Assembly (NCBI GenBank): GCA_018701395.1
Contig: JABIWU010000086.1
Location: forward strand, 1 to 37,973
Reading direction: 5' to 3'
DNA: 37,973 nucleotides
Origin: Phycisphaerae bacterium
GTDB taxonomy: Bacteria > Planctomycetota > Phycisphaerae > Phycisphaerales > SM1A02
Of this stretch, positions 1 through 37,973 are shown piece after piece. Under the pieces are notes generated by a model. It saw nothing but the letters and a program-made list of their open reading frames with translations, had not been told where the DNA came from and searched no databases. Each line of letters opens with the position of its first letter. Position 1 is the stretch's first letter. The translations under genes were made by a program, and so were the position numbers.

Positions 1-1607
1 CTTTCACGGTAATCATCGTAGATAGAAGTAATAATAAATTCACTATTATCTTCAAGGCCAAGAACAGATGAAGCTCGATTTGGAAATGTCGGAGTAATCG
101 GCTCTGGTAATACTGCACCACTACGCATAAAAGTGTTATTCAATTCGATTTCATCAAATTCATCGACTTCTGATGACGAAGTAGTTCTGCCAAAGCTTCC
201 ACTGACTTCAGTCGAGCCGTCAGTTGAAAATTCAACTGTTTGCAATTCACCCGATGCGATTAACTCTTCAATTTCTTCTTCACTCATTTCAGTACCATCA
301 GAAGAAATGACTTGTATTTCTACTGAAGAACCAACAGGAGTCATAGTGGATGACGAATGGGACATCAGCACATTAGAAGGCGATTCCTTTTTAGAGTCGC
401 CTTGCAGTTGATGTACTAATTGTATACCAAGAATATTTTTGATTTTCGATTCCGTATTATCAATGTAAAGAGCGTTTTCTGTTTTATGCTTATCTAGTTT
501 TGAATCAAACTCAGTTATAACATCCCCGCTCATGATTGCAATTGTCTGCACTTTTCTTGATTTTTCAAGTATATCCGCATGTGCTGCTGTTTTCTTTTTC
601 CACTTAGAGTTAAAGGTTATTTGAATACCTTCAAGATCAATCCGTTGGCCTTCACTTAGTTCGGGCATCGCCAATGCGCGATCAAGGAGTTTTGCAATTC
701 GTTTACCACCCCGCGAAGCATCATTAAAAGATGTAGAAAAGTAATAATCTTGAAGTTGCCGAGCGTCCTCTGCGCCTAATAATGCATCGAGTTTTTTCCA
801 TGTTTTCCAATTGAGTTGGCTAACTACGTAGGCCTGATCAATAAGTGGTTTCAATAAAATATCGCCACGGCGTTTCAAATCTTCGATTGCACCTTCATCA
901 GACATAAAACGCATCAACAGTGCTTGCTGGCTTAAATCACGAACACCAAGTTCATCGATTTGATCTAAAGTTAACCTTACGCTCTCGACAACTGCTTCAA
1001 AGCCATCTTTCACCTCTTTGAGATACCGATGTTCATAAGCATCAAGCGCTGCATCTATTTCTTCGCTTGGTTCAGCATGTAATCTATCGTAAATCCCACG
1101 CATCTGCGAACGTGCGCCTTTATTTAACTGACCAAGAAGTTCTGTAACAAAAATGTTATACGCTTCTAACTCGCGGGCAATTCGAATTTTGCCAAGAACT
1201 TTCCGTTGCTTTACAGTGAGCATTTCTGACACTTCATCATAAAACAAATTATCAGAACGATGAATTGATTTCATTGCTCGCTTTGCTTTGCGAATGATTT
1301 CTTCAATTAACACTCGCTCTGGAATACTAAATGACATGAAGTCGAATGTTGCAGCCATACTTGCAAGCGAATTTTCGAAATCTTTTATCTCCCCATTACG
1401 AGTTCTCGAAAAATCTTCGAGGTACCGGTCATACACTTCTAGAATTGCTTCTTGTTGCACTTCAGACATATCCAGCTTGTTTGACATTCTTTCTAGTTCG
1501 CGAACTTTGACTGGATCCGACAGCAACGGAATAGATTGTGCGCTCGAGTTAGCCACGAAAAGACAAACGAATAGAACAATAATAACTGCAGTTAATTTAT
1601 TTTTCAT
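1..1607 (-). CDS. Large secreted protein of unknown function, 3' part cut off by the window edge
   Basis: An open frame runs without a stop from ATG 1607 to base 1 (535 codons plus two bases), so the C terminus lies outside the window. I do not recognise the family. The first ~25 residues form a classical Sec signal peptide: a short basic start (MKNK), a hydrophobic core rich in V, L and F, and a likely cleavage after ANSSA. Residues ~30-400 are strongly charged and look mostly helical, with many E/K/R/L/A residues and few glycines, possibly coiled coil. After ~400 the composition changes to a Ser/Thr/Glu/Asp-rich, apparently disordered tail. No catalytic motif or membrane helix is visible after the signal. 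The ATG lies only 17 bases beyond the terminator of the upstream gene, so it probably has its own promoter (TGT-TAATAT, six bases before ATG). A helical periplasmic or surface protein is the most that can be said. Confidence 0.8.
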   Translation of the reverse strand, partial: MKNKLTAVIIVLFVCLFVANSSAQSIPLLSDPVKVRELERMSNKLDMSEVQQEAILEVYDRYLEDFSRTRNGEIKDFENSLASMAATFDFMSFSIPERVLIEEIIRKAKRAMKSIHRSDNLFYDEVSEMLTVKQRKVLGKIRIARELEAYNIFVTELLGQLNKGARSQMRGIYDRLHAEPSEEIDAALDAYEHRYLKEVKDGFEAVVESVRLTLDQIDELGVRDLSQQALLMRFMSDEGAIEDLKRRGDILLKPLIDQAYVVSQLNWKTWKKLDALLGAEDARQLQDYYFSTSFNDASRGGKRIAKLLDRALAMPELSEGQRIDLEGIQITFNSKWKKKTAAHADILEKSRKVQTIAIMSGDVITEFDSKLDKHKTENALYIDNTESKIKNILGIQLVHQLQGDSKKESPSNVLMSHSSSTMTPVGSSVEIQVISSDGTEMSEEEIEELIASGELQTVEFSTDGSTEVSGSFGRTTSSSEVDEFDEIELNNTFMRSGAVLPEPITPTFPNRASSVLGLEDNSEFIITSIYDDYRE

Positions 1608-1613
1608 GCATAT

Positions 1614-1622
1614 ATATTAACA
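1614..1622 (-). promoter_or_regulatory. Extended -10 promoter abutting the start of the large secreted protein gene
   Basis: Read on the minus strand, TGT-TAATAT ends six bases before ATG 1607. The element sits in the gap between the upstream terminator and the start codon, so transcription would begin on or next to the ATG, giving a leaderless message. No Shine-Dalgarno sequence is present. Confidence 0.5.
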
Positions 1623-1623
1623 T

Positions 1624-1656
1624 AAAAAAAACGCAACGAGCGTAACTCGTTGCGTT
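1624..1656 (-). terminator. Intrinsic terminator of the B12-domain gene
   Basis: A perfect 11-bp stem (1630-1640 with 1646-1656, loop of five) is followed on the minus strand by a run of eight T. It lies 32 bases past the stop codon at 1689, an ideal placement for the gene at 1689-2393. Confidence 0.88.
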
Positions 1657-1688
1657 ATTGGGTTTTGCGAAATTATTTTTTGCTGTAT

Positions 1689-2393
1689 TTAAGCGGCTTT
1701 TCGCGTGCGAATGTTCTTTCCAACTGTTCGTTGGTCTTCTGTTGCACGTCGGCTAGACTCTGTTGTTAATTTAGTTTTTAGTTCTGCTGGTGAGCTTGCC
1801 CATAGGTCTGCACCAATTTCTTCAGCAAGACCTTCAACTCTATTGAATAACCCGCCGCCTACTGCAATTTGTGTGTTAGGCGAAGCACCAATTGATTTTA
1901 TTGTGTCAATAATGTTTCGGATATGTGGGGCATCACTCGGCGCTGATGAGAACATGCAAAGTGCGTTTGGTTTACATTCATTTGTTTCTGCAAGAATTTC
2001 ATCTGCTGGAACACCGCCACCACCAAATTTAACATTCCAACCGTCTGCTTCACAAAGGTCAGCAACAATTTGTGCCGCAAGGTCATCTGCTTCGCTTGGA
2101 CCACAGAATAAAAGAATGCTTTTATCATTACTTGCTTGCTGTGTGTAACCAGCTTGCACTTGATCGACGAGCGAACGAAGTAATCGTGTTGCATAATGGT
2201 AAGCAACACTTGTCATTTGGTCAGATCGATAGAGCGTGTTGATTGCTTCAAGAACTGGCCAGAAGCCGTTCTCGGAAATCTCTTCTGCTGACCAACCACT
2301 TGTAATAGCTTCAGCGACAAAGGCGCGAGCAGTTGGTCGATCGCCGGTAATGAGTAATGGAAATAGTTTTTCAATAAATGTATCTGTGTTCAC
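1689..2393 (-). CDS. Cobalamin-binding-type domain protein, degenerate metal-ligand motif
   Basis: The protein (234 residues from GTG 2393) has the two-part architecture of B12-binding modules such as those of methionine synthase and corrinoid proteins: a helical cap (~1-85) and then a Rossmann-like domain (~90-205). The sequence around EADDLAAQIV aligns with the family signature DxHxxG...NIV, but Asp stands where the cobalt-coordinating His belongs and Ala replaces Gly. Downstream FSSAP and VGGGLFN match the later S-x-L and GG positions. Usual His-on cobalamin binding is therefore doubtful; it may bind base-on cobalamin, another ligand or nothing. The GTG was chosen because AAAAGGGG lies seven bases upstream; an in-frame ATG at 2417 would add eight residues but has a poorly spaced ribosome site. 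The C terminus is basic. No methyltransferase or DNA-binding domain is attached. The substrate is unknown. Confidence 0.8.
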   Translation of the reverse strand: MNTDTFIEKLFPLLITGDRPTARAFVAEAITSGWSAEEISENGFWPVLEAINTLYRSDQMTSVAYHYATRLLRSLVDQVQAGYTQQASNDKSILLFCGPSEADDLAAQIVADLCEADGWNVKFGGGGVPADEILAETNECKPNALCMFSSAPSDAPHIRNIIDTIKSIGASPNTQIAVGGGLFNRVEGLAEEIGADLWASSPAELKTKLTTESSRRATEDQRTVGKNIRTRKAA

Positions 2394-2417
2394 GGCAAAA
2401 CCCCTTTTGCGTTGCAT

Positions 2418-2833
2418 GCCTCTTATCCACGAGGCGGATTAATCTGTCAAAGACAGTGACCTTGTGATTCCAACCATTGAAACTCGAACCAAGGACAACC
2501 CTACAATCGTTTGGAACGGGTTCCCCGCTCGACAAATATCTGAATTCTCTGTTTTCTCTCAATATCGGACTACTTGAACTAGTCAAAAGGCGCTCAAAAA
2601 CTAGCAATATGGTCCTTTTCGGCAGAATAACGCCTATTATTATCGGCTAAACCATAATAAAAAACCTCAGAACAAAATGACTCTGATGTATTTTTAAATC
2701 TAACTAAGTGTTGTACCCATTAGAGCATTGACCTCAAGAACCAACAGCAGCAAAAAAACGACTACATCTATGAAACTCAACCTATTAACACCGATTCCCG
2801 AATTTTAAATACGTGGTATAGAGCGTTTGTTAT
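2418..2833. other. Intergenic region between asnS and the B12-domain gene
   Basis: About 416 bases without a convincing gene. On the minus strand it holds a weak terminator-like hairpin for asnS (2659-2686), a possible TTGACT (2581-2586) / TATTGA (2559-2564) promoter pair with 16-bp spacing, and a small GCCTC/GAGGC hairpin (2418-2435) just before the B12-domain start region. No tRNA fold, cobalamin riboswitch box or repeat array was found. The length suggests a long leader or an unrecognised small RNA. Confidence 0.5.
2659..2686 (-). terminator. asnS: Possible terminator of asnS
   Basis: On the minus strand a 5-bp stem (TCAGA/TCTGA, 2682-2686 with 2667-2671, ten-base loop) is followed after two G by a run of six T. 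It lies about 150 bases past the asnS stop, and the stem is short, so this is tentative. Confidence 0.35.
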
Positions 2834-4267
2834 TTAAAAATCACAGTTGCGTGGAGATCGTGGAAACGGAATAACATCACGAATATTAGCCATTCCGGTG
2901 GCGTAAAGAATCGTGCGCTCAAAGCCGAGCCCAAAACCCGCATGTGGAACAGTGCCGTATTTTCGCAAATCGCGGTACCACCAGTATGGTTCTGGCTCTA
3001 AGCCACATTCTGTAAGACGGTTGTCCAAGACATCAAGGCGTTCTTCACGTTGAGAACCACCAATTATTTCGCCAATTCCAGGAGCTAAAACATCCATTGC
3101 TGCGACGGTTTTTTCATCATCATTCAATCGCATGTAAAACGCTTTAATTTCTTTCGGATAATTCATCAATACAATTGGTTTCCCGACATGTTCTTCGGTT
3201 AACCAACGCTCATGCTCCGACTGCAAATCACTACCCCACTTCACGTTGTAATCAAATTTTGTGCCAGAATCTTGTGCTTTAATTAAAGCAGAAATTGCAT
3301 CGGAATATTCCATGCGTTCGAAACTTGACGAAACGAAACTTTCAAGTCGTTCAATACAACCCTTATCAATTCGTTGTTGAAAGAAGTTCATATCATCAGG
3401 GCGTTCGTTTAACAAATCAGTAAAAATAGTTTTTAAAAAGTCTTCAGCAAGATCAGCGTTGTCGTTCAAGTCAGCAAATGCAATTTCGGGTTCAATCATC
3501 CAGAATTCTGAGAGATGCCTTGAAGTGTTCGAGTTTTCTGCGCGAAATGTTGGCCCAAATGTATACACACGGCTTAATGAGCATGCATACGTCTCAACAT
3601 TTATTTGCCCAGACACAGTCAAAAATGATTCTTTTCCAAAGAAATCCTTATCAAAATCGACTTTACCTTCCTCGTTCATTGGCGTATTGACCATGTCAAG
3701 AGTTGAAACTCTAAACATTTCTCCAGCGCCTTCACAATCACTTGCAGTCACAATTGGCGTGTGAACCCACAAAAATTTATTGTCATGAAAATATCGGTGC
3801 ACTGCTTGCGAAAGACAGTCTCGAACGCGAGCAACCGCTGCAAAAGTATTTGTACGAGTTCGCAAATGCGAGACAGTGCGTAAATATTCGAATGTGTGCC
3901 GTTTCGCCGCAACCGGATAGGTATCTGGATCTTCTACAAAACCGACAACCTTGACTTCCGTTGCTTGCATTTCAACCGATTGCCCTTTGCCTTGCGATGC
4001 GACAAGTTCGCCCGTTACTTCAACGGAAGCGCCAGTTGTAAGGTGCACAATTTCCGAATCATAATTTGACAAATCGTTGTTCGCAACAATTTGCAATAAG
4101 TCAAAACAAGTACCATCAGTAATTTGAATGAATGACAATCCTGCTTTTGAATCTCGCCTTGATCGTACCCATCCTTGGACAGTGATAGTTTCACCTACAG
4201 GAATGCGGTTTTTTGCATCTCCAGCAACAATTGAGCAAAGCAACGTTGATTTTGTTTTATACGCCAT
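2834..4267 (-). CDS. asnS: Asparaginyl-tRNA synthetase
   Basis: Class IIb aminoacyl-tRNA synthetase that charges tRNA-Asn with asparagine in the cytoplasm. The protein matches the E. coli type along its whole length: an N-terminal OB-fold anticodon-binding domain ([18 protein letters not shown]), the long linker to the catalytic core ([20 protein letters not shown]), motif 2 ([26 protein letters not shown]) and motif 3 near the C terminus ([10 protein letters not shown]), ending [12 protein letters not shown]. Length is 477 residues from ATG 4267, against about 466 in E. coli. I prefer this start over an in-frame ATG at 4297: MAYKTKS fits the family N terminus, and an extended -10 (TGG-TATTAT) ends nine bases before it, so the upstream ATG would lie outside a leaderless transcript. 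The gene is divergent from the groE operon. A dedicated AsnRS implies that asparagine charging does not rely solely on the amidotransferase route. Confidence 0.96.
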
Positions 4268-4276
4268 AAGTTGGGA

Positions 4277-4285
4277 ATAATACCA
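4277..4285 (-). promoter_or_regulatory. asnS: Extended -10 promoter of asnS
   Basis: On the minus strand TGG-TATTAT ends nine bases before ATG 4267. No ribosome-binding site lies between, so the asnS message is probably leaderless or nearly so. No good -35 is visible, as expected for an extended -10 element. Confidence 0.45.
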
Positions 4286-4301
4286 ACTGCGTACCATCAG
4301 G

Positions 4302-4402
4302 GACAGCCCCCTTGGGACTGTCTCAAAGTGTCAATGTATAGATGCACTGCCAAGACGGCAGTTATAGAGATGTATACATGTGCATTGACAGCCCTGCAGG
4401 GC
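4302..4402. repeat. Cluster of inverted repeats in the asnS / groE divergent spacer
   Basis: Four nested or adjacent dyads lie within ~100 bases. A 9-bp stem with one G-U pair occupies 4302-4322 (loop of three). A perfect 8-bp inverted repeat TGTCAATG/CATTGACA (4329-4336 with 4383-4390) encloses the hairpin ACTGCC-aagac-GGCAGT (4346-4362) and the palindrome ATGTATACAT (4370-4379). A perfect 12-bp palindrome GCCCTGCAGGGC occupies 4391-4402. As RNA, 4329-4390 could form a three-way junction; as DNA, these are candidate repressor sites. The CIRCE heat-shock operator is absent. Confidence 0.6.
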
Positions 4403-4441
4403 ATGAAAACGGCACGGGATTTGCATTAGATATTTGTAACC

Positions 4442-4936
4442 ATGGTCTTCCAATCCACACAATCTGCTGAAACACATGACCATAACAAACGACTTAATTT
4501 GTTGCTGACTTGTGGCTCTTGGCGGCAAGATTCTCCTATTTTGCAACTGCCACAGTTACTCGGACCATTCGGAATACGCAGTTTAACTGCAAAAAACGGT
4601 GAAGAAGCCGTCAAAGTGATCGAATCCAGTTCTATTCATATTGCAATAGTTGACCTAGCAATTCCACTCAAAATTGGGTCCTCAGACAAAAGACCTGGTG
4701 GCGAACGTGTGCTCCAACTCCTTCGCCGGCTCAACCCGCAACCCCCCACAATCGTCATTAGACCTCGGCAAACTTCCGCCCGAGAAAATGCCCGAAGTTT
4801 GGCACGTTCTCTGCATGAAGGTGCCTTTACAGTCGTCGATCGTCCAGCGATGCTAGAAACACTGCTCGATGCTCTCCAGCGAGCGCTCAGAAAGCATTAC
4901 TCAAATCGATGGCCTGACCAAAATTGGAATTTATAA
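4442..4936 (+). CDS. Stand-alone degenerate response-regulator receiver (pseudo-receiver)
   Basis: 164 residues with the outline of a CheY-like receiver and no output domain. Recognisable parts are LTAKNGEEAVKVI, typical of alpha-2, the strand HIAIVDLAIPL with Asp71 where the phospho-acceptor sits, and the C-terminal VDRPAMLETLLDALQRAL, typical of beta5-alpha5. Key residues have changed: the acidic pair after beta1 is replaced by LLLTCGS, and the invariant Lys before Pro is Arg134. Phosphorylation by Mg2+-dependent chemistry is therefore doubtful. It lies 50 bases upstream of groES on the same strand and probably starts the groE operon, suggesting a protein-binding or regulatory role tied to stress, which is inference. 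No Shine-Dalgarno sequence precedes ATG 4442. A diverged but active receiver remains possible. Confidence 0.65.
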   Translation: MVFQSTQSAETHDHNKRLNLLLTCGSWRQDSPILQLPQLLGPFGIRSLTAKNGEEAVKVIESSSIHIAIVDLAIPLKIGSSDKRPGGERVLQLLRRLNPQPPTIVIRPRQTSARENARSLARSLHEGAFTVVDRPAMLETLLDALQRALRKHYSNRWPDQNWNL

Positions 4937-4986
4937 CTTAGCGAACAAAGCACGTAGAGAAATCAGAAAGAAAACAAGGAGTACAC

Positions 4987-5277
4987 ATGAACATCAAACC
5001 ACTAGGCGACAAGATACTTGTCCAACGAGCAGAAGCTCAAACACAAACAGACAGCGGAATCTATATTCCAGAGTCTGCAAAAGATAAACCAAAAGAAGGC
5101 AAGATTATCGAAGTCGGCAACGGCCACTTAAATCAAGAAACTGGCGAACGAATTCCTTTCACTGTTAAGAAAGGCGATAACGTTTTGTTCACTTCCTATG
5201 CAGGCACTGAAATCAAAATTAACAACAACGATTATTTAATTATGACTGAGGACGACATCCTTGGAATCGTTGAATAA
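4987..5277 (+). CDS. groES: GroES co-chaperonin (Hsp10)
   Basis: The 96-residue protein has the full length and order of GroES: MNIKPLGDKILVQR at the N terminus, the mobile loop region around TDSGIYIPESAKDKPKEGKI, and the C-terminal segment VKKGDNVLFTSYAGTEIKINNNDYLIMTEDDILGIVE. It forms the heptameric lid over the GroEL folding chamber in the cytoplasm. A good ribosome site (AAGGAGT) lies seven bases before the ATG. It follows the pseudo-receiver gene by 50 bases and is separated from groEL by a small unknown gene, unlike the usual directly adjacent groES-groEL pair. No CIRCE operator (TTAGCACTC inverted repeat) is seen upstream. Confidence 0.97.
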   Translation: MNIKPLGDKILVQRAEAQTQTDSGIYIPESAKDKPKEGKIIEVGNGHLNQETGERIPFTVKKGDNVLFTSYAGTEIKINNNDYLIMTEDDILGIVE

Positions 5278-5296
5278 CGAATCGAGGCAACACACT

Positions 5297-5521
5297 ATGG
5301 AACGCGGACCACTACTTGAAATAATTACCGAAATGGTAGGAACAAATAAAGAACTTTCAATTATGTTCTATGGGAAAGACAATGAACTTGAAGTAATGGA
5401 TGTTTTATCCGTTGAACGATTAACAAGTTCGCAGGGAATTCACTTAAAAACAAAAACAAATAATATTTGGATAGATAGTGCGCATGTTTCTGCCGTGTGG
5501 CAAGTTCGTGACGACATCTAA
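5297..5521 (+). CDS. Small conserved-looking protein between groES and groEL, unknown function
   Basis: A 74-residue frame from ATG 5297, preceded by GAGG at a suitable distance. A longer frame starting at 5261 would overlap groES and lacks a ribosome site. The protein is acidic and compact, without signal peptide, membrane helix or cysteine cluster. Alternating hydrophobic stretches (ELSIMFYGKDNELEVMDVLSVERL, then GIHLKTKTNNIWIDSAHVSAVWQV) suggest a small beta barrel or SH3-like fold. It is 19 bases after groES and 21 bases before groEL, so all three are surely cotranscribed. I recognise no family. Position suggests a chaperonin-associated role or a translational spacer, but the sequence does not prove function. 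Confidence 0.7.
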   Translation: MERGPLLEIITEMVGTNKELSIMFYGKDNELEVMDVLSVERLTSSQGIHLKTKTNNIWIDSAHVSAVWQVRDDI

Positions 5522-5542
5522 ACCAAAAGAAAGAAGAAAAAT

Positions 5543-7171
5543 ATGGCAGCAAAACAAATTGTATTTGATATCGAAGCTCGCGAGCACATGCTACGCGGTA
5601 TTCAAAAACTAGCTAAAGCAGTAAAGACTACACTCGGTCCTTCTGGCAGAGTTGTAATTCTTGAAAAGTCATTCGGAGCACCGACCGTAACTAAAGATGG
5701 TGTTACGGTTGCAAAAGAAATTGAACTTGATGATCAGCGTGAAAACATGGGTGCTCAAATGGTCAAAGAAGTGGCAACGAAATGTTCAAAAGACGCTGGT
5801 GACGGCACAACCACTGCGACTGTGTATGCTGAAGCAATCTTCAGCGAAGGACTTAAAAATATTACAGCAGGCGCACACGCAAACCAAGTTCGTCGAGGCA
5901 TTGACTTAGGCGTTGCAGCAATCGTAAGTGAATTACACTCGATGTCGAACGATGTCAAAAACTCAAGCGAAATTGCTCAAGTTGGCATGTGCGCAGCTAA
6001 CCAAGACACTGAAATAGGCAAAATTATTGCCAAAGCAATGGATAAGGTTGGAAAAGACGGCGTAATTACAGTTGAAGAGGGTCAATCACTTGGAACTGAT
6101 GTTGAACTTGTCGAAGGCATGCAGTTTGAAAAGGGCTACCTTAGCCCACACTTTGTTACCGATACAACAGCGATGGATGTAACGCTAGAAGACTGCTATG
6201 TATTGATTCACGAAAAGAAAATCAGCACAGCAAAAGACATGCTTCCAGTTCTTGGAAAAGTTGCTGAAACAGGCAAAGCTCTTCTTATCATTGCTGAAGA
6301 TGTTGATGCTGAAGCACTCGCAACTCTTGTTGTTAACAAACTTCGTGGAACAATTAAAGTATGTGCAATCAAGGCTCCAGGTTTTGGGGACCGTCGCAAA
6401 GCGATGTTACAAGACATTGCAATCTTAACTGGTGGTGAGCCAGTTATGGAAGAACTCGGCATGAGCTTGGAAAACATTGAGTTAAACCAACTCGGTCGTG
6501 CAAAGAAAGTTACTATCGAAAAAGATTCCACGACAATTATTGAAGGTGCTGGAAAATCATCCGACATCAAGGGTCGCATCGATCAAATTCGTGCTCAAAT
6601 TAAAAACACATCTTCAGATTATGATGCTGAAAAATTGCAAGAACGTCTTGCAAAATTGGCTGGCGGTGTTGCGCAAATTAATGTTGGCGCAGCAACTGAA
6701 GTTGAAATGAAAGAAAAGAAAGCTCGAGTTGAAGATGCATTACATGCTTGCCGTGCTGCTGTTGAAGAAGGCATTCTTCCAGGCGGTGGCGTTGCAGTCA
6801 TTCGCGCAAAACGCGCTCTAGATGCAGCACGAAAGAAAGCTAAAGGCGACGAAAAACTTGGCATCGAAATTGTCGGACGTGCTCTTACTGCTCCGATTCG
6901 TCAAATCGCAGAAAACTGTGGCCTTGACGGTTCAATCGTTTGCCAAAAAGTCGAAGAAGCAGACGATGACCGCTTCGGATTCAACGGTTTGACAGGTCAA
7001 TACGAAGACCTCATCAAATCAGGCGTTATTGTTCCCACTAAAGTGGAACGGATTGCTCTACAGAATGCTGCAAGTATTAGCGGACTTCTCCTCACAACCG
7101 ATTGTGCGATTACTGAAATTAAAGAAAAAACTGAAGTTAATGCAGGCGGTATGGATGACATGGGTTTTTAA
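5543..7171 (+). CDS. groEL: GroEL chaperonin (Hsp60)
   Basis: The 542-residue protein is a full GroEL: the nucleotide-binding segment [34 protein letters not shown], the ATP-site motif [14 protein letters not shown], the apical domain in the middle, and the equatorial return with [22 protein letters not shown]. It forms the double-ring folding machine and works with the GroES encoded just upstream. The C-terminal tail is short, ending [10 protein letters not shown] rather than a long GGM repeat, so the floor of the cavity differs from that of E. coli. A purine-rich AAGAAGAAAAAT ribosome site precedes the ATG. A strong intrinsic terminator closes the operon. Confidence 0.98.
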
Positions 7172-7207
7172 TCCTCATTAGTACAACTATTCTCTTTTTA
7201 CTAAAAG

Positions 7208-7252
7208 GAGCGCCGCGAACTTACAATGCAAGTCGCGGCGCTCTTTTTTTTT
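7208..7252 (+). terminator. groEL: Intrinsic terminator of the groE operon
   Basis: A perfect 11-bp GC-rich stem (GAGCGCCGCGA at 7208-7218 with its complement at 7233-7243) is followed at once by nine T. It lies 36 bases after the groEL stop. Confidence 0.93.
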
Positions 7253-7344
7253 GCCACTAGTTCTTTCCCCTCCGAACAACTAGTAGACACCTTCTCTTCA
7301 CCAGAATATTCGTGAAAACGAGCGAGGCGGTTCCATCGGTCCTC

Positions 7345-7353
7345 TGATAGAAT
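7345..7353 (+). promoter_or_regulatory. Extended -10 promoter of the RNase D-family gene
   Basis: TGA-TAGAAT ends nine bases before ATG 7363, and no ribosome-binding site lies between. Transcription would begin within a few bases of the ATG. A 7-bp inverted repeat (ACTAGTT/AACTAGT, 7256-7262 with 7278-7284) lies upstream and could be an operator. Confidence 0.5.
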
Positions 7354-7362
7354 TAAAAAACT

Positions 7363-8643
7363 ATGGGAACAAGCGGATCACATCGACGTAAACACCGGCA
7401 ACAAAGTCACAACGAATCCCACGCTCAAGGGACGATTACACCGATTCTAGAGGGCCATCCGCTCGTTCCATCGGGTAACGCAGAGTGGATAGATACCGAT
7501 GAAAAATTTCTTGAACTTTGCGATTCCTTAAAAAACAGCGGAATCTTCGCTTACGACACAGAATTTATTGGAGAAGATTCATATTACGCGTTCACTTGTT
7601 TAATTCAAGTTGCTACTACGCAACGAGTTGCGCTCATTGATCCATTTAAAGTAAAAGACCTTTCACCGCTGTACGCACTCATTGCCGACCCAACTATCAC
7701 AACCCTTTTACATTCCGGCTCCCAAGACCTTGAACCCGTTGCTCGGCTGTTTGGCAAAGCGCCAGCAGGAATTTTCGATACCCAACTTGCAGCAGGATTT
7801 GTTGGATTTCCATGGCCAATCTCTCTTACCAAACTGATAGAGTCAATACTTCACCATGACGTCGGGGGGCACTTTACTTTCTCGCAATGGGATGCTCGTC
7901 CGCTTTCAGAGCGACAAAGATTCTATGCAGCTGACGACGTTCGATATCTGATTGCACTGCATGAATTCCTCACTACTAAATTGAAGGAATTAAACAGAAT
8001 ATCGTGGGCAGAAAAAGAATTTGCAAAATTCACAACCATCGAAAACTTTAAATTTGAACTCGTCAATGTTGTAAAAAGAATTTGCAAAAATAAATCTCCA
8101 CGTAAAAAAGAAATTCAACGCGTTCAAGCCCTTGCACAATTACGCGAAAACATTGCTATTGAATTAGACCTTCCAACAAGAGCAGTCATCCCAAACGAAT
8201 GCGTGCTTGCTCTAGCAAAAAAACCTGTTGAAACTGTCAGCCAACTTGCATCCATTAAGGGTTTTCCTAGAAATATGGCGAACCGATTCGGAGATGAAAT
8301 ACTAAAAGCAATTTTAGATGCACCATCCTTAGAACCAACGCAATTGCGAAAACCACAAGCAATTGAAAAGGAAGCTGAAACAAGGCAAGAACTTGACGGT
8401 ATTTGGTCGCTTTTTGGGGCCTGGTGCGTTGGCAAACAACTTTCAACTGGTCTTGTTACAAATAGACCAACCTTCACCGATTGGTTTCTAGCTCTACGCG
8501 AAGGAAACGAACTAAGCGACTCTCCACTTCAACAGGGATGGAGATGTGAAGCGGTAAAAGAATTTGCTGACATGATTTCAGGGAACGGCACAATTTCATT
8601 TTCATACAATGAAACCCTACATGCAGAAAATGTAACACCATGA
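7363..8643 (+). CDS. rnd: RNase D-family 3'-5' exoribonuclease with HRDC domain
   Basis: The protein (426 residues) has the DEDDy exonuclease motifs of RNase D, which trims 3' ends of tRNA precursors and other RNAs. Exo I is FAYDTEF (Asp65, Glu67), Exo II is HSGSQDLE (Asp122), and Exo III is FYAADDVRYL (Tyr188, Asp192). After the nuclease domain (~40-205) comes an HRDC-like helical region (~245-312, RKKEIQRVQALAQLREN... to ...NRFGDEILKAI), which in this family binds nucleic acid. The first ~35 residues are basic, His/Arg-rich and probably disordered. A further ~90-residue C-terminal part is less clear. The last bases overlap the next start (ATGA), so translation is coupled to the PLP enzyme, with no obvious functional link. 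The start ATG is supported by the -10 element nine bases before it. Confidence 0.9.
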   Translation: MGTSGSHRRKHRQQSHNESHAQGTITPILEGHPLVPSGNAEWIDTDEKFLELCDSLKNSGIFAYDTEFIGEDSYYAFTCLIQVATTQRVALIDPFKVKDLSPLYALIADPTITTLLHSGSQDLEPVARLFGKAPAGIFDTQLAAGFVGFPWPISLTKLIESILHHDVGGHFTFSQWDARPLSERQRFYAADDVRYLIALHEFLTTKLKELNRISWAEKEFAKFTTIENFKFELVNVVKRICKNKSPRKKEIQRVQALAQLRENIAIELDLPTRAVIPNECVLALAKKPVETVSQLASIKGFPRNMANRFGDEILKAILDAPSLEPTQLRKPQAIEKEAETRQELDGIWSLFGAWCVGKQLSTGLVTNRPTFTDWFLALREGNELSDSPLQQGWRCEAVKEFADMISGNGTISFSYNETLHAENVTP

Positions 8644-9857
8644 CAAAAGCATTCGATCCACACCAAGCAATGGCAGATGCTCGGCATGAATTTGGCGAAC
8701 ACGGTGGTGTCAATATGTCCATCGAAGCAAGCACAACATTCACAGTCATGACGCCCGATTTAATGCCGGAAATTTTTGCAGGGCAACTTGGACCGAACGA
8801 AGGTGGTTGTTATCTCTATGGCAGGCACTTCAACCCAACCGTTTTTGTTCTAGGCAGAATGGTCGCAGCAATGGAAGGTGCAGAAGCTGGTTACGGAACT
8901 GCGAGCGGCTTGTCAGCAATTGCTGCAGTCATTATGCAAAAGTGCGGTGGTGGTGGCAAAGTAGTTTCTTCAAACACCCTATACGGTGGCACATATGCAT
9001 TATTCGAAAAATATTTACCTAAAAACTGCAATATAGAAACCTCCTTTATAGATATAAAGGATCTTGAAGCAGTTGAAAAAGCAATGCAAAATGGTGCGTC
9101 AGTTCTTTACACAGAATCGCTTTCTAATCCAACCCTACTTACTGCCGACATTTCAGCACTTGCTGAAATTGCACACAAATACGATGCCATGCTTGTTGTT
9201 GACAACACATTTACACCTTTGATTTTCAGTCCAATACAAGAGGGCGCAGATGTAGTAATCCACAGCGCAACTAAATTTTTAAGCGGTGCATCTGATGTTA
9301 TTGCGGGAGTAATTTGTTGTAGCAAATCGTTTATCGAAGAGCTAATGGATTTGCACCTTGGTTCATTAATGTTACTTGGTCCGACAATGGATCCTATTGT
9401 TGCATTCCGCCTTTCACTTCGACTCCCTCATCTCGCCGCTCGAATGAAGGAACACTCAAGCCGTGCGCTCTTTATGGCAAAGAAATTACGGGAATTCGGC
9501 CAAGATGTCGTCTACCCAGGACTTCCAGAACATCCAGACCATGCGCTGTTTAACCGAATCCGAAATAAAGAGTATGGCTTTGGCGGACTCTTTACAATTG
9601 ATATGAAAACTTCAGAACGTGCCGAACGATTGATGAACCTTCTCCAGAATGAACAACAATTTGGTTACATCGCAGTCAGTTTGGGTTATTTTGACACATT
9701 AATGTCGTGCCCTAGCGCGTCAACATCGAGTGAAATGAGTGAAGAAGCACAAGATACAGCAGGAATTTCCCCTGGCTTAGTACGATTCTCAATTGGGATC
9801 ACCGGCTCAATCGAAGAGCGTTGGAATCAAATGAAAGAAGCAATTGAGCAGTGCTAG
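8640..9857 (+). CDS. Cys/Met metabolism PLP-dependent enzyme, methionine gamma-lyase-like
   Basis: A 405-residue fold-type I PLP enzyme of the Cys/Met family. Family marks are YGRHFNPT near residue 60, GTASGLSAIAAV (~86-97), SNTLYGGTYALF (~111-122), VVDNTFTPL (~187-194) and the Schiff-base lysine in HSATKFLSG (Lys212). The C-terminal LVRFSIGITGSIEE is also typical. Such enzymes cleave or replace the gamma-substituent of methionine, cystathionine or O-acyl-homoserine. The branch with GGVNMSIEASTTF and YLYGRHFNPT is usually annotated as methionine gamma-lyase or O-acetylhomoserine sulfhydrylase, and the exact reaction cannot be settled from sequence. It is clearly different from the cystathionine gamma-lyase at 13894. 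The start overlaps the RNase D stop by four bases. Confidence 0.88.
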   Translation: MTKAFDPHQAMADARHEFGEHGGVNMSIEASTTFTVMTPDLMPEIFAGQLGPNEGGCYLYGRHFNPTVFVLGRMVAAMEGAEAGYGTASGLSAIAAVIMQKCGGGGKVVSSNTLYGGTYALFEKYLPKNCNIETSFIDIKDLEAVEKAMQNGASVLYTESLSNPTLLTADISALAEIAHKYDAMLVVDNTFTPLIFSPIQEGADVVIHSATKFLSGASDVIAGVICCSKSFIEELMDLHLGSLMLLGPTMDPIVAFRLSLRLPHLAARMKEHSSRALFMAKKLREFGQDVVYPGLPEHPDHALFNRIRNKEYGFGGLFTIDMKTSERAERLMNLLQNEQQFGYIAVSLGYFDTLMSCPSASTSSEMSEEAQDTAGISPGLVRFSIGITGSIEERWNQMKEAIEQC

Positions 9858-9896
9858 CAACCGGTTCGGCTTTCACCTGCTACGCTTTATAAAGAT

Positions 9897-10919
9897 ATGG
9901 CACGAGAACGAATAATTTCACCCGATGAACAATCAGTTGACAACGAATCAACTGCACGTGAAACTTCAACGCATTCCATTCGACCGACTACTTTAGATCA
10001 ATATCTCGGACAAGCGGAATTGCGTGAGCGTTTAAGTGTTGCACTTGAAGCTGCAAAGGACCGCGATGATCCAATGGAACACGTACTTTTGTACGGTCCT
10101 CCAGGGCTTGGAAAAACAACACTCGCACATGTCATCGCAAATGAACTTGGTACGAGAGCTTGGGTCACATCTGGCCCAGCGCTCACAAAGGGAAGCGACC
10201 TTGTCGGAACGCTTACAAGGATGGAACCTGGGGACGTTTTATTCATAGATGAAATCCATCGCCTTCCCGCTTCCGTTGAAGAATATATTTACCCTGCAAT
10301 GGAAGATTATAAAATTGATTTTACACTCGACTCAGGAATGCACGCACGAGTTGTAACGTATGCGCTTCAACCGTTCACACTCATTGGCGCAACTACACGA
10401 GCGGGTTTGCTTACAGGTGCGCTTCGAAGTCGATTCGGCATAGTGCACAATATTCGTTTTTACGAAACAGATGAACTCACTTCTATTCTCAAACAAGCAG
10501 TACCTAAACTTGGCATGGATGCAGTCGATGAACAATCACTTTATTGCATCGCTTCAAGGAGTCGCGGGACCCCGCGAATTGCCCTTCGGCTTCTGCGAAG
10601 AGTGCGCGACTTTTCTCAAGTTCGTTGTGACCATCGATTCGATCAATCCGTCGTCAACGAAGCATTAAAACTTGAGGGTATAGATGACGCTGGACTCGAC
10701 ACACTTGATCGAACCTATTTAGAGACACTTTCAACCGTCTACGAAGGCGGTCCTGCCGGCGTGGAAGCGATTGCTGCAACGATGGGCGAAGACGCTGGGA
10801 CACTTCAGGATGTTGTTGAGCCATATTTGTTACAGGCAGGCTATTTGTCTAGGACCCGGCAAGGGCGAAAAATCACTGAATTAGGCATAAAGAGGCTCGA
10901 ACAGCAAATAAAAGGTTAG
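9897..10919 (+). CDS. ruvB: Holliday junction branch-migration helicase RuvB
   Basis: The AAA+ motor that drives branch migration with RuvA during recombinational repair. The 340-residue sequence is typical: RPTTLDQYLGQAELRERL, Walker A GPPGLGKTT (67-75), Walker B LFIDEIHRL (~115-123), sensor 1 IGATTRAG and the arginine-finger segment RSRFG, followed by the winged-helix end (GPAGVEAIAATMGED... then YLLQAGYLSRTRQGR). It stands 39 bases after the PLP enzyme and probably has its own promoter: TGC-TACGCT ends ten bases before ATG and no ribosome site is present. ruvA and ruvC are not in the window. Confidence 0.98.
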   Translation: MARERIISPDEQSVDNESTARETSTHSIRPTTLDQYLGQAELRERLSVALEAAKDRDDPMEHVLLYGPPGLGKTTLAHVIANELGTRAWVTSGPALTKGSDLVGTLTRMEPGDVLFIDEIHRLPASVEEYIYPAMEDYKIDFTLDSGMHARVVTYALQPFTLIGATTRAGLLTGALRSRFGIVHNIRFYETDELTSILKQAVPKLGMDAVDEQSLYCIASRSRGTPRIALRLLRRVRDFSQVRCDHRFDQSVVNEALKLEGIDDAGLDTLDRTYLETLSTVYEGGPAGVEAIAATMGEDAGTLQDVVEPYLLQAGYLSRTRQGRKITELGIKRLEQQIKG

Positions 10920-10926
10920 ATTTAGC

Positions 10927-10952
10927 TATTTTTCGAAAAAAATACTTTTTTT
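10927..10952 (+). terminator. Weak terminator-like element after ruvB
   Basis: An AT-only palindrome (TTTTTCGAAAAA, 10929-10940) is followed five bases later by seven T. The stem is weak, so termination here is uncertain. Confidence 0.3.
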
Positions 10953-10990
10953 GTCATATTTCCCCTTGGCATGTACTAGCTTTTACTCAA

Positions 10991-10999
10991 TGATATAAT
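10991..10999 (+). promoter_or_regulatory. Strong extended -10 promoter of the prepilin-like gene
   Basis: TGA-TATAAT matches the extended -10 consensus exactly. The start site would be near 11006, giving a leader of about 175 bases before ATG 11182. A TTGGCA at 10966-10971 is 22 bases away, too far for a normal -35. Confidence 0.7.
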
Positions 11000-11006
11000 T
11001 GGTTGG

Positions 11007-11168
11007 ACAGGCATGTTGCCTGTGGTATTCCGTAGATTTCGACCTCATGTCTTCCAATCTACGAACTTAGGGTAGACTATGCTTTATTACTACCCACATT
11101 ATTGAAGGATTAATGGCCTTATTTTGAAACCATTGGTCTGGCCGAATCGTATGTGTGATACACACATA
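11007..11168 (+). ncRNA. Structured 5' leader with successive hairpins
   Basis: Hairpins in order: ACAGGCA/TGCCTGT (11007-11023, loop of three); CGTAGATT/AATCTACG (11031-11063); GGGTAG/CTACCC (11070-11095); AATGG/CCATT (11112-11134, weaker); TATGTGTG/CACACATA (11150-11168, perfect 8 bp with a three-base loop). The last hairpin ends beside the ribosome site AAAGGAAAA. The arrangement resembles a cis-regulatory or mRNA-stabilising leader. It matches no riboswitch I know, including the c-di-GMP class I pattern. Confidence 0.55.
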
Positions 11169-11181
11169 AAGGAAAATTTGT

Positions 11182-12411
11182 ATGAAAAACAAGCAGCATC
11201 CGAAACATGCAATGACGGGCTTCACAATTGTTGAATTACTCGTTGTGATTTCTATCATTGCACTACTAGTTGGTATTTTGGTACCAGCCGTTCAAAAGGC
11301 TCGAGACTCAGCCAAAACAACACAATCAAAAAGTAACAGTCACCAAGTCATGATTGCATTGTCAAACTATGCGACTGATCACAACGACCGTAACTTTAGT
11401 ACAGCACCAGACGACCTATCCTCGGGTGTTCGAAAAGGTATGGATATTACTGATGCAATCCAAGACGCTGAGGGTCCAGACCCAATGGGTATCGAACTCG
11501 GCGAACACGAAGCTGGTGGCGCTGCATATGTTTACTACATTGCAATGTTCGGTAACGGTGGCAACGAATCTGGCGGTATCGCTCCATACTGTTTCGCAAC
11601 TGGCAAAACTACAAGTAGCACTGGCAAAATTGGATACGGCGTATGGCGTTATCCTAACTCAGGTCAAGTAGCTGGTTACATGGGTGGTATGCCACTTCAC
11701 TCAGCTTACTTCGCACCTAAAGATGTTGTTCCACTTCGAGCTCTTGAGGGATGTTCAGAAATCCCTGCAACATACTGCCCTTCATCCGGCATGGCTGCAG
11801 GTCACGGTTCTCTCACTGATGCAGACGTCGTTTGGAATTCCAACATGTTGCAAGCGCCTTCAAGCTACTGCATCTCCCCTGCAATGATGTACTCACCAGC
11901 TGTGTACCAATGGGACCCACGTCCAGCACAAGAAGGCCATGCCCCTCTACAGCCAACAGATCCAATGGATCTTCCTCGTGGCTTCAAACCGCCATCAACA
12001 GACCAAGCTAAGTATCCTGGCCATAAAACATGGCTCATGGAACATAATTGGCTACAAAACGTTGACAACAACGAATGTGGTGTTAACTGGGAATTTGGCG
12101 GTTGGTTCCTCGATGGCGATGGAACTTGGGATGGTTGCGAACCTGAACACTTCAATGGAAGTCGCCACTCTGAACCAGTTACTGTAATGGTTGATGGTAG
12201 TACAACTATCTTCAACGTAGCAGACGCAGCTGGCGATGATGAGCGAATAGCAAGTCAATATTGGTACAACAACCAAGGTCTTTGGATTAAGGATATGTTT
12301 GATGGCCAAAATGGCTACTACGTTGACTACCGAACTGACTGGGTTGAATGGTCAGGTCACACACATACTAAAGATGGCATTCGTGGTCGAGACCGAATTA
12401 ACGCTCAGTAA
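11182..12411 (+). CDS. Prepilin-type protein of the planctomycete secreted-pseudopilin kind
   Basis: 409 residues with a type IV prepilin N terminus: a basic leader ending at Gly13, then [20 protein letters not shown] with Glu at +5 and a 20-residue hydrophobic helix. Prepilin peptidase would cleave after Gly13. The rest (~45-409) is a large, Gly/Trp/Tyr-rich, acidic exported domain with several Cys, carrying [13 protein letters not shown] near 335, close to the H-X9-DG signature of planctomycete pseudopilin-like proteins but with eight residues between His and Asp-Gly. It stands alone between ruvB and the cystathionine operon, with its own extended -10 promoter, structured leader, good ribosome site and strong terminator, all pointing to an abundant product. 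Exact role (pilus, secretion system or surface protein) is unknown. Confidence 0.85.
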
Positions 12412-12439
12412 ATCTTTACTAAGTTAGTTTGTTTTTTAC

Positions 12440-12477
12440 ACAGCAGGTCGCTTCTTTGATGCGACCTGCTGTTTTTT
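12440..12477 (+). terminator. Intrinsic terminator of the prepilin-like gene
   Basis: A perfect 12-bp stem (ACAGCAGGTCGC, 12440-12451, with 12461-12472) is followed by a T run. It begins 29 bases after the stop codon. Confidence 0.92.
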
Positions 12478-12490
12478 GTATCTGATTCAG

Positions 12491-12496
12491 TACAAT
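12491..12496 (+). promoter_or_regulatory. -10 element abutting the cystathionine beta-synthase start
   Basis: TACAAT lies exactly six bases before ATG 12503, so position +1 would be the A of ATG. The terminator of the previous gene ends only 25 bases upstream of the ATG, leaving little space for a conventional leader. Confidence 0.5.
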
Positions 12497-12502
12497 GCAC
12501 TG

Positions 12503-13897
12503 ATGCCACAAACTACACAAAAATCGCTGATTGTTGCTGAATCCGTTTTGGATCTCGTTGGCGACACCCCAATGTTAAAAACACATTCGATGGACACAAA
12601 CAATTGTGATTTGTTCATCAAATTAGAATCGCAGAATCCAGGGCAATCTATTAAAGACCGAATTGCTCTGACCATGATTGACAAAGCAGAACGTGACGGC
12701 GATTTACGAAAAGGTATTCGCATTATCGAAGCGACCGCTGGAAATACTGGAATCGCCCTCGCCCTTGTTGCCTCTCAAAAAGGATACGAAATTACCGTTG
12801 TTGTTCCTGACAAAATGAGTGAGGGAAAAATTGCACACCTTCGAGCAATGGGAGCAAAAGTCGTAATGGCTCGCAGTGATGTTGAAAAAGGACACCCTGA
12901 TTACTATCAAGATGTTGCCAAAAAACTCGCCGATGACAACGGGTGGTTCTTTGTAAATCAATTTTCAAACGATGCAAACATTGAAGCGCACTATACAACT
13001 ACCGGACCAGAAATTTGGGAACAAATGGACGGCAAAATTGATGCGGTAATCATAGGCGTTGGCTCCGGTGGAACTATTACCGGTGTTGGGAGATTCTTAA
13101 AAGAACAAAATCCAGATATTGAAATTGTTCTTGCAGATCCAGAAGGTTCCATTCTCTCGCCGCTCGTAAACGAAGGCAAAGAAGTTCAAGCGGGTTCATG
13201 GTTGGTTGAGGGTATCGGAGAAGATTTCATCCCATCTATTACCGACTTAGAATTAGTCTCAAAAGCATACTGGATAAGCGACAAAGACTCATTCAACACT
13301 GCACGAGAATTACTAAAGAAGGAAGGCATATTAGCTGGGTCTTCTACTGGCACACTTGTAGCTGCTGCAATTTGTTGGGCAAAAGAGCAAACCGAACCTA
13401 AAAGAATTGTTACATTTGCTTGCGACCATGGTTCTAAATACCTTTCAAAAATGTTCAATGATTATTGGATGCTTGACCAGGGTTTTGTTGACAGAAAACA
13501 GCATGGCGACTTGCGTGATTTAATTGCGAGGCGACATGAAACACGGGAAGACTTCACTTTAAAACCATCGCTACCAGTCATTCAAGCAATTAAAAATATG
13601 CGCTTGTACGACATCAGCCAAATGGCTGTACTTGAAAATGGAGTAGTTACCGGAATCCTTGATGAGAGCGACATCTTGCTTGCAGTGACAGGTGACGCGG
13701 ATAATTTCAAGAAACCGGTACGTGATTTCATGACAACAAAACTTACAACACTTTCTGCTGATTCCAACATCGACCAACTCATCCCACTATTTGCAAATGA
13801 TATGGTTGCAATTGTCGTAGATTCAGACAAAAAATATCTTGGCCTCATCACGAAAATTGATCTTATAAATCATTTACGAAAGCAGTTACCACGTTGA
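12503..13897 (+). CDS. cbs: Cystathionine beta-synthase with C-terminal CBS domain pair
   Basis: PLP enzyme of fold type II that condenses serine (or O-acetylserine) with homocysteine to cystathionine, the first step of reverse transsulfuration. The N terminus has LVGDTPMLKT, the PLP lysine in SIKDRIALTMID (Lys51), EATAGNTGIALALVA for the substrate carboxylate, and the phosphate-binding GVGSGGTITGVGRFLKE. Residues ~340-464 form two CBS modules (MAVLENGVVTGILDESDILL and DMVAIVVDSDKKYLGLITKIDLINHL), which in many homologues bind adenosyl compounds. The 464-residue length fits the full enzyme; no haem-binding extension is seen. ATG 12503 is preferred because the longer TTG frame at 12476 begins inside the upstream terminator. 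It overlaps the cystathionine gamma-lyase gene by four bases. Confidence 0.93.
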   Translation: MPQTTQKSLIVAESVLDLVGDTPMLKTHSMDTNNCDLFIKLESQNPGQSIKDRIALTMIDKAERDGDLRKGIRIIEATAGNTGIALALVASQKGYEITVVVPDKMSEGKIAHLRAMGAKVVMARSDVEKGHPDYYQDVAKKLADDNGWFFVNQFSNDANIEAHYTTTGPEIWEQMDGKIDAVIIGVGSGGTITGVGRFLKEQNPDIEIVLADPEGSILSPLVNEGKEVQAGSWLVEGIGEDFIPSITDLELVSKAYWISDKDSFNTARELLKKEGILAGSSTGTLVAAAICWAKEQTEPKRIVTFACDHGSKYLSKMFNDYWMLDQGFVDRKQHGDLRDLIARRHETREDFTLKPSLPVIQAIKNMRLYDISQMAVLENGVVTGILDESDILLAVTGDADNFKKPVRDFMTTKLTTLSADSNIDQLIPLFANDMVAIVVDSDKKYLGLITKIDLINHLRKQLPR

Positions 13898-15087
13898 ACA
13901 AAGAAACAAAATTCGATTCGCAAGTTGTTCATGCAGGACAATCGCATGAACCAGTTACCGGTGCGGTAATGCCTCCGATATTTCTTTCCTCAACGTACGC
14001 CCAGGAATCTCCTGGCGTGCATAAAGGGTTTGAATACACACGAAGCCACAACCCAACAAGGTACGCTCTTGAAAGATGTGTCGCACGGCTTGAAGGAAGC
14101 ACACTTACAGAAGAACAAGATGTTTCATTTGGTGGGTTTGCCTTTTCAAGCGGGATGGCGGCCGTTAACACTGTCTTGGATTTGCTCGATTGCGGCGACC
14201 ACGTTGTTGCAATGGATGATTTGTACGGTGGCACGCATCGCCTATTTTGCAAAGTGAAGCAACGCACATCGGGCCTCAACTTTACCTTTACCGATTTAAC
14301 AAACACCAAAGCGCTTGCAAAGGCAATTACCGAAAAAACAAAACTTATTTGGATTGAAACACCAACCAATCCAATGCTAAAACTCGTCGACTTGGAAGCC
14401 GTTGTAGAGATTGCAAAAAACCGAGATATTATTCTTGCTTGTGACAATACATTTGCAACTCCTGCACTACAACATCCTTTAAAAATCGGTTTTGATATTG
14501 TTATGCACTCCGCGACTAAATATCTCGGTGGGCACAGCGATGTTGTGTCAGGAATGCTCGCAACTGGCGACGCTACTCTTGCTGAGAGAATCCGTTTCGT
14601 TCACAACTCTGCTGGTCCAATTTTAAGTCCATTCGATTCATACCTTGTACTTCGTGGTATCAAAACTCTTGGCTTGCGAATGCGTCGGCATTGCCAAAGT
14701 GCTTTGCGTATTGCAACTTGGTTGGAAAGCAGAGATGAAGTTGAAACAGTGTACTACCCTGCTCTGCCATCACATCCTCAACACCAAACGGCTCTCAAAC
14801 AAATGTTCCTCGACGGCCATGTTGCAGGCGGTGGAATGATTACTTGCGTTCTCAAGGGCGGGCTTGATGCTTCAAGATCATTCTTAGAAAAACTACAAAT
14901 TTTTGCGCTTGCCGAATCACTTGGAGGCGTGGAATCACTCGTTGAACATCCTGCAATCATGACACATGCTTCAGTCCCACCAGAAGTTCGCACTGAACTC
15001 GGTATTGCCGATGGCCTTGTTCGCTTGAGCGTTGGAATTGAAGATTGTGATGACCTTCTAAAAGACCTTGAACAAGCTCTGGGGTAA
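13894..15087 (+). CDS. Cystathionine gamma-lyase / cystathionine gamma-synthase family enzyme
   Basis: A 397-residue Cys/Met PLP enzyme. Marks include FEYTRSHNPTRYALERCVARLEG (~46-68), FSSGMAAVNTVLDLL, DDLYGGTHRLF (~108-118), CDNTFATPALQHPL (~183-196), HSATKYLGGHSDVVSG with Schiff-base Lys209, and SLGGVESLVEHPAIMTHASVP near the C terminus. Next to cystathionine beta-synthase it most likely acts as the lyase, splitting cystathionine to cysteine, 2-oxobutyrate and ammonia, though the synthase reaction cannot be excluded by sequence. The start is TTG 13894, overlapping the cbs stop as TTGA, with no other start at the expected N terminus. This suggests translational coupling and a lower yield than the upstream gene. 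pgi follows after six bases. Confidence 0.92.
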   Translation: MNKETKFDSQVVHAGQSHEPVTGAVMPPIFLSSTYAQESPGVHKGFEYTRSHNPTRYALERCVARLEGSTLTEEQDVSFGGFAFSSGMAAVNTVLDLLDCGDHVVAMDDLYGGTHRLFCKVKQRTSGLNFTFTDLTNTKALAKAITEKTKLIWIETPTNPMLKLVDLEAVVEIAKNRDIILACDNTFATPALQHPLKIGFDIVMHSATKYLGGHSDVVSGMLATGDATLAERIRFVHNSAGPILSPFDSYLVLRGIKTLGLRMRRHCQSALRIATWLESRDEVETVYYPALPSHPQHQTALKQMFLDGHVAGGGMITCVLKGGLDASRSFLEKLQIFALAESLGGVESLVEHPAIMTHASVPPEVRTELGIADGLVRLSVGIEDCDDLLKDLEQALG

Positions 15088-15093
15088 GTACGT

Positions 15094-16323
15094 ATGTCTA
15101 CCATCGACCTCAAACTAAACATATCACTGAATAATGCAATAGACGCATCGAGTGCAATCGAAGATGCAAATAAGGGCATTGGTATTGGCGATGAGCGGTG
15201 GCGTATGCTTTGGCATGACCCAATGCGAAGCGAACACATCAAAGCAGTGCAAAAACTTGCTGATACTCTAAAACCCGATTGTGTAAATTTTCTTCTCCTT
15301 GGAATTGGTGGTTCGGCACTAGGTGCAAAAGCGTTGCACAATGCACTTGGAGAAGATGCCCCAAATTTTTATGTCCTAGACAACATCGATCCACACACAG
15401 TTGAGCAAACAATTGGTGCAATACAACGTTCTGATCCTACATTTGAACATACTGTCGTAGCCGTCATATCTAAATCTGGTGAAACAGCAGAAATCACAGC
15501 CCTTTTGATGGTGATTGAACAAACCATGCAACGCGCTACGTTTGTTGCAATCACAGGAAAGGGCGGTACTCTACGAGAATACGCCAATTCAAAAAAGTGG
15601 CCAACGCTACCCGTTCCAGACGGCGTCGGTGGTAGATTCAGCGTCCTTTCACCAGTTGGATTATTCCCCGCTGCAATGTGTGGCATTTCAATTGTAGAAT
15701 TACTTGAAGGCGCAAATGAAATGGATTTACGATGCCAACAAGTAGATGACAACCCAGCTGCCGAACTTGCTTCAGCACTTGTTGGTTCGATGCAAGAGGG
15801 CAGACCTATTCACGTGATGATGCCCTACTGCGATAGAATGATTCAGTTTGCGCACTGGTACGTTCAACTTTGGGCAGAATCTCTTGGGAAAAATAATGCG
15901 AATTCACAGCGCGTCGGCCCAACACCGATTGCCGCAATAGGGGCAACTGATCAGCATTCCATGTTGCAACTTTGGCGAGAAGGACCCACCGACAAAGTGA
16001 TTGGATTTGTTCGTGTCCTGGATACCCCCACCACCGATCTTGGCAATTCCACAGTCAGCGAATCGCAGGAATGGCTCAGTGGCAAAACCCTCGGCTCGCT
16101 TTTCCTTGCGCAGCAAAATGCCACGGAGAAAGCGATGCACAGCGCAGGGCAAACTACATGGACGATGACCCTCAAATCCTTAGACGCACACTCTGTGGGG
16201 CAATTTATCGCCCTCTGGCAAGCAGCGGTAGCAATCGCTGGTCGACTATTACATGTGAATGCATACAATCAGCCCGGCGTTGAACTCGGCAAGCAACTCA
16301 CCCGTAAAGCCCTCGAAAATTAA
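15094..16323 (+). CDS. pgi: Glucose-6-phosphate isomerase, short form
   Basis: Interconverts glucose-6-phosphate and fructose-6-phosphate in glycolysis and gluconeogenesis. The 409-residue protein has the SIS-type motifs: LLLGIGGSALGAKAL (~67-81), VISKSGETAEITALL (sugar-phosphate binding), GGRFSVLSPVGLFPAA, and near the C terminus NAYNQPGVELGKQLTRKAL, which contains the catalytic lysine region. It is shorter than the E. coli enzyme (about 549) and nearer to, but still below, the ~450 of Bacillus-type enzymes. It follows the transsulfuration pair by six bases on the same transcript, an association with no obvious metabolic reason. It is convergent with csrA. Confidence 0.93.
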   Translation: MSTIDLKLNISLNNAIDASSAIEDANKGIGIGDERWRMLWHDPMRSEHIKAVQKLADTLKPDCVNFLLLGIGGSALGAKALHNALGEDAPNFYVLDNIDPHTVEQTIGAIQRSDPTFEHTVVAVISKSGETAEITALLMVIEQTMQRATFVAITGKGGTLREYANSKKWPTLPVPDGVGGRFSVLSPVGLFPAAMCGISIVELLEGANEMDLRCQQVDDNPAAELASALVGSMQEGRPIHVMMPYCDRMIQFAHWYVQLWAESLGKNNANSQRVGPTPIAAIGATDQHSMLQLWREGPTDKVIGFVRVLDTPTTDLGNSTVSESQEWLSGKTLGSLFLAQQNATEKAMHSAGQTTWTMTLKSLDAHSVGQFIALWQAAVAIAGRLLHVNAYNQPGVELGKQLTRKALEN

Positions 16324-16335
16324 GCAAGTATTAAG

Positions 16336-16348
16336 TAACCCTCGGTTA
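16336..16348. terminator. Small dyad between convergent pgi and csrA
   Basis: TAACC-CTC-GGTTA forms a 5-bp dyad with partly matching AT-rich flanks in the 26-base gap between the two stop codons. There is no T run, so a bidirectional terminator is only a suggestion. Confidence 0.25.
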
Positions 16349-16349
16349 A

Positions 16350-16586
16350 TTAATTGAATCGAGCGATTCGAGGCGGTGGAATTTCACCTAAATCATTACG
16401 ATCAAACGATGAAGCGCCTTCATTTTCTTTCTTGATGGCTTCGTACACTTCTTTTCTGTGTACGGGCACCGTCGATGGTGCTTTAATTCCAATTCGAACT
16501 TTATCCCCTCGAATGTCTACAACGGTTAACTCAATATTGTCACCAATCATAATCGTCTCGTCTTTATGGCGTGATAGCACTAACAT
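16350..16586 (-). CDS. csrA: Carbon storage / translational regulator CsrA
   Basis: The 78-residue protein matches CsrA closely: MLVLSRHKDETIMIGDNIELTVVDIRGDKVRIGIKAP, followed by VPVHRKEVYEAIKKEN and a short variable tail. The dimer binds GGA motifs in mRNA leaders, often in hairpin loops at the ribosome site, and blocks or protects the message. The Leu4 and Arg44-equivalent RNA contacts (VLSR and VHRKEVY) are present. It follows fliW by 77 bases, the common arrangement in which FliW binds CsrA and relieves repression of flagellin. Its own ribosome site (GAGGAAGGATT) holds two GGA motifs, and a hairpin with GGA in the loop lies just upstream, so self-repression is likely. Confidence 0.97.
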   Translation of the reverse strand: MLVLSRHKDETIMIGDNIELTVVDIRGDKVRIGIKAPSTVPVHRKEVYEAIKKENEGASSFDRNDLGEIPPPRIARFN

Positions 16587-16594
16587 AATAAGAA

Positions 16595-16648
16595 TCCTTC
16601 CTCAAGGTTCGCCGCAACAACGGCATGTTCACCCTTCCCTGAGTGAAC
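16595..16648 (-). promoter_or_regulatory. csrA: Candidate CsrA-binding sites in the csrA leader
   Basis: On the minus strand the hairpin GTTCAC/GTGAAC (16627-16648) has a ten-base loop with a GGA (complement of 16636-16638). The csrA ribosome site then holds two more GGA motifs (16599-16601 and 16595-16597). Paired GGA sites with one over the ribosome site are the known mode of CsrA autoregulation. Occupancy here is inferred. Confidence 0.5.
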
Positions 16649-16663
16649 AGTAAAATAAAAAAA

Positions 16664-17107
16664 TTAAGCAGTAAGTCTTTCTTGCGAAGTTAAACGAACG
16701 ATTTCATGTCTCGTTGTCCAGCGTTTATCCGCCAGAACCAGTTGCATCGCATGGTGATTACCAAGATTGACAATGATTGGACCCTGCAAATTAACAGTTA
16801 GAGTTTGGTCATATTTATTCACAATGACAAACGTCTGTGCTGTCTCAAGTGTCTGAAGTGAAAGCTCTTCCATCTGTTCTTTGCGAACTGTAGCCTGATA
16901 ATCTGGAACCCAGGTCGCTGGGTCAGTTACTACGAAAGCAAGTTCTGGTGCTTCAGTAGATTGCAACCAGAAAAACAAACCATCATCGTCTGGCTGAAGT
17001 AATGCGTATTGCGTATAACTGGAGAACCCTAAGAGCCCAGAAGGGAATTCTAGAATTCGGTTGTCATCAACTTCGACTGTACCGAATCGAGTGGTTTGTA
17101 CCTGCAT
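16664..17107 (-). CDS. fliW: Flagellar assembly factor FliW
   Basis: The 147-residue protein has the FliW pattern: TRFGTVEVDDNRILEFPSGLLGF at the N terminus, ALLQPDDDGLFFWLQSTEAPELAFVVTDP in the middle, and VNLQGPIIVNLGNHHAMQLVL towards the end. FliW binds both flagellin and CsrA; when flagellin is exported, free FliW sequesters CsrA and allows flagellin synthesis. The gene directly precedes csrA, and its message leader carries several GGA motifs. An AAAAGGAT ribosome site lies about eleven bases before the ATG. This pair implies a flagellated organism, although no structural flagellar gene is in the window. Confidence 0.95.
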   Translation of the reverse strand: MQVQTTRFGTVEVDDNRILEFPSGLLGFSSYTQYALLQPDDDGLFFWLQSTEAPELAFVVTDPATWVPDYQATVRKEQMEELSLQTLETAQTFVIVNKYDQTLTVNLQGPIIVNLGNHHAMQLVLADKRWTTRHEIVRLTSQERLTA

Positions 17108-17118
17108 GCGAATCTTAA

Positions 17119-17178
17119 TCCTTTTGTGGTTCTGTGCATCCTTCGGCGTCCCACTCCATCAGTGGGCGACATCCTGTC
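17119..17178 (-). promoter_or_regulatory. fliW: fliW leader with candidate CsrA sites
   Basis: Reading towards fliW on the minus strand: hairpin GAC-AGGAT-GTC (17168-17178) with GGA in its loop inside ACAGGATGT, close to the CsrA consensus core; hairpin CCCACT-GATGG-AGTGGG (17150-17166), in which GGA spans loop and stem; GGA at 17139-17141; and GGA inside the ribosome site (17119-17121). This density suggests that CsrA regulates the fliW-csrA transcript. Confidence 0.5.
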
Positions 17179-17310
17179 CGAGGCCAAATCGATAGAAACC
17201 ACACTATCAATTTATTCCGCAAAAAAAAACGCGGACGGAATGCCATCGGCAAGTTAGGGTGTTCTTCGATAATCTCAGTTGGCACAATTAGTTAAGTCCG
17301 GTAATATCGA

Positions 17311-18015
17311 TTATCCACGTAGCATAAAAATTAAAATTCCAATTAAAATAAGAGCGATGATGAGCAAAATGGACAGAGCAAGTACTCTTCGTTTCCCTTG
17401 TTCAAGGCGACGCTGAAGCGATCTAAATTGGGGAGAGCCAACTGACTCTTCCGCAGACTCTTCTGCTTGATTACTTTTCACAGATTCAGGCACTTGCTGC
17501 ACCTGGGCTTTAGGAGGCAAGGTTAGCGGGGTTGATTGCGTGTCAAAAATTTCAGCATCTGACAAGAATGATGACATACCACTTGCCTCACCTTTTGGAG
17601 GTACGCCAAGTTCTAAGCCCAAATTATTTCGATCTATAAATTTCAAAAATTGAGCATTACAACCATCGCACGTTCGGTCATCTGGGCTAACGTGCTCACC
17701 GCAATTATGGCAGCGGCCAAGTAAATGAGCTAGTCCTTTTACCCGTCTGGCGACTTTCCAAAGTTGGCGGGTAGTTGGGCCACGAACGATTGTTTGAAGG
17801 GTGATTTTGCCTGATAATGCCAATTCAGCAAGATTATCGTAGGTAATACCAGGCCGAAATGTTAATTCTTCTTTACGAACCCACCACGGTCCGATTGCGC
17901 CTTCTGCAAGCAACAATCCGTTCGTATCTAAAAGGGTCGAACAAACGCGACACACTTTTATTTCGGGTTGAGTTTCCCCACAGATGGGGCAGACGAGTAT
18001 CCTTTGCTTTGCCAT
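17311..18015 (-). CDS. Zinc-ribbon, tail-anchored membrane protein of unknown function
   Basis: 234 residues from ATG 18015. The N terminus holds four Cys as CPIC and CRVC (9, 12, 22, 25), a likely zinc ribbon. A segment around GPWWVRKEELTFRPGITYDNLAELALSGKITLQTIVRGPTTRQLWKVARRV (~42-92) resembles GYF_2-type domains. A second four-Cys ribbon follows (CHNC and CDGC, 102-119). Residues ~140-205 are acidic and low complexity. A single hydrophobic helix (~213-231) ends near the C terminus, giving a tail-anchored topology with the zinc domains in the cytoplasm. In-frame starts at 18030 (ATG) and 18042 (TTG, preceded by AGGA) are possible. The chosen ATG shares its bases with the divergent start at 18014. 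Function is unknown; a protein-binding adaptor is one guess. Confidence 0.75.
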   Translation of the reverse strand: MAKQRILVCPICGETQPEIKVCRVCSTLLDTNGLLLAEGAIGPWWVRKEELTFRPGITYDNLAELALSGKITLQTIVRGPTTRQLWKVARRVKGLAHLLGRCHNCGEHVSPDDRTCDGCNAQFLKFIDRNNLGLELGVPPKGEASGMSSFLSDAEIFDTQSTPLTLPPKAQVQQVPESVKSNQAEESAEESVGSPQFRSLQRRLEQGKRRVLALSILLIIALILIGILIFMLRG

Positions 18016-18952
18016 GATAGTAAAGACCATTGTACAGTCCAAAATATTCCTGCTACCCCTCCTTTTAATCTTTTCAGTTGGCTGCTCAGAACGGACTGAA
18101 ACTCTACGACACGAGCCAAAGCCAACTCTTCAGCAGAAATCTGCGATTGTTGCTCTTGTTGGCAAAAATACAATTAGGCGAAATGACCTCTGGCCAGCGT
18201 TAATTGAGTTAGCGGGCGAAGAAGCGATTGAAGATGCGATACATCACCTTCTACTTACCGAGGAACTCAAAAAAGTCTCTATTGCAATTACCGCTAGCGA
18301 CATAGAAAATGAAAAAAAATTACTTTGGGGAGCCGCGCCTTCGGTAGATAAAATTGTATTTGAAGAAATGCTACATGCAAAAGGGCTAGGCACTTTCAGA
18401 CAAAAGCGACTCCTTTGGAGGAATGCTGCACTACGAAAATTGATTGCTAGTGAAGTTAATGTAACCCCTCAAGCCATCGCGAGAATGTATGAAATTGTGT
18501 ACGGACCAACTTTTCCAGCGAAAATTATAGTTTGCACTTCTCTAGATGAATCGAACGACGTATATGCAAAATTGAATGATGGCGCAAATTTCTCAACCGT
18601 AGCAATTAAGTATTCCATTGACCCAAGTGCTCCTCAAGGTGGTGTTGTCAATCCAATTTCACCAGCTGATCCAATTTGGCCAGCACCAATTCGTGAAGCA
18701 ATTATAACTATAGAGAGCAACGCTTTTTCTAAACCAATTTTTATTGGCGACAGATGGGTGATTGTACTTCGTTCAGGTGAAGCAACTCCCTACGCGTATG
18801 CATTTGAAGAAGTTGAGAAAGAAATAATCACCCTTGCAACTCTTGCGCAAGAAAGATTTTTGATGAAGGAAAAATTAGATAGTTTACGAGAACAAATTTC
18901 ACCAAACTATTTTGACAAAGATCTACAACGAGTTTTAGGTTCTGAATTTTAA
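18014..18952 (+). CDS. Parvulin-type (PpiC/SurA-like) peptidyl-prolyl isomerase lipoprotein
   Basis: 312 residues from ATG 18014. The N terminus is a lipoprotein signal: MIVKTIVQSK, a hydrophobic core, and the lipobox FSVGC with lipidated Cys24. A helical N-terminal domain (~50-165) resembles SurA/PrsA chaperones. Residues ~175-265 fit a parvulin domain: FPAKIIVCTSLDESNDVYAKLNDGANFSTVAIKYSIDPSAPQGGVVNPISPADPIWPAPIREAI, with the family patterns F..A..YS.D.....GG and the closing GDRWVIVLRSGE. It would assist folding of exported or outer-membrane proteins in the periplasm. Ahead of the LPS-export permeases (convergent) this fits an envelope context. The longer frame from 17984 is less likely because it would place extra residues before the signal. 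The stop overlaps the convergent permease gene by four bases. Confidence 0.8.
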   Translation: MIVKTIVQSKIFLLPLLLIFSVGCSERTETLRHEPKPTLQQKSAIVALVGKNTIRRNDLWPALIELAGEEAIEDAIHHLLLTEELKKVSIAITASDIENEKKLLWGAAPSVDKIVFEEMLHAKGLGTFRQKRLLWRNAALRKLIASEVNVTPQAIARMYEIVYGPTFPAKIIVCTSLDESNDVYAKLNDGANFSTVAIKYSIDPSAPQGGVVNPISPADPIWPAPIREAIITIESNAFSKPIFIGDRWVIVLRSGEATPYAYAFEEVEKEIITLATLAQERFLMKEKLDSLREQISPNYFDKDLQRVLGSEF

Positions 18953-20076
18953 GTTTTAATAGTAACAATACGTAAAATTGCAATTGGCATCAGTATTATT
19001 GCGGGAAGAAACACACTGACAACCGCTGGAAATCCAGCAATCGGCATCAGCATCACTACAGAGCCACCTAACATAATTGTCAAACCAACTCCACCGCAAA
19101 TAATTGCTTGACGAGAAAGTACGACCGTTTCTCTTGTAATGAACAAGGGAATAACAATTGCCATCGCCAATAAATTAAGCGCAATTGAAGCAAATCTTGA
19201 ATACCAATGCCGGCGCAACAACGGCGAGTCGAAACCACCTGATGCATCGAGCATACTATTCAGTTGTGACATTCCAAGCATGCCGATGTATTGACCGTAC
19301 CGATGCAGTGTCAAGATATGCGGCGACAACTCAGTGTCAAAATAATCAACTTGAACTGGCTGCAAGATGATTGCCTGCCCACTCTCTTCATCAAACTCAA
19401 TGTCGACCGAACGACCACTTTTTAAAAACCACCCAGCGTTCGTTGTTGAATCCCAATTTGCTGATTCAGCTTGAATTTGTTGAATCATTCTCCCTGATAC
19501 ATCCCTTCTTAAAAAAGATGGTTCCGTCAGAACGTCTGTGTCTGGATTAAAGGAAACTGCTAACAATAATGCTCCGCTTTGATCTGGGGTAAATGGAATT
19601 GGAAATGATGCTGCAGATTTTTCGCCGGCTTCGCCATACCCTCTAAGTAATAAAGGCGCAACTTTTGGCAACATATATTCTTGGTTAAGTAGTGCCGTAG
19701 CACTTATCCCAACCATGACAAACAAAAATGGAAATGCAATTTTTCTAAGACTAATTCCAGCTGCCATTAAAGCGACAAACTCTCGTGAGCGAAGCATATT
19801 TGCAGTGGTAAAGGCCATCGCGCCTATTGCGATAGCTCCATGAAGAAAACCAAACACTTCAAACAAGCGCGGTCCTTCATAACCGATTGAAACTTTCACA
19901 ATCGCAATCAATTTCATTATGAATCCACTGTCCTTCGAGATTCGGGAAGCGATTGTCACAAATTCATCCAAATTAACGATGATATCGATTGTTGCGCCAA
20001 GCAAATAAAACAGCGTGAAAAGGACAACAAAGTTGAATATCATTCTTTTAATGATGTACCTTGTTAACCGATTCAT
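18949..20076 (-). CDS. lptG: LptF/LptG-family permease, LptG-like
   Basis: A YjgP/YjgQ-family permease of 375 residues. Members form the membrane part of the LptBFG ABC transporter, which extracts lipopolysaccharide from the inner membrane. The sequence starts LTRYIIKRMIFNFVVLFTLFYLLGATIDII, typical of the first membrane helix, with two further helices (~75-95, ~105-125) and the cytoplasmic coupling segment MLRSREFVALMAAGISLRKIAFPFL. A periplasmic beta-jellyroll-like domain (~135-270) is followed by three C-terminal helices. Size is normal for LptG (about 360). Its ATG overlaps the stop of the longer partner gene by one base (TAATG), so the two are coupled. The ATPase LptB is not in the window. 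Assignment of F versus G rests on gene order and size only. Confidence 0.88.
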   Translation of the reverse strand: MNRLTRYIIKRMIFNFVVLFTLFYLLGATIDIIVNLDEFVTIASRISKDSGFIMKLIAIVKVSIGYEGPRLFEVFGFLHGAIAIGAMAFTTANMLRSREFVALMAAGISLRKIAFPFLFVMVGISATALLNQEYMLPKVAPLLLRGYGEAGEKSAASFPIPFTPDQSGALLLAVSFNPDTDVLTEPSFLRRDVSGRMIQQIQAESANWDSTTNAGWFLKSGRSVDIEFDEESGQAIILQPVQVDYFDTELSPHILTLHRYGQYIGMLGMSQLNSMLDASGGFDSPLLRRHWYSRFASIALNLLAMAIVIPLFITRETVVLSRQAIICGGVGLTIMLGGSVVMLMPIAGFPAVVSVFLPAIILMPIAILRIVTIKT

Positions 20077-21671
20077 TATGTTTGACGCAACCTATTCCAA
20101 TGAAAAATAATGAATACAACAAGACCGATATTACCAATCCACATCAAAGTAAACCCAGAAAAATATTCTCCACCCCTGACCATTTGACCGCCTGAAAAGA
20201 TAAGTAACAAACCAACGACTGCAGGAACAAAGACCTTTGCATACACACCCAATGGCATGACCTGTGGATATCTAACCGCAAGCAAACTTCCCAGAAGAAT
20301 GACTAGCATCGGGAATATGCTGACAGCCCATCGCTGTCCGATTCTTCCCGTGATATTATCATTCATTGAGATGATGCTCATTCGTAGAGCAGTTGCTGCC
20401 TTTGCGACATCCTTCTCGTCTCTGGCATCTGCGATTGCCAATAGTTCTGTGTACGAGGAATCATCCATTTTACCAATTGCAACGTCAACCACTTGAAGAG
20501 ATGGAATGACAAGTTCGCCACGAACATTCTCTCCTACTTTTCCAAAACCAACTATTACATCTTTAAGTTGTAATGTGACAGCTTCCACTTCACCCGTTTC
20601 TAATTGGTCAACTAGAAAAGTTGCAGACTTTGGAACGAGTGTGCTTGATTCACCAGTAGCACGAATCGATTCAATAGTAATAGGCGGAATAAATCGACCA
20701 TTTAAAATTGCATTGGCTTGAATAATAAACCGTCTTCCACCTGGTACCGTTACGCATTCGATTTGATTTGTTACTTCAAATTGTTCTTGTAAGGAATCTA
20801 AAAACTCGCGTCGTTTAATGTTGCTTCTTAACCCACTGATTGAATTTTCGACTTTTGGATATTTTGCAGGTTGCGTTCTTAGTTTTATTAATTCGCCCAA
20901 TGTAAGTGAAGAAAGTCTCTTCTTTGAAATGGACTGTAATTCAATCGCTTGTGTCAATCTACCTTCGCGGGCGCCACGAAGAATGCCAGCATTGCCCTCT
21001 CCGCGAGTCCATTGCGTTGCATTTCGAGTTCCAACATACATTGAAGTCTGATTATCCACGCGCTGCACATCAATGATTGCAGCCGAAGCTGTCAAGTACA
21101 TTTTTGCTCGACCATCTTTACTCATTCTTGCAACAGCAACTTGTTCTAATGCCATGCGCTCATCATCGTTATTTGTATCAAGATAAATATCTTCCGCCCA
21201 AATCATTAAATCGCCCTGCACAAATGGCGTGTGTTGTTTAATTGAATTAGTCATAAGCCGTGGCAAGTCAGTGGACATTGCATCAGCCATTTTCCCGATA
21301 AAAGTTGGAATAATAGATTGCGTTAAAATGACAACTGAAATTGTCAACGCCAAACCGAATGCTACCATTGGTGCTAATAATCGAATATACGATTGCCCAC
21401 TCACCGACATCGCAATAAATTCATTGTCCTGCGCCATTCTGTGCAAACTAATAGTTACAGCAAATGCCCCTGCAAATGGAATTGCAAATTGCAACATAGG
21501 AATCATCGCAAGAGTCAAGTACCTAAAAGTATCCCAACCAGAGATAAGATTACCGCTAGACAACGGCTTGATAGCTGCGCCAAAAGCAATCACGATGACG
21601 AGAATCAACCCGGTCGTAATGAACTGACGAAGCACGTCTGTGAGCATGTATCTATAGAAGCGCCACGGCAT
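20076..21671 (-). CDS. lptF: LptF/LptG-family permease with enlarged periplasmic domain, LptF-like
   Basis: 531 residues, well above the usual ~360. Three N-terminal membrane helices (~15-35, ~50-75, ~95-115) include the coupling segment HRMAQDNEFIAMSVSGQSYIRLLAPMV, a hallmark of the family; three C-terminal helices lie at ~445-530. The region between (~125-440) is about 150 residues longer than usual, with added helical and charged stretches such as LSSLTLGELIKLRTQPAKYPK and ADARDEKDVAKAATALRM. LPS transport with LptG and LptB is the expected role. The extra length may contact a lineage-specific periplasmic bridge. CATAAT lies eight bases before the ATG with no ribosome site, a probable leaderless start. 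Confidence 0.86.
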   Translation of the reverse strand: MPWRFYRYMLTDVLRQFITTGLILVIVIAFGAAIKPLSSGNLISGWDTFRYLTLAMIPMLQFAIPFAGAFAVTISLHRMAQDNEFIAMSVSGQSYIRLLAPMVAFGLALTISVVILTQSIIPTFIGKMADAMSTDLPRLMTNSIKQHTPFVQGDLMIWAEDIYLDTNNDDERMALEQVAVARMSKDGRAKMYLTASAAIIDVQRVDNQTSMYVGTRNATQWTRGEGNAGILRGAREGRLTQAIELQSISKKRLSSLTLGELIKLRTQPAKYPKVENSISGLRSNIKRREFLDSLQEQFEVTNQIECVTVPGGRRFIIQANAILNGRFIPPITIESIRATGESSTLVPKSATFLVDQLETGEVEAVTLQLKDVIVGFGKVGENVRGELVIPSLQVVDVAIGKMDDSSYTELLAIADARDEKDVAKAATALRMSIISMNDNITGRIGQRWAVSIFPMLVILLGSLLAVRYPQVMPLGVYAKVFVPAVVGLLLIFSGGQMVRGGEYFSGFTLMWIGNIGLVVFIIFHWNRLRQT

Positions 21672-21679
21672 GATTGGGC

Positions 21680-21685
21680 ATTATG
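21680..21685 (-). promoter_or_regulatory. lptF: -10 element abutting the lptF-like start
   Basis: CATAAT on the minus strand ends eight bases before ATG 21671, without a Shine-Dalgarno sequence. This is consistent with a leaderless lptF-lptG transcript. Confidence 0.4.
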
Positions 21686-21855
21686 GTCTCACGCCCCGAC
21701 ATTGCAACTGATTTGAGGAGCAACCTTCCCTTTTATAAAATATTGGAGGCATGCAGTGCAGTATGGCGTGTTGATTATTATCTTTTATCGGACCTTCTAT
21801 CTTGGTATGTTGGGCAATGTATCACTGTTGCGTCACTTCAATAGTGTGCGAAATA

Positions 21856-21873
21856 GAGAGATAGAGAGAGATA
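21856..21873 (+). repeat. Short purine GAGA/ATAG tract before the pseudopilin operon
   Basis: A run of tandem GA and GATA units lies ~30-45 bases before ATG 21901 in the 229-base spacer between the divergent lptF and pseudopilin operons. A TATAAA box (about 21735) lies further upstream. No clear ribosome site precedes the ATG. Confidence 0.4.
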
Positions 21874-21900
21874 CGACCTTAGGAATTCGATTGAATCTCT

Positions 21901-22374
21901 ATGCGTACCCGCAATTCACAATCAACGAGAAATCAATTGCAAGGAAACCGTGTTCGTCGCGGGATTGCCTTGCTTGAAGTCATGATTGCTGTTGGCATTT
22001 TGACATTTGTAGTTGCATCTATCACAAGTGCAATTGTTGCTGGGCAACAACAGAGCATGGAAGCAAGAAATAAAATAGTCGGCTCGGTTGCTGCAGAATC
22101 ACTTCTATCTCAGGTTACTCAGGAATCATGGGAATTAATCGATGCATGGCACGGTTATGTTGAAGAGGTTGGCACAATCACAGATCCCACTGGTGCTCCA
22201 ATCCACGGCGAATGGGAACGAATCGGAAGAAAAGTAACCGTCATCGAAGCCGAAGTACAAGTAACACCACTTGAAGTATTTATCGTGGGCAGAACTGTGA
22301 CCGTTTCTTCTTTTACAAAAGATGGGCGCATCCTTTCAACAATTGAACGCTTTGTGCCGGAGCCACAATCATGA
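21901..22374 (+). CDS. Minor pseudopilin, GspI/PilV-like
   Basis: 157 residues with a type IV prepilin signal: a long basic leader to Gly21, then IALLEVMIAVGILTFVVASITSAIV with Glu at +5. After the helix comes a small domain of ~110 residues with the short beta pattern of minor pseudopilins. The leader of about 20 residues is longer than usual; no other start is available. It opens a four-gene cluster in which each stop overlaps the next start as ATGA, giving the order I, J, K, H types. In type II secretion, I-J-K form the pseudopilus tip. Related sets prime type IV pili, and the window does not tell which. Confidence 0.82.
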   Translation: MRTRNSQSTRNQLQGNRVRRGIALLEVMIAVGILTFVVASITSAIVAGQQQSMEARNKIVGSVAAESLLSQVTQESWELIDAWHGYVEEVGTITDPTGAPIHGEWERIGRKVTVIEAEVQVTPLEVFIVGRTVTVSSFTKDGRILSTIERFVPEPQS

Positions 22375-22988
22375 ATCGACGTGGATTATCTTTACTTGAA
22401 ATGCTTCTCGCTATTGGAATTACATCAATCATCGGTGCAGCAATTGCTTCGATGATGGCAGCATCGACAAATGGTTTGGCATCCAAAAATGATAGCCGTC
22501 TATCAGCAATTCGATTGGCAACAACGCAAGCTCGACTTGGGGCTTATATCGCCCCGTCTATGTGCATCCTTGACAAGGGAACTTCACACTTCACTCTTTG
22601 GCTTGAAGATTCACGAGAAAGTAACACCGTTCATGTATCTGAGATTCGTTGGATTAGATTCAATGCAGAATTAAATATGCTCACAGTTGAGTTTGTGGAT
22701 TTTCCCGATACTTGGACGCAATCTATGATTGATGCAAGTGATATCGAATGCAACACATTGACTGATTATGAAAGTTTACTTTCGGCACTACGTATAGATG
22801 ATGTCATTAACTCTGTGAATCTCGTAGATGCAATGGACTCATGCAGTTTTTGGTTAAACGACTCAATTCCATTTGACGCAACACGAATTTGTATTCGTTT
22901 TTCCTTCAAATCTGACTACGGGGTAACAAGCGATTCAATAATCGATGAAACACTACGAATTCACCAGCCACCATCGGAGCAACAATGA
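22371..22988 (+). CDS. Minor pseudopilin, GspJ/PilW-like
   Basis: 205 residues. A very short basic leader (MNRRG) is cleaved after Gly5, followed by LSLLEMLLAIGITSIIGAAIASMMA with Glu at +5. The long C-terminal domain (~170 residues) with many acidic residues fits GspJ/PilW, usually the largest of the Glu5-containing minor pseudopilins. It overlaps its neighbours by four bases on each side and would join the I-type and K-type proteins in a tip complex. Confidence 0.82.
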   Translation: MNRRGLSLLEMLLAIGITSIIGAAIASMMAASTNGLASKNDSRLSAIRLATTQARLGAYIAPSMCILDKGTSHFTLWLEDSRESNTVHVSEIRWIRFNAELNMLTVEFVDFPDTWTQSMIDASDIECNTLTDYESLLSALRIDDVINSVNLVDAMDSCSFWLNDSIPFDATRICIRFSFKSDYGVTSDSIIDETLRIHQPPSEQQ

Positions 22989-24586
22989 CTCTAAACAACT
23001 TCAAAACTTCAAAACATAATCGGCGTGGAATTGCACTTATGTTAGTTATGGTTGCCATATTAGTAACTGGCACAATGGCTGTTGCATATTTCGGTTCACG
23101 TGACAATTCGATTGCAATAAGTTCAAACGTTGAGGCATCCGCTAGAGCAAGAGCAGTGGCTGAATCTGGTCTTGACCTAGCAATTGCAATTTTAGAAACA
23201 AATTCAGATTGGCGAACACAACACACTGCGGGTGTAATTCTTGATTCCTTTGCTTTTGGCGGTGGAGAAATTACATTAACCGTGTACGATTCAGAAACAG
23301 ATTTACCTCCAACAGAGACAACTAATAAAGTTTCTATTACAATCCTGTCGTCCGTTAACGGAATAGCTCAAACAACAGCTGCGACTGCTACCATCATTCC
23401 GTATGAGGAAGAATACGACGTTGATTACAGTGAATACGCAATATTTGCACAATCTGAAATAAACATCCAAGATGTTGCTTCCGTTCAACAATGGAGAGCA
23501 TCCCCACTTGCCGCCCAGCAAAGTCCATTGCAAATTGGAACGCTCGCCACTAACCCAATGGCCGTGCAAATTGACTCTTTGGGTCAACATTCAAATTTAT
23601 TTTTACATGCTCTTTCAAACGCATCGTCGATGGTGTCATCAACTATTTCAAGTTCTTTTGAACTTTCAAATGTAGCTCCGTTTCCAACTCCGCCTTTACC
23701 TCCAACACATAGCGACGAGATTACGTTTGTAAATGACGACAAGGATGATGATCATAAAAATCGTCGCAATGATAAAAATCGAGGAACATCCACAAACAAC
23801 TGGTATCGCTCGTTTGTAAAAGACAACGACAATAACTCCCATAGAAACAAAAAAAATCTATATCTAATCAATGGTGAATATGAAATTAATGAACTCTATT
23901 TAGATAATAGAGAACAACTAACAATTCAAGGTGATGTAACACTTACTATCAAAGATGATTTCGTGCTTAACAATACTTCAATCATTATTGAAAACGATGC
24001 AACACTTACATTGCATATTAATGGCGACGTAGATATTAATTCAAGTTACATAGGTAATGAAAACCACTCAGTAAATTCATGGAGTGACCCAAGTAGGATT
24101 CAAATCTTTGGTCATGATGATTCTGACTGGAATATTACTGGAGCAAGCACTATTAAGGGTGAAATTTATGCACCAGAATGTGAAGTTGAAATGAGCGGAA
24201 TCGCAACACTTTGCGGCAGAATTGCAGCTAACGAAGTCGCTCTAAGCGGTGCTTCGAGATTGCTCTACGACCAAACTCTTGACCATGGCGGTTTTGGCGA
24301 TGTAACTAGTTCTCTTTATGATGATACTGGAGCACTGCTCGATGGTATTCAACAACTCACTCGGCTTGACCCAATTTTGATTGATGCGCTGTATCAAATA
24401 GAAACTAGTTCAGAAAATAACCAGTTCCTAAATTGGCAAGATTGGTGGTCGACTCCAACTGAACGACCAAACGAAGTTGTCTATGCACTTCTGGTGTATG
24501 GTATAGATGCACACCGTTGGGAATCTCTTGCTAGAAATGCAAGGCGCGCACGCGATAGTACCTATGCATCGGTAATGGACCAATGA
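22985..24586 (+). CDS. GspK/PilX-like pseudopilin with added polymer-forming-type beta domain
   Basis: 533 residues. The prepilin-like start HNRRG-IALMLVMVAILVTGTMAVAYF has Leu, not Glu, at +5, as in GspK, which caps the pseudopilus. Next comes the family pattern ASARARAVAESGLDLAIAIL (~55-75). Residues ~240-290 form an Asp/Asn/Lys/Arg-rich linker. Residues ~290-430 look like a repetitive beta-solenoid (YLINGEYEINELYLDNREQLTIQGDVTLTIKDDFVLNN...SGIATLCGRIAANEVALSGASRL), like the DUF7305 or polymer-forming segments found in PilX-type proteins. A helical tail of ~90 residues follows. A large exposed tip domain could bind surfaces or substrates, which is inference. Both ends overlap neighbours by four bases. 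Confidence 0.75.
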   Translation: MTLNNFKTSKHNRRGIALMLVMVAILVTGTMAVAYFGSRDNSIAISSNVEASARARAVAESGLDLAIAILETNSDWRTQHTAGVILDSFAFGGGEITLTVYDSETDLPPTETTNKVSITILSSVNGIAQTTAATATIIPYEEEYDVDYSEYAIFAQSEINIQDVASVQQWRASPLAAQQSPLQIGTLATNPMAVQIDSLGQHSNLFLHALSNASSMVSSTISSSFELSNVAPFPTPPLPPTHSDEITFVNDDKDDDHKNRRNDKNRGTSTNNWYRSFVKDNDNNSHRNKKNLYLINGEYEINELYLDNREQLTIQGDVTLTIKDDFVLNNTSIIIENDATLTLHINGDVDINSSYIGNENHSVNSWSDPSRIQIFGHDDSDWNITGASTIKGEIYAPECEVEMSGIATLCGRIAANEVALSGASRLLYDQTLDHGGFGDVTSSLYDDTGALLDGIQQLTRLDPILIDALYQIETSSENNQFLNWQDWWSTPTERPNEVVYALLVYGIDAHRWESLARNARRARDSTYASVMDQ

Positions 24587-25068
24587 AACAAAGCTGTAGA
24601 CATTCTGGCTTCACACTCATCGAGTTAGTCCTCTCGTTAGCCATTCTGGCAACGCTTGCAGTTCTCGCTGTACCGTTACTTGGAAATGATGATTCGTTGC
24701 AAGTTAACGTGACAAGGCAGTTACTTGTCAGTGATATCGAATATGCACAAATCATTGCCATTTCTCATCCAGAAGATGAAATCGCACTTGTTTTTGATAT
24801 AGATGGTTGGCACATTGCAAACACTTCTGAAGTTGAGGTACCGTTACTTGACAGTATTACTAATGAACCAATTGAATTACGTTTTGGCAAGGGCCCCGCG
24901 GCTTCAGCTAAGAATGTCATAATCACTACATCTTCTGAAAATCAAATGCTAGTGTTCGATCAAAACGGTGCGTTAAGTGATTTTTCCCAAGATTACGAAA
25001 TCACTATTCAAAGCGGAACAACCACTTCATTGGTTCAAATTAGCCCAACTACTGGCTCAATTTTTTAA
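24583..25068 (+). CDS. Minor pseudopilin, GspH/FimT-like
   Basis: 161 residues. The leader MKQSCRHSG is followed by FTLIELVLSLAILATLAVLAVPLL with Glu at +5. The pattern VTRQLLVSDIEYAQIIAISHPEDEIALVFDIDGWHI matches GspH/FimT proteins, where the helix continues into a small beta domain with RxxLxxdlxxArxxAi near residue 40-55. It is the last gene of the pseudopilin operon, and its stop is directly adjacent to the stop of the convergent response-regulator gene. Confidence 0.85.
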   Translation: MKQSCRHSGFTLIELVLSLAILATLAVLAVPLLGNDDSLQVNVTRQLLVSDIEYAQIIAISHPEDEIALVFDIDGWHIANTSEVEVPLLDSITNEPIELRFGKGPAASAKNVIITTSSENQMLVFDQNGALSDFSQDYEITIQSGTTTSLVQISPTTGSIF

Positions 25069-26433
25069 CTATTTGATACCGTATTCTTTGAGTTTTCGAT
25101 AAAGGGTTCGTTCTCCAATTCCTAACAAATTGGATGTTTGCTCGCGGTTCCCACCTGTCATCGCAAGCGTTTGTCTAATTGCTTCTTTTTCAAGTTTGTC
25201 AAGACCAATCCCAGCAAGACTCCCGACTGAGTAAGAATCGTCTGAATCTGAACTTCTAATATCATCTGGTACTTGTGCTATATCAAGTACATCGCCGCTT
25301 GTCATCACAGCCATTCGTTGAACAACGTTCATCAATTCTCGAACATTTCCAGGCCAATCGTAGGCAACCAACCGCAACATCGCTGGCTCTGTAATTGTAG
25401 GTCGTACCCTATCCATATCGACTGAGAATTTACCAAGAGCATGGTTTACTAATAACGGTATGTCTTCTCTGCGTTGTCGTAATGGTGGGACATTTATCTC
25501 TGCGCCATTAATTCTGAAATATAAGTCTTCACGGAATTCGCCATTTTCACACCGAGCCCGCAGATCTTGATTGGTTGCCGAAACAAAACGAACGTCTGTT
25601 GAACGATCGCTATTTTGACCAAGCCGAACAACATCGCCCGTTTCAAGTACACGCAATAATTTTGCCTGCATTGAAAGTGGCATGTCGCCAATTTCATCGA
25701 GGAATAGGGTACCGCCATTTGCATATTCAAAAACACCTTCGCGGTCTCGGTCTGCACCCGTGAATGCACCGCGGACATGCCCAAACAGTTGGTCTTCAAT
25801 TAATGATTCACTTTGACCGGCACAGTTGAAAGCAACATATTTCTTCGATGCTCGCTTCGATTGATTGTGAATTGCATTTGCTACTAATTCTTTCCCCGTT
25901 CCTGACTCGCCAGTAATGAGAATTGGCAATGTGCTTGGCCCAACTTGACGAATTAGTTCAATGACGCGTCGAATCGCTGGTGATTCACCGATGATTCCTT
26001 CGAAACCATACGCCGAATCAACTTGGCCCTTCAAACTTTCATTTTGCTGGCGAAGCATCACGGTTTCAGCAGCGCGATTTACAAGATTTCTAAAAACGTC
26101 AAGGTCGAGAGGCTTTTCAATAAAATCGTAAGCCCCACCCTGCAACGCAGCTTTTGCTGTTGGTATATCGCCATGGGCAGTGACAACAATAGTGGCTGCA
26201 TTGTCCTGTTGCCGCTGAGCCAATTCAAGAACTTCAAGCCCAGACTGTTCATTTTCCATCACCATATCTGTGATGATGACATCGAACGTCCCCATGGTTA
26301 ACTCAGCTTTGGCTGAAGTAAACCCATCAACGATAGAGCAAATATGACCCAACCGCCGTAGAGATTCTGCCATCACTTCTGCGTGGTCTGGTTCATCGTC
26401 AACAATTAGAATTTGAGCATGTAGTTCCGCCAT
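25069..26433 (-). CDS. Sigma-54-dependent response regulator, NtrC/AtoC type
   Basis: 454 residues in three domains. The receiver (~5-125) has the acidic pair Asp12-Asp13, phospho-acceptor Asp56 (IITDMVM), Thr85 and Lys107 (EKPLD), all intact. The AAA+ domain (~145-385) has Walker A GESGTGKE (175-182), the sigma-54-contacting GAFTGA loop (222-227), Walker [10 protein letters not shown] (~242-250) and the arginine-finger region [10 protein letters not shown] Fis-type helix-turn-helix ends the protein ([25 protein letters not shown]). It would activate RpoN promoters on phosphorylation; the partner kinase is not in the window. Its convergent neighbour is the pseudopilin operon, but no sigma-54 promoter with correct spacing was seen, so the target is unknown. 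TACAAT lies ten bases before ATG. Confidence 0.95.
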
Positions 26434-26443
26434 GGTGTAGTCT

Positions 26444-26449
26444 ATTGTA
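26444..26449 (-). promoter_or_regulatory. -10 element close to the response-regulator start
   Basis: TACAAT on the minus strand ends ten bases before ATG 26433, and no ribosome site lies between. A small TCAC-N3-GTGA dyad immediately upstream (26451-26461) might be an operator. Confidence 0.35.
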
Positions 26450-26501
26450 CCTCACCTTGTGAAACTTCTTTGAGTTCAAGACCAAGAGGGCTAGAGGGCG
26501 A

Positions 26502-26507
26502 TAGAAT
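26502..26507 (+). promoter_or_regulatory. murC: -10 element abutting murC
   Basis: TAGAAT ends seven bases before ATG 26515. It favours this ATG over the longer TTG frame (26470) and implies a leaderless start for the murC-murB-ddl-ftsQ operon. Confidence 0.45.
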
Positions 26508-26514
26508 CTACTAT

Positions 26515-27981
26515 ATGACCCCACAATTCCCTTCTGGATTTTCCGCAAACGCATTAATTGACAAGCAAATACATTTCATAGGCATCGGTGGGTGTGGAAT
26601 GAGTGGGCTCGCGCGTCTAATCATGCAACTTGGAGCGATTGTTCGTGGGACAGACTCGACAGAGTCCCAAGTGACAACATCATTAATTGAAAGTGGGATT
26701 CCAGTTTCATTTATCCAAGATGGCACAGAACTAGCTCCTGAAACTGACCTCATCGTGCACTCTGCTGCAATTCCGACTGATCATCCTGAAATACTACTTG
26801 CAGAAGAACTTTCAATTCCGATTGTTTCATATGCGCAAATGCTCGGCTTAGTTCAATCCCATCACACTGGAGTTTGCATTGCTGGCACGCATGGCAAATC
26901 GACAACGGTCTCGATTATGAGCTCATTACTTTTGCAATCACAGTTTGACCCAAGTTTTATTGTCGGAGCGCATTGCGAACAAATTGGAGGGTCAAGCCGA
27001 GTCGGCTCTACAACGATTCCATCTGGAAAATTACAAGGTGAAAAAGGAATTCTCGTAAGCGAGTCATGCGAATTCAATCGTTCATTCCATGAGCATGCCC
27101 CAACGTTTGCGCTAATCAATAATATCGAAGAAGATCATCTTGATTATTATTCTTCGCTTGATGACATCATCGAAGCGTTCAGAGGTTTCGCAATGAGAAT
27201 ACCATCCGAACAAAATGGTGGATTTTTGCTTATCGCACACGATGGTGCACATCGAAACATTATTACGCCGGGGTTGCCTTGCAAAGTTGAATCTTTTGGG
27301 TTTCACCCTGAAGCTGATTACCAAGTTATGTTTGACCCGAGTGTCCGCCGAGTAGGTATTTTACGCGATGGAATGTGGACAATCCAATGGACAAATCCAA
27401 TGCCAGGTTCTCATAACGCTTTGAATGCGGCTGCTGCTGCGATTCTTGCTGCAAACTTGGGTATTGATTGGGAAGCTCTTATCGAACCCCTTGAACAGTT
27501 CAAGGGTGTTGATAGAAGATTACAAAAACTTGGTACGTTTTCGTGCAAAGATGGTGGTGAAGCGTTAGTTTACGATGATTACGGTCACCACCCAACCGAA
27601 ATTGAAATGACATTACGAGCGTTACGCGCTGCTGAATTACCAAAAAGATTAATTTGTGTTTTCCAACCGCATCAGCACAGCAGAACTAGATTTTTGCTCG
27701 ACCAATTTGCGCAAAGTTTTTCAAGTGCAGATGAAGTTATCGTCCCCCATATTTATTTTGTTAGAGATTCAATCGCTGAACAACAACGCGTTTCTGCTCA
27801 AGACCTAGTGGATAGACTTAACGTTAAAGGTGCATCTGCAAAACATATAAATGATTTTGGAGATATCGTAAAACATGTTCAACAAACCGCTCGTGATGGC
27901 GATTTGATTGTCGTAATGGGTGCTGGTCCTGTAACAAACATCGCTCATTCGCTTACAAATTCCACACAAGTTTCCTCGTAA
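26515..27981 (+). CDS. murC: UDP-N-acetylmuramate--L-alanine ligase
   Basis: Adds L-Ala to UDP-MurNAc, the first amino acid of the peptidoglycan stem peptide, in the cytoplasm. The 488-residue protein shows the N-terminal IHFIGIGGCGMSGLARL (UDP-binding), the ATP loop AGTHGKST (123-130), the central SCEFNRSFHEHAPTFALINNIEEDHLDYY, and the C-terminal VYDDYGHHPTEIEMTLRALR and FQPHQHSRTRFLLDQF. Active peptidoglycan synthesis is relevant because Planctomycetota were once thought to lack it. It leads a tight operon with murB (four-base gap), ddl and an FtsQ-like gene. Confidence 0.97.
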   Translation: MTPQFPSGFSANALIDKQIHFIGIGGCGMSGLARLIMQLGAIVRGTDSTESQVTTSLIESGIPVSFIQDGTELAPETDLIVHSAAIPTDHPEILLAEELSIPIVSYAQMLGLVQSHHTGVCIAGTHGKSTTVSIMSSLLLQSQFDPSFIVGAHCEQIGGSSRVGSTTIPSGKLQGEKGILVSESCEFNRSFHEHAPTFALINNIEEDHLDYYSSLDDIIEAFRGFAMRIPSEQNGGFLLIAHDGAHRNIITPGLPCKVESFGFHPEADYQVMFDPSVRRVGILRDGMWTIQWTNPMPGSHNALNAAAAAILAANLGIDWEALIEPLEQFKGVDRRLQKLGTFSCKDGGEALVYDDYGHHPTEIEMTLRALRAAELPKRLICVFQPHQHSRTRFLLDQFAQSFSSADEVIVPHIYFVRDSIAEQQRVSAQDLVDRLNVKGASAKHINDFGDIVKHVQQTARDGDLIVVMGAGPVTNIAHSLTNSTQVSS

Positions 27982-27985
27982 TCAC

Positions 27986-28933
27986 ATGGCACCTGCATTT
28001 AAATCAACCTTACTTGATGACCTAGAGGTTGACGTTAAACTTGATGCACAAATTGGTTCCTTGACATACTTCGCAATCGGAGGACAAGCAGATACCTTAG
28101 TTCGCCCACGATCTGCTGATGCACTTTCTATTTTATTACGTAGATGCCACGATGATGAAATACCATGCAGAATCTTGGGAAAAGGCGCAAACTTGTTAGT
28201 GGATGACATCGGAGTAGATGGCATAGTCATTAAATTAGACCACGAATGTTTTACAAAAATTCGATTCAACAGGGAAGGGTCTATCGACGCAATGCACGCA
28301 ATGGCTGGGGCAGATTTAGCGAAAACTGTAATTGAAACTTCTCGTTGTGGGCTTGATGGACTAAGCGCAGTTGCTGGCATTCCTGCTTCTATTGGCGGTG
28401 CAATTAGAATGAATGCTGGTGGAGTGTATGGAGCGATTAGCGATTCACTTTCGACAGTTACATGCTTGACAAATGTCGGCGAACTCATCACCTATAGAAA
28501 AGAAGAACTTGGTTTTGAATATCGTACAAATAAAATTGTAGACCCAATTATTTTATCTGCAACATTTGAATTGCAAGAATGCGACCCAGTCGCACTTCGA
28601 AAAAGAGTCAAAGAAATTTTTGCTTGGAAAAAATCGAAACAACCACTTGCAGATTCATCGGCAGGCTGTGCTTTCAAGAACCCCATCTGCGAGAACGGTG
28701 AACGCATTTCAGCTGGAAAAATTATTGAAGATGCGGGGCTAAAAGGACTCGCCATAGGCGGGGCATCTGTGAGTCCGTTGCATGCAAATTTCATTACAAC
28801 GACTGCGTCGGCAACCGGAAAAGATGTAATTACACTGATGAACTCTGTGAAACAACAAGTACTTGAACAAACAAATATCCTTCTACATAATGAAGTTGTT
28901 ATTTGGTCGCGCGACCCTGAGGTACAGCGATGA
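27986..28933 (+). CDS. murB: UDP-N-acetylenolpyruvoylglucosamine reductase
   Basis: FAD enzyme that reduces UDP-GlcNAc-enolpyruvate to UDP-MurNAc. 315 residues: TYFAIGGQADTLVRP near 28-42, LGKGANLLVDD (~64-74), the FAD-binding GLDGLSAVAGIPASIGGAIRMNAGGVYG (~122-149), FEYRTN with the substrate Arg180, and SSAGCAFKNP (~224-233). In E. coli the last motif holds the proton-donating Ser; here Cys228 takes its place, a substitution compatible with the role. It sits between murC (four-base gap) and ddl (ATGA overlap), so the order is that of the classical dcw cluster. Confidence 0.95.
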   Translation: MAPAFKSTLLDDLEVDVKLDAQIGSLTYFAIGGQADTLVRPRSADALSILLRRCHDDEIPCRILGKGANLLVDDIGVDGIVIKLDHECFTKIRFNREGSIDAMHAMAGADLAKTVIETSRCGLDGLSAVAGIPASIGGAIRMNAGGVYGAISDSLSTVTCLTNVGELITYRKEELGFEYRTNKIVDPIILSATFELQECDPVALRKRVKEIFAWKKSKQPLADSSAGCAFKNPICENGERISAGKIIEDAGLKGLAIGGASVSPLHANFITTTASATGKDVITLMNSVKQQVLEQTNILLHNEVVIWSRDPEVQR

Positions 28934-29838
28934 GGAAGATAAAGGTGGTTGTGTTAATGGGTGGTCCTGACGCTGAACATGATGTATCCATTCGTTCAGG
29001 AACGGCTGTTGCACAAGCCCTAAGCCAGTCCGGCAAATATAATGTCCAGACTATATCTATACAACACACCAGTGAAAAAAACTTGATTGAAATGCAAGCG
29101 GATGTTTTTTTCCCAGTATTACACGGTCCCTATGGGGAAGGTGGACCACTCCAAAAACTACTCGAAAATACAGGCATTCCCTTTGTCGGTTCAGGTTCTA
29201 AGGAATCTGAAACCGCAATGAATAAAATTAAAACTAAAGAGATAGCAAAACAAATCGGTATTCAAACCCCAAACTGGGGCTTGCTTACTGAACATATACC
29301 GTGCAGCGTTAGCCTGCCATTAATTTTAAAACCGATTGATGATGGTTCAAGTATTGACATGGCTATTTGTCACGATGATAAAGAACTCAAACAAGCACGA
29401 CTAGCATTACACAAATCTCGGGCATCACTACTTGCCGAATCTTATATACGTGGCAGAGAAATCACTGTTGGAATTATTAACGGTAATCCACTCCCTGTTA
29501 TTGAAATTATTCCGCCAGAAGATTGTAGTACCTATGATTTTGCCGCAAAATATGAACGAGATGACACGCAATATGTTGTAGACCCTGCTCTACCCGAAAA
29601 CCACTGTGTAAAAAATGCCCTTGAGTTGTATTCCAAATTGAATATCAACGATATTGCTCGTGTTGACTTTATTCTTAATGACCAAGGTCCTTGGCTGCTT
29701 GAGATAAATACCATGCCTGGATTCACCGACCATTCACTCATTCCAATGGCCGCTAAACAGGCGGGGTTTTCAATGCCAATGCTTTGTTCAGTACTTGTCG
29801 AACATGCATTACTAAGAGCGTCTCTGCTAAACCCTTAA
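28930..29838 (+). CDS. ddl: D-alanine--D-alanine ligase
   Basis: ATP-grasp enzyme that joins two D-Ala for the stem peptide. 302 residues, the usual size for DdlB: VLMGGPDAEHDVSIRSG with Glu16 and Ser20, FPVLHGPYGEGGPLQKLLENTGIPFVGSG, the ATP-binding lysine region LPLILKPIDDGSSIDM, AESYIRGREITVGIING, and the Mg-binding end DFILNDQGPWLLEINTMPGFTDHSLIPMAAKQAG. It starts within the murB stop (ATGA) and is followed by the FtsQ-like gene. Confidence 0.97.
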   Translation: MRKIKVVVLMGGPDAEHDVSIRSGTAVAQALSQSGKYNVQTISIQHTSEKNLIEMQADVFFPVLHGPYGEGGPLQKLLENTGIPFVGSGSKESETAMNKIKTKEIAKQIGIQTPNWGLLTEHIPCSVSLPLILKPIDDGSSIDMAICHDDKELKQARLALHKSRASLLAESYIRGREITVGIINGNPLPVIEIIPPEDCSTYDFAAKYERDDTQYVVDPALPENHCVKNALELYSKLNINDIARVDFILNDQGPWLLEINTMPGFTDHSLIPMAAKQAGFSMPMLCSVLVEHALLRASLLNP

Positions 29839-29881
29839 CTTCAAGACAAAACGTGCTCATTGCCGATGTTGGAACTACGCT

Positions 29882-30751
29882 ATGGCACGAAAGAAGAAAA
29901 GTCGAGTTAAAACTACAGTCAGCACGATTATCGCAACAGTTTTGACATCAATCGTAGATATTTTTAAATCACCTGTATTAATTTCCTGGATTTTAGCTGT
30001 TGCAGGTCTTGTCACTCTTACAGCTATGAGTATCCCAAAATTGCGGGCTACTCGGATTTCCGCTGCAAAAATTACAGTTACTTTTAATGCACCGCCATAT
30101 TGGATTGATAATTCACTTCTCGTTGAATTAGAAAATATTGCTCGCGCATATCTTTCGAAAACTACCGTTGGAAGAGACGGGCTAATCGAAACTGCAAAAG
30201 CAATAGAACAAAGTGGTTGGTTCACAAATGTTCATCAAGTTAAGTGGATAAGCGACAAAGAAGCAAGTATTGATGCGACATTCCTTACCCCTTACGCCAA
30301 AGTAAAAGATTTAAAAGGTGAAGTATTTATTGATTATCATGGAAGACGATTACCAACAAGAGCCGGCAGTATTGTGAACCAGAAATACCACTACATTACA
30401 CTCATTAACCCAAGCCACAATCGACCACAAACGGCGGGTACAAATTGGAATGGAGATGACGTTCTAGATAGTCTAAAAGTTCTTCATCTCATTTACGACA
30501 AAAGTTGGTTAAGTCAAATTCAAAAAATTGACCTCTCTCAATGGGGCAGTTTAGGATACATGACATTTGTAACCAACACACCAAGCAGATTAATCTGGGG
30601 ATCCGCTCCAAATCAAGAACGACAACTTGAAGCGCTTGCAAAAGATAAAATCACTCGATTAAATTGGTTACACACTAATTACGGCAATATTGACAAGGGA
30701 ATTGCTGCAGAATTTGACTTAACGGACTTTGCTCAAGTGACCATGAAGTAA
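29882..30751 (+). CDS. ftsQ: FtsQ/DivIB-like cell division protein, divergent
   Basis: 289 residues with the FtsQ layout: a basic cytoplasmic start (MARKKKSRVKTT), one membrane helix (~33-50, VLISWILAVAGLVTLTAM), and a periplasmic part. Residues ~55-130 resemble a POTRA-type domain, including LLVELENIARAYL and LIETAKAIEQSGWFTNVHQVKWISDKEASI, which fits the family pattern of a hydrophobic strand before W/F..V..V. The rest contains YVDYHGRRLP-like sequence near FIDYHGRRLPTR, typical of FtsQ (xDxxGxxxp). FtsQ bridges cytoplasmic and periplasmic division proteins. Position after ddl is the strongest clue. ftsA and ftsZ do not follow; cardiolipin synthase does. Sequence similarity is weak. Confidence 0.65.
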   Translation: MARKKKSRVKTTVSTIIATVLTSIVDIFKSPVLISWILAVAGLVTLTAMSIPKLRATRISAAKITVTFNAPPYWIDNSLLVELENIARAYLSKTTVGRDGLIETAKAIEQSGWFTNVHQVKWISDKEASIDATFLTPYAKVKDLKGEVFIDYHGRRLPTRAGSIVNQKYHYITLINPSHNRPQTAGTNWNGDDVLDSLKVLHLIYDKSWLSQIQKIDLSQWGSLGYMTFVTNTPSRLIWGSAPNQERQLEALAKDKITRLNWLHTNYGNIDKGIAAEFDLTDFAQVTMK

Positions 30752-30770
30752 CTACTTACACAAATAAGGG

Positions 30771-30776
30771 TATCTT
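30771..30776 (+). promoter_or_regulatory. -10 element abutting the cardiolipin synthase start
   Basis: TATCTT is followed by GAACAT and then ATG 30783, a six-base gap that would put +1 on the A of ATG. The same GAACATATG context occurs at the gene starting at 36720. Confidence 0.4.
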
Positions 30777-30782
30777 GAACAT

Positions 30783-32228
30783 ATGCTTACTTCGTCATGG
30801 CCAATTTTTCTTGTTATTGGGGAATTCGCTCTCAAAGCATTGGTGATTGCGATTGTAATTCTTCAAAGGAGAAAAACAGCTTCCGCCAAGTTATCGTGGA
30901 TTCTACTCATCGTTTTTATTCCATTTGTAGGGTCGATTATATACCTGATGTTAGGAACTAGGCGACTTGGCTCCACCCGAATAAAACGCCACAAAAAAAT
31001 CATCTCGTTAATCCCTCAAACTGTATCCACACATAATCACTGCGCCTCGTTTAGTAAAGATTTAACTAAGCACAATTTCGGCTCTATCGCTTCAATAGCT
31101 GAAACAGTTGGAGCATCGTATGTTCTTGACGGGAACAATGCTGCATTATTTGGCGACTCTGAAAAATGGATTCGTTCGCTTGCAGATGATATTAATCAAG
31201 CAAAAGAACACTGCCATATTCTTTCATACATTATGCTTGATGATGATGCGGGCAAATTAATTTCAGAAACACTCGTTAATGCAACAGAAAGAGGTGTCAC
31301 TTGTCGTCTATTGTTAGACTCTATGGGGTCAAGAGATTTTTTAGAGTCTAAAACGTGCAAACAACTGCAAACCCGTGGTGTTTTAGTTAGCGTAGCTCTC
31401 CCCTCTAATATTTTCAGAGCAGCGCTTGTACGATTAGATTTGCGTAATCACAGAAAAATAGCGGTTATAGATAACACTATTGGTTACATGGGTTCCAACA
31501 ACATTGCAGAAGCTTCATTTGCACCAAAGAAAAAATTTGCGCCTTGGGTCGATGCTTCCGTACGATTAACAGGACCCATCGTACGCGAATTACAAGCCAT
31601 CTTTATTCAAGATTGGTTTATGGATAGTGATGAAGATTTGTCGAATATCCTGCAAGAACCAATAGTTGCTTCTAAACATGGTTTCCCCGCCCAGTTAATG
31701 GCAACGGGACCCAACAGCGACAACCGTGCACTTAGTCAATTACTCCAAACAGCATTTTTTGCTGCACAAGAAGAATTAATTATTACTACTCCGTATTTTT
31801 GTTTAGATGATTCAACAGAGTTAGCGTTACTCATTTGTGGTCGAAGAGGAATCGAAACGCACTTAGTACTACCTGCAAAAAATGATTCCAAACTCGTTGC
31901 TGCAGCAAGCAAAAGTAGTTTTGCGAAACTGCTTGATGCTGGAATTCATATCCATGAATTCCACGGCGGGTTACTCCATTCGAAAACGCTCACCATTGAC
32001 CGAAATCTAGCTCTCATCGGCTCGGCAAATTTAGACCGAAGAAGTTTGGATCTCAATTTTGAAGTCAACATGCTCGTGTATGACACTGAGTTTGCAAGTG
32101 AATTGCGCTTTTTACAATCTTCATACATAGAGCAATCCACCTCTGTAGACGCAGGAACAGTGTCAAACTGGTCCATCCAAAAAAGACTCTGGCAAAATGC
32201 CATCGGACTTATTTCACCTATTTTGTAA
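30783..32228 (+). CDS. cls: Cardiolipin synthase (phospholipase D family)
   Basis: Makes cardiolipin from two phosphatidylglycerol molecules at the inner membrane. 481 residues: two N-terminal membrane helices (~8-27 and ~38-57, with the family pattern SAKLSWILLIVFIPFVGSIIYLMLG), and two PLD HKD motifs, NHRKIAVIDN (His223, Lys225, Asp230; followed by GYMGSNN) and LHSKTLTIDR (His399, Lys401, Asp406; followed by IGSANLDRRSLDLNFE). Both active sites are intact. Length matches ClsA (about 486). It follows the FtsQ-like gene after 31 bases, probably with its own promoter. A perfect 9-bp inverted repeat covers its stop codon. Confidence 0.95.
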   Translation: MLTSSWPIFLVIGEFALKALVIAIVILQRRKTASAKLSWILLIVFIPFVGSIIYLMLGTRRLGSTRIKRHKKIISLIPQTVSTHNHCASFSKDLTKHNFGSIASIAETVGASYVLDGNNAALFGDSEKWIRSLADDINQAKEHCHILSYIMLDDDAGKLISETLVNATERGVTCRLLLDSMGSRDFLESKTCKQLQTRGVLVSVALPSNIFRAALVRLDLRNHRKIAVIDNTIGYMGSNNIAEASFAPKKKFAPWVDASVRLTGPIVRELQAIFIQDWFMDSDEDLSNILQEPIVASKHGFPAQLMATGPNSDNRALSQLLQTAFFAAQEELIITTPYFCLDDSTELALLICGRRGIETHLVLPAKNDSKLVAAASKSSFAKLLDAGIHIHEFHGGLLHSKTLTIDRNLALIGSANLDRRSLDLNFEVNMLVYDTEFASELRFLQSSYIEQSTSVDAGTVSNWSIQKRLWQNAIGLISPIL

Positions 32229-32236
32229 AAATAGGT
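32216..32236 (+). terminator. Perfect hairpin over the cardiolipin synthase stop codon
   Basis: ACCTATTTT/AAAATAGGT (9 bp, loop of three) contains the TAA stop at 32226-32228. No T run follows, so it may be an mRNA-stabilising or weak terminator element. Confidence 0.4.
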
Positions 32237-32323
32237 AGTTTAAACCGTCTTTTCGGAATTTTATTACGAACATTTGGACGGGTTGATGGTAAGAAATAGT
32301 TAGGAGACCCTCTTTTTAGGCCG

Positions 32324-33061
32324 ATGAACATACAGCTCATGTCATTTTTGAACTATAAAAACCTAGCTTTTACGCTATTACTTGCAAGTCCTGCCGTGCT
32401 ATTTGCTGACTACGTAACTATTAATAGCACAAGTGGTGATTATGACATGTATGCAGGGAATACTGGTGGTATTTTAAATAATCCCAACCATCAATTCGCA
32501 TTGTCTGAGCAAGAAATTCTTGCAGCAATACTGAATAATGACGGTATTGAAACTGTTGGAAAACTCTCTTTTATACTTACTAGCACCGACGCTGGCCTTT
32601 CGTTCATTGGCTTGTTTGATGGCATTCCAATCACAGACCCTAGCCAGAGTCTTGCTGACCAGTTCCTAGGAGTTTCTGCAACAACGTCAACAGGAACTGA
32701 CTGGTTTGCAACTGGTGACACAGGCAGTGCTACTGACTGGTACGACATGGGTAACGGCACACAGTTAGTAAATGCGATGCTCGGTTGGGATCACGGTCAA
32801 ACTTCTGCTGGTTTCGCGTGGGGCGATCTTGGAACTTCGCCAACTGGAACAGTAAACTTGTACGACATCTCGCTTACAGAATTCGCAAGCGATTCAATCC
32901 AATTTCTCACGTATCAAAATGACCATTGGTCAATTGCTGGAACTGCAGATTTTTCTGTGCTTGGGCAGTACGCTTTTTCATACCAAATGATTCCAGCTCC
33001 AGGCGCTATCGCCCTACTCACTCTTGCTGGGCTGAGCAGCCGCCGACGCCGACGCGTTTAA
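32324..33061 (+). CDS. Secreted protein with PEP-CTERM-like sorting tail
   Basis: 245 residues. A signal peptide (hydrophobic LAFTLLLASPAVLFA, likely cut before DYVTIN) leads a Gly/Thr/Asp/Asn-rich, cysteine-free, acidic domain of about 190 residues, probably all beta. The last ~23 residues form a sorting signal: IPAPGAIALLTLAGLSSRRRRRV, that is a Pro-rich motif (PAP in place of PEP), a hydrophobic helix and a run of five Arg. PEP-CTERM-type tails are recognised by exosortase, and this PAPGA...RRRR variant is usual in Phycisphaerae. An exosortase gene is not in the window. Start could instead be ATG 32339. The final 48 bases overlap the convergent cytochrome gene. Role unknown; cell-surface or extracellular matrix is likely. 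Confidence 0.82.
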   Translation: MNIQLMSFLNYKNLAFTLLLASPAVLFADYVTINSTSGDYDMYAGNTGGILNNPNHQFALSEQEILAAILNNDGIETVGKLSFILTSTDAGLSFIGLFDGIPITDPSQSLADQFLGVSATTSTGTDWFATGDTGSATDWYDMGNGTQLVNAMLGWDHGQTSAGFAWGDLGTSPTGTVNLYDISLTEFASDSIQFLTYQNDHWSIAGTADFSVLGQYAFSYQMIPAPGAIALLTLAGLSSRRRRRV

Positions 33062-33346
33062 AACTGCCTGAATGTACTCGGTGACAGCCATCGAGTCAGA
33101 AATAGTTAACTCAGATTCTTCAATCATTTCTGGCAATATGCCATCCCACTCAGATTTTGTAATACTAGTAATTCTTATTGCGTTGTGGCACCTTGAACAA
33201 CTCGTTATGTAAACAGCCCTGCCTCGTTCAAGTTGCATTGCATTTGAAACAGTTCCTAATTCTGCTATTTTTGGAGCAACAGAAATTGAATCCATACACC
33301 CAATAATGCTAATACTTGCCATTAAAGTTAGTAGTATTCGTTTCAT
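33014..33346 (-). CDS. Monohaem cytochrome c lipoprotein
   Basis: 110 residues. The signal MKRILLTLMASISIIGC ends in a lipobox with Cys17. One haem-binding motif CSRCH (Cys50, Cys53, His54) is preceded by LERGRAVYITS, as in class I cytochrome c (G...Y...C..CH). Met74 in GILPEM is a candidate sixth ligand. The C-terminal helix SMAVTEYIQAVL is also typical. It would be a membrane-anchored periplasmic electron carrier or sensor. The start codon overlaps the upstream beta-barrel stop by one base (TAATG), so the two are coupled. The last 16 codons overlap the end of the convergent PEP-CTERM-like gene, which is unusual because both coding ends are constrained. Confidence 0.85.
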   Translation of the reverse strand: MKRILLTLMASISIIGCMDSISVAPKIAELGTVSNAMQLERGRAVYITSCSRCHNAIRITSITKSEWDGILPEMIEESELTISDSMAVTEYIQAVLNASASAAAQPSKSE

Positions 33347-34098
33347 TAAAAATCAATTCCAAAAAGAAGTCGAACCTGTAAATCTGGTTCTGAATCAACA
33401 TCAGTAATTTGAAATAAAGGTGAGATGCTAAACCACCAATTCGAATTCTGCCACGAAAACGATGGTCCAATAGAAACGACATCATTACCAATAGAATTCC
33501 ATTCAGGAAATTCTTTTTCCCAGACTGCTTGCACTCCCCATGTCATCGAGGGTTCGGGTTGATATGTAAGTGAAAAAGAATTTTCAAGTTTACCTTTCGT
33601 TTCACTTAAATCATCGCCTTCCCATTCTGCTTCTACAGTTACATTATAAAGAACAGAAACTTGTTCAAATTCCCACTCTAAAATACATTTGCCTTCAAGT
33701 TCTAAGAACTCTGGTCCATATTTAATCTCTCCATACATCGCTATTCCAACCTGATCAATGCTTGGAGTTTGTACTTGATATACAGCCTCCAACGCGACAT
33801 CTCTAAACGTTATTTTTTCTTGTTCTGAAGTCTGTTTGATCCTCCAGTCTGCAAAATAAAGTGCAAGTTGTAAACGGTCAGTTACACCCCATTCAAGTTC
33901 ATGTCGAAAACGCCACTCGTTGTATTCGCTATCATTTTTTTTGTCCGTTTTGAACGTCACCCATTGTTCATATTCAAATTCGCCTTCCATCATCGTGCGA
34001 GAGTGGTAAACCCAAGGAGACGTACGTGAAGTCGCTATACAAGGCGATTGAACTATGAAAAGAGCACATAGTACCGATAAAAATATTTTGTAAGACAT
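33346..34098 (-). CDS. Outer-membrane beta-barrel-like protein
   Basis: 250 residues. A signal peptide (MSYKIFLSVLCALFIVQSPCIA) is followed by a protein of alternating, aromatic-rich strands such as FEYEQWVTFKT, EWRFRHELEWGVTDRLQLALYFADW, VSVLYNVTVEAEWEG and WWFSISPLFQITD, ending in Phe (LLFGIDF), the outer-membrane insertion signal. About ten to twelve strands can be guessed. No family name is certain; it resembles small uncharacterised transporter-like barrels. Coupled to a cytochrome c lipoprotein, it may serve in electron or metal exchange at the outer membrane, which is inference. AAGGA lies six bases before the ATG. Confidence 0.72.
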   Translation of the reverse strand: MSYKIFLSVLCALFIVQSPCIATSRTSPWVYHSRTMMEGEFEYEQWVTFKTDKKNDSEYNEWRFRHELEWGVTDRLQLALYFADWRIKQTSEQEKITFRDVALEAVYQVQTPSIDQVGIAMYGEIKYGPEFLELEGKCILEWEFEQVSVLYNVTVEAEWEGDDLSETKGKLENSFSLTYQPEPSMTWGVQAVWEKEFPEWNSIGNDVVSIGPSFSWQNSNWWFSISPLFQITDVDSEPDLQVRLLFGIDF

Positions 34099-34117
34099 TG
34101 AAATTCCTTATTGCGAT

Positions 34118-34144
34118 TGATTCTCACTCGCTTTCGCGGAATCA
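34118..34144. promoter_or_regulatory. Inverted repeat upstream of the barrel/cytochrome operon
   Basis: TGATTC/GAATCA (34118-34123 with 34139-34144) encloses an inner CGC-TTTC-GCG dyad. The sequence ATTGATTCTCACTC slightly resembles a half Fur box. It lies 20 bases before the start of the barrel gene, a suitable operator position. Confidence 0.3.
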
Positions 34145-34236
34145 TACATAGAACTCAGAAAGAAAACAACCCGCACTCGTGGCAATTGCATTAAAACTGC
34201 TTCTAAGGTAACACGACACTTCAAAGCATTCTCTTT

Positions 34237-34244
34237 GCTACGAT
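34237..34244 (+). promoter_or_regulatory. Extended -10 promoter of the MBL-fold hydrolase operon
   Basis: TGC-TACGAT is followed by a 21-base stretch with an AAGGAG ribosome site and then ATG 34266. Unlike several neighbours, this message would have a short conventional leader. Confidence 0.4.
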
Positions 34245-34265
34245 GCCTTCAAGGAGTTCTCGCAA

Positions 34266-34943
34266 ATGGCAATCACACTTACCTTCTATGGACAGTCATG
34301 CTTCCAAGTAGATGATGGAACCAACTGTTTAATTATTGACCCATTCTTTACGGATAATCCCGTCGCTATCTGTGCTGCAAGCGATATCACTTGCACGCAC
34401 ATCGCGATTACACATGGCCACTTTGATCACTTTGCTGATTGCGAGCAAATTGCCAAAACAAATGATGCCACAGTCTTTGCAGCGTACGAAATTTGCAATT
34501 TTCTCCAAGAGCAAGGACACGAAAATAATGAACCTGGTAACCCTGGTGGAAGAATAGAAGCCCCCTTCGGTGCCATTTCGTTTACGCCTGCAATTCACTC
34601 CTCAAGTTACAAGGGCATATATATGGGAATGCCGTGTGGGTTAATTGTTGAATTTGGAGGTGCCGTGATTTACCACGCGGGAGATACAGCCCTATTCTCT
34701 GATATGGAAATGTTAGGCCAAATCTATCAACCAGATATCGCCCTTCTGCCAATTGGCGACCGATTCACCATGTCGCCCGAGATGGCTGGCGTTGCAGCCG
34801 AGATGATTGGTGCACCAACTGCTGTGCCAATGCACTACAACACTTGGCCTCCTATCGAAGTCGATGTTGCACGGTTTGCTCCAAAAGATATCGATGTGCT
34901 CGTGATGGTGCCAGGCGATTCAGTTGAACTTTCTGAAGAATGA
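34266..34943 (+). CDS. Metallo-beta-lactamase-fold hydrolase, UPF0173 family
   Basis: 225 residues, normal for the family. The first part is MAITLTFYGQSCFQVDDGTNCLIIDPFFTDNP; the metal-binding THGHFDHF (His50, His52, Asp54, His55) follows; then AIHSSSY with a further His, the VIYHAGDTALFSDM segment with Asp, and VPMHYNTWPP with the last His ligand. The binuclear site is complete. The family is often annotated as L-ascorbate-6-phosphate lactonase-like, but the substrate is unknown. An AAGGAG ribosome site lies nine bases before the ATG. Its stop overlaps the adenine deaminase start (ATGA), which may suggest a purine-related task but proves nothing. Confidence 0.93.
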   Translation: MAITLTFYGQSCFQVDDGTNCLIIDPFFTDNPVAICAASDITCTHIAITHGHFDHFADCEQIAKTNDATVFAAYEICNFLQEQGHENNEPGNPGGRIEAPFGAISFTPAIHSSSYKGIYMGMPCGLIVEFGGAVIYHAGDTALFSDMEMLGQIYQPDIALLPIGDRFTMSPEMAGVAAEMIGAPTAVPMHYNTWPPIEVDVARFAPKDIDVLVMVPGDSVELSEE

Positions 34944-36616
34944 AAAAAGTCGACACACTCCTTCGTGGCGGTCAAGTCATCAATGTTCAAAACCGTTCAA
35001 TAGAACACATTGACATTGGAATTTTAGATGGAAAAATAGTACTTGGCCCAACTGAAGCTGAAACAATCATCGATGTAAACGGATCGTATATTGCTCCTGG
35101 TTTTATTGATGCACACATGCATGTTGAATCAACTATGTTGCCTCCAACTTCGTTTGCAAAACTTACACTTCCACATGGTACAACTTCTGCTGTGTTTGAC
35201 CCGCATGAAATTGCGAATGTTCTTGGCATTGCAGGCATTACATTAATTATGAATGATGCGAAAAACATCCCGTTTGATGCATTTTTTGCAGCAAGTTCCT
35301 GCGTTCCAGCGTCACCACTTGAAACAAGCGGAGCAACACTCTCCGCAGATGATTTAGAACCATTGTTTTCTGATGAACGCGTAATTGCACTTGCAGAAAT
35401 GATGAACTTTCCTGGTGTTATTTTCGACGATCCAGAAGTACACAAGAAAATTAAAATGGGATTGCGGTATGGAAAAGTCGACGGACATTGTCCTGGACTT
35501 ATTGGCGAACAATTGTTGAAATATATTTCTGCTGGAATTTCAAGCGACCACGAAAGTACAACTGCAAAAGAAGCAAATGAAAAACTACTTGCAGGGATGC
35601 AGATTTATATACGAGAGGGAAGTGCAGCAAAAAACCTTGAAGCATTATTACCAATTGTTACTTCAGAAAATGCTCATAAAATTTGTTTCTGTACCGATGA
35701 CAGACACCCTGCCGACCTAAGAGATGAAGGGCATATTGACCACATAATTCGTAAAGCAATTACACTTGGGCTCGACCCCATCCTTGCCATCTGCATTGCT
35801 ACCAAACACACTGCCGATCACTACGGACTGAAACAAATTGGTTCAATCGATACTGGAAAATTTGCAAACCTTGTACTCTTTGATAACTTGCAATCACCTC
35901 ACCCAAGGCAAACGTGGCATCATGGAAATCTCGTTGCTGAGAATAGTAAAACACTTATTGAAATCAAATGTGAAACGGATTGGTCATTAGCAAAAGAAAG
36001 CGTTCATCTTCCCGATTCTATAACTACCGATTCATTTCGCATTAATGGTTCTGGAAAGACCATTCGCGTAATTGGGCTAATTCCGAATCAGTTGTTTACA
36101 GAAGAATTGCTCATTGAACCAGTCATTGATAATGATTTGATCGTTGCAGACTCAAAAAACGATGTTTTAAAAATGGCTGTCATTGAACGACATCACAATA
36201 CTGGCAACATTGGATTAGGGTTCATCAAGGGATTAGGTTTTTCAAACGGCGCAATTGCATCAACGGTTGGGCACGATGCGCACAACATTGCTGTTGTTGG
36301 AGACAATGATTCTGATATGTTTTTCGCTGCAAAAACACTAAGTGAATCTGGTGGTGGGCAGTGTGTTGTTTCAAATGGGAATCTGCTTGCTTTGCTCCCC
36401 CTTCCGATTGCTGGATTGATGTCTGACGCTGAACCAAAGAAAGTAATCGAACAACAAATCGCTTTGCTTCGTGCAAGTGCCTCTCTTGGTTGTCCTCTGG
36501 ATGACCCATTTATGCCACTGAGTTTCATTCCACTTTCGGTTATTCCAAAACTTAAACTCAGTGACCTTGGGCTAGTTGATGTCGATCAATTTGCTATTGT
36601 ACCCATCGAAAAATGA
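34940..36616 (+). CDS. ade: Adenine deaminase
   Basis: Amidohydrolase-superfamily enzyme that converts adenine to hypoxanthine and ammonia in purine salvage. 558 residues, close to the usual ~570. Visible motifs: YIAPGFIDAHMHVESTMLPP with metal ligands His59 and His61, LPHGTTSAVFDPHEIANVLG, KVDGHCPGL, GISSDHESTTAKEA, and CFCTDDRHPADL with the catalytic Asp region. The C-terminal half (~400-558) is the domain special to this family, with ERHHNTGNIGLGFIKGLGFSNGAIASTVGHDAHNIAVVGDND. Coupled by ATGA to the MBL-fold gene. Confidence 0.95.
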   Translation: MKKVDTLLRGGQVINVQNRSIEHIDIGILDGKIVLGPTEAETIIDVNGSYIAPGFIDAHMHVESTMLPPTSFAKLTLPHGTTSAVFDPHEIANVLGIAGITLIMNDAKNIPFDAFFAASSCVPASPLETSGATLSADDLEPLFSDERVIALAEMMNFPGVIFDDPEVHKKIKMGLRYGKVDGHCPGLIGEQLLKYISAGISSDHESTTAKEANEKLLAGMQIYIREGSAAKNLEALLPIVTSENAHKICFCTDDRHPADLRDEGHIDHIIRKAITLGLDPILAICIATKHTADHYGLKQIGSIDTGKFANLVLFDNLQSPHPRQTWHHGNLVAENSKTLIEIKCETDWSLAKESVHLPDSITTDSFRINGSGKTIRVIGLIPNQLFTEELLIEPVIDNDLIVADSKNDVLKMAVIERHHNTGNIGLGFIKGLGFSNGAIASTVGHDAHNIAVVGDNDSDMFFAAKTLSESGGGQCVVSNGNLLALLPLPIAGLMSDAEPKKVIEQQIALLRASASLGCPLDDPFMPLSFIPLSVIPKLKLSDLGLVDVDQFAIVPIEK

Positions 36617-36705
36617 CGTTACTCAAACAAACATTTCACAAAGACAGCGTCGTTGTTAAGCAAATTTCACTTGTGATAGGAACCATTCTATGCAGATGGT
36701 TACGA

Positions 36706-36711
36706 GATAAT
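36706..36711 (+). promoter_or_regulatory. -10 element close to the ATP-grasp start
   Basis: GATAAT ends eight bases before ATG 36720 and no ribosome site lies between. The last bases GAACATATG match those at the cardiolipin synthase start. Confidence 0.35.
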
Positions 36712-36719
36712 GAGAACAT

Positions 36720-37577
36720 ATGAAAATAGCGCTTGTTAGTTGTGAGAATCTGCCAGGTTGGGAAGTTGATGATAATCCACTCATTGAGGCATTAGAATCA
36801 AAAGGCGCAACAGTCGTGATGCCGGCATGGACGGAGCCCATCGACTGGGACCAATTTTCCATTTCTATAATAAGAACTACATGGGATTACCATCTTAGAA
36901 AATTAGAGTTTATACATTGGTGTAAAACTGTTCCTCGCCTTTTTAATACTGCAAAAATTATTGAGTGGAATACACATAAATCATACCTTCGCGATCTTGA
37001 AAAGAGTGGAACAAAAATTGCCCCGACCGTTTGGATCTCGAAAAATGAATCTATCGATATCAGAACCGTAATGCCAGAATTGAAAATAAAACGTGGTTTT
37101 ATAAAACCACAAGTCGGAGCATGCGCTTCAGATACTTTGCGATTTTCAACTGATGAACTAGATAAAGCACAAGATTTTTTAGTCAAAAATTTGCACCAAG
37201 ATATGATGATTCAACCCTATTTAAAAAGTGTAGAAACTGAAGGCGAGTTAACTGCAATATTTATTGACGGCGAGTTTACGCACGGTGTGCAAAAAATTCC
37301 TGTTAAAGGTGATTATAGGGTTCAAGATGACTTTGGTGCCACTGACATGCCATTCACATTTTCAAATACTGAAATTGAAACGATGCAAAGCACTGTGCAA
37401 TCGGTTCCACAACAAAGTGAATTGTTGTACGCTCGGTTTGATTATCTTCGCTCTGAAGACGGCGAGTTACTATTAAACGAACTTGAATTAGTTGAGCCAT
37501 CTCTTTTTTTCAGGCATAGTTCTAATTCAGCGACTAAATTTGCTGACGCTATACTAAATAGAGCTATGATGCTTTGA
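36720..37577 (+). CDS. ATP-grasp-like protein (DcsG / RimK-like)
   Basis: 285 residues. The N-terminal domain (~1-95) is of the pre-ATP-grasp type: MKIALVSCENLPGWEVDDNPLIEALESKGATVVMPAWTEPIDWDQFSISIIRTTWDYHLRKLEFIHWC, matching the cycloserine-biosynthesis DcsG-like family (D...L..AL...G......W). Then comes NTHKSYLRDLEKSGTKIAPTVWI, with KRGFIKPQVGACASDTLRF as the nucleotide-binding lysine loop, MMIQPYLKSVETEGELTAIFIDGEFTHGVQKIP, and YARFDYLRSEDGELLLNELELVEPSLFF, which has the Mg-binding Glu and Asn of ATP-grasp enzymes. It probably ligates a carboxylate to an amine; the substrate is unknown. The next gene begins directly after its stop. Confidence 0.82.
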   Translation: MKIALVSCENLPGWEVDDNPLIEALESKGATVVMPAWTEPIDWDQFSISIIRTTWDYHLRKLEFIHWCKTVPRLFNTAKIIEWNTHKSYLRDLEKSGTKIAPTVWISKNESIDIRTVMPELKIKRGFIKPQVGACASDTLRFSTDELDKAQDFLVKNLHQDMMIQPYLKSVETEGELTAIFIDGEFTHGVQKIPVKGDYRVQDDFGATDMPFTFSNTEIETMQSTVQSVPQQSELLYARFDYLRSEDGELLLNELELVEPSLFFRHSSNSATKFADAILNRAMML

Positions 37578-37973
37578 ATGTTACCGAATAAAAGCATACT
37601 ACTATTGGCACTGTTCTTAATACATTGCACAGGACAAAGCGAAAAAAAACCCATAACACAATACGTCTCTGGAACTGATTTCTCATTTGAGATGGTACAT
37701 GTCACATCTAATGAAGGAAATTTCTGGATTTCACGAACCGAAATACCTTGGGACCTGTATGACATCTTCGTGCAATTCATTAACAGCCAAGAAAATTTAT
37801 ACGCAGGAGTAGACGCAATAACAGGCCCTACTCCAGCTTATGGCTCCGTAGATCGGGGATTCGGAAGATCAAATTACCCAGCAATTTCAATGTCAGCACA
37901 AGCTGCTGAATCTTTTTGCAAGTGGTTGTCAACACGAACAAATCAAACCATTTCCATTCCCACTATCGAACAA
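37578..37973 (+). CDS. Formylglycine-generating-enzyme-like lipoprotein, 3' part cut off by the window edge
   Basis: An open frame of 132 codons starts at ATG 37578, directly after the previous stop, and runs off the window without a stop. The N terminus is a lipoprotein signal ending LFLIHC (Cys17). Next come FSFEMVHVTSNEGNFWISRTEIPWDLY, matching the FGE/SUMF1 pattern F.M......GEFWIS..EVT...Y, then GRSNYPAISMSAQAAESFCKWLSTRTNQTISIPTIEQ, matching P....SW..A..FC.WLS...G...RLPTEAEWE. Members activate sulfatases by oxidising a Cys to formylglycine, or are catalytically dead binding proteins; the missing C terminus holds the Cys pair that would decide. A lipid-anchored periplasmic form is more often of the second, non-sulfatase kind. 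Confidence 0.8.
   Translation, partial: MLPNKSILLLALFLIHCTGQSEKKPITQYVSGTDFSFEMVHVTSNEGNFWISRTEIPWDLYDIFVQFINSQENLYAGVDAITGPTPAYGSVDRGFGRSNYPAISMSAQAAESFCKWLSTRTNQTISIPTIEQ

Follow-up and report, generated by a model that had tools for sequence, protein, structure and literature searches.

The window analyzed here, a stretch of 37,973 nt, is contig C59 of the Phycisphaerae bacterium genome G000 (1.94 Mb). It contains a leader region between ruvB, which ends at 10919, and a gene for a prepilin-like protein (Table 1). Transsulfuration-like genes lie on either side of ruvB and the prepilin-like gene, at 8640–9857, 12476–13897, and 13894–15087; from their translations, two look like Cys/Met PLP-type enzymes and one like a cystathionine beta-synthase. 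The gene at 12476 begins 65 nt past the end of the prepilin-like gene. A first-pass annotation had described up to five successive hairpins in the leader, and all five are present in place, the last (HP5) directly adjoining the Shine–Dalgarno sequence AAGGA, which is followed by the ATG. The stem lengths that it listed (7, 8, 6, 5, and 8 bp) hold for HP1, HP2, HP3, and HP5, but HP4 is longer than 5 bp and contains internal loops.

Table 1. Features of the leader and the gene downstream of it (positions within the window).
Feature	Position	Strand	Details
−35-like element TTGGCA	10966..10971	+	TTGGCA or TTGGCG in 13/13 genus leaders
−10-like element AATGAT	10989..10994	+	6 nt ahead of the first pseudoknot base
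Pseudoknot 5′ strand GGTTGG, predicted RNA start	11001..11006	+	Complementary to 11039–11044; covaries
HP1	11007..11023	+	7 bp; compensatory changes in 6/6 modelled pairs
HP2	11031..11063	+	8 bp; modelled arms 11031–11037 / 11057–11063
Pseudoknot 3′ strand TCGACC, in HP2 loop	11039..11044	+	Pairs with 11001–11006
Conserved loop core CATGTCT	11046..11052	+	(Near-)invariant columns in alignments A3, A4, and A5
HP3 (GGGTAG / CTACCC)	11070..11095	+	6 bp; comparison confined to the genus
HP4	~11107..11139	+	Internal loops; from the predicted fold
HP5	11150..11168	+	8 bp; ends directly before the Shine–Dalgarno sequence
Shine–Dalgarno sequence AAGGA	11169..11173	+	Unpaired in the predicted fold
Prepilin-like protein, 409 aa	11182..12411	+	ATG at 11182; NCBIfam N-terminal pilin models below their cut-offs

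Comparison within the genus covered 13 genomes, including that of the window. In all 13 leaders, the −35-like TTGGCA or TTGGCG is followed by 17 nt, a −10-like hexamer, 6 nt, and the first base of the pseudoknot described below. The first-pass annotation had placed an extended −10 at TATAAT (10994–10999); this hexamer lies 22 bases from TTGGCA and is replaced in relatives by TACACT, TATGGT, and others, so that the assignment was dropped. Its estimate of ~175 untranslated bases becomes ~181 nt if the RNA starts at ~11001, as the conserved promoter predicts. Across all genera, leaders were scanned for TTG, 15–18 nt, a hexamer with A in the second and T in the sixth place, and 5–7 nt to the pseudoknot strand, the offset of which was fixed per genus from the pairing analysis. 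A −35/−10 pair with the −10 element at this distance was found in 47 of the 58 leaders and was absent from 11, and the same arrangement occurred in 3.8% of shuffled upstream sequences. The promoter spacing thus predicts that transcription begins with the pairing strand of the pseudoknot. A sigma-54 promoter at CTTGGCA was considered and rejected, as its second element is not kept (by eye).

Folding of the leader from the window alone gave a z score of −2.23, with 3 of 200 shuffles equally stable. Because this is only moderately better than chance, the leader was compared with its relatives, compensatory pair counts covering HP1, HP2, HP3, and the pseudoknot. An alignment of 12 genus leaders, padded by hand, showed compensatory changes in 15 of 24 pairs overall (HP1 6/6, HP2 5/7, and HP3 2/5), and HP3 was paired in 100% of cells across the 12 rows. 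In a 14-row MAFFT alignment, which was not fitted by hand, 14 of 19 pairs showed such changes (HP1 6/6 and HP2 5/7 among them), and in a 23-row alignment across genera the count was 13 of 14 for HP1 and HP2 (6/6 and 7/8). The covariation score was reached by 0/500 shuffles in each of the three alignments and the number of further pair types by 148/500, 60/500, and 3/500, respectively, the shuffles taking no account of the relatedness of the rows. Sliding the pairing partner by 1–3 columns lowered pairing from ~90% to 27–45% in the 14- and 23-row alignments. Three genus members (G001, G004, and G011) diverge in sequence in the 3′ half of the leader, HP4 included.

The first-pass annotation had made its proposal depend on conservation and covariation among relatives, and both were found, with the leader in 13/13 genus genomes and compensatory changes in HP1–HP3. 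A fold arising by chance within an ordinarily conserved upstream region would account for the modest z score of −2.23, for shuffle statistics that ignore relatedness, and for pair-type counts not above shuffles in the two smaller alignments. It is very improbable, given the 14/19 compensatory pairs with a score that none of the 500 shuffles reached; moreover, the 15 top matches (at least 25.3 bits) of covariance model R2 outside its own rows all lie before prepilin-like or other exported-looking genes, save one at a contig end. From its covariation, the region is a conserved structured leader RNA, the base pairs of which are kept by compensatory change.

GGTTGG at the predicted RNA start is complementary to TCGACC in the HP2 loop, beside the conserved core CAYGUCU. 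At the DNA level this core reads CAYGTCT in most rows, and CATTTCT or CATCTCT in some copies. An upstream ORF starting within it was rejected, as the ATG is not kept (CACGTCT, CATTTCT, CATCTCT). Taken alone, the genus gives the pseudoknot moderate support: 2/6 pairs show compensatory changes (236/500 shuffles score as high), 84.7% of cells are paired (18/500), and the covariation score is reached by 8/500. In the 14-row alignment, 3/6 pairs are compensatory and 91.7% of cells are paired. Across genera the two strands change jointly, to GGCCAGAG/CTCTGGCC (g60), TGACTGAT/ATCAGTCG (g47), TGCCGA/TCGGCA (g51), and GCGGTCGAG/CTCGGCCGT (g48). The pairing of 5′ strand and HP2 loop scored at least 5.5 in 56 of 59 rows, that of G012 at another place; G118 scored 5.0, and G002 and G016 failed. 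The mean score was 6.64 with a strand's own partner, compared with 4.87 for swaps between genera and 4.37 for shuffled partners. Swapped partners also reached 5.5 in 1038 of 2922 cases, because GG-rich strands are common to many genera. Comparative evidence shows that HP1, HP2, and the pairing between the leader start (6–9 bases) and the HP2 loop together form a pseudoknot of the H type, the first loop of which holds a hairpin and the third the conserved CAYGUCU. The description of the leader as a row of hairpins was correct for the hairpins, but had missed the 5′ pseudoknot, the conserved loop, and the spread of the RNA across genera and unrelated exported-looking proteins.

In the leaders of G000, G009, and G005, ViennaRNA, which cannot draw pseudoknots, gives the 5′ strand a partner past HP4 instead. 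In these predicted folds the strand (11001–11006 in the window) pairs at about GGCCGA (11140–11145 in the window), a complement that by eye is not in every genus member. This pairing is a possible alternative state in the modelled folds. By eye, the HP2 loop strand lacks a 5′ partner at two loci, L085 (G016, loop strand TCGGCC) and L145 (G183), and a complement, GGCCGA or GGTCGA, lies downstream (GGCCGA in L085); from these sequences, a change of pseudoknot partner is possible.

At the place of HP5, a hairpin above the cut-off and ending no more than 7 nt from the Shine–Dalgarno sequence was found in 40 of 53 leaders, where dinucleotide shuffles gave an expectation of ~15. The excess lies in the other genera (35/40 vs 13.0 expected), the genus of the window contributing 5/13 vs 1.9 expected; leader copies of one genus are not independent in these counts. 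As background, 36 of 719 genes in the genome of the window passed, each belonging to the 219 that have a recognized Shine–Dalgarno sequence. A hairpin module before the Shine–Dalgarno sequence is therefore clear in the other genera, and only suggestive in the genus of the window.

The distribution of the RNA was examined with three covariance models, R1 (without G003), R2 (the genus and G016), and R3 (23 diverse rows, picked from R2 matches with the downstream genes already known). R1 matched the leader in 13 of 181 genomes of the family, all in the genus (E 0.1), including G003, in which a contig break parts the leader from its gene. The genus-specific feature that this suggested was corrected by R2 and R3 matches in other genera. 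Among the 37 R2 matches examined in the 181 family genomes, 17 lay before prepilin-like genes, 8 before genes for other exported-looking proteins, and 1 at a contig end, and 11, all at or below 24.7 bits, were judged to be chance; outside the genus, the examined set takes in the listed matches above 20.5 bits.

R3 found 55 places in 42/181 family genomes and 11/45 genera (E 0.02). Prepilin-like genes follow at 44 of them, including G010, where a run of N comes soon after the start codon, and G092 and G093, where the gene is cut by the contig end. Other exported-looking proteins follow at 9, and 2 lie at contig ends (G003 and G095). Outside the rows of R3 the corresponding numbers are 25, 6, and 1 (32 of the 55), and R3 contains a row of the same genus for every one of these places outside g21 and g45. 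A single copy was present in 35 of the 42 genomes, and others had up to four. R3 missed the genus members G004 and G011, which both R1 and R2 found. Two more genera probably carry the RNA, judging by weaker matches: g13 (G024, E 0.0246, before a beta-propeller protein) and g8 (G183, a partial R2 match before a prepilin-like gene).

The nine other proteins were called exported by eye, from signal-peptide-like N-termini. Pfam searches of three of them identified two beta-propeller proteins and one right-handed beta-helix protein, which also matched dockerin below threshold; a fourth such protein, that of G024, was likewise a beta-propeller. In a sample of 392 genomes of the phylum, R3 gave 2 matches at E 0.01 (G000 and G090), both inside the family. 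In a sample of 400 genomes of the order, 45 had a match at E 0.05, 3 of them outside the family (G055, G251, and G341). These three were judged false, since none lies before a prepilin-like gene and that of G341 lies within long open frames. Searches over more than 40 genomes apply stricter filters, so weak copies are missed there. The position of the RNA is consistent, upstream of prepilin-like or exported-looking genes at 53/53 readable places among the 55. By these matches it is an undescribed RNA family, a leader of exported-protein genes in one family of the Phycisphaerales.

At locus L006 (G010:C190), two leader copies and two gene starts are separated by a run of N, which is either a tandem duplication of the leader–gene unit or a scaffolding artefact. 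At L019 (G031:C126), in another genus, a prepilin-like gene follows ruvB after a shorter intergenic stretch that gave no RNA match.

The prepilin-like protein had no Pfam family at E 0.001, and its predicted structure had a mean pLDDT of 30.5. Orthologues of its gene are present in 12/12 other genomes of the genus. According to PMC10632474, no paralogue group of Planctopirus limnophila is larger than that of the DUF1559 proteins (68); the prepilin-like protein gave no Pfam match that would place it in DUF1559. Codon usage was analyzed over 1.07 Mb (~55%) of the genome, with the ribosomal-protein ORFs of one operon as the reference. In this one genome the leader-bearing gene ranked 4/807 by codon log-odds and 8/807 by CAI, and EF-Tu, recognized by motif, ranked 2/807 by log-odds. 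The nine other prepilin-like ORFs found in the scanned part ranked 18 and 315–807. The one at rank 18 (L108; G000:C64, − strand, ORF at 18389 of the reverse complement) had no RNA copy reported by R1, R2, or R3. With its ribosomal-protein-like codon usage, the gene looks very highly expressed, in line with the highly expressed surface-protein message that the first-pass annotation had named as one possibility.

The association of the leader with exported proteins could also mean that it serves as an address, marking their messages for the membrane or the export machinery. The 53/53 readable places would fit, the rows of R3 having been partly picked with knowledge of the genes. We consider such an address improbable, because the RNA has a single match in G000 where the prepilin-like protein has 14 further ones (E 0.01), and because protein abundance explains the same pattern.

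No terminator-like site was found on the + strand between 10800 and 12600, which led us to reject transcription attenuation, and the Shine–Dalgarno sequence is open in the predicted fold of the window, with no masking seen. By default, therefore, the leader looks to be ON. The predicted 5′ end buried in the knot, the open Shine–Dalgarno sequence, the lack of a visible terminator, and the very high expression suggested by codon usage together favor the reading that the leader is a 5′-end shield, which would make the messages for very abundant exported proteins durable and efficiently translated (probability about 0.43). The covariation of HP1, HP2, HP3, and the pseudoknot, the promoter spacing in 47/58 leaders, and the hairpin before the Shine–Dalgarno sequence in 40/53 also count in its favor. 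Burial of the 5′ end of the transcript in the pseudoknot would slow 5′-end-dependent decay, and the hairpin before the Shine–Dalgarno sequence would stop upstream structure from reaching the start site. Motif scanning of 55% of the genome revealed RNase Y-like and RNase III-like ORFs, and no candidate for RNase J, RppH, or CsrA.

Several observations run against a shield. The 5′ strand fails to pair in G002 and G016, pairs elsewhere in G012, and has the alternative ViennaRNA pairing in three leaders. The hairpin before the Shine–Dalgarno sequence passes the cut-off in only 5/13 genus leaders, which slightly lowered our confidence in the shield, and 36/219 Shine–Dalgarno genes pass the same cut-off. 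Further, the conserved CAYGUCU is not obviously needed for a plain shield, which suggests tertiary contacts or a partner. The first-pass annotation had offered a riboswitch, a protein-binding leader, or a stabilizer of the message; the data lean towards the stabilizer and do not settle the choice.

Sensing of a ligand or a protein is kept alive by the conserved CAYGUCU and by the occurrence of one leader before unrelated genes. As a riboswitch, the pseudoknot would be an aptamer for a small molecule that sets the translation or stability of the exported-protein message. In its H-type fold and conserved third loop the pseudoknot resembles known compact aptamers, up to four copies occur per genome before unrelated genes, and the alternative pairing of the 5′ strand in G000, G009, and G005 could be a second state. 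We nevertheless regard a riboswitch as rather unlikely, since the window has neither a terminator-like site on the + strand nor a masked Shine–Dalgarno sequence in its predicted fold, the alternative pairing is absent by eye from some genus members, the targets have export in common and not a pathway, and no Rfam riboswitch matches. A family-specific RNA-binding protein might instead read the knot and CAYGUCU and co-control surface-protein messages. This would suit the conserved loop inside a covarying scaffold, the several unrelated target types within one genome, and the confinement of the RNA to one bacterial family in the samples searched. It too is unlikely, 35 of the 42 genomes with a match having one copy. 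Jointly, the riboswitch and the protein-binding leader are a serious prospect at somewhat less than even odds. More narrowly, we hold it tentatively possible that this is a new leader class, known so far from one planctomycete family, whose pseudoknot, formed by the bases that open the RNA, uses CAYGUCU to sense a ligand or a dedicated protein and so co-controls exported proteins of the prepilin-like, beta-helix, and beta-propeller types.

The RNA family is well supported by covariation and absent from Rfam 15 as searched, and its structure is precise and testable. Because the pseudoknot uses the predicted first bases of the transcript, it would tie together transcription start, mRNA stability, and the output of surface proteins. 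If the leader is a stabilizer, it could serve strong expression in planctomycetes.

Searches of Rfam 15 at the gathering threshold matched neither the window nor any of 14 loci that carry other copies, in agreement with the first-pass remark that the leader fits no familiar riboswitch class. A relaxed search of the leader returned two snoRNA matches on the minus strand (E 2.4), and across 6 loci it gave a single sRNA match (E 0.051), which lies in L180 but not within the leader. An open-licence full-text literature search, narrow in scope, found no description of this RNA in work on related topics, and no such leader turned up in the literature searched on planctomycetes. A CsrA-binding leader was rejected, as GGA motifs are not conserved (by eye). 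HDV-like ribozymes have a nested double pseudoknot with the strand order P1-P2-P3-P1′-P4-P2′. A ribozyme of this type was rejected, since the strand order here is a-HP1-b-a′-b′ and the promoter can explain the 5′ end.

The c-di-GMP riboswitches occur before pilin and surface genes in other bacteria, a setting like that of the present leader, and the genome of the window has two GGDEF matches; the GEMM-I and c-di-GMP-II covariance models matched nothing, either at the gathering score or when the leader was searched with relaxed settings. The preQ1-I/II, SAM-II, and fluoride riboswitches contain a small H-type pseudoknot in the leader with a conserved third loop. The present RNA is like them in this, but carries a further hairpin in loop 1, matches no Rfam family, shows no apparent expression platform, and precedes genes that are not metabolic. 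Viral exonuclease-resistant RNAs (xrRNAs) stop 5′ to 3′ decay by means of a knot at their 5′ end; the leader could by analogy act alike, although fold and origin differ. Protection of mRNA by 5′ UTRs and stem-loops, such as that of ompA, is described in PMC7509114. What the leader would share with the ompA 5′ UTR stabilizer of E. coli is a structure at the 5′ end of the message of an abundant surface protein. The ompA structure is a plain stem-loop, whereas the predicted 5′ end here is held in a pseudoknot with a conserved loop, as part of a putative stabilizer.
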